NCBI GenBank assembly: GCA_023958085.1
Contig: JAMLGI010000001.1
Location: forward strand, 124,001 to 188,000
Reading direction: 5' to 3'
From: Solirubrobacterales bacterium
Lineage (GTDB): Bacteria > Actinomycetota > Thermoleophilia > Solirubrobacterales > 70-9
DNA length: 64,000 nucleotides
Both the position numbers and the translations under genes were made by a program. The notes beneath the pieces were generated by a model. It saw nothing but the letters and a program-made list of their open reading frames with translations. It did not search any database and was not told the DNA's origin. How positions within the stretch are numbered: position 1 is the stretch's first letter; each line of letters opens with the position of its first letter. Shown here in pieces: positions 1-64,000 of the stretch.

Positions 1-63
1 CTGGAGCAGGAGCTGGCCCGTCGCAAACGTGCGGTCGATCGGATCCGTTCCGCCGCCGGCTGA
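1..63 (+). CDS. C-terminal tail of an unidentified protein (partial)
   Basis: The first 20 codons read in frame 1 to a TGA stop and give a charged, Arg/Glu-rich tail beginning LEQELARR. The start lies outside the window. The tail looks like the end of an alpha helix or coiled coil but is too short to assign. A strong hairpin with a T-rich trail at 197-236 probably ends its transcript. Confidence 0.5.
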   Translation: MEQELARRKRAVDRIRSAAG

Positions 64-196
64 CTCTCGGCCCGCGCATGGGCGCCACACCGGTATCCAG
101 GGCTTGTGACAGGTCGGGTGATTCAGCAACTTTTCCCGGCCCAGCGGGTTTTCGATGTAACCCGACTTGAGCAAGACGCCAAGGGGGGTGCTGTGC

Positions 197-236
197 GGCC
201 GGGGATTCGGACTGGGGATCCCCGGCCCTTTCTTTC
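197..236 (+). terminator. Rho-independent terminator
   Basis: A perfect 10-bp stem (GGCCGGGGAT at 197-206, ATCCCCGGCC at 218-227) with an 11-nt loop is followed by CTTTCTTTCCCC. It lies between the tail of the first gene and the aldehyde dehydrogenase promoter. Confidence 0.75.
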
Positions 237-262
237 CCCTGCGGGCCTTTCCGGAGCTCGCG

Positions 263-268
263 TACACT
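263..268 (+). promoter_or_regulatory. -10 box of a probable leaderless promoter (aldehyde dehydrogenase)
   Basis: TACACT ends 7 nt before the ATG at 276. No Shine-Dalgarno sequence is visible, so transcription probably starts at or next to the start codon. Confidence 0.5.
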
Positions 269-275
269 TGCATTC

Positions 276-1889
276 ATGGCCACCGAGACCGCAGCACCGA
301 GCAAGCCCGACACGAAGTCCACCGGAACCCTCGACTCGCTCAACCCCGCCACCGGTGAGGTTGTCGGCACCGTTGACACGATCACCCCGGACCAGGTTCA
401 GGGCATCGTCGACGAGGTCGGCCGGGTCCAGCCGGCCTGGGCTGAACTGAAGCCGTCGGACCGGGCCGTCTACATGAAGCGGGCCGCGGACGTCCTGCTT
501 GATCGGCTCGACGAGATCGCCACCCTGCTCTCGGCCGAACAGGGCAAGCCGATTTCCGAGGCCTACACGATGGAGCTGATCCCCTCGATCGATGCGATCA
601 GGTGGATCGCCAAGGAGGGGCCGAAGATCCTCAAGGACGAGAAGATCGGCTACCCGCAACCGTTCTTCAAGACCAAGAGCTCGAAGTTCCGCTACGAGCC
701 GTACGGGGTGGTCGGGGTGATCGCTCCCTGGAACTACCCGTGGACGATCCCGATGCAAGAGATCGCGATCGCCCTGATGGCCGGCAACGGGGTGGTCCTG
801 AAGCCCGCTTCGCTGACCCCGCTGCTGGGCGAGGCGATCCAGTCCGTGTTCGAGGATGCCGGCTTCCCCCAGGGTCTGATCCGCACCGTCCACGGCGGCG
901 GCCGGATCGGTGACGCCCTGACCAAGTCCAGTGCCCGCAAGATCTTCTTCACCGGTTCGGTCCCGGTCGGCTACAAGGTCGGCGAGGAGTGTGCCAAGCG
1001 GATGAAGGGCTGTGTGCTTGAGCTCGGCGGCAAGGATCCGATGATCGTGCTTGAGGACGCCAATCTCGACTTCGCGGTTTCGGGGGCGGTCTGGGGCGGT
1101 TTCGCCAACGTCGGTCAGACCTGTGCCGGAATCGAACGGGTCTACGTGATGGAGAACGTGGCCGAGAAGTTCATCGAGGGCGTGGTCGCCGGGGCAAGTG
1201 CGCTCAAGGTCGGCGACCCCTCGCTCTACGACACCGAGATCGGTCCGATGACCTCGGCCGACCAGTACGACATCGTGGTCGAACTGGTCGAGGATGCGGT
1301 CAGGAACGGGGCCGAACTGCGCTGCGGCGGACCGGTCGAGATCGACGGGTTTCCCGACGGCAAGTTCTACGCGCCGGCGGTGCTGACCGGCGTGACCCAG
1401 GACATGCGGATCATGAACGAGGAGGTGTTCGGCCCGGTGCTGCCGATCCTCACGGTCAAGTCGGCCGACGAGGCGGTCGAGTTCGCCAACGACTCCGAGT
1501 TCGGTCTCGGTGCCTCGGTCTGGACCAGGGACCGCCAGAGGGGCGAACGGCTGGCCAACCGGATCGAGTCCGGGATGGTCTGGATCAACGACCACATGTT
1601 CACCCATGGCGCCTGCCAGACCACCTGGGGCGGAGTCAAGGACTCCGGGCTCGGCCACTCTCACTCGAAGTACGGCTTCCTGGAGTGCGTCGAGATCAAG
1701 CTGGTCACCTACGAGCGGGGTCTGACCCGGAACTTCTGGTGGCATCCCTACGACGAGACCCTGGTCAAGGCGATGCGATCCTCGGCCCACCTGCTCTACG
1801 GCAGTGCCACCGAGAAGGTGGAGGCTCTGAAGACCGGAGCGCTGCCGCTGCTCGAGGTCGGCAAGCGAATCACCAGACGCGGCTCCTGA
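276..1889 (+). CDS. Aldehyde dehydrogenase family protein
   Basis: NAD(P)-dependent aldehyde dehydrogenase of 537 residues that oxidises an aldehyde to the carboxylate; the substrate cannot be told from sequence. Visible family hallmarks are PWNYP (about residues 151-155, Asn of the oxyanion hole), the general base in ELGGKDP (Glu249), the catalytic Cys283 in GQTCAG, and the late EEVFGPVLP motif. It is somewhat longer than the usual 480-500 residues because of an extra C-terminal stretch of about 50 residues after the canonical fold (from about NFWWHPYDE), similar to succinate-semialdehyde or membrane-associated types. The ATG at 276 is preceded by a -10 box and no ribosome site, fitting a leaderless mRNA. 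The next reading frame, a lipoprotein, overlaps its stop codon. Confidence 0.93.
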   Translation: MATETAAPSKPDTKSTGTLDSLNPATGEVVGTVDTITPDQVQGIVDEVGRVQPAWAELKPSDRAVYMKRAADVLLDRLDEIATLLSAEQGKPISEAYTMELIPSIDAIRWIAKEGPKILKDEKIGYPQPFFKTKSSKFRYEPYGVVGVIAPWNYPWTIPMQEIAIALMAGNGVVLKPASLTPLLGEAIQSVFEDAGFPQGLIRTVHGGGRIGDALTKSSARKIFFTGSVPVGYKVGEECAKRMKGCVLELGGKDPMIVLEDANLDFAVSGAVWGGFANVGQTCAGIERVYVMENVAEKFIEGVVAGASALKVGDPSLYDTEIGPMTSADQYDIVVELVEDAVRNGAELRCGGPVEIDGFPDGKFYAPAVLTGVTQDMRIMNEEVFGPVLPILTVKSADEAVEFANDSEFGLGASVWTRDRQRGERLANRIESGMVWINDHMFTHGACQTTWGGVKDSGLGHSHSKYGFLECVEIKLVTYERGLTRNFWWHPYDETLVKAMRSSAHLLYGSATEKVEALKTGALPLLEVGKRITRRGS

Positions 1890-2350
1890 AGCGGAAGCAC
1901 CTCACAGCGGTATCTGTAGCCATCCTGGTGGCGGGAGGGATCGGCCTCACCGCCTGCGGCCAGAGCCGGGACTCAACGTCGAAGCCGGACCCGGCAAGTC
2001 GGCCGGCGGTTCCGGTCAAACCGAAGCAGCAGAAGGATCGAAAGGAACCATCCGGCCCGAAGCTGCCGGCGATGGCCTGCGATCCGGCCCTGGCCAACTG
2101 TGTGGTTGCCAGCGGGACGGTGATCTATGTCGAGAAGGATGATCCGGACGGGGACGGCGACGCCCACTTCGTCACGGTCAGCAAGGAGGACGTGACCGGC
2201 GGCGGACTGACTGTGTTCGACGTCCGGGCGGACCTGCGGCCCGAGCCGCTGCCCGGTCCCGGGGACCTGGTCGGCGGGCTCGGCCCGGTCTACACCGGCT
2301 CCCACGGCCAGCGGCAGATCGAGGTAACCGAGTTCCACGTCGCCCGCTGA
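1886..2350 (+). CDS. Small secreted lipoprotein, function unknown
   Basis: The N-terminus is a classic lipoprotein signal: basic residues (KRKH), a hydrophobic stretch, then the lipobox LTAC. A Lys/Pro-rich linker and a beta-rich domain of about 90 residues (from MACDPALANCVVASG) follow, resembling a small OB- or DUF-type exported domain that I cannot name. No ATG, GTG or TTG precedes the signal peptide within the needed range. The best candidate is CTG at 1886, overlapping the TGA of the aldehyde dehydrogenase (1887-1889), so translation is probably coupled. In-frame codons upstream run through the dehydrogenase gene and have no signal-peptide character, so a longer protein is unlikely. The start is uncertain, the gene itself fairly sure. 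Confidence 0.6.
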   Translation: MKRKHLTAVSVAILVAGGIGLTACGQSRDSTSKPDPASRPAVPVKPKQQKDRKEPSGPKLPAMACDPALANCVVASGTVIYVEKDDPDGDGDAHFVTVSKEDVTGGGLTVFDVRADLRPEPLPGPGDLVGGLGPVYTGSHGQRQIEVTEFHVAR

Positions 2351-2362
2351 CTCCCCCGGCAC

Positions 2363-2407
2363 CGAGGGGAGGTCTTTCAGTCGATAGCGCGGGCAGCCCT
2401 CCCCTCG
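2363..2407. terminator. Terminator-like hairpin between convergent genes
   Basis: CGAGGGGAGG (2363-2372) and CCTCCCCTCG (2398-2407) form a perfect 10-bp stem around a 25-nt loop, between the lipoprotein gene and vapC, which converge here. There is no T-run, so factor-independent termination is not assured. Confidence 0.5.
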
Positions 2408-2454
2408 ATCCCGATGGCCGGGGCCCGAGATCTGAGCCCCGTGTCGGCCGGCGT

Positions 2455-2850
2455 TCAGACCTTGATCACGGTCAACCCGTCCACATCCGTTAGCGAGCGG
2501 AAGTCCGTGTCCTGTGTGTAGAGGGGCATACCGTGGGCCAAGGCAGTGGCAGCTATCCAGAGGTCGTTGACGCGTACTGTGCGACCGCAGGCTCGCAGAT
2601 GGGCGCGAAGGAGCGCCCACGCCTCAGCTACCGAGTCGTCGATCGGCACCAGCTCAATATCGGATGCGGTATCGAGAGTTGCCATGCGGAGGGCCCGGGT
2701 TCTGTAATCCCCGGCGGTGAGAACCCCCGCATGGAGCTCACCCAGCGTCACCGGTGAGATCACGGTCTCGTCCGGCAAGTGATCGGTGGCGATCGGTCGC
2801 CCCGACTCGAACGCGACGAGAATGCTCGTATCTAGGAGTCCTCGCGCCAC
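2455..2850 (-). CDS. vapC: VapC-type PIN-domain toxin (ribonuclease)
   Basis: A 131-residue PIN-domain protein, predicted to be the Mg-dependent endoribonuclease toxin of a type II pair. The acidic active-site residues fall in the expected places: Asp in GLLDTSIL near the N-terminus, Glu in TLGELHAG, Asp in VNDLWIAATA, and Asp in YTQDTDF near the end. It starts with GTG at 2850 and overlaps the 3' end of the antitoxin gene by 19 nt, the usual antitoxin-toxin arrangement with coupled translation. Its length matches typical VapC. Confidence 0.9.
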   Translation of the reverse strand: MARGLLDTSILVAFESGRPIATDHLPDETVISPVTLGELHAGVLTAGDYRTRALRMATLDTASDIELVPIDDSVAEAWALLRAHLRACGRTVRVNDLWIAATALAHGMPLYTQDTDFRSLTDVDGLTVIKV

Positions 2851-3110
2851 AGCTCATCCAGACCGTCTTCCGCGGTTGACTCACTCAACTCATCCAGCAG
2901 CTTGTGGAACTCTGGATCGACCGGCCGGTTTCGCAGACGTTCGGCCATCTCTGCCCGGGGGATCGGTCGTCGGCGAGTTGGCCGAAGTGGTTCCAGCCGG
3001 GCCACCGGCTTGCCCCGGACCGTGATCACTATCTCCTCACCTGCCTCAACTCTCCGGAGCAGGCCTGCCGTGTTGTTTCTGAGCTCTCGTGATGCAACTT
3101 CTACGCTCAT
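2832..3110 (-). CDS. vapB: VapB/Phd-YefM-type antitoxin
   Basis: Antitoxin partner of the adjacent PIN toxin. The first half (SVEVASRELRNNTAG, then ITVRGKPVARL) is the Phd/YefM DNA-binding fold. The Arg- and acid-rich C-terminal half is the expected toxin-neutralising tail, ending DELWREDS. I chose the ATG at 3110, not earlier in-frame ATGs at 3137 and 3143: homology begins at MSVEV and a -10 box (3117-3122) lies 6 nt upstream, which would make the message leaderless. The operator palindrome overlaps this -10, consistent with autorepression. Confidence 0.88.
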   Translation of the reverse strand: MSVEVASRELRNNTAGLLRRVEAGEEIVITVRGKPVARLEPLRPTRRRPIPRAEMAERLRNRPVDPEFHKLLDELSESTAEDGLDELWREDS

Positions 3111-3124
3111 GCTACGAGTGTAGC
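3111..3124 (-). promoter_or_regulatory. vapBC promoter with overlapping operator palindrome
   Basis: The perfect inverted repeat GCTAC-N4-GTAGC directly abuts the vapB start codon and contains a -10 box (TACACT on the minus strand, 3117-3122). An antitoxin bound here would cover the -10, the expected mode of autoregulation for Phd/VapB antitoxins. Confidence 0.65.
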
Positions 3125-3228
3125 GTTCAACCGTCATCGTCATGGAGGGATAAGTCCCCGACACGAATTTGTCGCCCCCCGACCCCCGCAACGGCTTCGG
3201 CCCGGCGCCAGGTGAGAGACTGCCCCGG

Positions 3229-3957
3229 ATGAGTGACCCCTCCCAACTGGCGATCTCGGTGCGGGGACTGACCCGGGACTACGGCGATCGCCCGGCGCTC
3301 GACGGGGTGGACCTGGAGCTCCGGACCGGCGCAACCCTGGCCCTGTTCGGGCCGAACGGCTCCGGCAAGAGCACCCTGCTGCGGGTCCTCGCCGGGCTGC
3401 TGCGCCCCGGTCGGGGCGAGGTGTCGGTCTTCGGCTGCGCCCTGCCCCGCGAAGTCTTCAAGCTGCGTGGCCGGATCGGATATCTCGGCCATGAACCGCT
3501 GCTCTACGAGGACCTGACCGGTCGCGAGAACCTCGAGTTCCAGGCCCGGATGCACGGCATCCCCCCGGCCGAGGCGGCCGCCCGGATCGAGGCCGATCTC
3601 GCCGTGGTCGGCATGACCCACCGCTCCCGGGACCGGGTCGCGGACTACTCGGCCGGGATGCGTCAGCGCATGGCGATCTGCCGGACGGTGCTTCCCCGGC
3701 CGGAGCTGCTGCTCCTCGACGAACCGGACTCGAACCTCGATCCCGAGGGCCGGGCGGAGGTGCGCGCCCTGATCGGTCGCCCGGAAGACCTGTCCTGGTC
3801 GTCCGGCTCCCCGATCTCCCGGGTGGTCGTCTCGCATGAGCCGGATCGGGCCCGGGCCGAGGCTGACCAGGTTCTGGAGCTGACCCGTCACGGCCGAACC
3901 GCTCCGCTCGCCGGTGGAAAAGCCGGCGCGGCAACTTCCGGGAGAGATTCCGGATGA
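3229..3957 (+). CDS. ccmA: Heme exporter ATP-binding protein CcmA
   Basis: ABC-type ATPase of 242 residues, the energy-coupling subunit of the CcmABCD heme-handling complex in system I cytochrome c maturation. Walker A GPNGSGKST is at residues 41-49, the signature YSAGMRQ at 139-145, and Walker B LLLLDEP at 159-165. The ATG at 3229 was chosen because homology starts just after it; an upstream in-frame TTG at 3169 would add a low-complexity stretch. Alone, the ATPase could serve another exporter, but the CcmB-, CcmC- and CcmD-like genes downstream settle the call. Its stop overlaps the ccmB start by 4 nt. Confidence 0.88.
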   Translation: MSDPSQLAISVRGLTRDYGDRPALDGVDLELRTGATLALFGPNGSGKSTLLRVLAGLLRPGRGEVSVFGCALPREVFKLRGRIGYLGHEPLLYEDLTGRENLEFQARMHGIPPAEAAARIEADLAVVGMTHRSRDRVADYSAGMRQRMAICRTVLPRPELLLLDEPDSNLDPEGRAEVRALIGRPEDLSWSSGSPISRVVVSHEPDRARAEADQVLELTRHGRTAPLAGGKAGAATSGRDSG

Positions 3958-4634
3958 ACTCCTCCCGCCGGGCTTTCACCGCGGTGGTCGCGAAGGACCT
4001 GAGGACCGAGCTCCGCACCCTGCGCTCGCTGCCGGCGATGGTGCTGTTCGCGGTCACCGCCTTCATCATCTTCCGGTTCGGACTCGACCGCACGGTGCTG
4101 TCCGGATCGATGGCCGCCGGGGTGCTCTGGGTCACCCTGCTGTTCGCGGCGATCCTCGGGATCAACCGGGTCTTTCTGCCCGAACGAGAGGAGGGGGGAT
4201 TCGACGCCTTCCGGCTGGCTCCGGTCGACCGCTCCGTGCTCTTTGCCGCCAAGGCGGTGGTCCTCTTCCTCTATCTCGGCGCGGTCGAACTGGTCGTGGT
4301 CCCGGTGTTCGCCGGCTTCTTCCTCGACTCCTGGGCCGGCCTGCCGCCGCTGCTGGCGGTCCTGGCCGGCGCCAACCTCGGGTTGGCCGCGATCGGCACC
4401 CTGATCTCCTCGATGGCGGTCAACTCGCGAGCCCGTGACCTGCTGGTTCCGCTGCTCCTGCTGCCGCTCTCGGTGCCGCTGATGATCGCCGCGACTTCCG
4501 CCACCGCGAAGCTGCTGGATGCGGCCGGCCCGGACTACACCCGGTTCGGGACATGGCTTCTCGTTCTGGCTCTATACGATGGGATCTTCTGGCTGGTCGG
4601 TTACTCCACCTTCGAGTACCTGCTCGAAGACTGA
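3954..4634 (+). CDS. ccmB: Heme exporter membrane protein CcmB
   Basis: Integral membrane protein of 226 residues with about six hydrophobic segments, the permease partner of CcmA. The REEGGFDAFRLAPVDRS region between the second and third segments corresponds to the conserved cytoplasmic loop (typically REREDGTLEQLLLSP) that contacts the ATPase. The ATG at 3954 overlaps the ccmA TGA (ATGA), so translation is coupled. Only 21 nt separate it from ccmC. Confidence 0.87.
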   Translation: MNSSRRAFTAVVAKDLRTELRTLRSLPAMVLFAVTAFIIFRFGLDRTVLSGSMAAGVLWVTLLFAAILGINRVFLPEREEGGFDAFRLAPVDRSVLFAAKAVVLFLYLGAVELVVVPVFAGFFLDSWAGLPPLLAVLAGANLGLAAIGTLISSMAVNSRARDLLVPLLLLPLSVPLMIAATSATAKLLDAAGPDYTRFGTWLLVLALYDGIFWLVGYSTFEYLLED

Positions 4635-4643
4635 CCCGCCCCG

Positions 4644-4649
4644 TACGTT
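4644..4649 (+). promoter_or_regulatory. -10 box upstream of ccmC
   Basis: TACGTT ends 6 nt before the ccmC ATG, suggesting an internal, leaderless promoter in addition to read-through from ccmAB. Confidence 0.4.
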
Positions 4650-4655
4650 CGAACC

Positions 4656-5408
4656 ATGTCCGACCGCGGCCTCAAACAGCTCTCGATCGCCACCCTGCTG
4701 GTTCTGGCAGCCGGGGTTGCACTCGCGGTCTTCCGGGCCCCGATCGACGAGTTCGGTTTCGTCCAGAAGATCTTCTACATCCACGTTCCGTTGGCGATCG
4801 TCGCCCTGGCCGGTTTCATCGCCGCCGGGATCGAGGGCTATCGGCACCTGATGACCGACGACCCGCGCCACGACGCCAACTCGTACGTCTTCATCCACAT
4901 CTCGGTGGTCTACGGCGCCGCCACCCTGATCACCGGCATGATCTGGGCCAAGGCCGCCTGGGGCCACTACTGGGTCTGGGACGAACCGAGCCTGGTCAGT
5001 TTCCTGATCGTCTTCCTGCTCTACGCGACCTACTACCCGTTCCGCTACGCGATCGAGGACCGCGATCGCCAGGCCCGCTACGCCTCGATCTTCGCGATCA
5101 CCGCCGGCCTCTTCGTGCCGCTCAACTTCATGGCGGTACGGATGGCCGAGAACCTGGTCCACCCGCGGGTGTTCGCCACCGCCGAGGGTGGTCTTCCCGG
5201 CTCGATGCTCTTCCCGTTCCTGGTCTGTCTGGCCGGTCTCGCCCTGCTCTACGTCACCCTGGTCAAGCTGGAGCTGCTCGGCAAGCGGACCGCCGGCCGG
5301 GTGGCCCGGCTGAGTGCCGAGGCAAGGGCCGCCGGCGACGGTGACGATGCCCCCCGGGCCGGCGTCTCCACCGGCAGTCGGATCGCCCCGAAAATGGAGT
5401 CGCGCTGA
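4656..5408 (+). CDS. ccmC: Heme handling protein CcmC (CcsA/CcmC family)
   Basis: Membrane protein of 250 residues with about six transmembrane segments that binds heme and presents it for transfer during cytochrome c maturation. The tryptophan-rich WWD signature is present as WGHYWVWDEPS (residues 102-112), but the usual WDARLTS ending is replaced by WDEPSLVS. His43 in YIHVP and the His in NLVHPR correspond to the two axial heme ligands. The last 35 or so residues are a polar cytoplasmic tail. It belongs to the ccmABCD cluster. Confidence 0.87.
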   Translation: MSDRGLKQLSIATLLVLAAGVALAVFRAPIDEFGFVQKIFYIHVPLAIVALAGFIAAGIEGYRHLMTDDPRHDANSYVFIHISVVYGAATLITGMIWAKAAWGHYWVWDEPSLVSFLIVFLLYATYYPFRYAIEDRDRQARYASIFAITAGLFVPLNFMAVRMAENLVHPRVFATAEGGLPGSMLFPFLVCLAGLALLYVTLVKLELLGKRTAGRVARLSAEARAAGDGDDAPRAGVSTGSRIAPKMESR

Positions 5409-5437
5409 CGCGGCTGCCCCAACCCCGAGGACGAAAG

Positions 5438-5626
5438 ATGTTCAACGACTCTGTACCTACCGATGCGACCGGATACGTGTTCGTCGCCTACACCGTCTTC
5501 CTGGTCATGCTGCTGATCTACGTCGGGATCCTCGCCCGCAAGTATCAGCGCCTCAATCGCGAGATCGATCGTCTGACCGGGGAGCTTGAAACTCCCCGGC
5601 CGGAGCAGACCGACCCGCAGAGCTGA
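5438..5626 (+). CDS. ccmD: CcmD-like small membrane protein
   Basis: A 62-residue protein with one central transmembrane helix (about residues 14-33, YVFVAYTVFLVMLLIYVGIL) and a basic then acidic helical C-terminus. Its size, topology and position just after ccmC match CcmD, which stabilises the CcmABC-heme-CcmE complex. Sequence conservation in this family is low, so the call rests largely on context. An AGGACGAAAG stretch 7-16 nt before the ATG could serve as ribosome site. Confidence 0.75.
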   Translation: MFNDSVPTDATGYVFVAYTVFLVMLLIYVGILARKYQRLNREIDRLTGELETPRPEQTDPQS

Positions 5627-5662
5627 CCGCCGGACCGGTTCCGGGCGATCAGCTCCGGATCC

Positions 5663-6127
5663 TCAGAGCCGGCTGTACCTGGCGTTCCCGGCCGTGACCG
5701 ACGCCTTGCATCTGCCCTGCCAGACGTTGACTCTGAAACTCGCCCGATTGTCGTTGACGAAGCGGCCGGCCACCTTCACGTTGACCCGGGGGGCCCCGAG
5801 GGCGTTCAGCCGGAACGAGAACCGCCCCCGGCGGTCGGGCCAGATTCGCGGGCGCGGGACGGCCCGGATGATGACATGCGACCCGTCCGGAAAGGTGCCG
5901 GCCGGCACGCATGATCTTCCGCGTCCGCCGATCCGGAACTTCAGCCGGGAAAGGGCCATCTTGATCCGGCCGTTCTCGACGTTGATCGACGCGAACTCCG
6001 TCCCGACGTTTTGCGAGTAGGCACCGTTCCGCGGACTCGCGTTCGCGGAAACCGGTGACACGAGCAGCCCGGCAGCAAGGGCGGCCCCCAGCAGCAAGGC
6101 AAACAGACCAGCAAGCTTCTTGCGCAT
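5663..6127 (-). CDS. Secreted protein of unknown function
   Basis: A 154-residue exported protein. It has a basic N-terminus (MRKKLAG), a hydrophobic core, and a probable signal-peptidase site after PVSANA. The mature part is basic, beta-rich and contains two cysteines (SCVPAG and GRCKAS) that could pair. The ATG at 6127 was chosen because a good ribosome site (GGGAGG, about 8 nt upstream) precedes it and the signal peptide starts there; upstream in-frame codons encode no plausible signal. It converges with ccmD. I recognise no family. Confidence 0.7.
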   Translation of the reverse strand: MRKKLAGLFALLLGAALAAGLLVSPVSANASPRNGAYSQNVGTEFASINVENGRIKMALSRLKFRIGGRGRSCVPAGTFPDGSHVIIRAVPRPRIWPDRRGRFSFRLNALGAPRVNVKVAGRFVNDNRASFRVNVWQGRCKASVTAGNARYSRL

Positions 6128-6294
6128 CTCATCCTCCCTGGAATTTGAACACCAGCGGAAACATGCTAGCCCCTCTTTCCCGAAGTGCCAAGACCCGCGC
6201 CGATCGGCAACGCGGCGGTCAGGGAGTGCGCACCGGCTGCGGCGTTTCTGGCGCATGGGCGTGGTCGAAGGACCAGCGGATAGCCTCCCCGGGG

Positions 6295-7011
6295 ATGAAG
6301 ATCGGTCAACCGCATCACCACTTCAGTTCGGTCGCTTCGACCAACGAGCTGGCCCGCGATGCGGCCGCCGCCGGGGCGGTTACCGGCACCCTGTTCACGG
6401 CGGAGGAGCAGACCGAGGGCCGGGGCCGGCAGGGACGGCCCTGGTCGACCCCGGCCGGTTCGGCCCTGGCCTGGTCGGTGGTCCTCCGTCGGGAGATCGA
6501 GATCCCGGGGATCCTGCCGCTGGCGGTTGGTGTGGCGATCTGCGAGGCAGTCGAGTCGCTCGGTGTGGACCGGGCTCTGGTCAAGTGGCCGAACGACGTC
6601 TGGATTGAAGGCAGGAAGTGTGCCGGGATCCTGATCGAGGCCCGGCCGCAGGCCGGCTGGGCGGTGATCGGGGTCGGACTCAACCTCACGATCGCCGGGG
6701 ATGAGTTCCCGGAGGATCTGCGCAGCAGGGCGACCTCGGTCGGCCACGGGGCCACGGTCCGGTCGGCCACACTCGCCCTGAACGAGGCGGTCGGCCGCTG
6801 GCTGGACGCCGCCCCGCACGAGGTAACGGCGGAGTTCTCCCGGCGGGATGCCCTGAGGGGCCGGACCGTCTCCTGGCCGGAAGGGTCGGGGCTCGCCGCC
6901 GGGATCGATCGCGCAGGCAACCTGCTGGTCGAGTCCTCGGTCGGCTGCCTTGCCACCCTGAATGCCGGCGAGGTTCATCTCTCCCTCCCGGATGATGAGA
7001 GCCGTGACTGA
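6295..7011 (+). CDS. birA: Biotin--[acetyl-CoA-carboxylase] ligase
   Basis: Biotin protein ligase of 238 residues that makes biotinyl-AMP and attaches biotin to carboxylase carrier domains. The adenylation motif GRGRQGRPW and the KWPNDVW motif are plain, followed by the conserved GIGVNL-like GVGLNL. There is no N-terminal helix-turn-helix, so it is the monofunctional type without the BirA repressor role. The ATG at 6295 sits directly before the conserved HHFSSVASTNE region. Its stop overlaps the start of the next gene, so the two are probably cotranscribed. Confidence 0.92.
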   Translation: MKIGQPHHHFSSVASTNELARDAAAAGAVTGTLFTAEEQTEGRGRQGRPWSTPAGSALAWSVVLRREIEIPGILPLAVGVAICEAVESLGVDRALVKWPNDVWIEGRKCAGILIEARPQAGWAVIGVGLNLTIAGDEFPEDLRSRATSVGHGATVRSATLALNEAVGRWLDAAPHEVTAEFSRRDALRGRTVSWPEGSGLAAGIDRAGNLLVESSVGCLATLNAGEVHLSLPDDESRD

Positions 7012-7516
7012 GAGTCTGAACCTCAATCGTCCCGGAGTGGTCTGGCTTGCGGGTGAGGCGATCCCGATCGAGCTGACCGGGGCCGAGCGGGCGGTGGCCC
7101 GGATCTCGCCCAACCCCGGTCACCTGACGGTCGGAGGTGTCCGCCGGACCGATGCCATGGCGGCGATCGACCGCTGGTACCGGCGGGAGGCGCGACGCCG
7201 GATCGAGTCGGTCGTCGCGGTCGAGAGCGAGCGGCTGGACCTCCATCCGAAGAAGATCACCGTCCGGGCGCAGCGCAGCCGCTGGGGTTCCTGCTCGACC
7301 AGCGGAACCCTCTCCTTCAACTGGCGGCTGGTGATCGGTGAACCGGAGCCGTTGCGCTACGTGGTGCTTCACGAGCTGGTCCACATCGAGCATCACAACC
7401 ACTCCCGTCGCTTCTGGAACGCCCTCACCCGGGCGATGCCGGGCTGGAAGGAGCAGGCCCTGTGGCTCCGAAACAACGAAAGGGCTCTCCTGACCTGGAA
7501 ACCGGCGCTATCCTGA
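6992..7516 (+). CDS. YgjP-like zinc metallopeptidase domain protein
   Basis: A protein of about 174 residues of the YgjP/DUF45 (WLM-related) metalloprotease family. The zinc motif HELVHIEHHNHSRRFW carries the HExxH core and the downstream His used as third ligand; RSRWGSCS before it is the family's second conserved block. Substrate unknown. Start candidates are ATG 6992, ATG 6995 and GTG 7004, all inside the 3' end of the biotin ligase gene, so it is translated in overlap with that gene. Confidence 0.88.
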   Translation: MMRAVTESLNLNRPGVVWLAGEAIPIELTGAERAVARISPNPGHLTVGGVRRTDAMAAIDRWYRREARRRIESVVAVESERLDLHPKKITVRAQRSRWGSCSTSGTLSFNWRLVIGEPEPLRYVVLHELVHIEHHNHSRRFWNALTRAMPGWKEQALWLRNNERALLTWKPALS

Positions 7517-7540
7517 CCTGGAAGGTCCGGACCACACGTC

Positions 7541-7557
7541 TGTCCGGCGAACGGACA
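7541..7557 (+). promoter_or_regulatory. 5'-UTR hairpin of the lipoprotein gene
   Basis: TGTCCG-GCGAA-CGGACA forms a perfect 6-bp stem between a candidate -10 (TATCCT, 7509-7514) and the ribosome site GGGGGAG before the ATG at 7569. It could be a small translational control or mRNA-stability element. Confidence 0.35.
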
Positions 7558-7568
7558 CGGGGGAGTTC

Positions 7569-8162
7569 ATGAACGGGAAACTGATGGTCGCGCTGCTCCT
7601 GACCGGGACTGTGGTTGTCGCCGGAGTCGGCTGTGGCGGATCCGGTGACGACTCCGCGGACCAGTCCGCCGAGATTGCGTCCCTGAAAACGCAGGTCGCC
7701 AATCTTGAGAGCAGCAACCGGGCTCTCAGGCAACGCAACGCCAGGCTGCGTCGCCAGCTGAGGGAGGCCGGGAAGGCTGCGAACCGGCCCTCCCCGGCAC
7801 CTGAACCGGGCCCGACTCTGAGCTACGGCTCGTTCCAGACCCCTTCGGGGAACATCGCCTGCAATCTCGAAGGGGCCGTTGCCCGCTGCGACATCAAGGA
7901 GAAGTCGTGGAACCCCGGTCCGCGTCCGTCGGACTGCCCGGTCGACTGGGGCGGGGGACTCCAGGTGGGTGGAAGCGGCAAGGGCGAGGTGGTCTGTGCC
8001 GGTGACACGGTGATGAACCCGGATGCGCCGATCCTCCAGTACGGCGAGCAGACCCAGGTCGGGGACTTCCTCTGCGCCAGTGAAGAGGACGGTGTTTCCT
8101 GCGTCCAGACGGCCAGCAACCACGGCTTCAGGATTTCGAGGCAGAGCGAGGACCGATTCTGA
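7569..8162 (+). CDS. DUF6636-like lipoprotein with coiled-coil stalk
   Basis: A 197-residue exported lipoprotein with signal peptide and lipobox VAGVGC. A coiled-coil segment (about residues 36-70, SLKTQVANLESSNRALRQ) follows, then a Pro-rich linker and a C-terminal domain. That domain (YGSFQTPSGNIACNL, six cysteines, CAGDTV) matches my memory of DUF6636, a cysteine-paired extracellular domain common in actinobacteria. The GGGGGAG ribosome site 5 nt before the ATG fixes the start. Function unknown. Confidence 0.78.
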   Translation: MNGKLMVALLLTGTVVVAGVGCGGSGDDSADQSAEIASLKTQVANLESSNRALRQRNARLRRQLREAGKAANRPSPAPEPGPTLSYGSFQTPSGNIACNLEGAVARCDIKEKSWNPGPRPSDCPVDWGGGLQVGGSGKGEVVCAGDTVMNPDAPILQYGEQTQVGDFLCASEEDGVSCVQTASNHGFRISRQSEDRF

Positions 8163-8184
8163 CCGTCTTGAACGCCGGTCGAGT

Positions 8185-8200
8185 CGACCCACGTGGGTCG
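8185..8200. promoter_or_regulatory. 16-bp perfect palindrome upstream of the cyclase-family gene
   Basis: CGACCCACGTGGGTCG is perfectly self-complementary and lies 50 bp before the GTG at 8251. It may be a dimeric repressor's operator, or the stem of a terminator for the upstream lipoprotein gene; there is no T-run. Confidence 0.45.
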
Positions 8201-8250
8201 GGTCGCGATGTTAGGTTTGGGGTCCAACTCTCGTCCCCCTGGAGGTTCCC

Positions 8251-9051
8251 GTGAAGACCGTTGCCCTGCTCGTGGTTGGCCTGATCATCGGCGGAGGAGC
8301 GGTCGCGCTCTTCAAGGGGTCGGGTGACGAGGACAAGGCCGACTCCTCGAATCCGCTTGGGATCAGCAAGGTCGTCGGGCTCAGCCAGCCGATCTCGGAG
8401 GACATCCCGCTCTGGCCGGGCGACCCCAAAGTCCGGTTCAAGGAGGTGGCGAACTTCAAGGATGACGGCTACTTCCTGCGGGAGTTCTCGATCGGCGAGC
8501 ACAGTGCCACTCACATGAACGCCCCCAACTCATTCCATGAGGGCGGGGCCGGAATGGACGCCTACCGGGACGAGGACCTGATCAAGTCGGCGGTGGTGAT
8601 CGACGTGCGCAAGCAGGCCGCTGCCAACCCGGATTACGCCTTGACGAAACAGGACCTTGAGGCCTGGGAGGAGGAGAACGGCGAGGTGCCGGAAGGCAGC
8701 GTGGTCCTGCTCGACACCGGCTGGTCAGAGAAGTGGGACGACCCGAAAGCATTTTTCGGCTTCGACGCCAAGGGCAACATGCACTTCCCCGGTTTCGGCG
8801 GCGATACCACCAGGTTCCTGCTCGATCAGCGGAAGATCGCCGGGGTCGGGATCGACACCCACGGGGTCGATCCCAGCCTCGACGAGAACTACACCACCAA
8901 TACCGAGGTCCTGAGGAAGAACCGCATCGTGCTCGAGAACCTGACCAATCTGGATCAGCTTCCGGCGACCGGCTCCACCATCGTGATCGGGGCCCTGCGG
9001 CTCAAGGGAGGGTCCGGGACCCCGGCCGAGGTGTTCGGTCTGGTTCCCTGA
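8251..9051 (+). CDS. Membrane-anchored cyclase-family (KynB-like) hydrolase
   Basis: A 266-residue protein of the metal-dependent cyclase/kynurenine-formamidase superfamily, with an N-terminal transmembrane anchor (residues 1-21) that puts the domain outside the membrane. The usual HxGTHxDAPxHF metal motif appears as HSATHMNAPNSF (from His84): both histidines remain, but the aspartate is Asn90. Later blocks (VVLLDTGW, FPGFGGDTTRFL, GVGIDTHGVDP) are typical of the family. The GTG start follows a good GGAGG at 8241-8245. The substrate cannot be inferred; altered metal binding or loss of activity is possible. Confidence 0.82.
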   Translation: MKTVALLVVGLIIGGGAVALFKGSGDEDKADSSNPLGISKVVGLSQPISEDIPLWPGDPKVRFKEVANFKDDGYFLREFSIGEHSATHMNAPNSFHEGGAGMDAYRDEDLIKSAVVIDVRKQAAANPDYALTKQDLEAWEEENGEVPEGSVVLLDTGWSEKWDDPKAFFGFDAKGNMHFPGFGGDTTRFLLDQRKIAGVGIDTHGVDPSLDENYTTNTEVLRKNRIVLENLTNLDQLPATGSTIVIGALRLKGGSGTPAEVFGLVP

Positions 9052-9072
9052 CCCCGACTCCGACCGTCCGGC

Positions 9073-10260
9073 TCAGCCCCGGCCCTTCAGCATCAGGTTC
9101 CAGTAGAACCAGGGCAGGCCGAGACGCTTGAACTGGTACCAGCCCCACCGCTCCTTGCCGGAGTCGATCAGCGGCAGGGTCGGGGTCGGGTTCAGGTCGT
9201 AGTCGAACTCCGCCATCACCAGCCTGCCGTAGCCGGTGACCAGCGGGCAGGCGGTGTAGCCGTTGTAGGTCGCGGTGGGCTGTCCGCCACGGATCACCGC
9301 CAGCAGGTTCTCGGTCAGGACCGGCGCCTGGGCCTTGATCGCCGCCCCGGTCTTTGAGGTCGGCAGGCTGGAGGCGTCGCCGAGCGAGAAGACGTTCGGG
9401 TAGCGCGGGTGGCGCAGGGTGGACTTGTCCACCTCGACCCAGCCCCCGTCGCCGGAAACCGTGCTGTTGGCGATGAACTCGGGCGGGCCCTGTGGCGGGG
9501 CGACGTGGATCATGTCGTAGCCGATCACCGTCTCGGCCCCGTCCGCGTCACTGAACACGGCCTCGCGTTCGTCCGGGCGGATCGCCTTCAGGGTCTGCTG
9601 GTAGCGGGCATCGATCTCGCGCCGCTTGATCACCCGGTTCAGGGTTTCGGCGTACTTCTTGACCGAGAAGATGCCGGGAGTGGCCGCCGCGTAGATCACT
9701 TCGCTGCGGTTGCGCACCCCGTTCTTGCGGAAGGTGTCGTCGGCCATGTACATGATCTTCTGCGGTGCTCCGGCGCACTTGATCGGCGGGGCCGGCATGT
9801 GGAACAGAGCGGTGCCGCCTTCGAAGTTGCGGATCGTCTCCCAGGTCTGCTCGCACTGGTCGTAGGCGTAGTTGGAGACGATCCCGTCACGACCGACCCG
9901 GCCCTCGAGACCTTCGATCGCATCCCACTTGACGACCAGTCCGGGGGCGAGAACCAGATGGTCGTAAGTGACGGTTTCGCCGTCGGCGGTGGTCACTCCG
10001 TTCTCTTCCGGGTTGACCGCGGTCACCTCGGACTGGATCCACTTCGCCCCTTCGGGGATCAACCCGGCGGTGGGGCGGGCGCTCTTCTCCCGGCCGACCA
10101 CTCCGCCCCCGACCAGGGTCCAGAGCGGCTGGTAGTAGTGGGTCGGGGACGGCTCGATGATCGCGACATCGGGCTCGTCGAGGGCACGGCAGAGCCTCGC
10201 CGCGACCGAGATCCCGGCGGTACCGCCTCCGACAATGACAACTCTGTGGTGCTCGCTCAA
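9073..10260 (-). CDS. sqr: Sulfide:quinone oxidoreductase-like flavoprotein
   Basis: A FAD-dependent oxidoreductase of 395 residues of the SQR family, which oxidises sulfide and passes electrons to quinone at the membrane. The N-terminal dinucleotide fold is [12 protein letters not shown]. The redox cysteines are Cys162 in [14 protein letters not shown] and Cys338 in [10 protein letters not shown], the pair used by mitochondrial-type SQR, so it is likely a type II enzyme. The C-terminus ([16 protein letters not shown]) is an amphipathic membrane-docking tail. It starts with TTG at 10260 behind an AGGAGGG ribosome site. A related NADH dehydrogenase is less likely because of the cysteines. Confidence 0.88.
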
Positions 10261-10320
10261 GGGAGCCCTCCTGCGACTGTGCGACCGGTCATCGACCCGC
10301 CTGGTTTGACATCGTCGGGG

Positions 10321-10326
10321 AGAATA
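10321..10326 (-). promoter_or_regulatory. Candidate -10 box for sqr
   Basis: TATTCT on the minus strand would place the transcript start near 10315 and give a leader of about 55 nt carrying the AGGAGGG ribosome site. No clear -35 is visible. Confidence 0.35.
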
Positions 10327-10445
10327 GCGGTAATCCGATCAGCTTTAGAGTGTTTCTGAAAGGTCCCGTCTTTCTCCGAACTCCGTCTCCGTGGAATACC
10401 GAAACTGGCTAGGCTGAGGAAACTGAACACGGGGAGGGACGGACG

Positions 10446-11642
10446 ATGAAACTGAAGGGTGCTTCGAGGGGACTGGTCGCAGCAGCGATCCTGACGGGAG
10501 TGATCGCCCTGGCCGGGATCACCGGCGGACCGGCCGGCGCGGCCCCGGACGGAAACGCGGCCGCATCCGGTTCAACTTCCGCCAAGCGACTGAACGATCT
10601 GCTCGGCCGGGTGGTGGCCCAGAAGAACGGACCACCCGGGGTGGCGGTGCTGATCAACCGGAACGGCAAGAGCCGGCTCTTCCGACGCGGGGTGGCGAAC
10701 GTCGGGACCGGGGTGCCGATCACCCGACGGCAGCATTTCCGGATCGCCTCGGTCTCCAAGGCCTTCAACGGCGGAATCGTTCTGATGCTGGCGAGCCAGG
10801 GGAAACTGCGGCTCCGCGACCGGCTCGGCAAGTGGGTCCCGAACCTGCTGCCGAAGGCCCGGAGGGCGACGATCGGCCAGGTGCTGCACCACACCGCCGG
10901 CCTGCCGGACTACATCAAGGACAAGCCCTTCGTCAAGCTGCTGATCGCCAACCCCCACCGTTACATGAGCCCCCGCAAGATGGTCGGCTTCGTCGCCCAC
11001 AAGCGGCTCAGGTTCAAGCCGGGCTCCCGTTACGAGTACTCCGATACCGACAACATCGTCGCCGGGATCATCGCCCGGAAGGCGGCCGGGAAGAGCTACC
11101 GACGTCTGCTCAGGCAGCTTGGACGGCGCGCCGGGGGGCTCCCGGGAACCTCGCTCCCGAACGGCCTGGCGATGCCGAAGCCGCTCATGCCCGGCTACGT
11201 GGTCGAACCGGGCAACCCGCCGCTGAACCAGACCTTCGCGATGAACCCGGCCCTGGCCTGGGCTTCGGGCGGGATGATCTCGACCCTGCCGGACCTCGGC
11301 CGGTACTTCCGGGCCTATGTCGGCGGCCGTCTGTTCGGCCCCTGGATCGTCCGCGCCCAGCGACAGTGGGTGAAGGGCGGAGGGGGACCCCCCGGCCCGG
11401 GCAGAAACTCCGCCGGACTCTCCCTCTACCGGTACCGCACGAAATGCGGCACGGTCTACGGACACACCGGCAACTACCCCGGCTACCGCCTGTTCGTGGC
11501 GGCGTCCGCCAGCGGCAAGCGCTCCCTGGTCTGGGTGACCAACGTCCAGACCACCGCCGAGTTCCCGGTCCCCGGTTCAAAGAAAATCTCGGCAGTAATG
11601 GACCAGTCCCAGCTGGCAGCGGTCTGCCACATGCTCAGTTGA
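10446..11642 (+). CDS. Secreted serine hydrolase of the beta-lactamase (class C) family
   Basis: A 398-residue exported protein with a signal peptide (residues 1 to about 32). The penicilloyl-hydrolase fold shows the nucleophile motif SVSK (Ser102, Lys105), the second motif tyrosine in YEYSDTDN, and the GHTG box near the end (YGHTGNYPGY). It could be a D-alanyl-D-alanine carboxypeptidase or esterase; nothing shows that it confers antibiotic resistance. A GGGGAGGGA ribosome site precedes the ATG. A candidate -10 (TAGGCT) lies at 10410-10415. It is divergent from sqr. Confidence 0.88.
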   Translation: MKLKGASRGLVAAAILTGVIALAGITGGPAGAAPDGNAAASGSTSAKRLNDLLGRVVAQKNGPPGVAVLINRNGKSRLFRRGVANVGTGVPITRRQHFRIASVSKAFNGGIVLMLASQGKLRLRDRLGKWVPNLLPKARRATIGQVLHHTAGLPDYIKDKPFVKLLIANPHRYMSPRKMVGFVAHKRLRFKPGSRYEYSDTDNIVAGIIARKAAGKSYRRLLRQLGRRAGGLPGTSLPNGLAMPKPLMPGYVVEPGNPPLNQTFAMNPALAWASGGMISTLPDLGRYFRAYVGGRLFGPWIVRAQRQWVKGGGGPPGPGRNSAGLSLYRYRTKCGTVYGHTGNYPGYRLFVAASASGKRSLVWVTNVQTTAEFPVPGSKKISAVMDQSQLAAVCHMLS

Positions 11643-11644
11643 TC

Positions 11645-11756
11645 CGACCAGTCTCCTGGTCGACTCCGTCCAGACATCGGCGACCATCGGAGGACGGTGC
11701 CGGCTCGCCATTCGGCGAGCTCGCTTTCGGCCTTGCTGGAAGTCCGCGGACTTCCA
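11645..11756. repeat. Cluster of three hairpins between convergent genes
   Basis: Three inverted repeats follow each other: CGACCAG/CTGGTCG (11645-11651 and 11656-11662, TCTC loop), GCTCGCC/GGCGAGC (11703-11709 and 11714-11720, 4-nt loop), and the perfect palindrome GGAAGTCCGCGGACTTCC (11738-11755, flanked by one more T-A pair). They fill the gap between the serine hydrolase and helicase genes and may act as a two-way terminator. Confidence 0.6.
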
Positions 11757-11797
11757 CCTGTTCAGGAGTCTGCCCCGAACCCGGGAAATCAGGCCCG

Positions 11798-14356
11798 CTA
11801 CTCCTGGTCGGGGCTGGGTACCGCGTCGAGTTCGGGATCGTTCCGGCTCTCGGCCTCGCGTTCCTCGATCCCCGTCCCAGTGGCCTCCGCTGCCGGCTCG
11901 GCCCCGTTTGACTCTGCTTCCTTCTTCCCCTTCTTGCGGCGGCGGCGTTTCTTGCCGCCCTTGGGGAAGTTGCGGAGCAGCTCGCGGGCGGTGGCTGAGG
12001 GCTTGCGGGCCATTCTCATCCGGGCGCCCCGCAGGACCTCCTCCCCCTCCGGAGTGTGTGCGACCGCGGCGGCCATCAGGGCGATCGCCAGCCGACGGTC
12101 CTGCTTGCGGGCTGCCTGAACCAGCTTGCGGGCGTTCTTGCCATGGGCCCGGCCGGCCGAGTTCACCAGCAGGCCGAGCAGCCGCTTGGTCTCCGGCCAG
12201 CGCTGGACCGCATACTCCTCGTGAAGCTCCCGGGTGTAGGAGGCGAGCCGCCAGACCCAGGCCTGGGCCTGGTCGCGCCGGCCGATCCGTTTGTCCACCA
12301 GGGCCTGAAGCAGCACCTTGGTCCCGGCCCGTTTGTCCTCCCGGCTCCAGCTGCCGACGATGTCGATCGCGTCATCGAAGGCTTCCGGATCCCGGATCGC
12401 GGCGATCTCGCCGAGCGCCTTCACCCGGAGCTGGGCGTTCTTGTTGCGTTGCAGGCAGGTCAGCAGGAAACGGCGGCGGAGCTCCTTGCTCTGGTCGTGC
12501 TGAAGCATCGCCTTGGCCCGGCGCCAGCCCTGGGTGGTCACCCGGGATCCGGCGAGGGCCGCCCAGACGTGCTGCTCGGCGTAGTCGAGGTTCTCGACCG
12601 CGATCCGCCAGATCTCCCGCTCCAGCACCTCGACCCGACGCTGCGCGTCATCGGAGACCGGCACGATCCTCTTCTCCACCCGGACCTTGCGACCCCGGCC
12701 ACGGCGGACCGGGCCGACCACGATCGCCCCGCCGCGATAGACGTCACGGTCGAGCAGGCTGTGCAGGGTGACGATCGATTCGTCGTGGGTGGTCGCCGGG
12801 TGGACGAAATCGATCACCAGCCCGGCTTCCTTCTGCGGCGACCGACGGGTGACCCGTCCGACCCGCTGCTGGTAGATCCGCCGGGAGGCGGTCGGGGCGA
12901 GATGCATGCAGATCGTTGCCCGCGGTGAGTTCCACCCCTCGGCCAGTAGCTGGGCGTTGCAGAGCACATCCACCTCGCCCCGCTCGAAGGCGGCGAGGGT
13001 TTCGGAGAGCTGTCGCTTCGGGGTCTCTCCGGAGACCGCCTCGGCCTTGATCCCGATCTCGCGGAAGGCGGCGGCGACGTTCTTGGCGTGCTGGACGCCG
13101 GCGGTGTAGAGCACACCCGGAGCCCGGCGGAAACGGGTCTTGTAGAGGTCGGCGATCGCCAGGTTGAAGGGGGCCTGGTCGAGCAGTTTGGCCAGCTCCT
13201 CCTGATCGAAATCCTGATCCACCTCGCCCTTCCGGAGCGGCACCTTGGCGATCGTGCGGACTCCCGGTCCGGGCGGGATCCTGAGGCAGCGCAGTGGCGC
13301 GATCACGCCACGGCGGGCGGCCTGAGCGAGATCGAAACGCGAGGTCTGGGTGGGAAAGAGGTCGGCAACGTGACGGGCGATCAGGGCACCAGTCGCGGTC
13401 ATGCCGATGAAGATCGGACCGTTCCAGGCCCGGATCGTGGCCGAGGTCTTCTCGCCGAGGGCGGTGTGGGCCTCGTCGCAGATCACCACCGTGTAGGCGT
13501 CCGACACCCGTTTCGAGTTGCGGACGAACCACTGGTAGGTCTCAACCGTGACCGGACCGTCGGCCTCGTCACGACCGTCAAGCAGCGGCGGCCGGAGCCG
13601 GTCGCGGTAGCCACGGTCGGAGATCTCCCCGATGAACTGGTCGACAAGGTTGCGGCGGTGGGTCAGGATCAGCACCCCGCCGGTACGGGTCGCCTCGATG
13701 AACCCCACCGCGGCGACCGTCTTGCCGGCGCCGGTGGCGTGTTCGAACCAGAAGCGGCGGGCGGCACCGGGATCTTCGGCGGCCTCGGTGACCGGCTCCT
13801 CCTGGTCGTCTTCGTCCGGTTCCTCCCAGTCCTGGGGCTCCTCGTCCTCGGCGACCACCTCGTCAACCGGGGCCAGAGGCTCCTCCTCCGGATCGTCGGG
13901 TTGATCCGGTTCTTCGGACTCCGGCTCCGGTTCGAGCTCGAGTTCCGGTTCCGGTTCGATCGGTTCGAGATCGGTCAGGTCCACCGGGTCGGACGCGATC
14001 CCGGCCGCCACCTGCTGCTCGGCCAGGAGCTCGGTCAGGGTGCCGGAGAGCGCATCGATCTGATGCGGGTTCAGTTCGGCTCCGTCTTTCAGGGTCGGAG
14101 GCTCGTTTCCGATCAGCCGTTCGAGACCGAGCAGCAGCGAGAAGTTCCGCCGCCACTCGATCGAGGGCTCGGTCCGGCCGGCATTCAGTTCCTCCAGAGC
14201 GGAGTCCAGGGCCCGCCGGCGGGCGGTTCCCGGGGTCAGGGTCTCCGGGCCGTCGCCATTGAGCAGCAGAGGCTCACGCGCAAACTCCGAGGCGCGCTCG
14301 ACGTCCTTGGTTGAAGGGACCGCATCCGTTGCGGGTGCTGCTGTACTGGGGGCCAA
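11798..14356 (-). CDS. SF2 DEAD/DEAH-box helicase with acidic insert
   Basis: An 852-residue superfamily 2 helicase. Motif I is ATGAGKT (207-213), motif II DEAH is in VICDEAHTALG, motif III is MTAT, and motif VI is QRVGRVTRR. The PHQ-type block that normally sits 20-30 residues before motif I is at 97-99, and an Asp/Glu/Pro-rich segment (about 123-195) separates them. The region after motif VI is helical and Arg/Lys-rich (about 560-800), ending in a lysine/arginine cluster and an acidic tail. It starts with TTG at 14356 behind GAAGG. It resembles the helicase part of type I or III restriction and repair enzymes but has no nuclease or methylase neighbour, so the role is unknown. Confidence 0.86.
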   Translation of the reverse strand: MAPSTAAPATDAVPSTKDVERASEFAREPLLLNGDGPETLTPGTARRRALDSALEELNAGRTEPSIEWRRNFSLLLGLERLIGNEPPTLKDGAELNPHQIDALSGTLTELLAEQQVAAGIASDPVDLTDLEPIEPEPELELEPEPESEEPDQPDDPEEEPLAPVDEVVAEDEEPQDWEEPDEDDQEEPVTEAAEDPGAARRFWFEHATGAGKTVAAVGFIEATRTGGVLILTHRRNLVDQFIGEISDRGYRDRLRPPLLDGRDEADGPVTVETYQWFVRNSKRVSDAYTVVICDEAHTALGEKTSATIRAWNGPIFIGMTATGALIARHVADLFPTQTSRFDLAQAARRGVIAPLRCLRIPPGPGVRTIAKVPLRKGEVDQDFDQEELAKLLDQAPFNLAIADLYKTRFRRAPGVLYTAGVQHAKNVAAAFREIGIKAEAVSGETPKRQLSETLAAFERGEVDVLCNAQLLAEGWNSPRATICMHLAPTASRRIYQQRVGRVTRRSPQKEAGLVIDFVHPATTHDESIVTLHSLLDRDVYRGGAIVVGPVRRGRGRKVRVEKRIVPVSDDAQRRVEVLEREIWRIAVENLDYAEQHVWAALAGSRVTTQGWRRAKAMLQHDQSKELRRRFLLTCLQRNKNAQLRVKALGEIAAIRDPEAFDDAIDIVGSWSREDKRAGTKVLLQALVDKRIGRRDQAQAWVWRLASYTRELHEEYAVQRWPETKRLLGLLVNSAGRAHGKNARKLVQAARKQDRRLAIALMAAAVAHTPEGEEVLRGARMRMARKPSATARELLRNFPKGGKKRRRRKKGKKEAESNGAEPAAEATGTGIEEREAESRNDPELDAVPSPDQE

Positions 14357-14503
14357 CTGAAGCCTTCACAGGTAGTCCGGATCTCTTTCCGGTCCGGACG
14401 AGTGGATGAAAGAAGCTGCCCGGCAACGACATCGACGTGTCGGCCACCGGCCATCTCCGCGATCCACACAGAGGCGGATCAGATACCTGTATTTAATCAA
14501 CTT

Positions 14504-15142
14504 GTGAGGATTTCGGCAAACATCACCGGTTCCGGACGGTTTCAGCCCCGCCTCCGGACAGCGGCCAGGCTTCGGCGCCATCTGGCGATCCTGCTGCTCT
14601 GTCTGATCCCGGGGGGACTCCTCATGAGTGCATGTGGCAGCACCGAGGAGCCCTCGCCGGGGCCGGACTACTCGGAGAAGCTGGCCGGTTCGCCGGCGCC
14701 GCTGGCCCGCCTTCACCAGCAGGAAGGTCAGCTGATCGAGGGCGGGGTGCCGGCCTTCGAGAAACGGATGACCGAGCTGCGCGGATACCCGGTGGTGGTC
14801 AACATCTGGGCCTCCTGGTGCGGCCCCTGCCGGGCCGAGTTCCCGCACTTCCAGGACGCCTCGGCCGCGATGGGTCGGAAGGTCGCCTTCCTCGCGGTCA
14901 ATCCGGACGACGATGCCGACGCCGCCACCACCTTCCTCGAATCCAGTCCGGTCCCGTATCCGAGCTACTTCGATCCGGACCGCAAGATCGCCGAGAGCCT
15001 CGACGTGCCGCAGATGATCCCCTCCACCGTGTTTTTCGACAGGCAGGGCAGAAAGACTTTCGAGAAACTCGGTGCCTATCCGGACCTGTCCGCGCTCAAG
15101 GCCGACATCAGGACCCACGCCATCGCCGGCGAGGCCGGATAG
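14504..15142 (+). CDS. TlpA-like thioredoxin-fold lipoprotein
   Basis: A membrane-tethered extracytoplasmic thiol-disulfide protein. It has a long basic N-region, a hydrophobic core and a lipobox LMSAC, then a thioredoxin fold with the active site WASWCGPCRAEF and the cis-Pro region MIPSTVFFD. It probably reduces or isomerises disulfides, possibly supporting cytochrome c maturation, whose ccm genes lie about 9 kb away. I chose GTG at 14504; the in-frame ATG at 14402 would add about 34 residues with no signal character. The AT-rich TATTTAAT just upstream may be a promoter element. The start is uncertain. Confidence 0.82.
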   Translation: MRISANITGSGRFQPRLRTAARLRRHLAILLLCLIPGGLLMSACGSTEEPSPGPDYSEKLAGSPAPLARLHQQEGQLIEGGVPAFEKRMTELRGYPVVVNIWASWCGPCRAEFPHFQDASAAMGRKVAFLAVNPDDDADAATTFLESSPVPYPSYFDPDRKIAESLDVPQMIPSTVFFDRQGRKTFEKLGAYPDLSALKADIRTHAIAGEAG

Positions 15143-15182
15143 GCCGGACGGCACCAGGGGTCGACCGGCGGGGCGGGACCGA

Positions 15183-15188
15183 TACGCT
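15183..15188 (+). promoter_or_regulatory. -10 box of a probable leaderless promoter (nfeD)
   Basis: TACGCT ends 6 nt before GTG 15195 and 9 nt before GTG 15198; no Shine-Dalgarno sequence is visible. Confidence 0.45.
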
Positions 15189-15194
15189 CAGGGC

Positions 15195-15842
15195 GTGGTG
15201 ATTTCCGACCCCACACTCATCTTTCTGCTGGTCACCCTGGGACTGGTCGGGCTCGGCGTTGAGAGCCTCACCCCGGGCGGTCTGGTCCCGGCGATCGTCG
15301 GCATCATCGCACTGATCCTGGGAGTGATCGGCCTGGTGGACCTCGGGCCGACCCCGCTCGGGATCGGCCTGCTATTCGCCTCGATCGCCAGCTTCATCGC
15401 CGCGGTTGCACTCAAGCTGTACCGGCCACTCTCCGCGGTCGGCACGGTCACCCTGGCGGCGGCCGGAATCTGGATGTTCGACCGGAGTACCGATCCGACC
15501 TCGATCCCGGCGGTTCTGATCGCCTCGCTGGTGGTCGGTGCCCTGATGGGTTTCGTGATCGAGCGGGCCAGCCGGGCCAAGAGCCAGCCGGTCCGCTACG
15601 GGCCGGAGGATCTGGCCGGGCGGACCGGGGACGTCCGGACTCCGCTGCGGCCGGACGGTCAGGTCTTCGTCGACGGGGGTCTCTGGCAGGCCGAGCTGAC
15701 CGATCCGGAAGCAACCCTTTCGACCGGGGAGAAGGTCGAGGTTGTGCAGGTGCGCGGACTCACCCTGGTGGTGAAGCCGCTGGAGAGCAGTTCAAACAAA
15801 GCTGAATCCGGAGCCGCTCCGGAGGAAAACGAGGTTCGGTAA
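15195..15842 (+). CDS. NfeD family membrane protein
   Basis: A protein of about 215 residues with an N-terminal block of four to five transmembrane helices and a C-terminal OB-fold domain (about residues 130-195, from [12 protein letters not shown] to [11 protein letters not shown]), the standard NfeD layout. NfeD proteins pair with SPFH/stomatin-like proteins in membrane microdomains, and the next gene is exactly that. It starts at GTG 15195 or 15198. Its TAA overlaps the ATG of the SPFH gene by one base. Confidence 0.88.
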
Positions 15843-16630
15843 TGGAAGTCGTCGGCACCCTGATCGTGATCCTGGCGATCCTCGCCCTGATCGTGCTTTT
15901 CTCGGCGATCAAGATCCTGCGCGAGTACGAGCGGGGGGTGATCTTCCGGCTCGGACGGCTGATGACCCAGAAGGGACCCGGGCTGATCCTGCTGATTCCG
16001 TTCATCGACCGGATGGTCAAGATAGACCTGCGGACCGTGACCCTGAACATTCCCCCGCAGGAAGTGATCACCCGCGACAACGTGCCCACCTCGGTCAACG
16101 CGGTCTGTTACTTCCGCGTGGTCGAACCGAACCGGGCGATCACCGACGTCGAGAACTACCTGATCGCCACCTCGCAGATCGCCCAGACCTCGCTCCGGGC
16201 CGTTCTCGGCAAGGCGGAACTGGACGAGATCCTCGCCGAGCGGGAGCGCCTCAACGAAGCGCTCCAGAAGATCATCGACGAGCAGACCGAGCCGTGGGGG
16301 GTCAAGGTGACCACGGTAGAGATCAAGGACGTCGAGATTCCGGAACAGATGCAGCGGGCGATGGCCCGCCAGGCCGAGGCCGAACGCGAACGTCGCGCCA
16401 AGATCATCAACTCCGAGGGCGAGTACCAGGCGGCCGAAAAGCTGGCCCAGGCGGCCGACATCATCAGCCGCAACCCGGCCTCGCTCCAGCTGCGCTACCT
16501 GCAGACCCTGATCGAGGTGAGCAACACCCAGAACTCGACCATCGTGCTGCCACTGCCGATGGACCTGATCACCTCGCTGCAGGACGGTCTCAAGGAGATC
16601 ACCGCCGGAACCGGCAGCTCCGGGGGCTGA
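15842..16630 (+). CDS. SPFH/Band 7 (slipin/stomatin-like) membrane protein
   Basis: A 262-residue protein with one N-terminal membrane helix (about residues 5-25) and a Band 7 domain ([13 protein letters not shown], then [20 protein letters not shown]). A coiled-coil region rich in Ala/Glu/Arg (about 165-205) and a short Gly-rich tail follow. Slipins oligomerise at the membrane and organise microdomains with NfeD partners. The gene is translationally coupled to nfeD (TAATG), confirming the pair. Confidence 0.92.
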
Positions 16631-16642
16631 GAAGCAGCCTAC

Positions 16643-17734
16643 GTGGCGGCACCAGAGATCAGGATCGACCAGCTCACCGGCGGACGGGTACTGGTCACGC
16701 CCGGGCGGCTGGGTCGTCCCGATCAGTTCGAACCCGCCGGGTGGGAGGTCGAGGACGGGGACGACTGCCCGTTCTGCGAGGGTCGCGAGGACCGGACCCC
16801 GCCCGAGGTCGCGGCCGAACGGCCCGGTGGCGGTGCGGCTGACGGACCCGGCTGGCTGACCCGGACCGTCCCCAATCTGTATCCGGCGGTTCAACCCGCC
16901 GCAGGCGGCACGGCCGGAACCGATGCATCCGGCGGTCAACGTGCCGGTGGCGTGGCGGGGGCGGGTCCCGGCTCGGCTTTCGCCAGTCCGGCCGACCCCC
17001 TTCTGGCGGCTTCCGGCCGGACCGAGCCGGACATGTTCGCCTCCCGGCCCGCGATCGGGCACCACGAAGTGATCGTCAACTCCCCCCGGCACGTCGCCTC
17101 GCTCGGCCGGTTGGACGAGGCCGGGCTGGAAGCCGCGGTCCGGGCCTGGCGGGAACGGATGCGGGCCCATCGGGATGCTGCCTGGGTTCAGCTCATCCTC
17201 AACCAGGGGCCGGCCGCCGGGGCCTCGATCGAACACAGCCATGCCCAGCTCGGCGCGATGAACTTCGTTCCCGCCGAGGTTGCCCGCGAAAGAGAACGGT
17301 TCGGGGCGTATCGGGAACGGACCGCCGGGGCGAGCCTGCTCGGGGAGATTCTGCGGGAGGAGATCCGTCGGTCAGACCGGCTCGTCGCGATCGATGAGGA
17401 GGTCGCGCTGATCTGCCCGTGGGCTTCCGCCTTTCCCTGGGAGATGCGGATCGTCCCGCGTCGCCCCGAAGCCCGGTTCGAGGAAAGCGAAGCCGGTGCC
17501 GCGATGCTCGGCCGGGCGGTACGGGCCCTGGGGTCCCTGCTCGGCGGGGATCCCCAGCTCAGCCTCTGGGTCAAGACCGCTCCCCGCGGGATCGAGCACT
17601 TCCACTGGCATCTCGATCTGTTCCCCCGGATCGAACCGGTTGCCGCCTTCGAGATCGCGACCGGTGTCGGGATCAACATCGTTGCGCCCGAGCGGGCGGC
17701 TGCCGATCTGCGTGCGGTGATCGAGCCGGACTGA
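16643..17734 (+). CDS. GalT-like nucleotidyltransferase (HIT superfamily)
   Basis: A 363-residue relative of galactose-1-phosphate uridylyltransferase. A zinc-binding CPFC (Cys42, Cys45) opens the domain. The nucleophile motif, HPHGQ in true GalT, reads HSHAQ (198-202), and a second His-rich motif HFHWHLDLFPR comes near the end. A low-complexity Gly/Ala-rich insert spans about residues 84-130. The substitutions suggest a nucleotidyl or phosphorylase-like transferase with a different sugar or nucleotide substrate. It starts at GTG 16643, 12 nt after the SPFH gene. Confidence 0.8.
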   Translation: MAAPEIRIDQLTGGRVLVTPGRLGRPDQFEPAGWEVEDGDDCPFCEGREDRTPPEVAAERPGGGAADGPGWLTRTVPNLYPAVQPAAGGTAGTDASGGQRAGGVAGAGPGSAFASPADPLLAASGRTEPDMFASRPAIGHHEVIVNSPRHVASLGRLDEAGLEAAVRAWRERMRAHRDAAWVQLILNQGPAAGASIEHSHAQLGAMNFVPAEVARERERFGAYRERTAGASLLGEILREEIRRSDRLVAIDEEVALICPWASAFPWEMRIVPRRPEARFEESEAGAAMLGRAVRALGSLLGGDPQLSLWVKTAPRGIEHFHWHLDLFPRIEPVAAFEIATGVGINIVAPERAAADLRAVIEPD

Positions 17735-17736
17735 AG

Positions 17737-17742
17737 TAGGGT
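17737..17742 (+). promoter_or_regulatory. -10 box of a probable leaderless promoter
   Basis: TAGGGT ends 7 nt before the ATG at 17750. Confidence 0.4.
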
Positions 17743-17749
17743 CCGGGCC

Positions 17750-18442
17750 ATGTCGATCGACAGCAAGCCGATACCCCGTTTCGTTGCCGACGCCTCGCGC
17801 CACGGCATTCCCCAGGGCCGTTTCGCCGAGCGTCTCGTCGCCGCCTTTGCCGAAGCCTGCGGCGGGATCGAGGACCTGCCCGAGGGCACGGCGACCCCGG
17901 ACGAGGTCACCTGGTTTCCGGAGCGCTCCTGGAGCGGCCGGGTCTGGGTTCCGGCTTCGGCGGTCGGCGAGGCCGTCCTCGAGGACGGTGGTGAACCGGA
18001 GGAGATCGAGTTCTTCGGGTACGTGAGCTTCGTCCAGCCCGAGGGTGGTGACCCGACCGACTTCAGGGCGGCCGCCGACTTCACCGATGTGGTCGCCGCC
18101 GACAATCCGGAGTGGCAGATTGACCTCGGCGACGAGGTGATCGGAGCCTGGCACGGGGAGAACGGTCGCGAGGCATCGATCACCCTGGTCTGGGGCCGTG
18201 CCCTGGTGCGGGATGCGTTCGCGGCAACCGCAGAACTGGCCGAGGTCACGGTCGACCAGGATGTGCTTTTCGGCGGGAGTCCGGACGCCCCGGGCGACCG
18301 GTTCACCCTGATCGCCCCGGACAATCTCCAGAACTACGGCGACGAGGCCTACCTCGAGATCCGCCTCTGGAGCTCCCGCGGTCGCGAGGTCGCCCGGGAG
18401 AGCCTCTACGAGAACGAGGAAGAGCCCGAAACAGCCGAATAA
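17750..18442 (+). CDS. Conserved acidic protein of unknown function
   Basis: A 230-residue soluble, strongly acidic protein with no signal peptide or membrane segment. It is rich in aromatic beta-strand-like stretches (EVTWFPERSWSGRVWVPAS, EIEFFGYVSFVQP), which suggests a beta-barrel or repeat fold. It ends in an acidic tail. Codon use matches its neighbours. I recognise no family. The ATG at 17750 is supported by the -10 box 7 nt upstream. Confidence 0.7.
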   Translation: MSIDSKPIPRFVADASRHGIPQGRFAERLVAAFAEACGGIEDLPEGTATPDEVTWFPERSWSGRVWVPASAVGEAVLEDGGEPEEIEFFGYVSFVQPEGGDPTDFRAAADFTDVVAADNPEWQIDLGDEVIGAWHGENGREASITLVWGRALVRDAFAATAELAEVTVDQDVLFGGSPDAPGDRFTLIAPDNLQNYGDEAYLEIRLWSSRGREVARESLYENEEEPETAE

Positions 18443-18457
18443 AGTCCTGCACGATCA

Positions 18458-18476
18458 CCTGATTTGGTTAATCAGG
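18458..18476. promoter_or_regulatory. Inverted repeat ahead of the VLRF1-like gene
   Basis: CCTGATT-TGGTT-AATCAGG is a perfect 7-bp inverted repeat. It is unusually AT-rich for this genome and lies 22 nt before the ATG at 18499. It may be an operator for the downstream gene or a weak terminator for the upstream one. Confidence 0.45.
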
Positions 18477-18498
18477 GTTTGTCTGGTTGTATCCGTGA

Positions 18499-19656
18499 AT
18501 GAACAGCAACCGGATGCAGGACCTCCGCGGCCTTATCGACCACACTTCGGAGGGGCCTGTGCTCTCGGTCTTCTGTCGGACGGACCCACGCGAGCCGTCG
18601 AACAAGGGGGAGTCGCCCGCCTGGGGAATCGCTTTGAGGAACGGGCTGCGGCAGGTGCTCGAGTCGGCGGGTGATGACCGTGAACTGCATGAAGTCGCCC
18701 GTCGCCTCGGTAACCAGGCCGAACGCCGGCTGGCGGAGACCTCGGCGGCCGAACGGGGCCGGAGCGTCGCTCTTTTCCTCGGCGCAGACGAAAGCCTGGA
18801 CCGGTTGATCACCTTCCAGATTCCGTTCCGGGAGGACCATGTGGCACTCGATTCGGGTCCGGTGGTCTGGCCGATGCTGGATGTAATCGACCGGGGACTT
18901 CGCACCGGCCTGGTGTTGCTGAGCCACGACCACATCCGGCTGCTGGAGTGGCGCGACGGCACCGCGCACGACCTCGAGCAGTCTTCCTGGGATCTCGAAC
19001 TGGGCGACTGGCGCGAGTATCGCGGGACGGCCCGGCCCGGCCTCCAGCGAGGCGGGCAGTCGATCTCCAACGACTCCGCCTACCACGGCCGGGTCGAGGA
19101 GTGGCGGGCACGGTTCTTCAAGGCTGCGGCCAAGGCGGTCGCCGAGAGCGCTCGTGAGCTGGAGTTCGACCGGTTGGTGATCGCCGCCGATGGTGATTCG
19201 GGCCGGGAGTTCACCGCCGACCTGCCGGAAGACACCCGGAACCTGGTTCAGGCCACGGTTCGAACCAACCTGATCGACCTCTCTGCGGCGGAAGCCGCGG
19301 CCAGCCTCGATCCGCATCTCCGGGACGCATGGCGTTCCCGCGTCAACGAGGCGGCCGACCGGGCGGCCGCCCGGATCGACGGGTCCGACCGGGCCGCAGC
19401 CGGGGCCGACCAGGTCCTGCTCGCCCTGGCCGAGGGGCGGGTCGGGCACCTGCTGCTCGACCCGTACCTCGAGTTCAGTGAAGAGGGGCTCTCGGATGGA
19501 GCCCGGAAAGCGGTCGACGATGCCGGGGAAGCGACCGTGCCGGAGGCTCTGGTCGAACTCGCGATCCGCACCGATGCCCAGATCAGCTCGGCCGCGATCA
19601 GCGAGGTTCCGGCCCTGGAGAAGGGTTCCGGGGTACTCGCCCTGCTTCGCTACTGA
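18499..19656 (+). CDS. VLRF1/baeRF-type eRF1-fold protein
   Basis: A 385-residue protein with the three-part organisation of bacterial/archaeal eRF1-like (baeRF/VLRF1) proteins. It has an N-terminal domain to about 110, a central RNase H-like domain around FDRLVIAADGDSGREFTADLP, and a C-terminal L7Ae-like domain ending EVPALEKGSGVLALLRY. Family members are thought to act on stalled ribosomes by peptidyl-tRNA hydrolysis or to regulate translation; no GGQ-like loop is obvious, so catalysis is uncertain. The ATG at 18499 is preceded by TTGTAT 6 nt upstream. Confidence 0.75.
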   Translation: MNSNRMQDLRGLIDHTSEGPVLSVFCRTDPREPSNKGESPAWGIALRNGLRQVLESAGDDRELHEVARRLGNQAERRLAETSAAERGRSVALFLGADESLDRLITFQIPFREDHVALDSGPVVWPMLDVIDRGLRTGLVLLSHDHIRLLEWRDGTAHDLEQSSWDLELGDWREYRGTARPGLQRGGQSISNDSAYHGRVEEWRARFFKAAAKAVAESARELEFDRLVIAADGDSGREFTADLPEDTRNLVQATVRTNLIDLSAAEAAASLDPHLRDAWRSRVNEAADRAAARIDGSDRAAAGADQVLLALAEGRVGHLLLDPYLEFSEEGLSDGARKAVDDAGEATVPEALVELAIRTDAQISSAAISEVPALEKGSGVLALLRY

Positions 19657-19751
19657 CCGGAGGTTTCGCCCGTCCGGAAGTTCGCGGCCGGATCCGTCGT
19701 GGTCTCGGGCGGATTCCGGATCCGACCCTTGTGGCCAGAGGCATCACGGGT

Positions 19752-19757
19752 TACTCT
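19752..19757 (+). promoter_or_regulatory. -10 box of a probable leaderless promoter
   Basis: TACTCT ends 6 nt before the ATG at 19764, favouring that start over GTG 19731 and ATG 19788. Confidence 0.45.
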
Positions 19758-19763
19758 CGCCCG

Positions 19764-21155
19764 ATGGGAATGAGCGACAGGGTGGAAATGTCCCGAAGGG
19801 TTGCGCGAGTCGGCACGGCGCTCGGACTCGTTTCGCTGCTGATGGCGTTGAGTGTCATGCTCGCGCCGACCGCTGCCCGGGCCGCCCAGCCGCAGGCCAC
19901 CTGTTTCTGGATCGGCCCGTTTGATCGTGGTGCCCTGCACAGTCCGGGGTTGAACTTCGCCTACCCGGACACCGGGGTCGGTTACTGGGCCGCCCGGTTC
20001 AACCTGCCCGAGGGCGCCCGGCTTGAACTGAACGGCAAGTTCCCCCGGGCCCGGTACATGTCGCTGAACGCCTATCGCAGCGGCGCCCCGGTCGACGCGC
20101 TGACCGACGTCCAGTTCCGGCCCGACCGGGGTTCGGTCAACCCGTTCCGGACCGGCAAGCGGCGCAACCTGAACAGCACACGGCGGGACTGGACCGTCCG
20201 GGTGCTGAACGACCCGGCCCCGTCAGATCCGGCCGATCGCGGCGTCAACACCCTGTATGCCCCGCCCGAGGCCGGTGTCCAGGAGCTGCTCTACCGGGTG
20301 TACACGCCCGACCGTGGCCGCGACTCCCGCGGCGGGGTGAGGCTGCCGGTCCCGACCGTGGTGCTTTCGGATGGCACCCGGCTCACCGGTGCGGCCGCCT
20401 GTGGTCTGGTCAACAACCCGGTCCGGGAGATCACCCCGCTGACGATCGGGGTGCCCGGATACACGGCGCTGGTCCGCACCTTCGGGGCCGACCGGGAGAC
20501 CGTCCCGGCCTTCAATCCGGTGCACTGGGAGAACTTCTTCAACATGCCGCTGGCGCTCTCGATCTACAAGCGGAACACCCCGTACGCAGGCGATCGTGAT
20601 TCCCTGTCGCGGGAACAGTCCGGTGGTCAGTACAGCAACCGGGACACCCGCTACATCACGGCGGCGATCAACCGGAGTTACGGGTCGCTGGTTGTGATCA
20701 GGGGCCGGATGCCGACCTTCCCGGCGACCGAGGGCCGCAGGGACACCCGGATGAAGACGGGCCAGGTCCGGTACTGGTCGCTCTGCCAGAACCAGACCCC
20801 GGTCACCACCTCGGTGGTCTCCTGCCTGCGGGACTCCCAGGTTCCGCTCACCCGGAAACGCCAGTTCACGATCGTGGTCAGCACCAGGGCGGACCGGCCG
20901 CGGAACGCCCGGGCCGCCTGTGGCGTCGCCTGGCTCGACTGGGGAAGCTACGTCGACCCGCTCGGTCGCGAAGGCACCGGTTTCCTGATCCTGCGGAACC
21001 TGCTCGCCGCCCGCTCCTTCCGGAACGGAATCGACAAGATCGCCGAGCTCGGCACCGAGCGGTCCGTGATGGGCCCCTACTTCCCCCGGGCCCGTTACAT
21101 GGACCGCGGCGAGTTCCGGTCGCCGCCCTGCAAGAGAGAAAAGAAGGCTCGGTAG
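19764..21155 (+). CDS. Secreted protein of unknown function
   Basis: A protein of about 463 residues with an N-terminal signal peptide (basic RRVARVG, a hydrophobic core, cleavage near ARAAQ). The mature part contains RYMSLNAY and related blocks (GYWAARFNLPEGARLELNG; KFPRARYMS, echoed as YFPRARYM near the C-terminus), reminiscent of DUF1214/DUF1254-type exported proteins; the family match is from memory and weak. Several Cys residues suggest disulfides. It ends in a Lys/Arg tail. It is followed by tRNA-Arg on the opposite strand. Confidence 0.7.
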   Translation: MGMSDRVEMSRRVARVGTALGLVSLLMALSVMLAPTAARAAQPQATCFWIGPFDRGALHSPGLNFAYPDTGVGYWAARFNLPEGARLELNGKFPRARYMSLNAYRSGAPVDALTDVQFRPDRGSVNPFRTGKRRNLNSTRRDWTVRVLNDPAPSDPADRGVNTLYAPPEAGVQELLYRVYTPDRGRDSRGGVRLPVPTVVLSDGTRLTGAAACGLVNNPVREITPLTIGVPGYTALVRTFGADRETVPAFNPVHWENFFNMPLALSIYKRNTPYAGDRDSLSREQSGGQYSNRDTRYITAAINRSYGSLVVIRGRMPTFPATEGRRDTRMKTGQVRYWSLCQNQTPVTTSVVSCLRDSQVPLTRKRQFTIVVSTRADRPRNARAACGVAWLDWGSYVDPLGREGTGFLILRNLLAARSFRNGIDKIAELGTERSVMGPYFPRARYMDRGEFRSPPCKREKKAR

Positions 21156-21188
21156 AAGTCCTGAGTCCCGTTCAGCGGGGGTCGACAA

Positions 21189-21262
<74 letters not shown>

Positions 21263-21313
21263 CGGACCGAGGATGGTACCCGGGACGCCTGACCCGGGGC
21301 GGTGGCGGGACTG

Positions 21314-21319
21314 TACGAT
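21314..21319 (+). promoter_or_regulatory. -10 box of a probable leaderless promoter
   Basis: TACGAT ends 6 nt before GTG 21326, favouring that start over GTG 21302. Confidence 0.45.
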
Positions 21320-21325
21320 CGCCCC

Positions 21326-22084
21326 GTGTCCCGTCCAGCCCTGAGCCGATGGAGCTTCCCGCTCATCGTGGTCGCCTACCTGGTGATCCTCAAGAGCGGC
21401 GAGCTCCTGATCGGTGGCGACATCGACGCCGACGACCGGATGTCCGGCCTGGACAGCATGCTGCGGGCGCTCACCGGGCCGATCGCGATCTCGATGCTGT
21501 TCGTGGTCGGAGTCTCGACCTGGCTGGGCTGGCGGACCGGGATCATCAGGGAACCGGTCCGGGTCCGCAAGTGGCTCTGGTTCATCCCGGTCACCTATCT
21601 GGTGGTCAGCCTCGCCATGACGGACTGGGCCAATCTGGCCGGTCAGCAGATCGGTTTTCTCGTGGCCTTCACCCTGACCATGTTGCTGGTCGGGTTCACC
21701 GAGGAGGTGATGTTCCGCGGCATCGGGGTCGTGACCCTGAGGCGGGGAGGTTTCACCGAGGTCAAGGTGGCGCTCTTCACCTCGTTGATCTTCGGTGCGG
21801 CCCATCTGACCAACGCGATCAACTCCGGATCATCGGCGATCTCGCAGGCAGTCATCGTCACCTTCATGGGTTACTTCCTCTACCTGTCGCGCCGGGTTTC
21901 CGGGGCGATCTGGATCCCGATACTGCTGCACGCACTGTGGGATTTCAGTCTGCTCTCCGGCGAGCTGGGGGCAGATGGTGAGGCCCACAGCCTCACCCAG
22001 CTTGCGATTCCGGCAGAGGTCGTGATCGGCCTGGTCGTTCTCTGGCGGCGAAAGAAGATCGAGCCGGAGGGCAGTCCCGCCTGA
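21326..22084 (+). CDS. CPBP family intramembrane metalloprotease
   Basis: An integral membrane protein of 252 residues with about seven to eight hydrophobic segments. The Abi/CPBP (Rce1-like) catalytic motifs are EEVMFRG (GluGlu-x-x-x-Arg), then HLTN, then HALWD, all in predicted membrane helices. Members cleave prenylated or small membrane substrates or confer self-immunity to peptides; the substrate here is unknown. A second member lies about 2 kb downstream (23846-24577, minus strand). The start follows the -10 box spacing. Confidence 0.9.
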   Translation: MSRPALSRWSFPLIVVAYLVILKSGELLIGGDIDADDRMSGLDSMLRALTGPIAISMLFVVGVSTWLGWRTGIIREPVRVRKWLWFIPVTYLVVSLAMTDWANLAGQQIGFLVAFTLTMLLVGFTEEVMFRGIGVVTLRRGGFTEVKVALFTSLIFGAAHLTNAINSGSSAISQAVIVTFMGYFLYLSRRVSGAIWIPILLHALWDFSLLSGELGADGEAHSLTQLAIPAEVVIGLVVLWRRKKIEPEGSPA

Positions 22085-22112
22085 TCCGGGATTGAATGCC
22101 TGGTTGCCACGG

Positions 22113-22118
22113 TAGTCT
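22113..22118 (+). promoter_or_regulatory. -10 box of a probable leaderless promoter
   Basis: TAGTCT ends 7 nt before GTG 22126. Confidence 0.45.
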
Positions 22119-22125
22119 TCGACCG

Positions 22126-22953
22126 GTGCCGACCGACCGCCACATCCCGCTGCCGATAACCGCCGTGATCACCGGTGCCTCCAGCGGCATCGGCGAGGCG
22201 ACCGCCCGAAGGCTCGCGATCGAACCGGGAACCCGCCTGGTCCTGGTTGCCCGTCGTGAGGAACTACTCCGGAAACTGGCCGAAGAACTTCCCTGCGAGG
22301 TCACCTGGATCGCCCTCGACCTGACCGAACCGGACGCTCCGGGACGGGTGCTCGCCCACGTCGAGGAACACTGCGAGCGACTCAACCTGCTGGTCAACAA
22401 CGCGGGGGCGGCCTGGCGGGCCACCTTCGCCGAAGGCGGCCACGAGAACGTGCGGCGCACGATGGATCTCAACTTCGATGCGGTGCTGCGCCTGACCGAG
22501 GTCCTGCTGCCGAAGCTGAGGGCCGACGCTCCGTCAGCGATCGTCAACGTCGCCAGCACCGCGGGGAGGATCTCCCGGGCCGGATCCGGCGCCTACTCGG
22601 CCTCCAAGTATGCCCTGATCGGCTGGTCCGACTCGCTCTATCTGGAGGAGCGACCCCACGGAGTGCACGTCGGGCTGGTCCTGCCCGGTTTCATCGCCAC
22701 CGAGGGTTTCCCGGCAGAGGAACTCACGGCGAAGGCGGCCACCCGGTGGCTGGTCTCCGACGCCGCGAACGCGGCCGAGGCGATCTTCGCGGCCGGCCCC
22801 GGCGGGGTGGCCGAGCGCTACGTACCTCGCCCGTACGCGCTGGTGGCGCTGCTCAAGGTGATGGTCCCCGGCCTGGTCCGCCGGGTCCTCTCGGGAGGGG
22901 CGGCCAAGGTGATGACCACCAGCACCAAGGCCGACGCCGACGACCGTCACTGA
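22126..22953 (+). CDS. Short-chain dehydrogenase/reductase (SDR) family oxidoreductase
   Basis: An NAD(P)-dependent classical SDR of 275 residues. The cofactor motif is TGASSGIG, followed by LVNNAG, then the catalytic serine in NVASTAGR and the YSASK active site. A basic Arg-Arg after beta-2 (VARREE) suggests NADPH. A hydrophobic C-terminal helix (about residues 245-268) might tether it to the membrane. The physiological substrate cannot be inferred. The GTG at 22126 fits both the -10 spacing and the beginning of the fold. Confidence 0.9.
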   Translation: MPTDRHIPLPITAVITGASSGIGEATARRLAIEPGTRLVLVARREELLRKLAEELPCEVTWIALDLTEPDAPGRVLAHVEEHCERLNLLVNNAGAAWRATFAEGGHENVRRTMDLNFDAVLRLTEVLLPKLRADAPSAIVNVASTAGRISRAGSGAYSASKYALIGWSDSLYLEERPHGVHVGLVLPGFIATEGFPAEELTAKAATRWLVSDAANAAEAIFAAGPGGVAERYVPRPYALVALLKVMVPGLVRRVLSGGAAKVMTTSTKADADDRH

Positions 22954-22984
22954 AGTCCCAGACTCCGCCGCCGACTCAGAGGCT

Positions 22985-23090
22985 CGGATCGCCAGCGCTG
23001 CTGGTTTGAGCCCGGTTCGGTCCCGGATCGCCAGTGCTGCCGATTTGGGCCGGCAATTGCAACTGATCCGGACGATTTCGGCAGTACTGG
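22985..23090. repeat. 39-bp direct repeat and an inverted third copy
   Basis: CGGATCGCCAG(C/T)GCTGC starts at 22985 and again at 23024, 39 bp apart, each followed by (C/T)TG or CG(A/G)TTTG. A degenerate inverted copy of the second half lies at 23068-23090 and can pair with 23031-23053 in about 18 of 23 positions. No reading frame is supported here. Confidence 0.7.
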
Positions 23091-23098
23091 ATCCCCGG

Positions 23099-23250
23099 AA
23101 CCCGGGTGCGTTCCCGGGGGTCGGAGGAGTCCTCGGGGCCGGTTGCTTCCTAGGACCCCGGATGCGTCCTCGGGGGTTGAATTCGCCCTCTGGCCCCGGA
23201 TGACTCCTCGGCTCCCGGTTGCGCCCTCTGGCCCCGGATGCGTCCCCGGG
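23099..23250. repeat. 38-bp imperfect tandem repeat
   Basis: CCCCGGATG begins at 23156, 23194 and 23232, exactly 38 bp apart. The block CGCCCTCTGGCCCCGGATG is shared word for word by the last two units (23184 and 23222). A more diverged unit lies before 23156. The array fills the 306-bp gap between the SDR gene and pyrE, which converge on it. Confidence 0.8.
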
Positions 23251-23259
23251 GCCCGGTGG

Positions 23260-23826
23260 TCAGCTCCGGTCGGGGCGGTCCGGGTAGATGTCGTCGACTG
23301 TGGTCAGGGTGGTGTACGGCGCTTCCGCGGCGGCCGCGATCGCTTCACCGCCGCCCGCCAGGCGATCGACCAGGGCGAGCACCCCGGCGATCTCGAAACC
23401 CTCATCGCGCAGACGTTCGATCGCACTGATGGTGGATCCGCCGGTGGTCACCGTGTCCTCGACCACCAGGATCCGGTCGCCCGGTTCGGCCCCGCCCTCA
23501 ACCCAGCGTTGCAGGCCGTGGGCCTTTCGTTCCTTGCGGACGAAGAACCCGGTCAACCCCTCGCCGCCGGGCACCGAGATCGCGGCGCAGGCGAGCGGGA
23601 TTGCGGCCATCACCGGGCCACCGACCGCAGTGACACCGAGCTCCGTCGCCCGGGCGGCGATCAGGGTTCCGGCCGCCCGCTGACCGTCCGGTCGCATCAC
23701 GGTGCGCCGGGCATCGATGTAGTACGAGGTGGTGGCACCGCTGGAAAGCGTCACCTCCCCGAGGATCAGCGAGTACCGGTTGAGCAGGGCGATCAGCTCC
23801 TGACGGACGGCTTCGAGTTCGGTCAA
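23260..23826 (-). CDS. pyrE: Orotate phosphoribosyltransferase
   Basis: An enzyme of 188 residues that makes orotidine-5'-phosphate from orotate and PRPP in pyrimidine synthesis. The PRPP-binding motif is VVEDTVTTGGST. The YYIDARRTV block and FFVRKERKAHG are the other conserved parts of type I OPRTs. It starts with TTG at 23826, with GGAGCG nearby. No other pyr genes are close. It lies 20 bp downstream of the CPBP protease gene on the same strand. Confidence 0.95.
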   Translation of the reverse strand: MTELEAVRQELIALLNRYSLILGEVTLSSGATTSYYIDARRTVMRPDGQRAAGTLIAARATELGVTAVGGPVMAAIPLACAAISVPGGEGLTGFFVRKERKAHGLQRWVEGGAEPGDRILVVEDTVTTGGSTISAIERLRDEGFEIAGVLALVDRLAGGGEAIAAAAEAPYTTLTTVDDIYPDRPDRS

Positions 23827-23845
23827 GGTCGCTCCTCCGGTCGGA

Positions 23846-24577
23846 TCAGTTCAGGGTGGTCAGGACGAATGCGTTGTTGAACGCATGAAAGATGATCGGC
23901 GGCCAGATCGAACCGGTCTTTTCATAGACCAGGGCGAAGGTGGCGCCGAGTACCGCCAGTTGCGGCACGGTCGACCAGCCGGTCGAGTAGTGGAGCAGGC
24001 CGAACACCAGACCGGCACCGATCGCCGCCACCGGAAACGAGAACCGGCGACGGAACCCGCCGAACAGAAAACCACGGAAGCAGACCTCCTCGCTGATCGG
24101 GGCGATGAACACGATCAGCGCGATCTGGACCCAGAGCGGACCGAGCTCGCCGGCGATGTCGTCCTGCTTCGGTTCACCGAAGATCAGGGCCCAGACGATC
24201 GCGAAGGCGATGTAGCCGACCAGGGCGATGACGATCCACTTGGCGGCCAGCCCGGGGCGGAACGAGACGAAGCCGAGGCGGCCGGCCGCGGCCTTCAGGC
24301 CACCCGGAGCCTGGGACGCGATCAGGAACGGGGCGGCGAGGAAGCCGACCGCGGTGAACACCTGGAGCAGAATCCGGGCGACCGTCCCGAGATCGTCGGT
24401 GTCGCCGCCATCGATCGCGATCAGGGGAAGCGAGAGGAGCAGGCCGAGGATCAGGGCGAGCATCGTCCCGCCGACCGCCATCCACGGTCCCCAGCTCGTT
24501 CGTCCCCCCAGACCGGGTCGGGGCGCAGCGGGGGTGCTCTGCGTGGCGGGGGGTGGTGATGGTGGCTGGTCCGGCAT
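23846..24577 (-). CDS. CPBP family intramembrane protease (second copy)
   Basis: A 243-residue membrane protein with about seven hydrophobic segments after a Pro-rich cytoplasmic N-terminus. The motifs are EEVCFRG, then the His of LLHYSTG, then HAFNN near the C-terminus. It is the same superfamily as the protease at 21326 but with little direct similarity outside the motifs, so the two are not a recent duplication. It is likely cotranscribed with pyrE and is divergent from the penicillin-binding protein gene. Confidence 0.9.
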   Translation of the reverse strand: MPDQPPSPPPATQSTPAAPRPGLGGRTSWGPWMAVGGTMLALILGLLLSLPLIAIDGGDTDDLGTVARILLQVFTAVGFLAAPFLIASQAPGGLKAAAGRLGFVSFRPGLAAKWIVIALVGYIAFAIVWALIFGEPKQDDIAGELGPLWVQIALIVFIAPISEEVCFRGFLFGGFRRRFSFPVAAIGAGLVFGLLHYSTGWSTVPQLAVLGATFALVYEKTGSIWPPIIFHAFNNAFVLTTLN

Positions 24578-24699
24578 CGCCGGGATTCTCCCAGCTTCCC
24601 GGTTGGACGAGGCCTCACCCGGGTGTCCGGACCGCCCGGGTGAACGGCAGTCCCCGGTTCAGCCCGGCTCCCTTTAGGTAGAACAGATTCCCGGCCAGC

Positions 24700-24705
24700 T
24701 ACCCT
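24700..24705 (+). promoter_or_regulatory. -10 box upstream of the penicillin-binding protein gene
   Basis: TACCCT ends 7 nt before the ATG at 24713, implying a leaderless message. Confidence 0.45.
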
Positions 24706-24712
24706 TATCCGA

Positions 24713-26881
24713 ATGACCAGGCGCCAGAGAAGAGTGCGCCGGCATCGCAGCACCCCGCGGAAGAAGCTGATCGCGGCGGCAGCGGTGATCGGCGGTCTGA
24801 TCCTGACCGGAGCGGCAGCTGCCGGCGGCTGGGTGCTGAGCATTGCCGAGGATGCGCCCGACCCGGCCAACCTCAAGGCGATCAACAAGGGCGAGAACTC
24901 GATCGTTTACGCCGGAGACGGTTCCCGCATGGGGCTGATCGATTCGGACGAGATCCGCTTCCCGGTCAGCTACAGCAAGATGCCGCAGAACATCCGCAAC
25001 GCCACCGTGGCGATCGAGGACGAGCGCTTCTACAAACACAACGGGATCGACGTGGTCGGCGGCCTCCGGGCGCTGGTCAAGAACATCGAGCAGGGCGGAA
25101 TAACCGAAGGCGCATCGACGATCACGATGCAGCTGATGCGAAACCTCTACATCACCAATCCCAAGCGCGACTACGAGCGCAAGATCGTCGAAGCCAAGAT
25201 GGCGATCGATTACGAGAAGGAGCACAGCAAGCGCGAGATTCTCGAGAAGTATCTGAACACCGCGCCGTACGGGACCAACCAGGGCCGAACGGCGATCGGG
25301 GTGCAGGCTGCTTCCCGGGTGTACTTCTCGAAGCGGGCCGAGAAGCTGACCCTGCCCCAGGCGGCCCTGCTTGCCGGGCTGCCGCAGGCCCCGACCGACT
25401 ACAACCCGGTTCAGAACCCGGGCGGGGCCAAGGCCCGCCGGAACGAGGTCCTCAACTCGATGGCCAAGCGCGGATACATCAGCCCGGAACGGGCCACCGC
25501 GGCCAAGCGCAGCGGCCTTCAGCTTGATCCGGCGAAGAACATGTTCGATCGCGAAGAACCGTTCGTCTTCGACTACGTGGAGAGCGAACTGATCCGGAAG
25601 TACGGAGTGAACGCCGTCCGCAACGGGGGCATGAAGGTCTACACGACGATCGAACCGGCCCTGCAGAGCGCCGGCCTCTCGGCGATCACCTCGGTGCTCT
25701 ATCCCGGCGGCCCCTCGGGTGCCCTGGTCGCGGTCGACCCACGCAACGGTGACGTGCGGGCGATGGTCTCTTCCTCCAGCTACACCGACAGCAAGTTCAA
25801 CCTCGCAGCCCAGGGCAAGCGCCAGCCCGGCTCGACCTTCAAGACCTTCACGCTCGCCGCCGCAGTCAACGAGGGCATGGATCCGAACACCACCTACTAC
25901 GAGTCCAAGCCGCTCAACATCGACGATCCGGTCTACGGCCACTGGGAGGTCTCGACCTACTCCCACTCCTACTCGGGGACGGTCAGCGTGGCCCAGGCGC
26001 TGCTCGCCTCGGACAACTCGGTTTTCGCGCAGCTGGCCCTGGATGTGGGTCCGGACAAGGTGGCCGAGATGGCCAAGGCGATGGGGATCAAGACGAAGCT
26101 AGACGGCTATCCGGCCGAGACCCTGGGCGGTCTGACAATCGGCGTCTCCCCGCTGGAGATGGCCGGTGCCTACGCGACCCTGGCCAACGGCGGGGTGCGA
26201 CACGATCCGGTCGCGATCAAGAAGATCGTCTTCCCGAACGGGGACATCGACCATCCGGGCCGCTCCAAGCCGAAACGGGTGATGAGCGAGGCCGCCGCCT
26301 ACGAGGTCACCAAGATCCTCCACAACAACGCCACCAGCGGCACCGGCACCAACGCCTACACCGGCTGCTCCGGCCAGGCGGGCAAGACCGGAACCACCGA
26401 CAACTACACCGACGCCTGGTTCGTCGGCTACCAGCCGAACATGGCGGTTGCGAGCTGGGTCGGGTACCCCGAGTCGAACAACATCAGCACCGGCATCTCC
26501 GGCAGCGGCGAACCGTCCAGCATCTGGCACAACTTCTTCGTCAATGCCGGTCTTCCGTGCGAGGACACCCCGGTGCCGGCCGAGTCGATGGACTGGAGTT
26601 CGTACACCGGTGGCTACACGGTGGCCCCCGGGACCGCCAGCCCGTACGACCCCGACGCGACCGGGGACGACACCGGGACCGGCACCGACGCCGATGACGA
26701 CACCGACAACCCCGACCAGTACACCCCCGGAGCCGGGGAGCAGGAGCCGGCCGGTGGGGGCACCGGCGGCGAGACGGGTGGCGGCACCGGCGGCGGTACG
26801 GGTGGCGGCACCGGCGGCGGCACGGGTGGCGGCACCGGCGGCACAGGCGGCGGTACCGGCGGCGGTCTCGGTACCGGCTGA
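24713..26881 (+). CDS. Bifunctional penicillin-binding protein (class A PBP)
   Basis: A 722-residue peptidoglycan synthase anchored by one N-terminal helix (about residues 18-40). The glycosyltransferase (GT51) domain has the catalytic Glu in EDERFYKHNG (from 102), and STITMQL at 135-141. The transpeptidase domain has GSTFK (Ser374, Lys377), SDN at 433-435 and KTGTT at 558-562. From about 630 the protein turns Asp/Thr-rich and then into a Gly/Thr repeat tail (about 678-722) encoded by tandem GGCGGCACC-like units. It polymerises and cross-links peptidoglycan outside the membrane. Confidence 0.95.
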   Translation: MTRRQRRVRRHRSTPRKKLIAAAAVIGGLILTGAAAAGGWVLSIAEDAPDPANLKAINKGENSIVYAGDGSRMGLIDSDEIRFPVSYSKMPQNIRNATVAIEDERFYKHNGIDVVGGLRALVKNIEQGGITEGASTITMQLMRNLYITNPKRDYERKIVEAKMAIDYEKEHSKREILEKYLNTAPYGTNQGRTAIGVQAASRVYFSKRAEKLTLPQAALLAGLPQAPTDYNPVQNPGGAKARRNEVLNSMAKRGYISPERATAAKRSGLQLDPAKNMFDREEPFVFDYVESELIRKYGVNAVRNGGMKVYTTIEPALQSAGLSAITSVLYPGGPSGALVAVDPRNGDVRAMVSSSSYTDSKFNLAAQGKRQPGSTFKTFTLAAAVNEGMDPNTTYYESKPLNIDDPVYGHWEVSTYSHSYSGTVSVAQALLASDNSVFAQLALDVGPDKVAEMAKAMGIKTKLDGYPAETLGGLTIGVSPLEMAGAYATLANGGVRHDPVAIKKIVFPNGDIDHPGRSKPKRVMSEAAAYEVTKILHNNATSGTGTNAYTGCSGQAGKTGTTDNYTDAWFVGYQPNMAVASWVGYPESNNISTGISGSGEPSSIWHNFFVNAGLPCEDTPVPAESMDWSSYTGGYTVAPGTASPYDPDATGDDTGTGTDADDDTDNPDQYTPGAGEQEPAGGGTGGETGGGTGGGTGGGTGGGTGGGTGGTGGGTGGGLGTG
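26755..26880 (+). repeat. Glycine/threonine-coding minisatellite in the PBP tail
   Basis: About ten tandem 12-bp units of the GGTGGCGGCACC type encode the GGGT repeat tail of the penicillin-binding protein. Such arrays tend to vary in copy number between strains. Confidence 0.8.
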
Positions 26882-26912
26882 GCGATTCGAGGCCACCGGT
26901 CCCGCGCACGGT

Positions 26913-26918
26913 CATACT
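26913..26918 (+). promoter_or_regulatory. -10 box upstream of thiL
   Basis: CATACT ends 4 nt before GTG 26923 and 7 nt before ATG 26926. The spacing favours the ATG. Confidence 0.4.
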
Positions 26919-26925
26919 CACGGTG

Positions 26926-27975
26926 ATGCCGGACACCGGGGATCGAGACAGCAGACTTTCCGAGTTCGAGCTGATCGAACTGTTTGCTGAACGACCGCCC
27001 GATCCGGACCGCATCCTTCAGGGGATCGGCGACGATGCCGCGGTGGTCCGGGCGGCCGATCGAACGATCACCTCGGTCGACACTGCCGTCGACGGGGTCC
27101 ATTTCCGGCGAGAGTGGTCGAGTGCGGAACAGATCGCCGGCAAGGCGGTCGGCTCGGCACTCTCCGATCTCGCCGCGATGGGGGCAGGCGAGAACGGAGC
27201 CGACCTCTACATCTCCCTCGGCGCCCCGCGGGACACCGACAGCGACTTCCTCCGGCGGATCGCGGCGGGAGCGATCCGGACCGCCGATATCCATGGCGCG
27301 ACCCTCGCCGGGGGCGACACGGTGTCCTCACCGACGCTTTTCCTCGGGATCACGGTCACCGCCCATATCGACGAGGGGGAACCGGTCACCACCCGTTCCG
27401 GTGCCCGCCCCGGAGACCTGGTCGCGGTCACCGGCAGCCTCGGGGCGGCCAGCGCCGGACTGTGGCTGCTCGAGAACCCCGGGCTGCCGGTTTCACCGGA
27501 GGTCTCGCCCGAGGACCGCCGGAAACTGATCGGCCGTCAGTTGGAGGCGGTGCCGAGGCTCGCTGCCGGAGCTGCCCTGGCCCGAGCCGGCGCCCGGGCG
27601 ATGATCGACCTGAGTGATGGCCTGGTTGCCGATCTCGCTCACATCGTCCGGAGCTCGTCTAACGCAGGCGGGCCGCTCCGGGCCCGGATCGAGGCCGAAC
27701 GACTGCCGTCCGCCCGTGGAGCGGAAGCGGTCGCCGTCGCCGCCGGTCTCGATCCGCTCACGCCGGTCCTGCGGGGCGGGGAGGACTACGAGCTCGTGGT
27801 GACGCTTCCGCCCGACCGGGAGGCTGAAGCGGTCGAGGCGGTCGAGGCCACCGGGCTCCGACTGACGGTGATCGGCAGGATCGAGTCCGCCGCCCCGACC
27901 GACCCCCCGGTGCTGACCTGCCGGGACGGAGAGCCGGTCGGTCCCGATCCGTCCGGCTTCGACCACTTCGCCTGA
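26926..27975 (+). CDS. thiL: Thiamine-monophosphate kinase
   Basis: A 349-residue ATP-dependent kinase that converts thiamine monophosphate to the diphosphate coenzyme. The family blocks are FELIELF at the N-terminus, GIGDDAAVV, VDTAVDGVHF, LAGGDTV, and MIDLSDGL for metal and nucleotide binding, then GGEDYEL. The length is typical. GTG 26923 directly before the ATG is an alternative start. Confidence 0.95.
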   Translation: MPDTGDRDSRLSEFELIELFAERPPDPDRILQGIGDDAAVVRAADRTITSVDTAVDGVHFRREWSSAEQIAGKAVGSALSDLAAMGAGENGADLYISLGAPRDTDSDFLRRIAAGAIRTADIHGATLAGGDTVSSPTLFLGITVTAHIDEGEPVTTRSGARPGDLVAVTGSLGAASAGLWLLENPGLPVSPEVSPEDRRKLIGRQLEAVPRLAAGAALARAGARAMIDLSDGLVADLAHIVRSSSNAGGPLRARIEAERLPSARGAEAVAVAAGLDPLTPVLRGGEDYELVVTLPPDREAEAVEAVEATGLRLTVIGRIESAAPTDPPVLTCRDGEPVGPDPSGFDHFA

Positions 27976-28030
27976 ACGCTCTCCTTCCCGCTGGGCCCGG
28001 ACCCCGCCGCACCGGCGGTCCCACGGTCAA

Positions 28031-28036
28031 TAACCT
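28031..28036 (+). promoter_or_regulatory. -10 box of a probable leaderless promoter (HtrA)
   Basis: TAACCT ends 8 nt before GTG 28045 and supports that codon over ATG 28060. Confidence 0.4.
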
Positions 28037-28044
28037 GCGCCCTG

Positions 28045-29238
28045 GTGGAACCCTCATTGATGCCTCGACCACGATCCGTGAAAAACGCCCTCCGACTCTT
28101 CCTGGCGACCCTCGCGGCAGGGCTCGTTCTGGCCGGATGCGGCGGGGGCTCCTCCGACTCCGGGACGAGCGACCAGGCCCCGGCAGCGGCCGGCAACGGG
28201 GTCGCGACACGTTCGGCGGTTGCCTTCGATCCCGGCCGGATCTACCGGGACTCGATCGACGGTGTGGTCTCGATCCGGACGGTCTTCGACCGCGGTGAGA
28301 CCGGTCCACTGGGTCCGCGCGCGGCGGGGGGATCGGGCTTTGTCCTGAACGACGACGGGGATCTGATCACCAACGCCCACGTGGTCAGCGAGGAGACCGG
28401 TGACGGCTGGGAGCCGGTCGAACGGGTTTACGTCGAGTTCGGTTCCGGTGACATCCTGCCCGCCCGAGTGATCGGGGTGGACCGTTTCTCCGACGTGGCG
28501 CTGCTGCGGGTCGACCCGGCCAAAGTGGAGCTGGCCCCGCTTGAACTGGGGAACAGCAGCCGGGTGACGGTGGGCGAACCGGTCGCGGTGATCGGCAGCC
28601 CGTTCGGAGAGGATCAGACCTTGACCACCGGGGTGGTTTCCCAGGTGGGCCGGTCGGTCACCTCACTCACCGACTTCGAGATCCAGGATGCGATCCAGAC
28701 CGACGCCTCGATCAACCCCGGCAACTCGGGCGGACCGATGCTCGACAGCCGGGGCCGGGTGATCGCGATCAGCCAACAGATGAAGACCGGTTCCGGGGCC
28801 AGCGACGGGGTCGGATTCGGGGTGCCGGCGAACACGATCAGGCGTTCGGCCGACCAGATCCGGGAGACCGGCGGGGTCAGCTACGCCTACATCGGGGTTT
28901 CGACCGAGCCGCTGTACCCGCAACTGGCCGAGAAGCTCGGCCTTGACGTGGAGCGGGGCGCAACCGTGGTCCAGGTGCTCCCCGGCGGTCCCGCAGCCCG
29001 GGCCGGACTCAAGGCGGGCAGCCGTCAGATCGAGTTCCAGGGCAACCGTTTCACGGTCGGTGGGGACGTGATCTTCAAGGTCGACGGGATCCCGGCCAAC
29101 GATCCCGAGGAGCTCGGCCGGATCATCGCCCGGAAGGAACCCGGGGACACGGTCGAGGTGGAGGTACTCCGGGATGGCAGCAAGAAGACGATCAAGGTCG
29201 AGCTGACGGAGCGTCCCGAGCGGGTCGCCCCTCGCTGA
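28045..29238 (+). CDS. HtrA/DegP-like serine protease lipoprotein with PDZ domain
   Basis: A 397-residue S1C-family protease exported as a lipoprotein (lipobox VLAGC, Cys32). The catalytic triad is His112 (ITNAHVV), Asp150 (SDVALLRV) and Ser228 (PGNSGGPM). One C-terminal PDZ domain (about 285-385) contains the GATVVQVLPGGPAARAGLKAG peptide-binding block. It probably degrades or refolds damaged extracytoplasmic proteins. The start is GTG 28045 by promoter spacing, or ATG 28060 by signal-peptide length. Confidence 0.93.
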   Translation: MEPSLMPRPRSVKNALRLFLATLAAGLVLAGCGGGSSDSGTSDQAPAAAGNGVATRSAVAFDPGRIYRDSIDGVVSIRTVFDRGETGPLGPRAAGGSGFVLNDDGDLITNAHVVSEETGDGWEPVERVYVEFGSGDILPARVIGVDRFSDVALLRVDPAKVELAPLELGNSSRVTVGEPVAVIGSPFGEDQTLTTGVVSQVGRSVTSLTDFEIQDAIQTDASINPGNSGGPMLDSRGRVIAISQQMKTGSGASDGVGFGVPANTIRRSADQIRETGGVSYAYIGVSTEPLYPQLAEKLGLDVERGATVVQVLPGGPAARAGLKAGSRQIEFQGNRFTVGGDVIFKVDGIPANDPEELGRIIARKEPGDTVEVEVLRDGSKKTIKVELTERPERVAPR

Positions 29239-29277
29239 CCCATCCCGGCAGCACCGAACCGCCCGGCAGTGGGGCCA

Positions 29278-29283
29278 TAGACT
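29278..29283 (+). promoter_or_regulatory. -10 box of a probable leaderless promoter (otsA)
   Basis: TAGACT ends 7 nt before GTG 29291. Confidence 0.5.
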
Positions 29284-29290
29284 CAGGGCT

Positions 29291-30769
29291 GTGGCGACCG
29301 GGCACAAAGATCCACTGATCATCGTCTCCAACCGGGGGCCTGCCCAGTTCGATCGCGACCGGGACGGCAAGCGGGTAATGACCCGGGGGGCCGGCGGTCT
29401 GGTCACCGCGCTTTCCGCCCTCGTCGCCGAACGGGATGCACTCTGGATCGCATCGGCGATGACCACCGAGGACGCCGCGGTTGCCGCCGAGAACCGGTTC
29501 CAGCCGATCGACGTGGAACTCGGGGCACTTTCCTGCCGGGTCCTTCTGGTCGAGAGCGAGCAGGCGGCCTACGACCGGTTCTACAACGTGATCGCCAACC
29601 CGATTCTCTGGTTCATCCAGCACTACCTCTGGGACCTGTCGAACGCGCCCGACATCAGGATCGAGGAACTCGAGGCCTGGTACGACGGCTACGAGGTGGT
29701 CAACGCGGACATCGCCGATGCGGTGATCGGGCAGATAGCGGACCGCGAGGACCCGCTGGTGATGCTTCACGACTATCACCTGTACACCGCTCCGGCCAAG
29801 ATCCGTGCCGCCCGCCCCGAGGTGCTGCTTCATCACTTCGTCCACATTCCCTGGCCCCAGCCGGACTCCTGGCGGGTGCTGCCGACCCGCATCCGGGAGG
29901 CGATCTTCAACGGCATGCTGGCCAACGACACGATCGGGTTCCACACCGAGAGCTACTGCGTCAACTTCCTCGCCTGCTGCCACGCCCTGATGGGCTACCG
30001 GGTCGACTACGACACCTTCCTGGTCGAGCATCCGGGCGGCAGGACCCGGGTCGGCGCCTACCCGCTTCCGATCGATTCCCGTCACCTCCACGAGGTCGCG
30101 GGAACCCCGGAGGTACAGGAGGCCGAAAAGGAGATCCTCGCCCGACGGCGCGAACACCTGATCCTGAGGGTGGACCGGGCCGACCTCTCCAAGAACGTGC
30201 TGCGCGGCTTCACCGCCTTCGACACCTTCCTCAACAACCACCCCGAGTTCCGTGAGCGAGTTACCTTCGTCGCCCATCTGCAGCCGTCGCGTCAGGACAT
30301 CCCGCAGTATCAGGAGTACCTGGAGCGGATCGAGGCCCTGGTCGCGGTCGTCAACCACCGCCACGGAACGACCGACTGGATGCCGATCGACCTGCGGGTG
30401 TACGAGAACTTCACCGAGGCGGTTGCGCGCTACAAGCACTACGACCTGCTGATGGTCAACGCGATCTTCGACGGGATGAACCTGGTCGCCAAGGAAGCCC
30501 CCTCGATCAACCTGCGTGACGGCGCGGTGATGCTGTCGGAAAACACCGGCTCCCACCGGGAGCTGGAGGAACATGCGCTGACCGTCAACCCGTTCGACAT
30601 CCAGGAGCAGGCGGATGCGATCTACCGGGCCCTGACCATGTCCCCGGAGGAGAGGCGGCGGCGGGCCGACGGGCTGCGGCGGACGATCGCCTCCCGGGTG
30701 CCGGCCGACTGGATCGAGGGCCAGCTCGCCGATATCGAGCGGGTTCGGCGGACCCGGGAGGACCGTTGA
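29291..30769 (+). CDS. otsA: Trehalose-6-phosphate synthase (GT20)
   Basis: A 492-residue retaining glycosyltransferase of family GT20, predicted to join UDP- or ADP-glucose to glucose-6-phosphate. Conserved parts are LIIVSNRGP at the N-terminus, the G-G loop in RGAGGLVTAL, the HDYHLY acceptor motif, HIPWPQPDSWRVLP, and the nucleotide-sugar region with SKNVLRGF and NLVAKEA. There is no fused or adjacent OtsB phosphatase, so dephosphorylation must come from elsewhere. Some GT20 enzymes make glucosylglycerol-phosphate instead, which sequence alone cannot exclude. The gene overlaps the next one by 4 nt. Confidence 0.9.
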   Translation: MATGHKDPLIIVSNRGPAQFDRDRDGKRVMTRGAGGLVTALSALVAERDALWIASAMTTEDAAVAAENRFQPIDVELGALSCRVLLVESEQAAYDRFYNVIANPILWFIQHYLWDLSNAPDIRIEELEAWYDGYEVVNADIADAVIGQIADREDPLVMLHDYHLYTAPAKIRAARPEVLLHHFVHIPWPQPDSWRVLPTRIREAIFNGMLANDTIGFHTESYCVNFLACCHALMGYRVDYDTFLVEHPGGRTRVGAYPLPIDSRHLHEVAGTPEVQEAEKEILARRREHLILRVDRADLSKNVLRGFTAFDTFLNNHPEFRERVTFVAHLQPSRQDIPQYQEYLERIEALVAVVNHRHGTTDWMPIDLRVYENFTEAVARYKHYDLLMVNAIFDGMNLVAKEAPSINLRDGAVMLSENTGSHRELEEHALTVNPFDIQEQADAIYRALTMSPEERRRRADGLRRTIASRVPADWIEGQLADIERVRRTREDR

Positions 30770-32148
30770 AAACCCGGCTCACGCCGGTGCTCTGCCTGAC
30801 ATTTCTGCTTGCGCTGATCGCGGTCCCGCCCGGGGCGACGGCCAAACCCGACCTCCATCGCTGCGACATCGGTGCCAACCGGCCGTTCCGCTGCGGCCAG
30901 ATCTCGGTTCCGGCGGTTCGCGGTGCGCCCCGGCTCGGACGTCAGAAGATCGGATTCGCGATCCGGCCCCGGGACGACCGGAGTCGGCCGTCCCGCGGGG
31001 CGATCCTCTTCATCGAGGGCGGACCCGGTTACGCCGCGACCAACGCGGATGCGATCAAGCCGACCGCGGCGGTGTTCGCACCGTTTCTGAAGCGACACGA
31101 ACTGATCGCGATCGACCAGCGCGGCACCGGGCTTTCCCGGCCGGTCAGGTGCCGCGGCCTGCAACGTGAACGGATGGACTGGAACCGGGCGGTGCGGCGC
31201 TGCGCCCGGCAGCTCGGGCCGCGGCGGGACGGCTTCACCACTGCCGAGTCGGCCAGTGACATCGAAGCGGTCCGCCGGGCGCTCGGGCTGAGGAAGGTGA
31301 TCCTCTACGGCGACTCGTACGGGACCTATCTCGGCCAGGCCTACGCGGCCAGGTACGGGAACCACCTGCGAGCGCTGATTCTCTCCTCCGCCTACCCGGG
31401 AAACGATCCCTACTGGCGCACGCTCTACCCGGCTGCGATCAGGGCGATCCGGGTTTCCTGCCGCTGGTCACCGCGCTGCTCCGGGGACGCCGATGGCCGC
31501 TTCCGCCGGGTGGCCCGGCAGGCTCCGCGCCGAGTGGTTCACAACCTGCTCGCCTTCCTGATGGATGACGCGGCGAACTACGCTCCGGCGAGTTTCCACC
31601 GGCTGAACCGGGCGATCCGACGGTGGCTCCGGGGGAACCGGACGCCGCTTCGGAGGCTGATCGCACCACCGCCGCCCGGGGCCGGGCCTTACTCCTACTT
31701 CTCGACCGGCATGTACGTGGCGACGATCTGCAACGACTACCCGGTCCTCTGGAACCGGAGCTCCCCGATCGCGGAGCGTCGCCGGCAGTTCAACCGGGCG
31801 GTCGCGGATTTCCGTCCGCGGGATCTCTTTGCCCCGTTCACCCGTCGCTACTGGATGACCGACTCGGCCTCCGACCTCAACGCCTGTATCGACTGGCCGA
31901 AACCGGGACCTCTGGTCGAGCCACCGATCCCGCCCGGCCGCGCGATGCCGGCCAATCTCCCCACCCTGGTTCTGGCCGGCAGCTTCGACACGATCACCTC
32001 GGCCGCCGAGGCCCGCCAGGTGGTCCGACGCTTCCCCCGAGGGCGGCTCTTCGTGGTGCCCGGTCGCGGACACGTCTCGGAGCTCTACTTTCCGTTCACC
32101 TCGAAGGCGGTCCCCCGGATTCGCCACTTCGTGGCGAACCTCGGATAG
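30766..32148 (+). CDS. Secreted alpha/beta hydrolase (TAP/proline iminopeptidase-like)
   Basis: A 460-residue exported hydrolase with a signal peptide (residues 1 to about 26). The fold shows the oxyanion block FIEGGPGY, DQRGTGLS, the nucleophile elbow GDSYGT, the acid in LAGSFDTITS, and the His in GRGHVSE. It resembles actinobacterial tripeptidyl aminopeptidases and proline iminopeptidases. Six or so cysteines suggest disulfides. It starts with TTG inside the otsA stop (TTGA). The next gene begins immediately after it on the opposite strand. Confidence 0.88.
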   Translation: MKTRLTPVLCLTFLLALIAVPPGATAKPDLHRCDIGANRPFRCGQISVPAVRGAPRLGRQKIGFAIRPRDDRSRPSRGAILFIEGGPGYAATNADAIKPTAAVFAPFLKRHELIAIDQRGTGLSRPVRCRGLQRERMDWNRAVRRCARQLGPRRDGFTTAESASDIEAVRRALGLRKVILYGDSYGTYLGQAYAARYGNHLRALILSSAYPGNDPYWRTLYPAAIRAIRVSCRWSPRCSGDADGRFRRVARQAPRRVVHNLLAFLMDDAANYAPASFHRLNRAIRRWLRGNRTPLRRLIAPPPPGAGPYSYFSTGMYVATICNDYPVLWNRSSPIAERRRQFNRAVADFRPRDLFAPFTRRYWMTDSASDLNACIDWPKPGPLVEPPIPPGRAMPANLPTLVLAGSFDTITSAAEARQVVRRFPRGRLFVVPGRGHVSELYFPFTSKAVPRIRHFVANLG

Positions 32149-34542
32149 TCAGCCGCCCTTCGCGTTCCAGCGGAAGAAATCGACCCAGCGACCGCAGATC
32201 GCGCTCATCGGAGTCCGTCGGCGGGGTTCCACCCGCATCAGCGCCAGGTGCCCGAGAACGCTCTTGCCCGAGTATCCGGTGAGCTTCTGCAGCAGGGACG
32301 GCGACGCGGTGGTTGCGGTGAAGGTGACCGGGCCACGCTTCCTGACCCGAATCACCCCGCCGGGCCAGTACGGTCCGACCCCGCCGACCTCCATGTTGGC
32401 CAGACGCTGGCCATCGAGCGCCGCCTCGAACCGGCGACTGTAGCCCGGTGCGGTGAGTCGCAACCCGTCCGGGCTGAAGTATCGGAGCGACACCCGCCAC
32501 CGGCCGGGGGCGAGATCGGTGGTCACCGAGACCGACTCTCCCGGCCCGGGCCTCGGGGTCGGCTTCCACTGATCCCCGCCGACCACGACCGAGTTGGGCA
32601 TCAGGGTCGCCTCCCCGTCGACCTGGCGGAAGAACCGGCCGCCTTCCTTCTCGCAGTCGACCAGGGCGGCCGGCATCGATCCTTCCGGCATGATCGCCCG
32701 GCCGAACGGACGGCCGGTTCGGCGCCACAGGATGTAGTTCGGGGTGCGGGCCACCTGGTGGTAGAAGGGCGGGGTCATGCTCTGCCATCCGGCGGCGGTC
32801 GTGATCGCGAAATCGAAGTTGCCGAAGGTTTCGGGGGCAAAGGAATCGAAGTCGATCAAGACGTCGACATGGCGTCCGCGGAAGGGCTTCTTCGGGTTTT
32901 CGATCACCTTCGGGTCGGGAAACTCGGCCAGCGGCACTCCGACCCGGGCACCGCTCAGATACCAGGGAGCGAACCGGTCCTGGTCGAGGTAGAGCACCGA
33001 CCTGCCGTCGATCTTGCCCCGGAAGGCGGTCAGTTCCGCGGCGTGCCCGGGCGGCGCCACCGAGGCCTCTCGCAGGACCAGAAAGCTGGATGCGACCGCG
33101 CCGACGATGAAGGCGGCAGCGAGCGCAGTCCATCCGCCGCGAAGCAGGCTGCGGCGCGGCGTCCCCGACTCCGGCGGACCGGAAAGCAGCCCGGTCAGGA
33201 TGACCGTCATGGTCACCGGCGCCGGCACCACAAGCGCCTTGGCCAGCGAGTACTCGCCCATCCAGGGCAGCGAGATCAGGTAGAGCAGTGCGCAGCCGAA
33301 AAACGCGGCCGGCCAGACCCGGCTCGGCTCGCGTCGCCACCACCAGAGTGAGGCGAGCAGGGCCAGCAGGCTGACTGCGCCCAGCAGTATCGGCACCGGG
33401 GTTGAGGTGATGCCGTCCAGCCGGTAGTCCGGATCGAGCCAGACCCCGAGAGCCTCGATCGCCGAAACCGGACCGAAGGCGTCGCTGCCGGCGACCACCG
33501 TGAAGTCGGAACCGAAACCGAACGGACCGGCGAAGGCGAGCACCAGCAGGATCCCGAGTGACACCAGGATCGCGGCCGCGACCGGGGGTCGGCGCAGAGC
33601 TCCCCAGACCGATCCGGTCCGGATCCGCGCCCGGATCCGTGGATCCGCCACCGCCACCGCCGCCAGTACCGCCGCCGGCCAGGCCAGACCCGGGAAGCTG
33701 TATGTGAACACGACTCCCGCGGCGAGCACCCCGAACGGCAGCAGGCGCCACCGGCCCGAACCCTCTCCCTCGGCAGGCGAATCGGAGGTGGCCCGATCGA
33801 TCGCCACAACGAAGGCGAGCAGGAGGAGCGCCGCGATCACCTCCTTGAACGCAGCCTGGGCGTAGAAGGAGACCAGCAGGTACGGGGTCGCGACGAGCAC
33901 CGAAGCCAGCGTCCGCTTCCAGCTCCCCAGACGCCCGACCGCGGACCAGGCGGTCCAGGCCGTGAGCATCATCACCGCCATCGACTGGCCGGTGAAGACG
34001 GTGGCCAGATTGAGCCCGGGAACGAAAGAGAGCGATGTGGCCAACCCGTGCGGACCGAGCGGGTAGCCGCTCTCGGGGGTGGTGCCGATGCCGGAACGAA
34101 GCCAGTCGGCCCAGGCGAGATGGAGTCCGAGGTCGTTGTTGTAGCCCACCCCCGGCAGCCCGAAATGTCCGGCCAGCGCGAACGGCAGGTTGATCGCGAG
34201 GAACACCACTCCCAGCACGACCAGGAGACCGCCCGGAAGCTCCGGCAGATCGGCCCGTCCACCGTCCATGAGCAGCCAGAGAGCGACGGCGAGCAGCAGA
34301 GCGAGGCCGAGCAGGAGGCCCCAGCGGTTGCCGGGAACCCGGGCCAGCAGCCCCTCGACCGCCAGGATCGCCGCCAGCCCGACCGCCGGTTCGAGTCCGC
34401 TCCAGCGGACGCTCCCGGCGGTTCTCATCACCGCCCGGCCGACCAGCAGCGAGGCGGCGATGACGATCAGCATCGCTGTCCAGGTGGCGATCATCCTGGC
34501 AGGGACGGTAGCGGGGCCGGGCCGACGCTCGCGCGACGCCAC
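32149..34542 (-). CDS. Large polytopic membrane protein with extracytoplasmic C-terminal domain
   Basis: A 797-residue protein. The first 490 or so residues hold about eleven transmembrane helices in the style of GT-C-fold glycosyltransferases. A possible catalytic acidic loop follows the third or fourth helix (NNDLGLHLAWADWLRSG). The last 300 residues form a soluble, beta-rich domain with a jelly-roll-like end (GRWRVSLRYFSPDGLRLTAPG). It probably moves or modifies a lipid-linked sugar, but the donor and acceptor are unknown. The start is uncertain: the codon at 34542 or ATG at 34494. It begins 7 bp after the small proline-rich gene, suggesting an operon. Confidence 0.72.
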   Translation of the reverse strand: MASRERRPGPATVPARMIATWTAMLIVIAASLLVGRAVMRTAGSVRWSGLEPAVGLAAILAVEGLLARVPGNRWGLLLGLALLLAVALWLLMDGGRADLPELPGGLLVVLGVVFLAINLPFALAGHFGLPGVGYNNDLGLHLAWADWLRSGIGTTPESGYPLGPHGLATSLSFVPGLNLATVFTGQSMAVMMLTAWTAWSAVGRLGSWKRTLASVLVATPYLLVSFYAQAAFKEVIAALLLLAFVVAIDRATSDSPAEGEGSGRWRLLPFGVLAAGVVFTYSFPGLAWPAAVLAAVAVADPRIRARIRTGSVWGALRRPPVAAAILVSLGILLVLAFAGPFGFGSDFTVVAGSDAFGPVSAIEALGVWLDPDYRLDGITSTPVPILLGAVSLLALLASLWWWRREPSRVWPAAFFGCALLYLISLPWMGEYSLAKALVVPAPVTMTVILTGLLSGPPESGTPRRSLLRGGWTALAAAFIVGAVASSFLVLREASVAPPGHAAELTAFRGKIDGRSVLYLDQDRFAPWYLSGARVGVPLAEFPDPKVIENPKKPFRGRHVDVLIDFDSFAPETFGNFDFAITTAAGWQSMTPPFYHQVARTPNYILWRRTGRPFGRAIMPEGSMPAALVDCEKEGGRFFRQVDGEATLMPNSVVVGGDQWKPTPRPGPGESVSVTTDLAPGRWRVSLRYFSPDGLRLTAPGYSRRFEAALDGQRLANMEVGGVGPYWPGGVIRVRKRGPVTFTATTASPSLLQKLTGYSGKSVLGHLALMRVEPRRRTPMSAICGRWVDFFRWNAKGG

Positions 34543-34548
34543 CGTCGA

Positions 34549-35064
34549 TCAGCGCGGAGCGAACTCCTCCGAACCGTCTCCGGGGGGATCCGGGGGAGGT
34601 GGGTCCGGGGGCGGAGGAGGCGGCGAGTAGACCGGGGCGGGAACCGGGGGCGACGAGGCCGCGGCCGGAGGTCCGGTCGGTGCTCCGCCTTGGTTCGGCG
34701 CCGGATCCCGGTCCGGCCGGCTGCTCCTCCACCTGCTCTTCTTGCGTCTCCGGGTTTCGGTTTTTCGGTCCCGGGAGCTTTCGCGGTCCGACCGTTCCGG
34801 CCGGCCACGACGCCGCTTCGGACGGACGCGATCAGGCCGGTCCGCTTCGGTCTGCCGGGGGTCGGGGGGAGCGATCGGCCCGGTCGGCAGCCCCGGTTGA
34901 CGGAAGCGATCCGACTCGGATGCGGTGAAGCCGACGTTCGCCGGAACCGGCGGTGGCTTCGGGCGGCGGAGGAGGTCCGGCAGGAAGGTCACGGTCAGCA
35001 GGATCAGGGCGGCCAGAGCGGCAGTCCTGATCGCCCGTTCGCGGTCGATCCGAATCGACTTCAT
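34549..35064 (-). CDS. Single-pass membrane protein with Arg/Pro-rich tail
   Basis: A protein of about 171 residues. After a short basic start (MKSIRIDRERAIR) comes one hydrophobic segment, then more than 100 residues of disordered, Arg/Asp-rich and then Pro-rich sequence ending SPPPPPPDPPPPDP. It ends 7 bp before the large membrane protein gene on the same strand, so the two are probably coexpressed. An ATG at 35106 would add 14 residues and has a GGTGG upstream. Low-complexity sequence makes the call cautious, although the membrane helix and the gene-like spacing support it. Confidence 0.5.
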   Translation of the reverse strand: MKSIRIDRERAIRTAALAALILLTVTFLPDLLRRPKPPPVPANVGFTASESDRFRQPGLPTGPIAPPDPRQTEADRPDRVRPKRRRGRPERSDRESSRDRKTETRRRKKSRWRSSRPDRDPAPNQGGAPTGPPAAASSPPVPAPVYSPPPPPPDPPPPDPPGDGSEEFAPR

Positions 35065-35120
35065 GGGGAGATAAGGGAGCAGCGGCAGAATCTCGCCCCC
35101 CTGCATCCCGAGGCCACCCC

Positions 35121-35149
35121 CACAGCCCCCTCACACCGGTGGGGCTGTG
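35121..35149. terminator. Hairpin upstream of the rpsF promoter
   Basis: CACAGCCCC (35121-35129) and GGGGCTGTG (35141-35149) form a perfect 9-bp stem with an 11-nt loop. It has no T-run. It lies between the divergent membrane-protein and rpsF genes and may be an insulator or a protein-binding site. Confidence 0.45.
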
Positions 35150-35244
35150 TAGCTCAGCGTGCCGATTCGGCGAGTCGAGCGGTGTGATGTCAGGCTCTGC
35201 CTACCGGGATCAGGGCCGGAGAGCGCCCGCGGAGCGATCCCCGA

Positions 35245-35250
35245 TATAGT
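35245..35250 (+). promoter_or_regulatory. -10 box of the rpsF promoter
   Basis: TATAGT lies 12 nt before the TTG start of rpsF. The message would have only a few untranslated bases. No -35 is recognisable. Confidence 0.5.
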
Positions 35251-35262
35251 CCCGCGTCGATT

Positions 35263-35667
35263 TTGACTGACTCAGCCCGCCAATACGAACTTGTCCTGAT
35301 GCTCGATCCCGATCTCGAGGAATCCGAGCGCGAAAAACTCGCCGCCGACGCTCGTTCGGCGATCGAAAAGCAGGGGTCTCTCACCCATGAGGACAACTGG
35401 GGCATCCGCGAGATGGCCTACGAGATCAACCACAAGCGGGAGTCCGACTACCGCCTGTATCGGTTCAACGCGTCGAACGAACTGCTGGGGCAGCTCGATC
35501 ACAGCCTGAAGATCGCCGACGGCGTGGTCCGGTTCCGGATCTTCCGGGTCGATCCCGACTCGCCCGTGCTTCCCGCTCCGCCGGCGACCGCCCAGGTCAT
35601 GGCCCCGACCGGGGACGATGACGAGCGACGTGGCCGCGGTCGTGGCCGCGACCGCGACGACGACTGA
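35263..35667 (+). CDS. rpsF: 30S ribosomal protein S6
   Basis: A 134-residue S6. The core YELVLMLDPDLEESE, NWGIREMAYEINHKRESDYRLYRF and the conserved ferredoxin-like fold end near residue 100. A charged Arg/Asp/Gly tail follows, which is common in actinobacterial S6. It is the first gene of the rpsF-ssb-rpsR-rplI-dnaB block and starts with TTG. Confidence 0.95.
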   Translation: MTDSARQYELVLMLDPDLEESEREKLAADARSAIEKQGSLTHEDNWGIREMAYEINHKRESDYRLYRFNASNELLGQLDHSLKIADGVVRFRIFRVDPDSPVLPAPPATAQVMAPTGDDDERRGRGRGRDRDDD

Positions 35668-35848
35668 CGGTCCGTCCGGATCGCCGTTTCCCGCCCGGGG
35701 CCCTGGCTTCCTGCTGCCCGGGCCTCCAGGGGGGCGAAGTTTCCCTGCCGGTCACTTTGACCTCCACCGGCATCGCTAGATTTCTGCCCTGACCCACGGG
35801 GCGACGTCCCGTGATGCACACAGAGGCACGACAAGGAGCGAACACCCA

Positions 35849-36337
35849 ATGGCTGAGAACATCAACAGGGTCACGATCACCGGCAACCTCACCTCGGATC
35901 CGGAACTGCGGCACACCCCCTCCGGAACCCCGGTCTGCTCACTGCGAGTTGCGGTCAACGGACGTCGCAAGGACCAGTCCGGACAGTGGGTTGACAAGCC
36001 CAACTACTTCAACGTGGTGGTCTGGGGCGCCCAGGGAGAGAACTGCAACAACTACCTTTCCCGCGGCCGGCCGGTTGCGGTCGACGGCCGCCTGGACTGG
36101 CGCGAGTGGGAGGCGAAGGACGGATCGAAGCGCCAGACCGTCGAGATCGTCGCCGACACCGTCCAGTTCCTCGGTTCCCGCGGTGACTCGGGGGGCGCGC
36201 CCGGTGGCCAGCAGGGCGGCCAGGGTCACGCCAACCAGCCCGAATCGGGGGGCTTCACGCCCTCGTCGGACGTACCGGCCGACACCGGGGACTTTGGTCC
36301 GACCGGCGGCGGTGGCGACGACGACATCCCGTTCTGA
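35849..36337 (+). CDS. ssb: Single-stranded DNA-binding protein
   Basis: A 162-residue SSB. The OB fold (about residues 1-110) contains INRVTITGNLTSDPELRHT and NYFNVVVWG. A Gly/Gln-rich linker follows, and the acidic tip DDDIPF recruits repair and replication partners. A clear AAGGAG ribosome site lies 11 nt before the ATG, so unlike many genes here this one has a leader. Confidence 0.97.
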   Translation: MAENINRVTITGNLTSDPELRHTPSGTPVCSLRVAVNGRRKDQSGQWVDKPNYFNVVVWGAQGENCNNYLSRGRPVAVDGRLDWREWEAKDGSKRQTVEIVADTVQFLGSRGDSGGAPGGQQGGQGHANQPESGGFTPSSDVPADTGDFGPTGGGGDDDIPF

Positions 36338-36458
36338 GCGGGGTCTGACGCCCGTCGGCGCGCCGGGACGGTTCCGGCGCCGGCGGGCATCTTCCGCAAA
36401 ATCCCGGTTCGGCCGGCGGGGATCGTGGCTGCGCGGGTCGATGCGATGCCGAAATCGC

Positions 36459-36464
36459 TAGGAT
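36459..36464 (+). promoter_or_regulatory. Candidate internal promoter ahead of rpsR
   Basis: TAGGAT in the 210-bp ssb-rpsR gap would start a transcript near 36471, giving a leader of about 77 nt that carries the two hairpins at 36479-36521. Confidence 0.35.
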
Positions 36465-36478
36465 GGCTGGTCCTGAGC

Positions 36479-36521
36479 GTCCGGACTCCCGGACGAGACG
36501 AGCTGCCCGGCCGAACCGGGC
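36479..36521 (+). promoter_or_regulatory. Two-hairpin leader before rpsR
   Basis: GTCCGG-ACTC-CCGGAC (36479-36494) and GCCCGG-CCGAA-CCGGGC (36505-36521) are perfect 6-bp hairpins. Ribosomal proteins S6 and S18 are known in other bacteria to bind their own mRNA leader, so this could be such a site; the match to that known motif was not demonstrated. Confidence 0.4.
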
Positions 36522-36547
36522 CGAAACTACGTAAGGCATCAGAGTAA

Positions 36548-36811
36548 GTGGCTAAGACACGAGAAGCAGGTCCGGCGCGCCGCGGCCGCCGCATGAGCGA
36601 GCGGATGCGCCCTCGCAAGTACACCAAGATTTCCGCGGAAAACATCGATTACAAGGATCTGACCCTGATCCGCCGGTTCATCTCCGATCGCGGCAAGACC
36701 CGCTCGCGGCGGGTCACCGGACTGTCCCGCAAGCATCAGGCCCAGCTCTCGGTCGCGGTCAAGCGGGCCCGCGAGATCGCCCTGCTGCCCTACGTCGGAG
36801 ACAACCGGTAA
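36548..36811 (+). CDS. rpsR: 30S ribosomal protein S18
   Basis: An 87-residue S18 with the conserved [18 protein letters not shown] and [20 protein letters not shown] blocks and a basic N-terminal extension. There is no CXXC zinc motif, so it is the zinc-free type. It starts with GTG. The TAA stop overlaps the rplI ATG (TAATG). Confidence 0.97.
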
Positions 36812-37263
36812 TGGCCCAGGCGATCCTTCTGGCCGACGTCGAGGGCCTTGGTGAGAACGGCACCGCGGTCGAGGTTTCGCCCGGTTACCTGCGCAACTAC
36901 CTTCAGCCTCGTGGCCTGGCCCAGCCGGCCACCCCGGGGGCGCTCGAGGCGGCGATACGCCGCAAGGAGGCAGCCGAGAAGGCGGAGCGTGAAGCGATCG
37001 CCAGGGCCGAGGAGAACGCCTCGCTGCTTTCCCGCACGGTGCTCACGATCCATCACCGGGCCGGTGAAGACGGCAAGCTCTACGGCTCGGTCACCAACAA
37101 GGAGATCGCCGAGGCGATCCGCGATGCCCGGGGCATCAAGGTCGATCGCCGCAAGATCCAGCTGGCGGCGCCGATCCACCAGGTTGGCACCTACATGATC
37201 GATGTCGAAGTGGCGGGCGGCGCGATCGCTTCGGTCAAGACGATCGTCGCCGAAGAGAAATAG
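36811..37263 (+). CDS. rplI: 50S ribosomal protein L9
   Basis: A 150-residue L9. The N-terminal RNA-binding domain holds GLGENGTAVEVSPGYLRNYL. The long connecting helix is followed by the C-terminal domain with LYGSVTNKEIAEAI and GIKVDRRKI. It is coupled to rpsR. Its TAG stop lies directly against the dnaB reading frame. Confidence 0.97.
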   Translation: MAQAILLADVEGLGENGTAVEVSPGYLRNYLQPRGLAQPATPGALEAAIRRKEAAEKAEREAIARAEENASLLSRTVLTIHHRAGEDGKLYGSVTNKEIAEAIRDARGIKVDRRKIQLAAPIHQVGTYMIDVEVAGGAIASVKTIVAEEK

Positions 37264-38675
37264 CGGGACAGACCCCTCCCCAGAACATCGAGGCCGAGGA
37301 GACAGTCCTCGGTGCGATGCTGGTCAGCGAGCCCGCGGTCAACCGGGTCATCGATGACGTCAGACTGAAGGCCGGCGACTTCTACCTGGACCGCCACCGG
37401 GCGATCTACGGGGTGATGGTCGACCTGTACGCCGCCGACAAGCCCTGCGACCACCTCACGGTGAACGAGGCCCTGGCCGAGAAGGGTCTGCTGGAAGAGG
37501 TCGGAGGCAAGAACGCTGTATTCGAACTCTCGGCGAAGGTTTCGGCACCGGGCAACGTCCGTCACCACGCCGAGATCGTCAAGGAGCATGCCCTGCTGCG
37601 GCGGCTGCTCGAAACCAGCCACCAGATCGGTGCCTGGGTCAACGAGCGTGAAGCGCCCGCCGACGAGCTCTCCGAACGGGCCGAGGCCCTGCTCTTCAAC
37701 GTCGCCCACAAGGAGCAGGCCGGCGATTTCCGGCAGCTCAACGAGGTGCTGGACGACGAGGTCGATCGCCTGCACAAGCTGGCCAGCGGCGAACTCACCT
37801 CAAGCGGGGTCAAGACCGGATTCACCAAGCTGGACGACCTCACCGGAGGTCTCCAGCCCTCGAACCTGATCATCGTCGCCGCCCGCCCTTCGGTCGGCAA
37901 GAGCGCCTTCGTGGCTAACCTGGCCGAGAACGTGGCGGTCCGAGAGAACCGCTCGGTCGCCTTCTTCTCGCTGGAGATGTCGGAGATCGAGCTGGCCCAG
38001 CGCTTCATCGCGTCCCAGGCGGGGATCCCCGGTGATCGCCTGCGCAAGGGGAAGATCAGCACCAGCGACCGGAGCCGGGACTGGAGCAAGGTGATCGACG
38101 CCTGCAACAAGCTGGATCAGGCGCCGCTGTTCATCGATGTGACCTCGGATCTCGGACTGCTCGACCTTCGGGCCAAGGCCCGTCGCCTCCATGCCCAGGA
38201 GCAGAAACGCAACGGGGTCGGACTCTCGCTGATCGTGGTCGACTACCTGCAGCTGATGCGGATGGACGAGTCGCGGGCCAGCATGGTGGAGAAGGTCGGT
38301 CAGATCAGCCGTGGACTGAAACTGCTCGCCAACGAGCTGGAACTGCCGGTGGTCGCGCTATCCCAGCTCAGCCGGGCCAACGAGTCCCGACCGGACAAGC
38401 GGCCGGTGCTTTCCGACCTGCGTGACTCGGGCAACATCGAGCAGGACGCGGACCTCGTCGCCTTCCTGTACCGGGAGGACGTCTACCGGCGGGATCCGAA
38501 CGAGCGGGACGGCTCGGCCGAGGTGATCGTCTCCAAACACCGGAACGGACCGGTCGGCATGGTGCCACTGGCGTTCATGGCGACAATCCCCAAGTTCGTT
38601 GAACCGGCACCGGCCCATCCGGCCGGGGAGGGTTCCCCGGCCGCGGTCCGGGCCGAGAGCGAGACGGCCGCCTGA
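37260..38675 (+). CDS. dnaB: Replicative DNA helicase DnaB
   Basis: The hexameric 5'-3' replicative helicase. The N-terminal domain is followed by the RecA-like core with Walker A ARPSVGKSAF, then LEMSEIELAQR, VVDYLQLM and the arginine-finger region SRANESRPDKRP; there is no intein. The first in-frame ATG is 37317, but the typical family N-terminus (TPPQNIEAEETVLGAMLVS) is encoded from 37272. No ATG, GTG or TTG lies upstream in a plausible place. The frame reaches back to an ATA at 37260 that overlaps the L9 stop. I include this part; 37317 is the conservative start. The gene overlaps the loader gene by 1 nt. Confidence 0.92.
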   Translation: MAGQTPPQNIEAEETVLGAMLVSEPAVNRVIDDVRLKAGDFYLDRHRAIYGVMVDLYAADKPCDHLTVNEALAEKGLLEEVGGKNAVFELSAKVSAPGNVRHHAEIVKEHALLRRLLETSHQIGAWVNEREAPADELSERAEALLFNVAHKEQAGDFRQLNEVLDDEVDRLHKLASGELTSSGVKTGFTKLDDLTGGLQPSNLIIVAARPSVGKSAFVANLAENVAVRENRSVAFFSLEMSEIELAQRFIASQAGIPGDRLRKGKISTSDRSRDWSKVIDACNKLDQAPLFIDVTSDLGLLDLRAKARRLHAQEQKRNGVGLSLIVVDYLQLMRMDESRASMVEKVGQISRGLKLLANELELPVVALSQLSRANESRPDKRPVLSDLRDSGNIEQDADLVAFLYREDVYRRDPNERDGSAEVIVSKHRNGPVGMVPLAFMATIPKFVEPAPAHPAGEGSPAAVRAESETAA

Positions 38676-39406
38676 TGGCCCCCGGCCCGCCCGAGGCGCC
38701 CAACGGCCTGCCCGCCTGTCCGCTCGGACGCTGCGACGGCAGCGGCTGGATCCTGGCCGAGGACGGTCTCACCGCGTCCCGCTGCGCCTGCCTCCAGCCG
38801 CGGCTTGACCGGGTTCGTGCGGCCGGAATCAACTCGGTGATCCCGCGGCGCTACCGGGGGGTCTCGTTCGAACGCCCACCGGTCACCGAGATCGATCCGA
38901 ACGTGGTGGATCCGGTCCGTGAATGGATCGAGGACCTTGACGGAAACCTTGAACGCGGTCGGGGGCTCTGGTTGATGGGCGACACCGGAACCGGCAAGAC
39001 CACCCTGGCGATGCTGATCTCGAAGGAACTGCTCCGGCAGGGGCACACGGTCGCGATCTACTCCCTGCCGAAGCTGCTGGCCCGGATCCGGTCGACCTAC
39101 GGAGCCGACCAGGGAGAGGAGAGCTACGCCGATTTTTTCGAGCGCCTCTGTGAGGTCGACATGCTCCACCTCGAGGATCTCGGAACCGAGTACCGCACCG
39201 AGTGGGTGCTGGAGCAGCTCTACGCCCTGGTCAACGAACGCTACGAACGGCAGCGTTCGATCATGGTCACCACCAACTCCACGCTCGAGCAGCTGGAGGA
39301 GCAGCTTGGCGATCGGGTGGTCTCGCGGCTGGTCGAGATCTGTGGCGATCCGCTGGCGCTCTACGGGGACGACCGGCGGATCACCTTTCGCCCACCCGAG
39401 GGCTGA
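38675..39406 (+). CDS. DnaC/DnaI-like AAA+ ATPase, probable helicase loader
   Basis: A 243-residue AAA+ ATPase of the DnaC/IstB group. An N-terminal Cys cluster (Cys15, Cys20, Cys37, Cys39) forms a likely zinc-binding domain as in Bacillus DnaI. Walker A is GDTGTGKT (102-109), and Walker B is LHLEDLG (164-170). Sensor regions follow (VTTNSTLEQLEEQLGDRVVSRL). It begins on the last base of dnaB (TGATG), so it is translated together with the helicase, strongly suggesting that it loads DnaB onto DNA. It could instead be an IstB-type protein, but no transposase is near. Confidence 0.85.
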   Translation: MAPGPPEAPNGLPACPLGRCDGSGWILAEDGLTASRCACLQPRLDRVRAAGINSVIPRRYRGVSFERPPVTEIDPNVVDPVREWIEDLDGNLERGRGLWLMGDTGTGKTTLAMLISKELLRQGHTVAIYSLPKLLARIRSTYGADQGEESYADFFERLCEVDMLHLEDLGTEYRTEWVLEQLYALVNERYERQRSIMVTTNSTLEQLEEQLGDRVVSRLVEICGDPLALYGDDRRITFRPPEG

Positions 39407-39439
39407 CCGGTCGCCCGGGCCGCTCGGAGCGGCCGCGGA

Positions 39440-40801
<1,362 letters not shown>

Positions 40802-40840
40802 TCTCGCCGATCCGTTCCACATAAACGTCCGTGTTTTGTG

Positions 40841-41042
40841 TACAATGCTGTATCAGCACAGGTCACGGGATGTGACTCACTGCTAACAACGACGTTGACT
40901 GGGGTCCCTCCCTACCTCCAGCAGCGCTTAGCCGGATAAACAGGGCGGATCGACTCACTCTCCCTTGAGCCGGTCCGCCCACCGGCATTTAAGGGGGCCC
41001 TACCGGAACCGCCGCGTACCGATCCCGGTCGGCAGGTTCCGG
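40841..41042 (+). ncRNA. Candidate structured RNA (unassigned)
   Basis: A 200-bp intergenic stretch with a promoter-like TACAAT at 40841-40846. It holds a run of hairpins: GCTG-TAT-CAGC (40847-40857), GTCAC-GGGAT-GTGAC (40862-40876), a 13-14 bp stem at 40943-40980 (GGGCGGA paired with TCCGCCC at its base), and a GC-rich stem at 41003-41042. There is no open frame with codon support. It does not match the motifs I know for tmRNA, RNase P, SRP or 6S RNA. It may be a small RNA, or simply an elaborate two-way terminator between purA and the convergent membrane gene. Confidence 0.4.
41003..41042. terminator. Long hairpin between convergent genes
   Basis: CCGGAACC (41003-41010) and GGTTCCGG (41035-41042) form a perfect 8-bp stem, extended inside by GCCG/CGGC and ACCG/CGGT. 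It lies 20 bp from the end of the minus-strand membrane gene and could terminate both directions. There is no T-run. Confidence 0.55.
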
Positions 41043-41061
41043 AAACGGTCTCTCAGTACCG

Positions 41062-41763
41062 CTATGTTTCTGTGCTGCTGTCGGCGGTGGGGATCACGCC
41101 CGCCTCTTCCTGACGGCGCTCCCCGCGGTCCAGGAGCCGCAGGGTCAGCACCGTCATGCCAAGGGTGGCGACGGTCGCCAGCGAGATCTGAACGGAGAGC
41201 AGACCCTCCCGGCTCCAGTAGACGTCCCGCATGTCCAGCAGCAGGGCCGCCTCGTCGAAGGTCAGGCCGGCACCGATGCCGAGTCCGAACGCGGACCCGC
41301 CCCTGGTCCGCCGGCCGTTCCCGAGCAGCGCGGTGACCCCGGCCCCGAAACCGATCAGGATGCCGGGTACGAAGTGGTGGATGTGGCGGCCACCAACCCG
41401 CACGTTCCGGAACGGGCCGCGCCCCTCCCGGATCGCCCAGGTGGTCAACCGGACCGCGGCGAAACTCCCGAGGAACCCGGCCATCAAGTTGAACAGCAGG
41501 GTCTCCCGTTCGCTTGCGGCGGTGTAGCCCTCCCGGGCGACCACGATCGTGTCGATCGCCGCCGCCGGGGTCGAGTCCAGCAGCCCCTGGGTTTCCGGCG
41601 AGTGGACCCGTCGTCCCAGCCGCCGGGTGAACTGTCCGGCCCCGACCGCGGCTGCGATCGCCAGGGTCCCGACCGCCAGGCCGCCGGTCACCGCGTCCGA
41701 GCGCATCGTCTCCCAGTGCGAGTGCCGCCTTCTTCGTCCCGGGATTCGAAGCGGCAGGGCCAT
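41062..41763 (-). CDS. Conserved integral membrane protein
   Basis: A 233-residue protein with about five hydrophobic segments. The conserved central block RVGGRHIHHFVPGILIGFGAG carries paired histidines that could bind a metal or act in a membrane enzyme. The C-terminal segment (FDEAALLLDMRDVYWSREG) is a second conserved block. I know this type from actinobacterial genomes but without a named function. It starts 4 bp after the nucleotide-sugar dehydrogenase stop and is likely cotranscribed with it. Confidence 0.75.
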   Translation of the reverse strand: MALPLRIPGRRRRHSHWETMRSDAVTGGLAVGTLAIAAAVGAGQFTRRLGRRVHSPETQGLLDSTPAAAIDTIVVAREGYTAASERETLLFNLMAGFLGSFAAVRLTTWAIREGRGPFRNVRVGGRHIHHFVPGILIGFGAGVTALLGNGRRTRGGSAFGLGIGAGLTFDEAALLLDMRDVYWSREGLLSVQISLATVATLGMTVLTLRLLDRGERRQEEAGVIPTADSSTET

Positions 41764-41767
41764 CCGG

Positions 41768-43066
41768 TCAGAGCAGGGTCAGGTCCGGACGGGGTCCCAG
41801 ATCCCGGGTCACACCGCGCAGGTCGAGGACGTGTTCGCTCAGTTCGACCACCCGTTCCCACTCGATCCCGGGATGGGCGGTGACGATCACGGTCAGGGCC
41901 GATTCGTCACAGGCCGCGTCGAGATCGGTGACCGAGGCCAGACCACTTTCGGCCAGCTCCGGAACGTGCGGGTCGTGGTAGGCCAGGTCGGCGCCGAGTT
42001 CCGACAGCAGACCGATGATGCGGAGTGCCGGGGACTCCCGGATGTCACCGACCCCGGCCTTGTAGCTCACCCCCATGACCAGGATCCGGGTTCCGTTGAC
42101 CGGCCTGCCGTTCGCGTTCAGGACCCGCTCGATCCGGTTCACGCAGAACAGAGGCTGGGACTGGTTGATCTTGCCGGCCAGCTCAACGAACTCGGGATAG
42201 AAGCCGTGCTCCCGGGCCTTGAAGGCGAGATAGAACGGGTCCACCGGCAGACAGTGGCCACCCATGCCCGGGCCCGGCTCGAAGCGCATGAAGCCGAACG
42301 GCTTGGTCGAGGCTGCGTCGATCACTTCCCAGACGTCCACCTCGAGCCGGGCGCAGAGCTGGGCCAGCTCGTTGACCAGGGCGATATTGACCGAGCGGAA
42401 GATGTTCTCCAGCAGCTTCGCCAGTTCGGCCGCCTCGGGGGTGGTGAGCGGCACCACCGTGTCGCAGATCTCCCCGTAGAGGGCTGCCGCCCGGGAGGTG
42501 CAGGCATCGGTGAGTCCGCCGACCAGCTTCGGGGTCGTTCTCACCGTGAAGTCGACCCGGCCGGGATCGATTCGCTCCGGCGAGAAGGCAAGATGGAAGT
42601 CGGTGCCGGCCAGGCGCCCGTCCCGTTCCAGGATCGGCCGGATCAGATCCCGGGTGGTGCCGGGGTATGTGGTTGACTCGAGCACCACCAGCTGTCCCGG
42701 CTGCAGCACTCCGGCGAGGCCCTCGGCGGCGCTCTCGAGGTAGCTCAGATCCGGTTCCCGCGAGCCGGTGAGCGGAGTCGGGACACAGATGATCACCGCC
42801 TCACAGCCCCGCAGTTCGCCGTAGTCCATTGTGGCGTGGAGTGAACCGGCCAGTGAGGACAGGGCGCTTGAGGGAACGTCCTCGACGTGACTCTCCCCCC
42901 GGTTCAGAGCCGCGATCTTCCCGGGGACCGTGTCAAGCCCGATCACATCGCGGCCGCTCTCCGCGAAGGCGACGGCCAGCGGAAGCCCGACGTAGCCGAG
43001 GCCGATCACCCCGACCTTGCCGCTGTCGATCTGAGAAGTTACTGACGCATCTCCGGCCGGACTCAC
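41768..43066 (-). CDS. UDP-glucose/UDP-ManNAc-type nucleotide-sugar dehydrogenase
   Basis: A 432-residue NAD-dependent enzyme that oxidises a UDP-sugar C6 alcohol to the uronic acid. The N-terminal dinucleotide fold is VGVIGLGYVGLP. The catalytic Cys sits in GPGMGGHCLPVDP. The lysine block AGKINQSQ and the third domain (MGVSYKAGVGDIRES) complete the fold. WecC-like spacing suggests UDP-N-acetyl-mannosaminuronate or a related sugar, but UDP-glucose is possible. It starts at GTG 43066 behind a leaderless -10. Confidence 0.93.
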   Translation of the reverse strand: MSPAGDASVTSQIDSGKVGVIGLGYVGLPLAVAFAESGRDVIGLDTVPGKIAALNRGESHVEDVPSSALSSLAGSLHATMDYGELRGCEAVIICVPTPLTGSREPDLSYLESAAEGLAGVLQPGQLVVLESTTYPGTTRDLIRPILERDGRLAGTDFHLAFSPERIDPGRVDFTVRTTPKLVGGLTDACTSRAAALYGEICDTVVPLTTPEAAELAKLLENIFRSVNIALVNELAQLCARLEVDVWEVIDAASTKPFGFMRFEPGPGMGGHCLPVDPFYLAFKAREHGFYPEFVELAGKINQSQPLFCVNRIERVLNANGRPVNGTRILVMGVSYKAGVGDIRESPALRIIGLLSELGADLAYHDPHVPELAESGLASVTDLDAACDESALTVIVTAHPGIEWERVVELSEHVLDLRGVTRDLGPRPDLTLL

Positions 43067-43072
43067 GGGGGT

Positions 43073-43078
43073 AGTGTA
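43073..43078 (-). promoter_or_regulatory. -10 box of the nucleotide-sugar dehydrogenase gene
   Basis: TACACT on the minus strand ends 6 nt before GTG 43066. Confidence 0.5.
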
Positions 43079-43161
43079 GGTCCTGCCCGGTGGAGAGCCG
43101 TTGCCACCGGATGGTTCGGTCGTCGCTGCCCGTCCCGCTGCCGTTCGTCACCGATGGCGGG

Positions 43162-43167
43162 TACGAT
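43162..43167 (+). promoter_or_regulatory. -10 box of the first TetR gene
   Basis: TACGAT ends 5 nt before ATG 43173 and 8 nt before ATG 43176. Confidence 0.45.
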
Positions 43168-43172
43168 CACAG

Positions 43173-43940
43173 ATGATGGAGTCAGCGGACCATCAGGAAG
43201 AGCTCGATCCTTTCGGGACCGGCAAGCTGCCCAGCGGACGTCACGGCCTTCCGCGGGAGGCGGTGGTGCGCTCCCAGCGTGAGCGCATGGTCGAGGCGAT
43301 GATCACCGTGGTCGCCAACAAGGGCTACGCGGAAACCACCGTGGCCGACATCATCTCCGCCGCCGGCGTGTCACGGGCCACCTTCTACGAGCAGTTCACC
43401 GACAAGGAGGACTGCTTCATCGCCGCCTACGGAACGGTGATGGGCCGGATGCTGGAGTACGTCGCCGAGGGCTTCACCGAGCGGCGCTCCGGTGAGTGGA
43501 TCGATCAGATCCGCGGCGCGATCGGTGCCCTGCTCACCTATTTCGCGACCAATCCGGTTGCCGCCCGGGTTGGGATCGTCGAGGGTTTCGGGGCCGGCGC
43601 CCGGGCCCGTGACCGCTACCAGCAGGCGGTCAGCTCCTTCTTTCCTTTCATGGACGCCGCTCGCGCCGGCTCGCCCGATCCGGAGCGGATTCCCCCGAAG
43701 ACCGCCCGGATGGGGGTTGGGGCCCTCTCGACCCTGATGTTCGATGAGGCCGCCGCCGGACGGGCGGACGAACTCCCGGCCCGACTCCCCGAAATGGTCT
43801 ACATGGTGGTTTCGCTCTATCTCGGTCGCGAAAAGGCCCGCGAGGCGATGAAGGAAACCACCCGGCAGCTTGAGGAGGCGAGGGTGGTCAAGGCCACCGC
43901 TTCCACATCGGAACATCCGGGATCGGACGGCACCAAGTGA
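43173..43940 (+). CDS. TetR/AcrR family transcriptional regulator (first of a tandem pair)
   Basis: A 255-residue repressor. The helix-turn-helix ETTVADIISAAGVSRATFYEQFTDKEDCF spans about residues 53-81, and the all-helical ligand domain follows. The 20 or so residues before it (LPSGRHGLPREAVVRSQRER) are nearly repeated in the next gene. It overlaps that gene by 4 nt (GTGA), so the two regulators are made together, perhaps as a heterodimer or as sequential paralogues. The regulated target is unknown; the divergent nucleotide-sugar dehydrogenase is a candidate. Confidence 0.92.
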   Translation: MMESADHQEELDPFGTGKLPSGRHGLPREAVVRSQRERMVEAMITVVANKGYAETTVADIISAAGVSRATFYEQFTDKEDCFIAAYGTVMGRMLEYVAEGFTERRSGEWIDQIRGAIGALLTYFATNPVAARVGIVEGFGAGARARDRYQQAVSSFFPFMDAARAGSPDPERIPPKTARMGVGALSTLMFDEAAAGRADELPARLPEMVYMVVSLYLGREKAREAMKETTRQLEEARVVKATASTSEHPGSDGTK

Positions 43941-44641
43941 CCTCGCCGGAGACCAGGAGACTGCCCTCGGGGCGCCACAATCTGCCGCGGGAGTTCGTGA
44001 TCAACTCCCAGCGCGACCGGCTGCTCGACTCGATGGCTGAAGCCTGCTCCGAGAAACGTTACGCCGAGGTTTCGGTGGCCGACGTGGTCGCTCGGGCCAG
44101 GGTGTCCCGATCCACCTTCTACGAGATCTTTCCCGACAAGGAAGCCTGCTTCCTGGCCGCCTACGACGCGATACTCGGTCGTTTCGTCAGCGAAGTGATC
44201 CGGGCCTGCTCGGACCGGGGCCTGACCTGGACCGAGCAGGTCGAGATCGGGATCGAGACCTCGCTCAACTTCCTTGCCGCGGAACCGGCCTTCGCCCGAA
44301 TGTGCATCGTCGACATGTTCTCGGCCGGACAGTCCGCCCTCGACCGGTATCTCTCCGCGCTGCGTCTGATCTCCGGGTTCATCGACACCGGCCGCCAGCG
44401 GATGCCCGGCAACGAGGATGTCCCCCCGTCGGTTGCCGGAATGGTGGTCGGTGGCGCGGCGGTGGTGATTCGGGGCGAGATCGTCGACGAACGGACCGAA
44501 CTGCTGCCCGCGGTCGGACCGGACCTGCTCTACGGGATCCTGGCTCACTACGTGGATCAGGACGAGGCGCTCGCACAGGCCGAAAGTTACGCCTCCCGGA
44601 TCGGACCACCGCCTGCTCAAGCCGGGCTCACGGCCCCGTAA
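43937..44641 (+). CDS. TetR/AcrR family transcriptional regulator (second of a tandem pair)
   Basis: A 234-residue TetR-type regulator starting with GTG inside the stop of its neighbour. The helix-turn-helix is AEVSVADVVARARVSRSTFYEIFPDKEACF. It shares the LPSGRH-x-LPRE-x-V-x-x-SQR leader with the first TetR, showing common ancestry, while the ligand domains have diverged. The ligand is unknown. Confidence 0.92.
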   Translation: MTSPETRRLPSGRHNLPREFVINSQRDRLLDSMAEACSEKRYAEVSVADVVARARVSRSTFYEIFPDKEACFLAAYDAILGRFVSEVIRACSDRGLTWTEQVEIGIETSLNFLAAEPAFARMCIVDMFSAGQSALDRYLSALRLISGFIDTGRQRMPGNEDVPPSVAGMVVGGAAVVIRGEIVDERTELLPAVGPDLLYGILAHYVDQDEALAQAESYASRIGPPPAQAGLTAP

Positions 44642-44713
44642 CGGAACCGTCACAGTTCCGCAAAATGCGGGCTGTTTTCACGTTTTGAGGCCGCTCCGGG
44701 GCATCCGCGCAGG

Positions 44714-44719
44714 TATCCT
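44714..44719 (+). promoter_or_regulatory. -10 box upstream of the WYL regulator
   Basis: TATCCT ends 9 nt before the ATG at 44729. Confidence 0.45.
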
Positions 44720-44728
44720 CGATGGTCG

Positions 44729-46777
44729 ATGGCCAAGGACACCGAAAAGCTCATCCGCCAGCTCTCCCTGATCTCGTTCCTGATGGCCCAGGGACGGCCG
44801 GTTTCGGCGCTTGAGATCAAGCGCGAGGTCGAGGGATACAGCGTGATGAACGAGGATGCCTTCGCCCGCCGTTTCTACGCCGACCGGGCTGAACTGGACA
44901 GCCTCGGGATTGAGCTTCAGGTGGATCGTCCGGGCGACGGGTTCTTCGAAGCGGAGCTTTACACCCTGCCGCCGGAGAACTTCTACCTGCCGGTGATCGA
45001 GTTCACCGACGACGAACTGGCGGCGCTCAGGACCTCGCTCAGCCTGCTCACCGAAGGCGAGTTCGCCTACGCCGAACCGCTCCGGCTCGCCCTTCAGCAG
45101 GTCGCCTGGGGTCACCCGAACCCGTTGGCCGACCCCGACCGGACCCCGGTCTCGATGGCCAAGTTCGCCTCCACCTCCTCGCGTGACCTGACCCAGCGTC
45201 TGGCCCGGATCGAGACCGCGATCTCGCGTCACAAGACGGTTACCTTCGAGTACCACACGATCGAGCGCGACGAGGTCGCCCGGCGCAAGGTGGACCCCTA
45301 CCACCTGGTCTTCCGTGGCGGGCAGTTCTACCTGATCGGATACGCCCATGAGCGCGAAGCGGTCCGGGTGTTCCGGCTCTCCCGGATTCGCGGCAAGGTC
45401 GGCTATGCGACCAAGTCCGAACATGACTTCACCCCACCGGAGGAGTTCGAACGGCGGGACTACGCGGAACTCGCCGACTGGCAGCTCGGGGAGCAGACCG
45501 GGACCGCCAGACTGTTCTTCCGGGAACGGATCGCCTGGCTGATCGAACGCGATTTCGGCCGCCACGGGACCGTGACCCAGGCCGATCCCGAGGAGACCGG
45601 CGAGCCCGGCATCGTGCTCGAAACCGGTTACGCCAGCGAGCGGGAACTGATCGCCTGGGTGCTGCGCTGGCGTCAGAACGCGGAGGTGCTCGGTCCGGAA
45701 CGCCTGCGTGACGTTGCCGACGACCGGATCGCCCTGCTGCGAGACCGTCACCTCAAGAACTTCGATCTGGCAGACCCCAGCGAGGAGGCCGCACCGCCAG
45801 CCCGGGAGCGGCGTCAACGCAAGAAGAGCCGCAGCCCGGCTGCGATCCGGCCGGAACGGTTCGGCCGGCTGGTCACCCTGGCCGGGATGCTCATCGGTGC
45901 CGCCAAGGAGAACCGGCTGCTCTCGGTGAGCGATCTCTGCCGTCGCTTCGAGCTCTCCGCCGAGGAGCTGCGGAACGACATCGACGTGTTGAACGTGGTC
46001 AACTTCGGCGGCGGCACCTACGTCCTTTACGCCGAGATCAAGGGTGGCTCGATCGAGATCGACTCGGAACCGTACGGGGACTCGTTTGCCCGGCCGGCCC
46101 GGCTGCTGCCGCTTGAAGCCAAGGCCCTGGTCGCGGCGATCGACCTGGTCGGCGACCATCTGCCCCAGACCCGGCTCGACTCGGCCCGGGAGAAGATCAT
46201 CGAGGCGCTCGGCCACGACCCCGCCCGCGAGGGACTGGCGATCGCGGTCGAGTCCGGGGGTGCGGCCGCGGCCCGGGTGGTGAACGAGGCGATTGCCGCG
46301 CACCGGGTGCTGAAACTCAACTACTACAAGGAGAACGAGGACACCTTCTCCGAACGCACGGTCGAGCCGTACCGGTTGGAGAACGGCCGTGAGGGCTGGT
46401 ACGCGGAGTGCTTCGATCTCGATCGGAAGGCGATGCGCCACTTCAAGCTCGACCGGATCAAGACCGCGGAGATCACCGGGGAGAGCTTCGATCCCCGTCC
46501 CGAGGCGATCGAACTGGCCGGGGTGGAGGGCTGGATGAGCGACGGCAAGGTACCGGAGGCTTCGGTCGCCCGGGTCTGGGTGTCCCCCGAGCGTTCGCGC
46601 TGGCTCAGGGAGGAACGCAACGTGGTCGAGGAACTGGTTGACGGTTCGGTGGTGGTCGAGCTGCCGTACGCAGGTACCCCCTGGCTGGTCCGGGAGATCC
46701 TCCGCGGCGCCGGTGACCTGGTCGTGCTCGATCCGCCCGAGGCCCGTGAGGCAATCAGCCGGGAGCTCGCCGCCTGA
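44729..46777 (+). CDS. Fused WYL-domain transcriptional regulator (PafBC-like)
   Basis: A 682-residue protein made of two homologous halves, each with an N-terminal winged helix, a WYL domain and a C-terminal WCX extension. In half one, the HTH is about residues 8-60 and the WYL region holds YHLVFRGGQFYLIGY. In half two, the HTH starts near 385 and its WYL region holds YRLENGREGWYAE. A Lys/Arg-rich linker (about 345-385) joins them. This matches a PafB-PafC fusion, the DNA-damage transcriptional activator of actinobacteria. Neither pafA nor proteasome genes are nearby, which is unusual for classical pafBC. Confidence 0.88.
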   Translation: MAKDTEKLIRQLSLISFLMAQGRPVSALEIKREVEGYSVMNEDAFARRFYADRAELDSLGIELQVDRPGDGFFEAELYTLPPENFYLPVIEFTDDELAALRTSLSLLTEGEFAYAEPLRLALQQVAWGHPNPLADPDRTPVSMAKFASTSSRDLTQRLARIETAISRHKTVTFEYHTIERDEVARRKVDPYHLVFRGGQFYLIGYAHEREAVRVFRLSRIRGKVGYATKSEHDFTPPEEFERRDYAELADWQLGEQTGTARLFFRERIAWLIERDFGRHGTVTQADPEETGEPGIVLETGYASERELIAWVLRWRQNAEVLGPERLRDVADDRIALLRDRHLKNFDLADPSEEAAPPARERRQRKKSRSPAAIRPERFGRLVTLAGMLIGAAKENRLLSVSDLCRRFELSAEELRNDIDVLNVVNFGGGTYVLYAEIKGGSIEIDSEPYGDSFARPARLLPLEAKALVAAIDLVGDHLPQTRLDSAREKIIEALGHDPAREGLAIAVESGGAAAARVVNEAIAAHRVLKLNYYKENEDTFSERTVEPYRLENGREGWYAECFDLDRKAMRHFKLDRIKTAEITGESFDPRPEAIELAGVEGWMSDGKVPEASVARVWVSPERSRWLREERNVVEELVDGSVVVELPYAGTPWLVREILRGAGDLVVLDPPEAREAISRELAA

Positions 46778-46821
46778 GGCCTGCGGCGTCGGGTGATGTC
46801 CACAGGGGGCGGATGATCTCG

Positions 46822-46827
46822 TAGCCT
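46822..46827 (+). promoter_or_regulatory. -10 box upstream of the first phosphatase-superfamily gene
   Basis: TAGCCT ends 6 nt before TTG 46834 and 12 nt before ATG 46840, favouring the TTG start. Confidence 0.4.
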
Positions 46828-46833
46828 TCCGGG

Positions 46834-48837
46834 TTGACCATGGCCCGGACCGACTACACAGGGCGCAGGATCTGGCTCGTCTGGGGTGAGCTCGCCGGGC
46901 TCTGGACCCTGGTATTTGCCCAGCGGGCCTTCGATCGGATCGCCTCCGGCCCGGACGCATTCACCCAGATCGGGGCGGACCGGCTCGATCTGATCCTGAT
47001 CATCATCGTGGTGGCCCTGCTGCCCCCGACCGTCGCCTGGCTGGTCGAGATCGCGGTCGCCCGGTTGCGTTCCCCGGCTGCCGCCCACCGTCTTCACGCG
47101 GTCATTTTCGGCGCGGCGATCGGCCTCGTCTTCTGGCAGTTTGCGGTCGCTCAGGGGCTGGCGGTTCCGCTTCGCTTCCTGCCGGCGATCGCCCTCGGGG
47201 CGGGTGGAACCTGGCTCTACCTGAACGCGAGGGTGATCCGGCAGTTCACCGAACTGCTCGCCCTGGCGACCCCGGTGGTGATCGCGATCTTTGCCTTCAC
47301 CTATCCCGCCTCGGCCCAGATGCTGCCGTCGAAATCCCCCTCCGAGGTCGCGCCGATCACGGCCCGGACCCCGGTCGTACTGGTGGTCTTCGACGAGTTC
47401 CCGCTCGACATGCTGCTCGACCGGAAGGGAAGAGTTGATCACCGGCTTTTCCCCAACTTCGCCCGGCTGGCCCGCAGCTCAACCTGGTACCCGAACGCGC
47501 GGGCGGTGACCGCATCGACGATCCGGGCGGTTCCGGCGATCATGAGTGGCCGGCTGCCGAGTTCCAGATCCCGCCCGCTGGTCTCCGATCACGCCCTGCC
47601 CGACAATCTCTGTGATCTGCTCGATCGCGGTGGCTACCGGGTCAACGCGGTCGAGACGATCACCGAGTTCTGTGGGGCCAGGCACTCCCGGCCGGACCGG
47701 CTGAGGACGATGCTCTCCCGCACACTCGCCTCCGGGGTGGTCCCGCCGAGCGGGCTTCTGCCGGAGATCAGCGACAGCCTGGTCGCCCCGCCCCCGGGGC
47801 CGATCCCGTCCTTCTCGGGTGGCCGGGCCGAGGAGTTCAACCGGTTCATCGACTCGATCGGTACAGACCGACGCAGCTTCAACTTCGCCCATCCGATGCT
47901 GCCCCACCGCCGCTGGATGTACATGCCGGACGGGAGCCGGTTCACACCCGATCCGAGGCCGTGGGGTCTGCGTCGTCCGGAGCGGGACTTCCTGTTCCAG
48001 CAGGCGATGCTTCAGGTCGGGTTCGTCGACCGGGAGATCGGGCGGCTGGTCGCGAGGATGAAGGCCCGGGGGATCTGGCGGGACTCGCTGCTGGTGGTGA
48101 CCGCCGACCACGGTCTGAACATGACCTTCCGGGGCCAGGCGGACGATCTCCCCGAAACCGGTCAGCCAACCTGGGACAGCCGCGACCTGACCGCAGAGAA
48201 CGCCGGGGCACTGCTGCCGATCCCGCTGTTCGTCAAGTTCCCCGGCCAGAACGGCGGCCGGACCGAGCGGGCGGAGGTCACCTCGGCCGATATCGCGCCG
48301 ACCGTTTTCAGGGAACTCGGGATGAATCCTCCGGCCGAAGACCCGCTCGACGGTCGGCCCCTTCAGGAGGAGCGCCCCGCGCGGATCGATCCGATCAGGG
48401 CGTTGAGCCGGACCGGCAACCTGAACGTGCCCCGGGAGACGTACAGGGACGCCCGCCGGGAAGCCCGCCTGCTCCGACAGCGGCTGTTCGCCCGCGGCAG
48501 CTTCTACGCAACCGGAGGACATCCGGGGCTGATCGGCTCCGCGGTGGCCGACCGGCCCGGTCTGGTCCCGGTGCATGTGCTTGCCGACCGGGGTCCGGCC
48601 GGTCCCGACGGCGGGCCGAAGGTCGGCCCCGGACGCTGGCTGTTCCGGCTCGGGGAGAGGCTGCCGGGTCCGGGTCGGGCGGTGGCGATCGCGGTCAACG
48701 GGAAGGTTGTGGCCACGGTCCGGCCCTGGTACGACCGCCGCACCGGCGAGTGGACCGCCGGAATCATCCTGCCGGACTCCGCCTTCCGTGCCCTCGGCAA
48801 CCAGGTAACGGTCCACGCGATCCCGCCAACCCGGTAA
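46834..48837 (+). CDS. Membrane-anchored alkaline-phosphatase-superfamily enzyme (sulfatase-like), paralogue 1
   Basis: A 667-residue protein with about five N-terminal membrane helices (to about residue 160) and a large outside domain. The metal-binding beginning is VVLVVFDEFPLDMLL. A likely nucleophile Thr lies in TASTIRAVPAIMSGRLP. The metal site DHG is in VVTADHGLN, and PLFVKFPGQ closes the core. A small beta domain with VAIAVNGKVVATVRPW ends it. The layout is like LTA synthases and phosphoethanolamine transferases, so a role in cell-envelope polymer modification is plausible. Two paralogues lie at 49188-51263 and 57350-59386. Confidence 0.85.
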   Translation: MTMARTDYTGRRIWLVWGELAGLWTLVFAQRAFDRIASGPDAFTQIGADRLDLILIIIVVALLPPTVAWLVEIAVARLRSPAAAHRLHAVIFGAAIGLVFWQFAVAQGLAVPLRFLPAIALGAGGTWLYLNARVIRQFTELLALATPVVIAIFAFTYPASAQMLPSKSPSEVAPITARTPVVLVVFDEFPLDMLLDRKGRVDHRLFPNFARLARSSTWYPNARAVTASTIRAVPAIMSGRLPSSRSRPLVSDHALPDNLCDLLDRGGYRVNAVETITEFCGARHSRPDRLRTMLSRTLASGVVPPSGLLPEISDSLVAPPPGPIPSFSGGRAEEFNRFIDSIGTDRRSFNFAHPMLPHRRWMYMPDGSRFTPDPRPWGLRRPERDFLFQQAMLQVGFVDREIGRLVARMKARGIWRDSLLVVTADHGLNMTFRGQADDLPETGQPTWDSRDLTAENAGALLPIPLFVKFPGQNGGRTERAEVTSADIAPTVFRELGMNPPAEDPLDGRPLQEERPARIDPIRALSRTGNLNVPRETYRDARREARLLRQRLFARGSFYATGGHPGLIGSAVADRPGLVPVHVLADRGPAGPDGGPKVGPGRWLFRLGERLPGPGRAVAIAVNGKVVATVRPWYDRRTGEWTAGIILPDSAFRALGNQVTVHAIPPTR

Positions 48838-48926
48838 GCGAATTCCACCGCAGGGGGGGCGAACTCCGGGTCGACCGCCGCTATCCTGAGGCAAGCCGGA
48901 TTGAAGGATTTCCGAGAGAGGTCTTG

Positions 48927-49148
48927 ATGGAACTTCACTTGAAACTGCATGCTGAGGACGGGGCGTTCTGGGCTGAGGTCCAGGAGTTGCCGGGGTGCTT
49001 CGCTGCCGGCGACACTCTGGAGGAACTCACCGAGTCATTGAACGAGGCGCTCGCTCTCTACCTCGAAGAAGAACCGGTCAACCCGGACAGGATCTCACCG
49101 TCGGCACTGGACTTCAGCAGGAGTGAGACCCTGACCCTCAACGCCTGA
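48927..49148 (+). CDS. HicB-like antitoxin-family protein
   Basis: A 73-residue protein of the HicB/DUF1902 fold. GAFWAEVQELPGCFAAGDTLEELTESLNEAL is the family signature. HicB proteins neutralise HicA mRNA interferases, but I see no HicA gene on either side, so it is an orphan or has another partner. It starts at ATG 48927 with GAGAGAGG about 9 nt upstream. A -10 candidate TATCCT lies at 48882-48887. Confidence 0.82.
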   Translation: MELHLKLHAEDGAFWAEVQELPGCFAAGDTLEELTESLNEALALYLEEEPVNPDRISPSALDFSRSETLTLNA

Positions 49149-49187
49149 TCGCCGACTCGCGTTTACGGCGGCTTGAGCGCCTGGAAC

Positions 49188-51263
49188 TCACTCCAGGTTG
49201 TCGCCCAACGGCATCAGGCGGTTGCCTTCGACCGCGTAGATCCCGATCTCGTTTCGGCCGGGTTTCAGGGTGGCCGGGTCGACCAGGGCGCCGAAACGGT
49301 TTGCCGCCTGGAACTCGAACGATCTTGCCGTGCCCCCGATCCTGCCGTTGACCGCGACCGCAACCAGGGTCCCGGGACCGTAGGGCTCAGCCAGCCGGCC
49401 GGTCACATCGATCGGCAGTGGTTCCTGTCCCGGATGGACGTCCTGCCAAAGTCCCGGGCTGTCGAGTTCGGCCAGGGTCACGTCCGGCGGTACCGACCGG
49501 ACTCGACGGCCGATCAGTTCCGGGGCCGGTCCCAGGGTGTAGAGCGGGCCGTCGCCGAGCCGTTCCCGGGAACGGGCGATCGCGGCGTTTCGCTGGGCAA
49601 TCATCTGCGGAATCCCGATCGAGAGCTCCCGGTCGTCGTTCAGCACATCCTTCACCGTGGCCGGCCGCTTCGGGACCGGCCCCTGCAGCGGCACCCCGTC
49701 GAACCGGTAGCCGTCGCTCACCCCGACCGCCCGGGCGATCGTCGGCAGGATGTCGAGGGTGGTGCTGTGCTTGCGACTGATCGTCCCCTGTTGCCGGCCC
49801 GGGTACTTGATGAAGAGTGGCGGGTTGGCCACCTCGCCCATCGCCCGCCGATCAACCCGGCGGCGGGCCACCCCGTCACCCTCGAAGGAGATCCCGTGAT
49901 CGGCGGCCACCACCACGATCGCATCGTCCCAGATGCCCTTCCGCCGGAGGGCTTGTTCCATCCGGCCGAGCAGCCGGTCGGCGAATCCGGCCTGTGTGTA
50001 CATCCGGGCCTGGGCGGAGGCGATCCCGTCGCTGTCGACCAGCCACCTGTCGTTCTCGGGGTTCCAGAGCACATCGATCGGTGACCAGTTGTAGGTCCGT
50101 CCGTCGGCGGTCAGGTGCCACGGCTGGTGGGGCAGGACCAGGTGCATCACGGTCAGGCCCCGACGACTGTCCGGAATCCCCCGGATGAACGATCGGTAAC
50201 CGCCCGGGTCGGGACCGGAACCGAGCTCCTTCAGGAAGAACCGATCGGTCCGTTCCGACTGCCGGTCACGGCCCGAAAGCCCGAAGTCCTGAAAGGTGCT
50301 GCTCACATCCGGCAGCCGGTCGGCCAGCCTCGGGGGCAGGATCAACCTGCCCTCGACGTATCTGAGGTCCGAGAGGAGTGCGGTCAACCGTTCGGTGCGG
50401 GACGGTTCGCTTCCGGAGGCCGGGCAGAGCTCCACCGGGCAGAGCGATGTGACCGGTTCCATCGCGTGAACCGGACGGTCCCCGCCGAGCAGGGTGAAGA
50501 TGTTCTCGGGTTGGTCGCGGGTGGTCGGCAGGGCGTCGTCCGGCGGGTGGCGGCCGGTGAGGATTGCCGGAACCGCCCGTGGGGTGAAAAAGTCCACGGT
50601 GGACTGGTTGATGTACCAGGTGGACTGGCGGGCGAGACGGGCGAAGTTGGGGAAGCGCCGCCGGTCGACCTTCCCGGGAGAGGACATCAGGTCGGAGTTG
50701 CCGAGCTCGTCGAAGATCATCAGCACCACCGGGCTGTCTCCGCCGCCCCCGGTCCGGGCGATCGCCTCGCTCTCGCCGGGGAAGATCACCTTCGAGGCCG
50801 GGCTCGCGAACACGAACAGGACGAGGATCACGACCGGGGCGAGAATCAGGATGTCAAGCAGGTTCCGGAAGAAGTCCAGCCGGTGGGCGGCCCAGGCGAA
50901 AAGTGCCCCCGACCCGATGGCGAACAGCAGGATCAGCAGGGTCGGGCTCTCGAACAGCTTCGAGATGACCTCGACGAAGAAGACGGCCGCGATCCCGCCG
51001 AGCAGCAGCAGGTGAAGCCAGTTGTAGACGAGCGGACTGAACCGGACCACGATCGCCTCGACCCCCAACAGCAGCAGGGGCGGCAACAGGGTGAAGCCGA
51101 TCGCGAGAATCAGGACGTCGCCGGGATCGTTGCCCCGGGCGACGAAGAAGTCCGGGTTCCGGCCCAGCAGGTCAAGCAGCGGCTGGACGAAGGCAAGCGC
51201 CCAGACGGCGGCCAGATGGCCACCGCCGAGCAGCAGTTCTTTTCCGGTGGGTCGTGCGCCCAT
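49188..51263 (-). CDS. Membrane-anchored alkaline-phosphatase-superfamily enzyme, paralogue 2
   Basis: A 691-residue protein with the same layout as paralogue 1: about five membrane helices, the metal-binding VVLMIFDELGNSDLM, the nucleophile-region FTPRAVPAILTGRHP (T-P-R fits the sulfatase C/S-x-P-x-R motif with threonine as nucleophile), VVAADHGIS, and PLFIKYPGR, then a C-terminal beta domain (VAVAVNGRIGGTARSF). It is more diverged than paralogues 1 and 3 are from each other and is oriented opposite to them. Likely acts on an envelope polymer; substrate unknown. Confidence 0.85.
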   Translation of the reverse strand: MGARPTGKELLLGGGHLAAVWALAFVQPLLDLLGRNPDFFVARGNDPGDVLILAIGFTLLPPLLLLGVEAIVVRFSPLVYNWLHLLLLGGIAAVFFVEVISKLFESPTLLILLFAIGSGALFAWAAHRLDFFRNLLDILILAPVVILVLFVFASPASKVIFPGESEAIARTGGGGDSPVVLMIFDELGNSDLMSSPGKVDRRRFPNFARLARQSTWYINQSTVDFFTPRAVPAILTGRHPPDDALPTTRDQPENIFTLLGGDRPVHAMEPVTSLCPVELCPASGSEPSRTERLTALLSDLRYVEGRLILPPRLADRLPDVSSTFQDFGLSGRDRQSERTDRFFLKELGSGPDPGGYRSFIRGIPDSRRGLTVMHLVLPHQPWHLTADGRTYNWSPIDVLWNPENDRWLVDSDGIASAQARMYTQAGFADRLLGRMEQALRRKGIWDDAIVVVAADHGISFEGDGVARRRVDRRAMGEVANPPLFIKYPGRQQGTISRKHSTTLDILPTIARAVGVSDGYRFDGVPLQGPVPKRPATVKDVLNDDRELSIGIPQMIAQRNAAIARSRERLGDGPLYTLGPAPELIGRRVRSVPPDVTLAELDSPGLWQDVHPGQEPLPIDVTGRLAEPYGPGTLVAVAVNGRIGGTARSFEFQAANRFGALVDPATLKPGRNEIGIYAVEGNRLMPLGDNLE

Positions 51264-51291
51264 CCTGTCCGGATCGTCCGGGCCTTGCTTC

Positions 51292-51597
51292 CTAGGTCCG
51301 GGTCAGGTGTCCACTACGGACTCTGACCCCGAGTTCGACAACCTGGTCCGGGCTTGCGATCGCGAGCCGACCGAGAGCTTCATGCAGCAGGGGATCCTCA
51401 CCGATCACCGGAGCACCAACTGCCAGTCGGTCACTGATCCCGGTTGGCGCCGAGGTGAGTTCAAGTGCGGTCGGCTGCCCACCACCGGGGTACTGAACTA
51501 CGGGTCCATCGGGAAGCTGCTCCCCGGACCCACCCTCGACCGCAGGCATCAACTCGATGGCCAGCAGGTCCGCTGCCTTTTCGTATTCGGCTCTCAT
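51292..51597 (-). CDS. DUF2283-like small protein (complete copy)
   Basis: A 101-residue protein. Its first half (MRAEYEKAADLLAIEL, then DGPVVQYPGGGQPTALELTSA) resembles DUF2283, a short family often found near toxin-antitoxin or phage genes; this match is from memory and modest. A ribosome site AAGGGG sits 6 nt before ATG 51597. From about residue 62 the sequence is unlike the second copy, because the duplication breakpoint lies there (51392). This left-hand copy is the unbroken one. Confidence 0.6.
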   Translation of the reverse strand: MRAEYEKAADLLAIELMPAVEGGSGEQLPDGPVVQYPGGGQPTALELTSAPTGISDRLAVGAPVIGEDPLLHEALGRLAIASPDQVVELGVRVRSGHLTRT

Positions 51598-51743
51598 CGT
51601 TTCCCCTTCTCTATCAGAGTAATGATGCGGTCCCTCATCCCTGAGGACGGGTTCGACCGACCGAACGAGGTGACCGATTGAGGTGACCGAACGCGCCGGC
51701 CGCATCGCTGCGACGATCCACCCCGGCCAACCAAAATCCCCCA

Positions 51744-51849
51744 GGGTGGGGCCAACCAGTGTCTAGTACGACACCTGCGGGCCCCACCCAGAGGAGTGAC
51801 TTGCTGGTGGGGCCGAGAGATATCCCCGGGGATACCTACGGGCCCCACC
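51744..51849. repeat. Paired hairpin element, copy A
   Basis: The first hairpin has 10-bp arms GGGTGGGGCC (51744-51753) and GGCCCCACCC (51780-51789). The second has 9-bp arms GGTGGGGCC (51806-51814) and GGCCCCACC (51841-51849) and encloses the perfect palindrome TATCCCCGGGGATA (51821-51834). The two start 62 bp apart. The element sits between the divergent DUF2283-like and MBL genes and fills most of the 397-bp gap. No coding potential is seen. Confidence 0.8.
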
Positions 51850-51981
51850 GGGTTGGTTGTTGGTGAAGTGCCGCCGGCTTTGGAGCCGTTGCCGCCTTTT
51901 ACGGACCCAGGGGTTCAGGGAGGAACTGTCTCCTCACCAGGGCCAGACGCGTTGCCGGGCGACGAAGATCTGTCCGCCGAC

Positions 51982-51987
51982 TACCCT
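51982..51987 (+). promoter_or_regulatory. -10 box of MBL gene copy A
   Basis: TACCCT ends 7 nt before GTG 51995. Confidence 0.4.
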
Positions 51988-51994
51988 CCCGGGT

Positions 51995-52660
51995 GTGAGC
52001 GATGAAGTGACTGACGGGGCGGCCCCGGGTTTCCCGGACATCTGGCGGGTGGTTGCCGACAATCCGGGCCCCCTGACCCTGACCGGAACCAACACCTACC
52101 TGGTCGGGCGCGACCCCTGCTGGGTGATCGATCCGGGACCGGAGGACGATCGGCATGTCGCTGCCGTGGTTGAGGCTGCCGAGGGGAGGGGCGGGGCCGC
52201 CGGGGCGGTCATCTCCCACCATCACGCCGATCACACCGGCGGCATCCCGGCGATCGAGAAACTCGGCATCGAGGTGACCCAGCCGGTCGACGGGGAGCGT
52301 TACGGGCCGCTGGAGGCGGTCGCCACCCCCGGGCACGCGATCGACCATTTCTGCTTCTTCGCCGACCTGCCGGAGGGACTGGAGAAACCGGGACCGTCTG
52401 TTTCACCGGTGACCTGATCCTCGGCTGGGGATCCCACCTACGTTCCCCGGACGGCGGCTCACTCGCCTCCTACATGGATTCACTCCGGCTGGTCCGCTCC
52501 CGGCAGCCGACTCTGCTCTGTCCCGGCCACGGACCCTGGATCACCGCGGCGGGGAGAAGATCATGGAGTACATAAACCACCGTCAGGACCGGGAGGACGC
52601 CCTGCTCTCCTGTCTTGATCAGGAGTTCGTTCCCCTGTCGGTGCTCACGAGCTGGTCTGG
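51995..52660 (+). pseudogene. Broken MBL-fold hydrolase (duplicate copy A)
   Basis: The reading frame is intact up to a one-base deletion near 52378 (GGACTGG here, GGACCTGG in copy B), after the HxHxDH motif SHHHADHTGG. Beyond it, further single-base differences (an extra C near 52433, one missing near 52447) and codon changes disrupt the C-terminal part. The last stretch is replaced at the duplication junction. The first 127 or so residues can still be read, so a truncated protein may be produced, but the full enzyme is not. The intact gene is at 53308. Confidence 0.85.
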
Positions 52661-52864
52661 ATCCTCACCGATCACCGGAGCACCAACTGCCAGACGATCA
52701 CCGACACCGGTTGACGCCGAGGTAAGTCCAAGTGCAGTCGGCTGCCCACCACCGGGGTACTGGACTACGGGCCCATCGGGAAGCTGCTTCCCGGACCCAC
52801 CCTCGACCACAGGCGTCAACTCGATGACCAGCAGGTCCGCTGCCTTTTCGTATTCGGCTCTCAT
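52619..52864 (-). pseudogene. DUF2283-like gene truncated at the duplication junction
   Basis: This reads as 81 residues: the start and first 62 or so residues match the complete copy at 51292 (MRAEYEKAADLLVIEL, DGPVVQYPGGGQPTALGL). At GEDP the frame leaves the homologous sequence and runs into the hydrolase remnant, ending at a chance stop (DQLVSTDRGTNS). The same ribosome site (AGAGG) and start are kept, so a shortened protein could still be made. Confidence 0.7.
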
Positions 52865-53057
52865 CGGTTCCTCTTCTCTATCAGAGTAATGATGTAGCTC
52901 GGATCGGCTTGGGCAATCACGGCCCAGATGGTCCTGTCTGTGATGGTGATCTCGAATATGGGGATTCCCTTCGGGCCGGCCTCGACCTGCCGATCGAGGT
53001 GACCGAACGCGCCGGACGCTTCGCTGCGACGATCCACCCCGCCCGACCACCACCCCG

Positions 53058-53163
53058 GGGTGGGGCCAACCAGTATCCAATACGACACCTACGGGCCCCA
53101 CCCGGAGGAGTGCCTTGCTGGTGGGGCCGAGAGATATCCCCGGGGATACCTACGGGCCCCACC
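53058..53163. repeat. Paired hairpin element, copy B
   Basis: The same structure as copy A: 10-bp arms at 53058-53067 and 53094-53103, and 9-bp arms at 53120-53128 and 53155-53163, the second enclosing TATCCCCGGGGATA (53135-53148). The 62-bp offset between hairpins is identical. Arms and inner palindrome are unchanged, while the first loop has drifted (several substitutions), suggesting the paired arms matter. Confidence 0.8.
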
Positions 53164-53294
53164 GGGTTGGTTTGGTGGCAGCGCCGCCGGCTTTGGAACC
53201 GTTGTCGCCTGATATGGACTCAGGGGTTCAGGGAGGAACTGTCTCCTCACCAGGGCCAGACGCGCTGTCGGGCGACGAAGATCTGTCCGCCGAC

Positions 53295-53300
53295 TACCCT
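53295..53300 (+). promoter_or_regulatory. -10 box of the intact MBL gene
   Basis: TACCCT ends 7 nt before GTG 53308. Confidence 0.45.
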
Positions 53301-53307
53301 CCCGGGT

Positions 53308-54081
53308 GTGAGCGATGAAGTGAGTGACGGGGAGGCACCGGGATTTCCGGACATCTGGCGGGTGGTTGCGGACAACCCTGGCCCGCTCACCCTGACCGGC
53401 ACCAACACCTATCTGGTCGGGCGCGACCCCTGCTGGGTGATCGACCCCGGGCCGGAAGACAATGCCCATGTCGAGGCTGTCCTGCGGGCGGCCGGGGAGC
53501 GGGGCGGGGCGGCCGGTGCCCTGGTCTCCCACTCGCATGCCGATCACACCGGGGCAGTCCCGGCGGTCGAGGCCCTCGGGATCAAGGTGATCAAGCCGGT
53601 CGACGGGGAGCGTTACGGGCCGCTGGAGGCGGTCGCCACTCCCGGTCACGCGATCGATCACTTCTGCTTTTTCGCCGACCTGCCGGAGGGACCTGGAGAA
53701 ACCGGGACCGTCTGTTTCACCGGTGACCTGATCCTCGGCTGGGGATCCACCTACGTTCCCCCGGACGGCGGCTCACTCGCCTCCTACATGGATTCACTCC
53801 GGCTGGTCCGCTCCCGGCAGCCGACTCTGCTCTGTCCCGGCCATGGACCCTGGATCACCGCCGCCGAAGACAAGATCGAGGAGTACATCGACCACCGGCA
53901 GGCTCGGGAGGACGGGCTGGTCGCCTGTCTGGAGCGGGGGATCCGTTCACGCATGGAACTGCTGAACGAGGTCTGGTCGGACGTCCCGGAGATCCTGCGC
54001 CCGACCGCCGCCGTGGTCCTCGAAGCCCACCTCCAGAAGCTGGAGGCCGAAGGCCGCATTCCCGCCGACCTGGCCGAGTGA
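53308..54081 (+). CDS. MBL-fold metallo-hydrolase (LACTB2-like)
   Basis: A 257-residue metallo-beta-lactamase-fold hydrolase. The zinc motif HxHxDH is HSHADH (residues 75-80), with further ligands in TPGHAIDH and GDLILGWGS, and a late His in CPGHGPW. A helical C-terminal domain follows, as in LACTB2-type ribonucleases/hydrolases (ILRPTAAVVLEAHLQKLEAEG). It is the intact member of the duplicated pair. The start GTG 53308 fits the promoter spacing and aligns with the start of the broken copy. Confidence 0.9.
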   Translation: MSDEVSDGEAPGFPDIWRVVADNPGPLTLTGTNTYLVGRDPCWVIDPGPEDNAHVEAVLRAAGERGGAAGALVSHSHADHTGAVPAVEALGIKVIKPVDGERYGPLEAVATPGHAIDHFCFFADLPEGPGETGTVCFTGDLILGWGSTYVPPDGGSLASYMDSLRLVRSRQPTLLCPGHGPWITAAEDKIEEYIDHRQAREDGLVACLERGIRSRMELLNEVWSDVPEILRPTAAVVLEAHLQKLEAEGRIPADLAE

Positions 54082-54232
54082 CCCGAAGGTCAGACGTACC
54101 GAAAGGTTACCGGTGGGTCTGAACCGTCTTGGCGCCGAACTCCACCCGGATGCCGTAGTGCAAGAAGGGGGGAGAACCTTGCCACACGGCTTGACCGCCA
54201 CACGGCCAAGAATCCGACCGGGGCCCCCTCGC

Positions 54233-54379
54233 ATGAGCTTCAAGGGAGATTCCAGGAAGATCCACAGGAAGGCAGAGTCCCAGGGATTTCGAGTGGCTGA
54301 AGGCAAGGAGCCGATCCTCTTCTATCCCCATGCAGTCGAGGTCGAACCGGCCTCGGATGAGGCTCCCACTCCCGCCTGA
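54233..54379 (+). CDS. Small open reading frame of unknown function
   Basis: A 48-residue frame from ATG 54233 (MSFKGDSRKIHRKAESQGF) in an otherwise gene-free 309-bp gap between the MBL and FAD-oxidoreductase genes. A longer version would begin at GTG 54113. It has no strong ribosome site, and I recognise no family, so it could be chance. The rest of the gap shows no clear structure. Confidence 0.3.
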   Translation: MSFKGDSRKIHRKAESQGFRVAEGKEPILFYPHAVEVEPASDEAPTPA

Positions 54380-54390
54380 CGGCCGTCCGT

Positions 54391-55827
54391 CTATCCCCGG
54401 CCGGAGATCAGGTTGACCGCGGTGGTGAACCTTGAGGGGTGTCCCGTTCTTCGCTCGATCCCGTCGGCCAGCCGGTAGAGCCCGTAGATCGAGCGGATCC
54501 CGGCAAGGCGGAACGGTTCTGGCTCCCAGGAGGGGGACTGCCTTCCGACCCAGGGCAGATCGGTCAGGCCGGTCCGGCGCTCCAGCAGCAGGTCGGTGAG
54601 GATCCGGCCGGCGAGATTGCTCGACCCGACCCCCTCGCCGCTGTAGCCGCCGGCGTGGGCCAGCCCGGTTTTCGGGTCGGCATCGACGCTCACACACCAG
54701 TCCCGCGGCACCCCGATCACCCCGGTCCAGCCGTGCTCGATCCGGCAGTTCCCGAGAGCCGGGAACATCGCGGTCAGCCGCCGTTGAAGCGCCTCGACCG
54801 TGGCCGGGCTCACCGTCGCCCCGAAATCCGTTTCCGAACCGAAGCGGTAGGAAACCCCTTCCCGGCCGCCGATCGCGATCCGTCCGTCGGCGGTGCGCTG
54901 CAGGTAAACGAACAGGTTCGCCTCGTCCCCGACCGTCTCCATCCCCTCCCAGCCGATCTCGGCCCAGGTCGCATCGTCCAGCGGTTCGGTGACGATCATC
55001 GAGCTGGCGACCGGGGCCAGCTTCCGTCCCTGGCCGACCAGTCCCGCGGTGTAGGCCTCGGTCGCCCGGACCACCCAGCGGGCCTTCACCTCACCCCGTT
55101 CGGTCACCGCCAGATGCGGCCGGATCTCCCCGACCGGGGTGGACTCGTAGATCCTGACCCCGAGCCTTTCGACCGCCTCGGCCAGGCCCCGCACCAGTTT
55201 TGCCGGATGGACCCGGGCGATATCCGGCCGGAAGAGGGCGGAGCGGGCCCCGGCGATCCGCAACCGTTCGCTCAGCTCCCCGGCATCGAGCAGCCGGACG
55301 GCGGACCCTTCTGAGCGCGGGTCGTCAAGCGCCGCCCGGGCCGCCTGTCGTTCCGCCTGGGCGTCACCGATCGCCACCATCAGCCCGCCACCCTTGTGGA
55401 AATCCGCCTCGATTCTCTCCTCTGCCAGTACCCGGCCGATCTCGTCCACGGTTCCGGACAGCTCCCGGTAGAGCCGCCGTACCGCCTCCGGGGAGCTCCC
55501 CTTCTCGTAAACCTCAGGCCGGCCCTCGCAGAGCCCCATCACCCAGCCGCCGTTTCGGCCCGAGGCCCCGAACCCGGCGAAAGCGGCCTCGATCACCGCG
55601 ATCTCAAGCGAAGGCTCTGCCCGTTTCAGGTACCAGCCGGTCCAGAGACCGGTGTAACCGGCCCCGACGATCGCCACATCCACCTCGACCGGTCCCGGCA
55701 GCGGCTCCCGCGGAACCGGCGCCCCACCCAGTGAACGCTGCCAGAAGCCAAGCTCCCCGATCCGGGTCGGTCCGGCCCCGGGATCCCGGGCACCGGGTCT
55801 CCGGGGTGGATTTCCGCCGCGGACCAT
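54391..55827 (-). CDS. FAD-dependent amine/amino-acid oxidoreductase (DadA/PuuB-like)
   Basis: A 478-residue flavoenzyme of the DAO superfamily. The FAD motif is VDVAIVGAGYTGLWTG, followed by the ASGRNGG block that is typical of gamma-glutamylputrescine oxidase-like and glycine/sarcosine oxidase-like proteins. The C-terminal GYSGEGVGSSNLAGRIL is the second FAD-contact block. The oxidised substrate, an amine or D-amino acid, cannot be told. It starts with ATG at 55827 and is divergent from the epimerase gene. Confidence 0.88.
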   Translation of the reverse strand: MVRGGNPPRRPGARDPGAGPTRIGELGFWQRSLGGAPVPREPLPGPVEVDVAIVGAGYTGLWTGWYLKRAEPSLEIAVIEAAFAGFGASGRNGGWVMGLCEGRPEVYEKGSSPEAVRRLYRELSGTVDEIGRVLAEERIEADFHKGGGLMVAIGDAQAERQAARAALDDPRSEGSAVRLLDAGELSERLRIAGARSALFRPDIARVHPAKLVRGLAEAVERLGVRIYESTPVGEIRPHLAVTERGEVKARWVVRATEAYTAGLVGQGRKLAPVASSMIVTEPLDDATWAEIGWEGMETVGDEANLFVYLQRTADGRIAIGGREGVSYRFGSETDFGATVSPATVEALQRRLTAMFPALGNCRIEHGWTGVIGVPRDWCVSVDADPKTGLAHAGGYSGEGVGSSNLAGRILTDLLLERRTGLTDLPWVGRQSPSWEPEPFRLAGIRSIYGLYRLADGIERRTGHPSRFTTAVNLISGRG

Positions 55828-55903
55828 TCGTACACTCGATCAGGGATCGGGCCGCCGGTCAAGTGGCAGCTCCGTTCGGAAGGCATCCGGAGGCCCTGAG
55901 AAA

Positions 55904-55909
55904 TAGCAT
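55904..55909 (+). promoter_or_regulatory. -10 box upstream of the epimerase gene
   Basis: TAGCAT ends 7 nt before ATG 55917. Confidence 0.45.
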
Positions 55910-55916
55910 CGTTCCC

Positions 55917-56870
55917 ATGAAGACGCTGATCACCGGGGGCGCCGGCTTCATCGGCTCCCATCTGGCCGACGGACTGCTCGAACGTGGCGACGAAGTGACC
56001 GTGTTCGACAACCTCTCCTCCGGCAAGGAGAAGAACCTGACCGGCGCCCTCGAACAGGGGGCGAGGCTGCTGGTGGGGGACATCAACGACCCGACCGCCC
56101 TGGCCGGCGCGATCGGCGAGGCGCAGCCGGAGGTCATCTTCCACCTCGCCGCCCAGGGCGAGGTGCGGCGTTCGATCGAGGAACCTGTGTTCGATGCGAC
56201 CGCCAACGTGGTCGGAACGGTCAACGTGATCGAGGCGGCCCGGGTGGCCGGGGTCAGGCGGATCGTCTTCGCCTCCTCCGGCGGGGCGATCTACGGTGAG
56301 GGCTCGGACCTGCCGATGCCGGTGGTCGAGTCGTCACCGCTGGCTCCGCTCTGTCCCTACGGTCAGAGCAAGCTGGGCGGGGAGGGATACCTTGACCTCT
56401 ACCGCCGGATGTACGGGCTGAGTTCGGTCGCACTGCGGTTCGCCAACGTGTACGGGCCACGCCAGAACCCGAAGGGGGAGGCCGGGGCGGTGGCGATCTT
56501 CGGGGAGCTCCTGCTTGCAGGCCGGGCACCGATCGTCTTCGGTGACGGCACCCAGACCCGGGACTTCATCTACATCGATGACCTGGTCGAGGCCATTCTC
56601 GCGGCTTCGATCGCCGATCTCGAAGGACCATTGAACCTGGGGACCGGGGTCGAAACCAGCCTGCTGGAGCTTCTGGAAGCCCTCGCGGACGCGGGCACGA
56701 CCCTGAACGGTGACCGGCCCGCGGGTAGTTTCGACCCAACCTTCGACGAGGCCCGGCCGGGTGAGGTGAAACGGATTGCGGTGAACCCGGCCAGGGCAGG
56801 CGAGTTGCTCGGCTGGAGCCCGTCCACCGGACTCCGTGACGGGCTCGAACGCACCTTGCGGGCGCTGTAG
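55917..56870 (+). CDS. galE: NAD-dependent epimerase (UDP-glucose 4-epimerase-like)
   Basis: A 317-residue extended-SDR enzyme that interconverts nucleotide sugars. The cofactor motif is TLITGGAGFIGSHLADG. The catalytic residues are in ASSGGAIYGEG (Ser) and the YGQSK motif (Tyr and Lys). RFANVYGPRQNP is a family block. It resembles short bacterial GalE and related 4-epimerases; the exact sugar is not certain. It is followed 7 nt later by a flavin-binding protein and then by a phosphatase-superfamily gene, a likely operon. Confidence 0.88.
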   Translation: MKTLITGGAGFIGSHLADGLLERGDEVTVFDNLSSGKEKNLTGALEQGARLLVGDINDPTALAGAIGEAQPEVIFHLAAQGEVRRSIEEPVFDATANVVGTVNVIEAARVAGVRRIVFASSGGAIYGEGSDLPMPVVESSPLAPLCPYGQSKLGGEGYLDLYRRMYGLSSVALRFANVYGPRQNPKGEAGAVAIFGELLLAGRAPIVFGDGTQTRDFIYIDDLVEAILAASIADLEGPLNLGTGVETSLLELLEALADAGTTLNGDRPAGSFDPTFDEARPGEVKRIAVNPARAGELLGWSPSTGLRDGLERTLRAL

Positions 56871-56877
56871 AACCGGG

Positions 56878-57345
56878 ATGAACCGCCGCAAACTGATCGA
56901 GATGTCCCCGGAGGAGATCCTTCGGTTTCTCGAGCGGGAGCGGGTTGCGGTGGTCAGCAGCATCGGCCCTCGAGGCTGGCCCCACTCGATGCCACTCTGG
57001 TATGTGGTCCGGGACGGCAACATCTGGTCCTGGACCTTCCGCAAGTCCCAGAAGGTGAGGAACCTCGAACGCGACCCGCGGGCGACCGTGTTGGTCGAGG
57101 CCGGTGAGGAGTACGCCGAGCTCCGTGGGGTCCAGTTTGAGGCGGAAGCGATCTTCCATGACGAGCCCGACCTGATCCTCGAGTTTGCCGGAGCGCTGGT
57201 CCGGCGCTACGCCCCGGCCGGGGGAGAACCGTCCCCGGAGACGCTGGAAGCGTTCCGCGCCCAGGCCCCGAAACGCACGGTGATCGAGTTCGCACCCCGT
57301 CGCACGGTCAGCTGGGATCACCGCAAGCTCGGCGGGACCTACTGA
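56878..57345 (+). CDS. Pyridoxamine 5'-phosphate oxidase-like (flavin/F420-binding) protein
   Basis: A 155-residue split beta-barrel protein. EILRFLERERVAVVSSIGPRGWPHSMPLWYVV is the typical N-terminal block of the PPOX/F420-dependent family, followed by RKSQKVRNLERDPRATVLVE. Actinobacterial members use F420 or FMN/heme. It probably performs a reductase or cofactor-binding role; the substrate is unknown. It starts 7 nt after the epimerase and ends 4 nt before the next gene. Confidence 0.85.
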   Translation: MNRRKLIEMSPEEILRFLERERVAVVSSIGPRGWPHSMPLWYVVRDGNIWSWTFRKSQKVRNLERDPRATVLVEAGEEYAELRGVQFEAEAIFHDEPDLILEFAGALVRRYAPAGGEPSPETLEAFRAQAPKRTVIEFAPRRTVSWDHRKLGGTY

Positions 57346-57349
57346 GCCG

Positions 57350-59386
57350 GTGGGTACGGCCCGTGAGACGGGGGTGAAGGAGGCCGGGGAGACCGGCCCG
57401 CTGCTCCTGACCGGACGCCGGGCGTTCCTGGCCTGGGCCGAGCTGACCGGTTTCTGGGCCATCGTTTTCAGTCAGCAGTCGTTCCAGCGGATTGCCTCCG
57501 GTCCGGAGGCCTACACCGCGGTCGGCGCCGACCGGCTCGACGTTCTCCTGGTCATTGTCCTCGTTGCACTGCTGCCGCCCACCGTTGCCTGGCTGGTGGA
57601 GATCGCGATCTGGCGGCTGGGTTCCGGCGAGGCCGCCCGGATCTTCCACGCGGCTCTTTTCGGGGCGACGCTGGCGGTTTTCTACTGGCAGTTCGCGGTC
57701 GGGAACGGACTCCCGGCCGTGGCCCGATTCCTTCCGGCGGTCCTCCTGCTGGCGGGCGGTTGTCACCTCTACCTGCGGGCCAGGGTGGTCAAGCAGTTCG
57801 CCGAGCTGCTTTCCCTGGCGACCCCGATCGTGATCGCCGTGTTCTGCCTGACCTACCCGACCATCGATCAGCTTCTGCCGCAGAGGGACCCGCAACCGAT
57901 CGCCCGGATCAAACCCGACACCCCGGTGGTGATGGTGGTCTTCGACGAGTTCCCGCTCGACAACCTGCTGAACCAACGCGGCAGCATCGACTCGCGGCTC
58001 TTTCCCGAGTTTGCCCGGCTGGCCGAAAGCTCCACCTGGTATTCGCAGGCCCGGGGGGTCGCCCCCCAGACCCTGCTCGCCCTGCCGACGATCATGACCG
58101 GCAGCCTGCCCGACCCGGATCCGGAGGACCCGGTCGATCTGCCGGTTCCCTCCCCACGGAACTTCCCGGACAACCTCTGCGGACTGCTGGCCGAGGGCGG
58201 ATACCGGCTGCACACCAGGGAAACCATCACCGAGTTCTGTGGCAGCCGGAACGCCCGAATCAGCCGGTTGACAAAGCTGGTCACCCGCTCGATGGTGCCG
58301 GGGGTGATCCCTCCCGGCAACCTGTTGCCACGGATCGGCACCGAGCTGAACACCCGGCTGCCGGAACCGATCAGCGATGCCTTCGCCGGACGCAAGGAGG
58401 ATCTCGACCGCTTCATCGAAGGGATCGACCGGAACCCCCGGACCTTCAACTTCATGCACTCCGTACTGCCACATCAGGCCTGGATGTATCTGCCCGACGG
58501 CGCCACCTACATGCCGGATCTCCGGCTCGGCCTGCGGACCTGGTCAAGACCCGCCCGCGAGCGGGCCTTTCAGCAGGTGATGATCCAGACCTCCATGGTG
58601 GACCGCAAGATCGGCCGGCTGATCGCGCGAATGCGGTCAGCCGGGATCTGGGACCGATCGCTCTTCATCGTGACTGCGGATCACGGCATCGATCTCAGCT
58701 TCGGGAACCGCCCGGTCGGCCGGATGACCGCGAACGACATGCGGAGTCTGGTCCGGGAGAGTGCCGGTGCGATCCTTCCGGTTCCGCTGTTTGTGAAGTT
58801 TCCGGGACAGAAGCGTGGCCGGATCGACCGGGCCGAGGTCACCTCGGCCGACCTCGCCCCGACGATTCTCGGTCAGCTCGGGGTGACCCTGCCGGACCGG
58901 ACGGGAGTGGATGGCCGTCCGCTCGGCGAGGAGCATCGTGATCCCGCCGGACCGGTGGTCGCCTACGATGAAAATGGGCCGGTGCGGACCTCGCGTCGGC
59001 AGTACAACCGGGTCCGGCGGCAGGCCCAGGCCCTCCGTGACCGGCTGTTCGGGAACGGCAGCTTCTACGCCCTCGGAGGCCACCCTGAACTGATCGGCCG
59101 CCCGGTGGCTGTGGAGACCCGACTGACCCCGCTCCCGGGCCCGGTGCTCGGCTCCCCGACCGGTACCCCGGGCGATCCGAAGACGTTTGCCGGGAGATGG
59201 GTCTTCCGGACAGACCGTCCGACCGACCCCCGGGCAGCGGTGGCGATCGCGGTCAACGGGAAGATCGCGGCAACGGCCAGGCCAATGTTCGACCCGGAAA
59301 GCAGCGCCTGGACGGTCGGCACCGTCCTGCCGGACACGGCCTTCTCCACCGGGGCAAACGAAGTCAGGCTCTACGCGATCGGCTGA
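57350..59386 (+). CDS. Membrane-anchored alkaline-phosphatase-superfamily enzyme, paralogue 3
   Basis: A 678-residue close relative of paralogue 1 (46834): AELTGFWAIVFSQQSFQRIASG mirrors its ELAGLWTLVFAQRAFDRIASG. About five membrane helices come first, then VVMVVFDEFPLDNLL, the nucleophile-region PQTLLALPTIMTGSLP, IVTADHGID, PLFVKFPGQ, and the C-terminal beta domain VAIAVNGKIAATARP. It starts with GTG, 4 nt after the PPOX-family gene. An envelope-modifying transferase or hydrolase is likely. Confidence 0.86.
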   Translation: MGTARETGVKEAGETGPLLLTGRRAFLAWAELTGFWAIVFSQQSFQRIASGPEAYTAVGADRLDVLLVIVLVALLPPTVAWLVEIAIWRLGSGEAARIFHAALFGATLAVFYWQFAVGNGLPAVARFLPAVLLLAGGCHLYLRARVVKQFAELLSLATPIVIAVFCLTYPTIDQLLPQRDPQPIARIKPDTPVVMVVFDEFPLDNLLNQRGSIDSRLFPEFARLAESSTWYSQARGVAPQTLLALPTIMTGSLPDPDPEDPVDLPVPSPRNFPDNLCGLLAEGGYRLHTRETITEFCGSRNARISRLTKLVTRSMVPGVIPPGNLLPRIGTELNTRLPEPISDAFAGRKEDLDRFIEGIDRNPRTFNFMHSVLPHQAWMYLPDGATYMPDLRLGLRTWSRPARERAFQQVMIQTSMVDRKIGRLIARMRSAGIWDRSLFIVTADHGIDLSFGNRPVGRMTANDMRSLVRESAGAILPVPLFVKFPGQKRGRIDRAEVTSADLAPTILGQLGVTLPDRTGVDGRPLGEEHRDPAGPVVAYDENGPVRTSRRQYNRVRRQAQALRDRLFGNGSFYALGGHPELIGRPVAVETRLTPLPGPVLGSPTGTPGDPKTFAGRWVFRTDRPTDPRAAVAIAVNGKIAATARPMFDPESSAWTVGTVLPDTAFSTGANEVRLYAIG

Positions 59387-59413
59387 GCTCACCCGGCCGG
59401 ATCCGGGGTGGCG

Positions 59414-60235
59414 TCACCGGTCGGGTGAGTCAGGTCGGTCCCCGGCGCTGCCCGGAGGTCTCCGGGCAACCAGGAAGAGTGATCCACCGAACCGGGGGTT
59501 CCACCCGCGGCGGAGGAAGAACTGCTCGACCGAGAGCAACCGGTCAAGCGACCGGTTGATCGGCGGCGGCAGTTCGAGGTCACCGAGCGGGTCGTTGCGA
59601 CGGGCCGGGCGGACCACGTAGCCGATCCGTGACAGGACCATGAGCGGCAGGGTCAGGGTCATGAAGGAACCGACCCGGAGAACCTCGAACCCGGCATCGT
59701 TCACCCGCTCGACGAGCTCCGGCCGCCGGTATCTCCGCTGGTGGTGGGCGTACTCGTCGGCGGCACTCCAGAGCCACGGATGCTGCGGCACCGAGAGCAG
59801 GAGTCCCCCACCCGGTTTCAACGCATCGAACATTCCCCGGAGGGCGGTCGGGTCGTCCTCGATGTGCTCCAGCACGTCGAAGCAACCGACCACATCGAAC
59901 TCCGCTGCCGGCGGAAGATTGGCCGCATCCGTCTCGACGATCGGCACTTCGGGCAGCCTTCGGCGAGCGATCTCCGCACCCTCCGGGAACGGCTCGATCC
60001 CTTCAAGCTCAAGGGCGGGAAATGCCTCACGCATCCCGAGAAGAACGAATCCGGTTCCGCACCCGACCTCGAGAAAGCTCTCGGCGTCGGGGAAGTGCCG
60101 TCGGAAGAGCCACTCGATCAGCCGGTTGCGCGAACGAAACCAGAACGACCGGGCTTCGATCCGTTCAAGCCGGCCAAAGGCCGCAGCTTCGTACGAGTCG
60201 GCTGATTCATGACTTTCGGTGGAACCCGGGTTCAT
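59414..60235 (-). CDS. SAM-dependent methyltransferase
   Basis: A 273-residue class I methyltransferase. The SAM-binding motif is FLEVGCGTGFVLLGM, followed by the acidic residue in EGIEPF, VGCFDVLEHIEDD, and the LKPGGGLLLSVPQ strand. A hydrophobic segment near 205-225 may attach it to the membrane. This group often methylates cell-surface sugars or lipids, which fits the glycosyltransferase and aminotransferase that follow. The start is ATG 60235, with TATGCT 8 nt upstream (60244-60249). Confidence 0.88.
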   Translation of the reverse strand: MNPGSTESHESADSYEAAAFGRLERIEARSFWFRSRNRLIEWLFRRHFPDAESFLEVGCGTGFVLLGMREAFPALELEGIEPFPEGAEIARRRLPEVPIVETDAANLPPAAEFDVVGCFDVLEHIEDDPTALRGMFDALKPGGGLLLSVPQHPWLWSAADEYAHHQRRYRRPELVERVNDAGFEVLRVGSFMTLTLPLMVLSRIGYVVRPARRNDPLGDLELPPPINRSLDRLLSVEQFFLRRGWNPRFGGSLFLVARRPPGSAGDRPDSPDR

Positions 60236-60243
60236 CGCAGGCG

Positions 60244-60249
60244 AGCATA
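60244..60249 (-). promoter_or_regulatory. -10 box of the methyltransferase gene
   Basis: TATGCT on the minus strand ends 8 nt before ATG 60235, suggesting a leaderless message. Confidence 0.45.
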
Positions 60250-60365
60250 GACTCCTGCCGACGGGTTGGATCACCAGTTGGCACGGGAATGAAACTCAGG
60301 AGCCGGGAACACCATCTTCAAGAAGTGATCGCGTCGGGTCGACCGGTCCGGAAGCCGGAAGAGCC

Positions 60366-62057
60366 TTGACTGGAGTTGACCGGGTCAGCGCCGTGGTCCC
60401 CGTCTTCAATAGCGAGGCGACCCTGCCGGAGCTCGTCCGGAGGCTTGACGCGACCCTCGGATCGAACTACCCGGACTGGGAAGCGATCCTGGTGAATGAC
60501 GGGAGCGCCGACGGAAGCTGGGGTGTGATCGAGGCACTCGTCGAGCAGAACGAGCACCTGGTCGGGATCGATCTCGAACGGAACGCCGGCCAGCACAATG
60601 CCCTGCTGGCCGGGATCCGGGCGGCCCGAATGGATGTGACCGTCACCCTGGACGACGACTTGCAGAACCCGCCGGAAGAAATCCCGAAACTGGTTGAAGA
60701 GGTTGCCGCCGGCTGGAAGGTCGTCTACGGGAAACCGGTGTCGAAACGGCACGGCCGGTTTCAGAACTGGTCCGGCCGGCTGGTGGGTGGGTTGCTCGGC
60801 AAGCTCGGCGGGAGCTCGGCCCCGATGGTGAGCAGCTTCCGTGCCTTTCGCACGGACCTCCGTCGGTCCTTTGACTCCTACGACGGGCCGGATGTGTCGA
60901 TCGACAGCCTGCTCTCCTGGGCAACCGAATCGGCCACCACGGTTCCGGTCGAGCATCACGATCGGGCCCGCGGCAGATCCGGGTACTCGCTCCCGGGACT
61001 GGTCAGGCACGCGGTGATCATGATCACCGCCTTCAGCAATGCACCGCTCCGGATCGCGACCACCCTCGGCTTTCTGGTTACGGTCTTCGGGGTCGGGGTG
61101 CTTGCCTTCGTGCTGCTTCACGTGGCGATCGAAGGGGGCAGTCCTCCGGGGTTTCCGTTCCTGGCCTCGATCATCTCGATCTTCGCCGGGGCACAGCTCT
61201 TTGCGCTCGGGGTCCTCGGGGAGTATCTGGCCCGGATGCACGTCCGGGTGATGGGGAGGCCGAGCTACGTCGAGCGAACCCGGATCGATCACCGCGAGGG
61301 CGTCCGCGAGGCAGCAGCCGAGAACGCCGTCGGTCTGTCGCAGCCACCCCGGAGGCTGGACTGGGACAGCGACTTCTGGGGGTTCGGGGTGGCCCGGGTG
61401 GAGCCGGAGGTGATCGCCGCAAGCGGTCGCGGCGAGCTCGGACTCTGGTTGGAGGAGAACGACATCAGGTGTGCGTTCCTGCTGCTCGATGCGGACGACG
61501 CCGATACTGCCCGGGATGCCGGGAGGCTCGGATTCCGTTACGTCGACACCCGGATGACGATGGGTTTTCCCGGAGGGCGGCAGTCCGAGGCGAGGACCGA
61601 GCGAGGGGCTGACGTGGTTGTCAGGGAGGCCGAACCGGAGGAGCGGGAAGCGGTCATGCGGATGGCGTCAGGCTCCTTTCGGCAGAGCCGATTCCGGTTC
61701 GACCCGAAGTTCCCGGCAGATCGGGCCCGGATGATCCACGGGGAGTGGGTCGTCCGGGGTTTCGAGACTCCGGATCGCCGGGTCATGGTTGCCGAGGCGG
61801 CCGGTGGTCTGGCCGGACAGATGGTGCTCCACGAACCGGAGTCGGGGTCGCGGACGGTTGAGTTGATCGGCGTCGTCGATCCTGCCCGTGGCTCCGGTGT
61901 CGGGTCGGCGCTGCTGGAGGAAGCGAAGCGTGGAGTCGAAGGTGACGGCAGGGTTGAAGCCGTCACCCAGGGCCGAAACATCCCGGCGCTCCGCATGTAC
62001 GAGCGATCGGGATTCCGGACCGAGAAGAGTCAGGTCTGGTACCACCTGTGGGTGTAG
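60366..62057 (+). CDS. GT2 glycosyltransferase fused to a WecD-like GNAT acetyltransferase
   Basis: A 563-residue two-domain protein. Residues 1 to about 225 form a family 2 glycosyltransferase of the DPM1/GtrB type (SAVVPVFNSEATLPELVRR, the metal motif TLDDDLQNPPEE), followed by two membrane helices (about 225-290). After a linker, about 330-563 is a GNAT domain resembling WecD (TDP-fucosamine acetyltransferase): RRLDWDSDFWGFGVAR near its start and VVDPARGSGVGSALL for acetyl-CoA. TTG 60366 has GGAAGAG just upstream. It overlaps the aminotransferase gene by 10 nt, so the protein probably finishes and transfers the sugar that enzyme makes. Confidence 0.85.
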   Translation: MTGVDRVSAVVPVFNSEATLPELVRRLDATLGSNYPDWEAILVNDGSADGSWGVIEALVEQNEHLVGIDLERNAGQHNALLAGIRAARMDVTVTLDDDLQNPPEEIPKLVEEVAAGWKVVYGKPVSKRHGRFQNWSGRLVGGLLGKLGGSSAPMVSSFRAFRTDLRRSFDSYDGPDVSIDSLLSWATESATTVPVEHHDRARGRSGYSLPGLVRHAVIMITAFSNAPLRIATTLGFLVTVFGVGVLAFVLLHVAIEGGSPPGFPFLASIISIFAGAQLFALGVLGEYLARMHVRVMGRPSYVERTRIDHREGVREAAAENAVGLSQPPRRLDWDSDFWGFGVARVEPEVIAASGRGELGLWLEENDIRCAFLLLDADDADTARDAGRLGFRYVDTRMTMGFPGGRQSEARTERGADVVVREAEPEEREAVMRMASGSFRQSRFRFDPKFPADRARMIHGEWVVRGFETPDRRVMVAEAAGGLAGQMVLHEPESGSRTVELIGVVDPARGSGVGSALLEEAKRGVEGDGRVEAVTQGRNIPALRMYERSGFRTEKSQVWYHLWV

Positions 62058-63211
62058 CTGCGTCCGACCCCGACGGAGCCCCCGAAGTTCCATTCAATCG
62101 TGCGGCGCAGACCGGGGCTGAGCTTGCCCGAATCGGGGAGGCGATTCACGGCGGGCATCTGGCTGCCGACGGCCCGTTCACCAAGGTCTGCTCCGAAGCG
62201 CTCGCGCGCAGACTCGACTCTCCGGTGCTCCTGGTTCACTCATGTACAGCCGCGCTTGAGATCGCCGCCCTCCTGCTGGACATCCAGCCCGGGGACGAGG
62301 TGATCCTGCCCTCCTACACGTTCGTATCGACGGCCAACGCATTCGTGCTGCGTGGCGCGGTACCGGTGTTCGTCGACGTCCTTGACGACACCCTCAACAT
62401 CGATCCCGACCGGGTCGAGTCGGCAGTCACCGACCGGACCCGGGCGATCGTCCCGGTCCACTACGCCGGGGTCGGCTGCGACATGAAGACGATCCTCGGG
62501 ATCGCCGGAGAACACGGACTGGAGGTGATCGAGGATGCGGCACAGGGCCTTGCGGCCAGTCGCGACGGAGTGCCATTGGGAACGACCGGAAGGCTGGGGG
62601 CGCTCAGTTTTCACGAAACCAAGAACGTCACCTGCGGCGAGGGGGGCGCCCTGATCGTGAACGATCCGACTCTCCTGGACCGGGCCGAGATCATCCGTGA
62701 AAAGGGGACGGATCGCAGCCGGTTCTTTCGCGGAGAGGTCGACCGGTACACCTGGACGGACATCGGTTCCTCGTTCGCGATGAGTGAGATCGCTGCCGCC
62801 TTCCTCTCCGCCCAACTGGAGAAGGCGGACGAACTCACCGCCCGGCGCCTCGCGATCTGGTCCCGCTACGACGACGCCTTCGCGGACCTGGAGCGGGACG
62901 GCTACCTCCGTCGACCGATGATTCCCTCGGCCTGCCGCCACAACGCCCACATGTACCAGCTCAGACTCGGTGACACCGGGCGACGGGATGCCCTGATCTC
63001 GGATCTCGGAGCGAGCGGGATCCACGCCGTGTTTCACTACGTTCCGCTTCACAGTTCGCCGGCCGGCCGGCGTTACGGACGCTGTTCCGGGTCGATGGAT
63101 GCGACCGACGCCGCTGCGGGAGAACTGGTGCGGCTGCCGATCTGGAGCGAGCTGGAGCCGGAGACGGTCGAGCGGGTGATAGTTGCGGTTCAGGGGTTCT
63201 TCGGTCGTTGA
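62048..63211 (+). CDS. wecE: dTDP-4-amino-4,6-dideoxygalactose transaminase (WecE/RffA-like)
   Basis: A 387-residue PLP-dependent DegT/DnrJ/EryC1 aminotransferase. The long conserved runs are like WecE/RffA: VLLVHSCTAALEIAALLLDIQ, LPSYTFVSTANAFVLRGA, PVHYAGVGCDMK, the PLP lysine Lys192 in FHETKN, and REKGTDRSRFFRGEVDRYTW. It would aminate dTDP-4-keto-6-deoxy-glucose to make dTDP-4-amino-4,6-dideoxygalactose, which the fused acetyltransferase upstream could N-acetylate to the Fuc4NAc donor. GTG 62048 lies within the end of that gene. Confidence 0.92.
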   Translation: MGVAASDPDGAPEVPFNRAAQTGAELARIGEAIHGGHLAADGPFTKVCSEALARRLDSPVLLVHSCTAALEIAALLLDIQPGDEVILPSYTFVSTANAFVLRGAVPVFVDVLDDTLNIDPDRVESAVTDRTRAIVPVHYAGVGCDMKTILGIAGEHGLEVIEDAAQGLAASRDGVPLGTTGRLGALSFHETKNVTCGEGGALIVNDPTLLDRAEIIREKGTDRSRFFRGEVDRYTWTDIGSSFAMSEIAAAFLSAQLEKADELTARRLAIWSRYDDAFADLERDGYLRRPMIPSACRHNAHMYQLRLGDTGRRDALISDLGASGIHAVFHYVPLHSSPAGRRYGRCSGSMDATDAAAGELVRLPIWSELEPETVERVIVAVQGFFGR

Positions 63212-64000
63212 GAATCAATGCCGCCTTCCGGGTTGACGTGAGCGGTCGCCCGGTGGATCGCCCCGCAGTTGATCGGTGCGTCCCCGTCAGCCGGAAGGGC
63301 GTTCCGCAGCTTCGTCCGGCGCGCCGGCGAGAGGGGGACGGCGGAAAGGTCGAAAACCGCGATCCGGGAGTCGCCGCTTCGCAGCGGGCGAGATCCCGTC
63401 GCCGCCTGTGCCGCGGTGAGGATCTGACGGCTCTGCCCCGGGCGGTAACCGGCCAGATCGATCCAGAGTCCGGCATAGCCCCAGGCCGTGATCACCGGCA
63501 CCAGCTCCCGAACCGGAAGATCCTTGACGCAGGCCCCGAGGTCCGCTGACCGCCCCTTCATCGCGCCGTAGCTCCAGCGAAGGTCATCCGAATGGATGAA
63601 CCCCTTCATCGGGTCGTAGTCGGCCATCGTGCCGGGCAGGGGCCAGGCCTCCGGGTACTTCAGGTACGGGATCTGGAAGATCATCGATCGGTCGGGGAAG
63701 TGGGTCTCGACCCGCTTCACGAAGGCCGCATCCTCCGAGTACATCCGTTCGAGTTCCGGATGGTTGAACTGGTTGGGCCAGCGGGCCGGAGTCTGATCCC
63801 ACACCCCGAACATCAGGATCAGCCCGATGGCCCCGAAGCTGAGCAGACTGCCTCGCTTCATCCGACGGAGCCGTTCGTCCAGCCGCGACCACAGCGAAAC
63901 GAAACCGATCAAGGCGAAGAACCCGACGAAAATCGACATCCGGTTCCAGCCGCGAATCTCCGGCATCACCAGGAGCGAGAACAACACCGAGATCCCGCCG
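63190..64000 (-). CDS. Polytopic membrane protein, C-terminal part (cut by window end)
   Basis: A reading frame of at least 266 residues that continues past 64000. The visible part begins in membrane helices (VLFSLLVMPEIRGWNRMSIFVGFFALIGF and another around GSLLSFGAIGLILMFGV) and ends in a soluble domain of about 190 residues. The RxxNRxSIF block just before a helix is typical of GT39/YfhO-like lipid-linked sugar transferases. It converges with the aminotransferase gene, and their 3' ends overlap by 22 bp. The start is outside the window. Confidence 0.7.
   Translation of the reverse strand, partial: GGISVLFSLLVMPEIRGWNRMSIFVGFFALIGFVSLWSRLDERLRRMKRGSLLSFGAIGLILMFGVWDQTPARWPNQFNHPELERMYSEDAAFVKRVETHFPDRSMIFQIPYLKYPEAWPLPGTMADYDPMKGFIHSDDLRWSYGAMKGRSADLGACVKDLPVRELVPVITAWGYAGLWIDLAGYRPGQSRQILTAAQAATGSRPLRSGDSRIAVFDLSAVPLSPARRTKLRNALPADGDAPINCGAIHRATAHVNPEGGIDSQRPKNP

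What the first reader, a model, noticed from the sequence alone, without database searches (positions are those of the whole stretch)
51392..53976. 1.3-kb tandem duplication that left outer gene copies intact and inner copies broken
Copy A (51392-52658) and copy B (52659-53976) are homologous along their length. The left DUF2283-like gene (51292-51597) and the right MBL hydrolase (53308-54081) are whole. The inner MBL copy (51995-52660) has a one-base deletion near 52378 plus later indels, and the inner DUF2283 copy (52619-52864) is fused at GEDP to hydrolase remnant. This is exactly what one unequal crossover with breakpoints inside the two genes would leave. Divergence between the copies shows the event is not brand new, yet the arms of the intergenic hairpins are unchanged.
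Basis: seen in the sequence. Interest (0 to 1): 0.65.

Follow-up and report, generated by a model that had tools for sequence, protein, structure and literature searches.

The report
Old, patchwork tandem gene duplication
A 1.3-kb stretch of bacterial DNA is present twice in a row so that only the two outer genes remain whole; it is an ordinary duplication scar, but the copies differ in an uneven, patchwork way that one crossover followed by steady decay cannot explain, and an assembly mix-up of two strains is not excluded.

Summary
Copy A (51392-52658) and copy B (52659-53976) are homologous from end to end. The outer DUF2283-like gene and outer MBL hydrolase are whole; the inner MBL and inner DUF2283 are truncated against each other at one junction, and inner MBL is also frameshifted. 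(1) The two breakpoints share no homology beyond about 2 bp, so the join was illegitimate, not a homologous unequal crossover. (2) Divergence is a mosaic: noncoding about 7%, MBL 5' half Ks about 0.47 with constrained protein changes, then 171 bp at 1.2% with four single-base indels, then about 24%. One event plus uniform decay does not give this; allele import or gene conversion, or two strains joined in assembly, is needed. (3) The hairpin arms are unchanged because they belong to a genome-wide family of 44-bp palindromes (41 copies, none in 49 other family genomes) whose arms hardly vary. The spacer also holds a DUF4258-like toxin-gene remnant and a copied ABC-ATPase gene tail. Best reading: a real duplication with later recombination, ordinary in kind. 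The palindrome family is the more interesting neighbour.

The parts
51392..52658 (.). copy A of the tandem unit
   Evidence: alignment
52659..53976 (.). copy B of the tandem unit
   Evidence: alignment
51292..51597 (-). whole DUF2283-like ORF (101 aa); no Pfam hit itself, 47% identical to a protein of congener G007 that matches DUF2283 weakly
52658..52864 (-). inner DUF2283-like copy, truncated after GEDP at the junction
51995..52658 (+). inner MBL hydrolase copy: 5' half open and constrained, single-base indels after 52378, C-terminal winged-helix part missing
53308..54081 (+). whole MBL-fold hydrolase with BLACT_WH domain (LACTB2-like)
   Evidence: Pfam; PDB 4ad9 E 5e-28
52640..52670 (.). 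junction MBL...CTGGTCTGG/ATCCTC...DUF2283; about 2 bp of microhomology, no longer homology
52865..52984 (-). 3' remnant of a DUF4258-like toxin gene overlapping the DUF2283 start by ATGA (copy B; shorter and scrambled in copy A at 51598-51673)
   Evidence: ORF; intact overlapping pair in L057 2824-3365 (-)
52985..53058 (+). 3' end of an ABC-ATPase coding sequence, a copy of the one on contig C11, next to palindrome 1 (copy A: 51674-51744)
   Evidence: ABC identity read from the C11 sequence, not scanned
51745..51849 (.). pair of 44-bp palindromes, copy A (51745-51788 and 51806-51849, spaced 61)
53059..53163 (.). pair of 44-bp palindromes, copy B (53059-53102 and 53120-53163, spaced 61)

Best explanation
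A real tandem duplication of a [DUF2283-like - palindrome pair - MBL] segment, made by an illegitimate join between the 3' parts of the two convergent genes (or by a larger duplication followed by a deletion at the same place). The outer genes were left whole and the inner ones truncated against each other (shown by the sequence). Afterwards parts of the MBL copies were exchanged with a divergent allele and/or with each other, giving the mosaic (inferred from the uneven divergence). The inner MBL then collected single-base frameshifts; this genome has NucS and no detected MutS, so slippage indels are probably left unrepaired (inferred). The unit makes no new product; the outer MBL is the working enzyme (inferred from its intact motifs and conservation).
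For: End-to-end homology and reciprocal truncation. Single MBL in congeners, usually close downstream of the WYL gene and just ahead of the PPOX gene. No homology at the breakpoints. Mosaic divergence: 30/103 third positions in the MBL 5' part against about 7% noncoding and 6/83 in the middle part, Fisher p 3e-8 and 1.5e-4. The rest of the sampled assembly is nearly frameshift-free, about 1 in 464 kb. Another local copying of a gene end in the same genome, L111 17299-17668 and 19491-19859 at 96%. NucS found, MutS_V not found; M. smegmatis NucS does not repair 1-2 bp indels (PMC11551767).
Against: Indels outnumber substitutions in 52379-52550 (4 to 2), all single bases and next to C runs, shortly before the junction: this also looks like sequencing error near a contig end. 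The donor allele for the divergent tracts was not found, and which copy received it cannot be told.
Confidence: 0.55

Rival explanations
1. Assembly artefact: the genome bin mixes two strains, each with one copy. A contig of strain X ending in MBL was joined to a contig of strain Y starting in DUF2283, so the inner genes look broken only because contigs ended there.
For: All breaks coincide with one join that has no homology. Single-base homopolymer indels cluster in the last 280 bp before the join while the rest of the sampled assembly is nearly clean. A's 5' half is protein-constrained, as a working orthologue in another strain would be. Draft in 31 contigs, contamination 4.3%.
Against: An assembler normally needs a shared stretch to join contigs, and none exists at the junction. 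DUF2283 A and B differ by substitutions only, and divergence differs between neighbouring tracts, so strain mosaicism would be needed as well. No other such join was seen in about 464 kb apart from the different C13 case.
Confidence: 0.25
2. Duplicative import (merodiploid scar): DNA from a related strain carrying its own DUF2283-palindrome-MBL allele was taken up, paired by homology in the near-identical part of MBL, and joined illegitimately at the other end. The copies then differed from the start.
For: Explains protein-constrained divergence of A, the near-identical tract 52379-52550 as the anchor, and a non-homologous junction at the other end. Merodiploids born of natural transformation are reported in Streptococcus pneumoniae (PMC3784515, title and abstract as listed; not read in full).
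Against: Noncoding and DUF2283 differ by only about 7% while MBL Ks is 0.47, so the donor itself would have to be mosaic. No donor was found, and competence genes were not examined.
Confidence: 0.2

Closest known systems
Ordinary bacterial tandem duplication formed at short or no homology, with decay of truncated inner copies
   Same: two adjacent direct copies, a non-homologous junction, outer genes whole, inner genes truncated and frameshifted
   Different: uneven divergence that needs recombination or import after or during the event
Repetitive extragenic palindromes (REP/BIME/REPIN), for the palindromes inside the unit
   Same: dispersed intergenic palindromes, many near convergent gene ends, often in pairs
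   Different: 44 bp with 9-bp arms that hardly vary, pairs in direct orientation at 61 bp, no Y1 (RAYT) transposase found in this genome, no covariation in most of the inner part
LACTB2-like MBL hydrolases with a BLACT_WH domain (PDB 4ad9)
   Same: HxHxDH motif, PGHGP motif and winged-helix end in the outer copy
   Different: the inner copy lacks the winged helix, and frameshifts cut its later motifs off from the start of the frame

Membership tests
Tandem duplication | two adjacent direct copies over the whole unit | tested here: met
Tandem duplication by homologous unequal crossover | homology at the breakpoints | tested here: not met
   no more similarity than shuffled sequence
Tandem duplication | junction present in sequencing reads | not testable with these tools
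   no reads available
Tandem duplication | single copy in relatives | tested here: met
MBL hydrolase, LACTB2-like (outer copy) | Lactamase_B and BLACT_WH domains above cut-off | tested here: met
DUF4258-DUF2283 toxin-antitoxin-like pair | both genes adjacent and whole | tested here: not met
   only a 3' remnant of the DUF4258-like gene here; whole pair in L057, with both matches under the Pfam cut-offs
REP/REPIN element (palindromes) | dispersed extragenic palindrome in many copies | tested here: met
   41 exact copies in own genome; all sampled loci intergenic
REP/REPIN element (palindromes) | Y1/RAYT transposase in the genome | tested here: not met
   (draft genome, 95% complete)

The most novel reading that the evidence does not exclude
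The palindrome family, not the duplication, is the active player: a species-restricted 44-bp DNA site with near-invariant arms, bound by an unknown protein, placed in pairs at 61 bp. Breakage or copying next to such sites would spread gene ends (the ABC-ATPase tail beside palindrome 1) and could seed local duplications such as this one.
Probability: 0.1. Interest if true: 0.55.

Novelty: new member of a known kind. Interest (0 to 1): 0.22.

Why it matters
The locus itself is a scar and changes little. It does show, on one kilobase, how a bacterial duplication can look old in one stretch and new in the next, so dating by overall divergence misleads. It also exposes a palindromic repeat family that was found in one species only among the genomes searched, which would be a test case for what keeps repeat arms unchanged when no RAYT gene is seen.

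Tried and rejected
Uniform decay after one event: rejected by scan statistics and Fisher tests. A generally error-rich assembly: rejected, about one clear frameshift in 464 kb. RNA constraint on the palindromes: no covariation beyond the innermost two pairs, no Rfam match. RAYT mobilisation: no Y1_Tnp found. Donor allele for the divergent MBL tracts: none of 11 congeners is consistently closer to A or to B. The genome-contig scan gave only one distant MBL. The viral contigs pattern scan gave three contigs with one exact match each, not followed up. Paper searches on DUF4258 with DUF2283 found nothing.

Full report
Observation. The two copies are there at the stated places. Aligned globally they share 89% of ungapped positions, and BLASTN returns the same pair. 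The left DUF2283-like ORF (51292-51597, minus) and the right MBL ORF (53308-54081, plus) are open. The inner MBL and inner DUF2283 run into each other at 52658. The outer MBL carries Lactamase_B and BLACT_WH domains and is nearest in the PDB to 4ad9, beta-lactamase-like protein 2. The left ORF has no Pfam match itself; it is called DUF2283-like through a 47% relative in congener G007 whose match to DUF2283 is weak.

Surroundings. Congeners have one close MBL gene where the locus is assembled. In most of those where the stretch could be read it lies close downstream of a WYL-domain gene and directly ahead of a PPOX-class gene. Here about 6.5 kb lie between the WYL gene and the outer MBL, and about 2.8 kb between MBL and PPOX. 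The spacer of the unit is itself patched together. Next to the DUF2283 start lies the 3' end of a DUF4258-like gene (4-base overlap ATGA); a whole overlapping pair is in L057. After it comes the 3' end of a coding sequence that reads as an ABC transporter ATPase on contig C11 (identity recognised by eye, not scanned). It matches C11 at 91% over 82 bp in copy B and 94% over 51 bp in copy A, together with a palindrome. Both copies carry these scraps, so they predate the duplication.

Mosaic divergence. Differences per ungapped site are about 7% in DUF2283 and most of the noncoding part, 8-24% in the MBL 5' half up to 52290, 6% over 52291-52378, 1.2% over 52379-52550 and 22-24% over 52551-52658. 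In 51995-52375 NG86 gives Ks 0.47 and Ka 0.09; in the first 150 bp Ka is 0.018, and all 11 differences in 52056-52145 are at third positions. No length change is needed there: the paired gaps that the aligner places near 52244 can be read as substitutions. From 52379 on, four single-base indels are seen in the alignment and one more is inferred from a frame change near 52612. None of 5000 shuffles of the differences along the unit reached the observed maximum or minimum. The Fisher tests use counts read from the tables (noncoding entered as 25 of 350; the table sums to about 26 of 347).

Mechanism. The breakpoint contexts share no more than shuffled sequence does, so homologous crossover is unlikely. 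The layout is that of an illegitimate duplication, or of a larger duplication cut down by a deletion. The constrained divergence in A means that its 5' half spent most of that time in a working gene, either before A was broken or in another lineage that donated it. The indel-rich tract can be read as slippage: NucS was found and MutS_V was not, and NucS of M. smegmatis does not repair 1-2 bp indels (PMC11551767). It can also be read as sequencing error at a contig end. Elsewhere the sampled assembly shows about one frameshift in 464 kb, which speaks against a generally poor assembly but not against a local fault.

Palindromes. GGTGGGGCC-N26-GGCCCCACC occurs 41 times in this genome and in none of 49 other family genomes. 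Allowing three mismatches raises the count to 54, but the reversed control rises to 36, and only about one of the added places looks like a true unit. Fifteen neighbouring pairs were counted, 14 spaced 61 bp and one 60; the spacers differ in sequence. Of 19 loci with both neighbours called, 11 lie between convergent genes, against 39 of 198 intergenic gaps in sampled stretches. Inner positions vary independently except the two central pairs.

Verdict. Ordinary in kind, confirmed in fact, with a corrected mechanism and an open assembly question.

Noticed in passing
window 51745-51849 and 53059-53163; 41 places in G000: Dispersed family of 44-bp palindromes with near-invariant 9-bp arms, often in direct pairs spaced 61 bp, intergenic, enriched between convergent genes, not found in 49 other genomes of the family.
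   Followed up: yes
L111 17299-17668 and 19491-19859 (G000 contig C13): A second local duplication of a gene end (370 bp, 96%) whose copies flank a HipA-like gene (named from memory of the family, not tested).
   Followed up: partly
L095 about 5340 (G000 contig C1): A single-base frameshift in a long gene, the only clear one found in about 464 kb sampled.
   Followed up: partly
window 46834-48837, 49188-51263, 57350-59386: Three large membrane proteins of one sulfatase-like type (Pfam Sulfatase tested for 49188-51263 only) lie around the MBL locus.
   Followed up: no
L119, L120, L121 (viral contigs): Three viral contigs hold one exact match each to the palindrome pattern; relation to the family not examined.
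   Followed up: no
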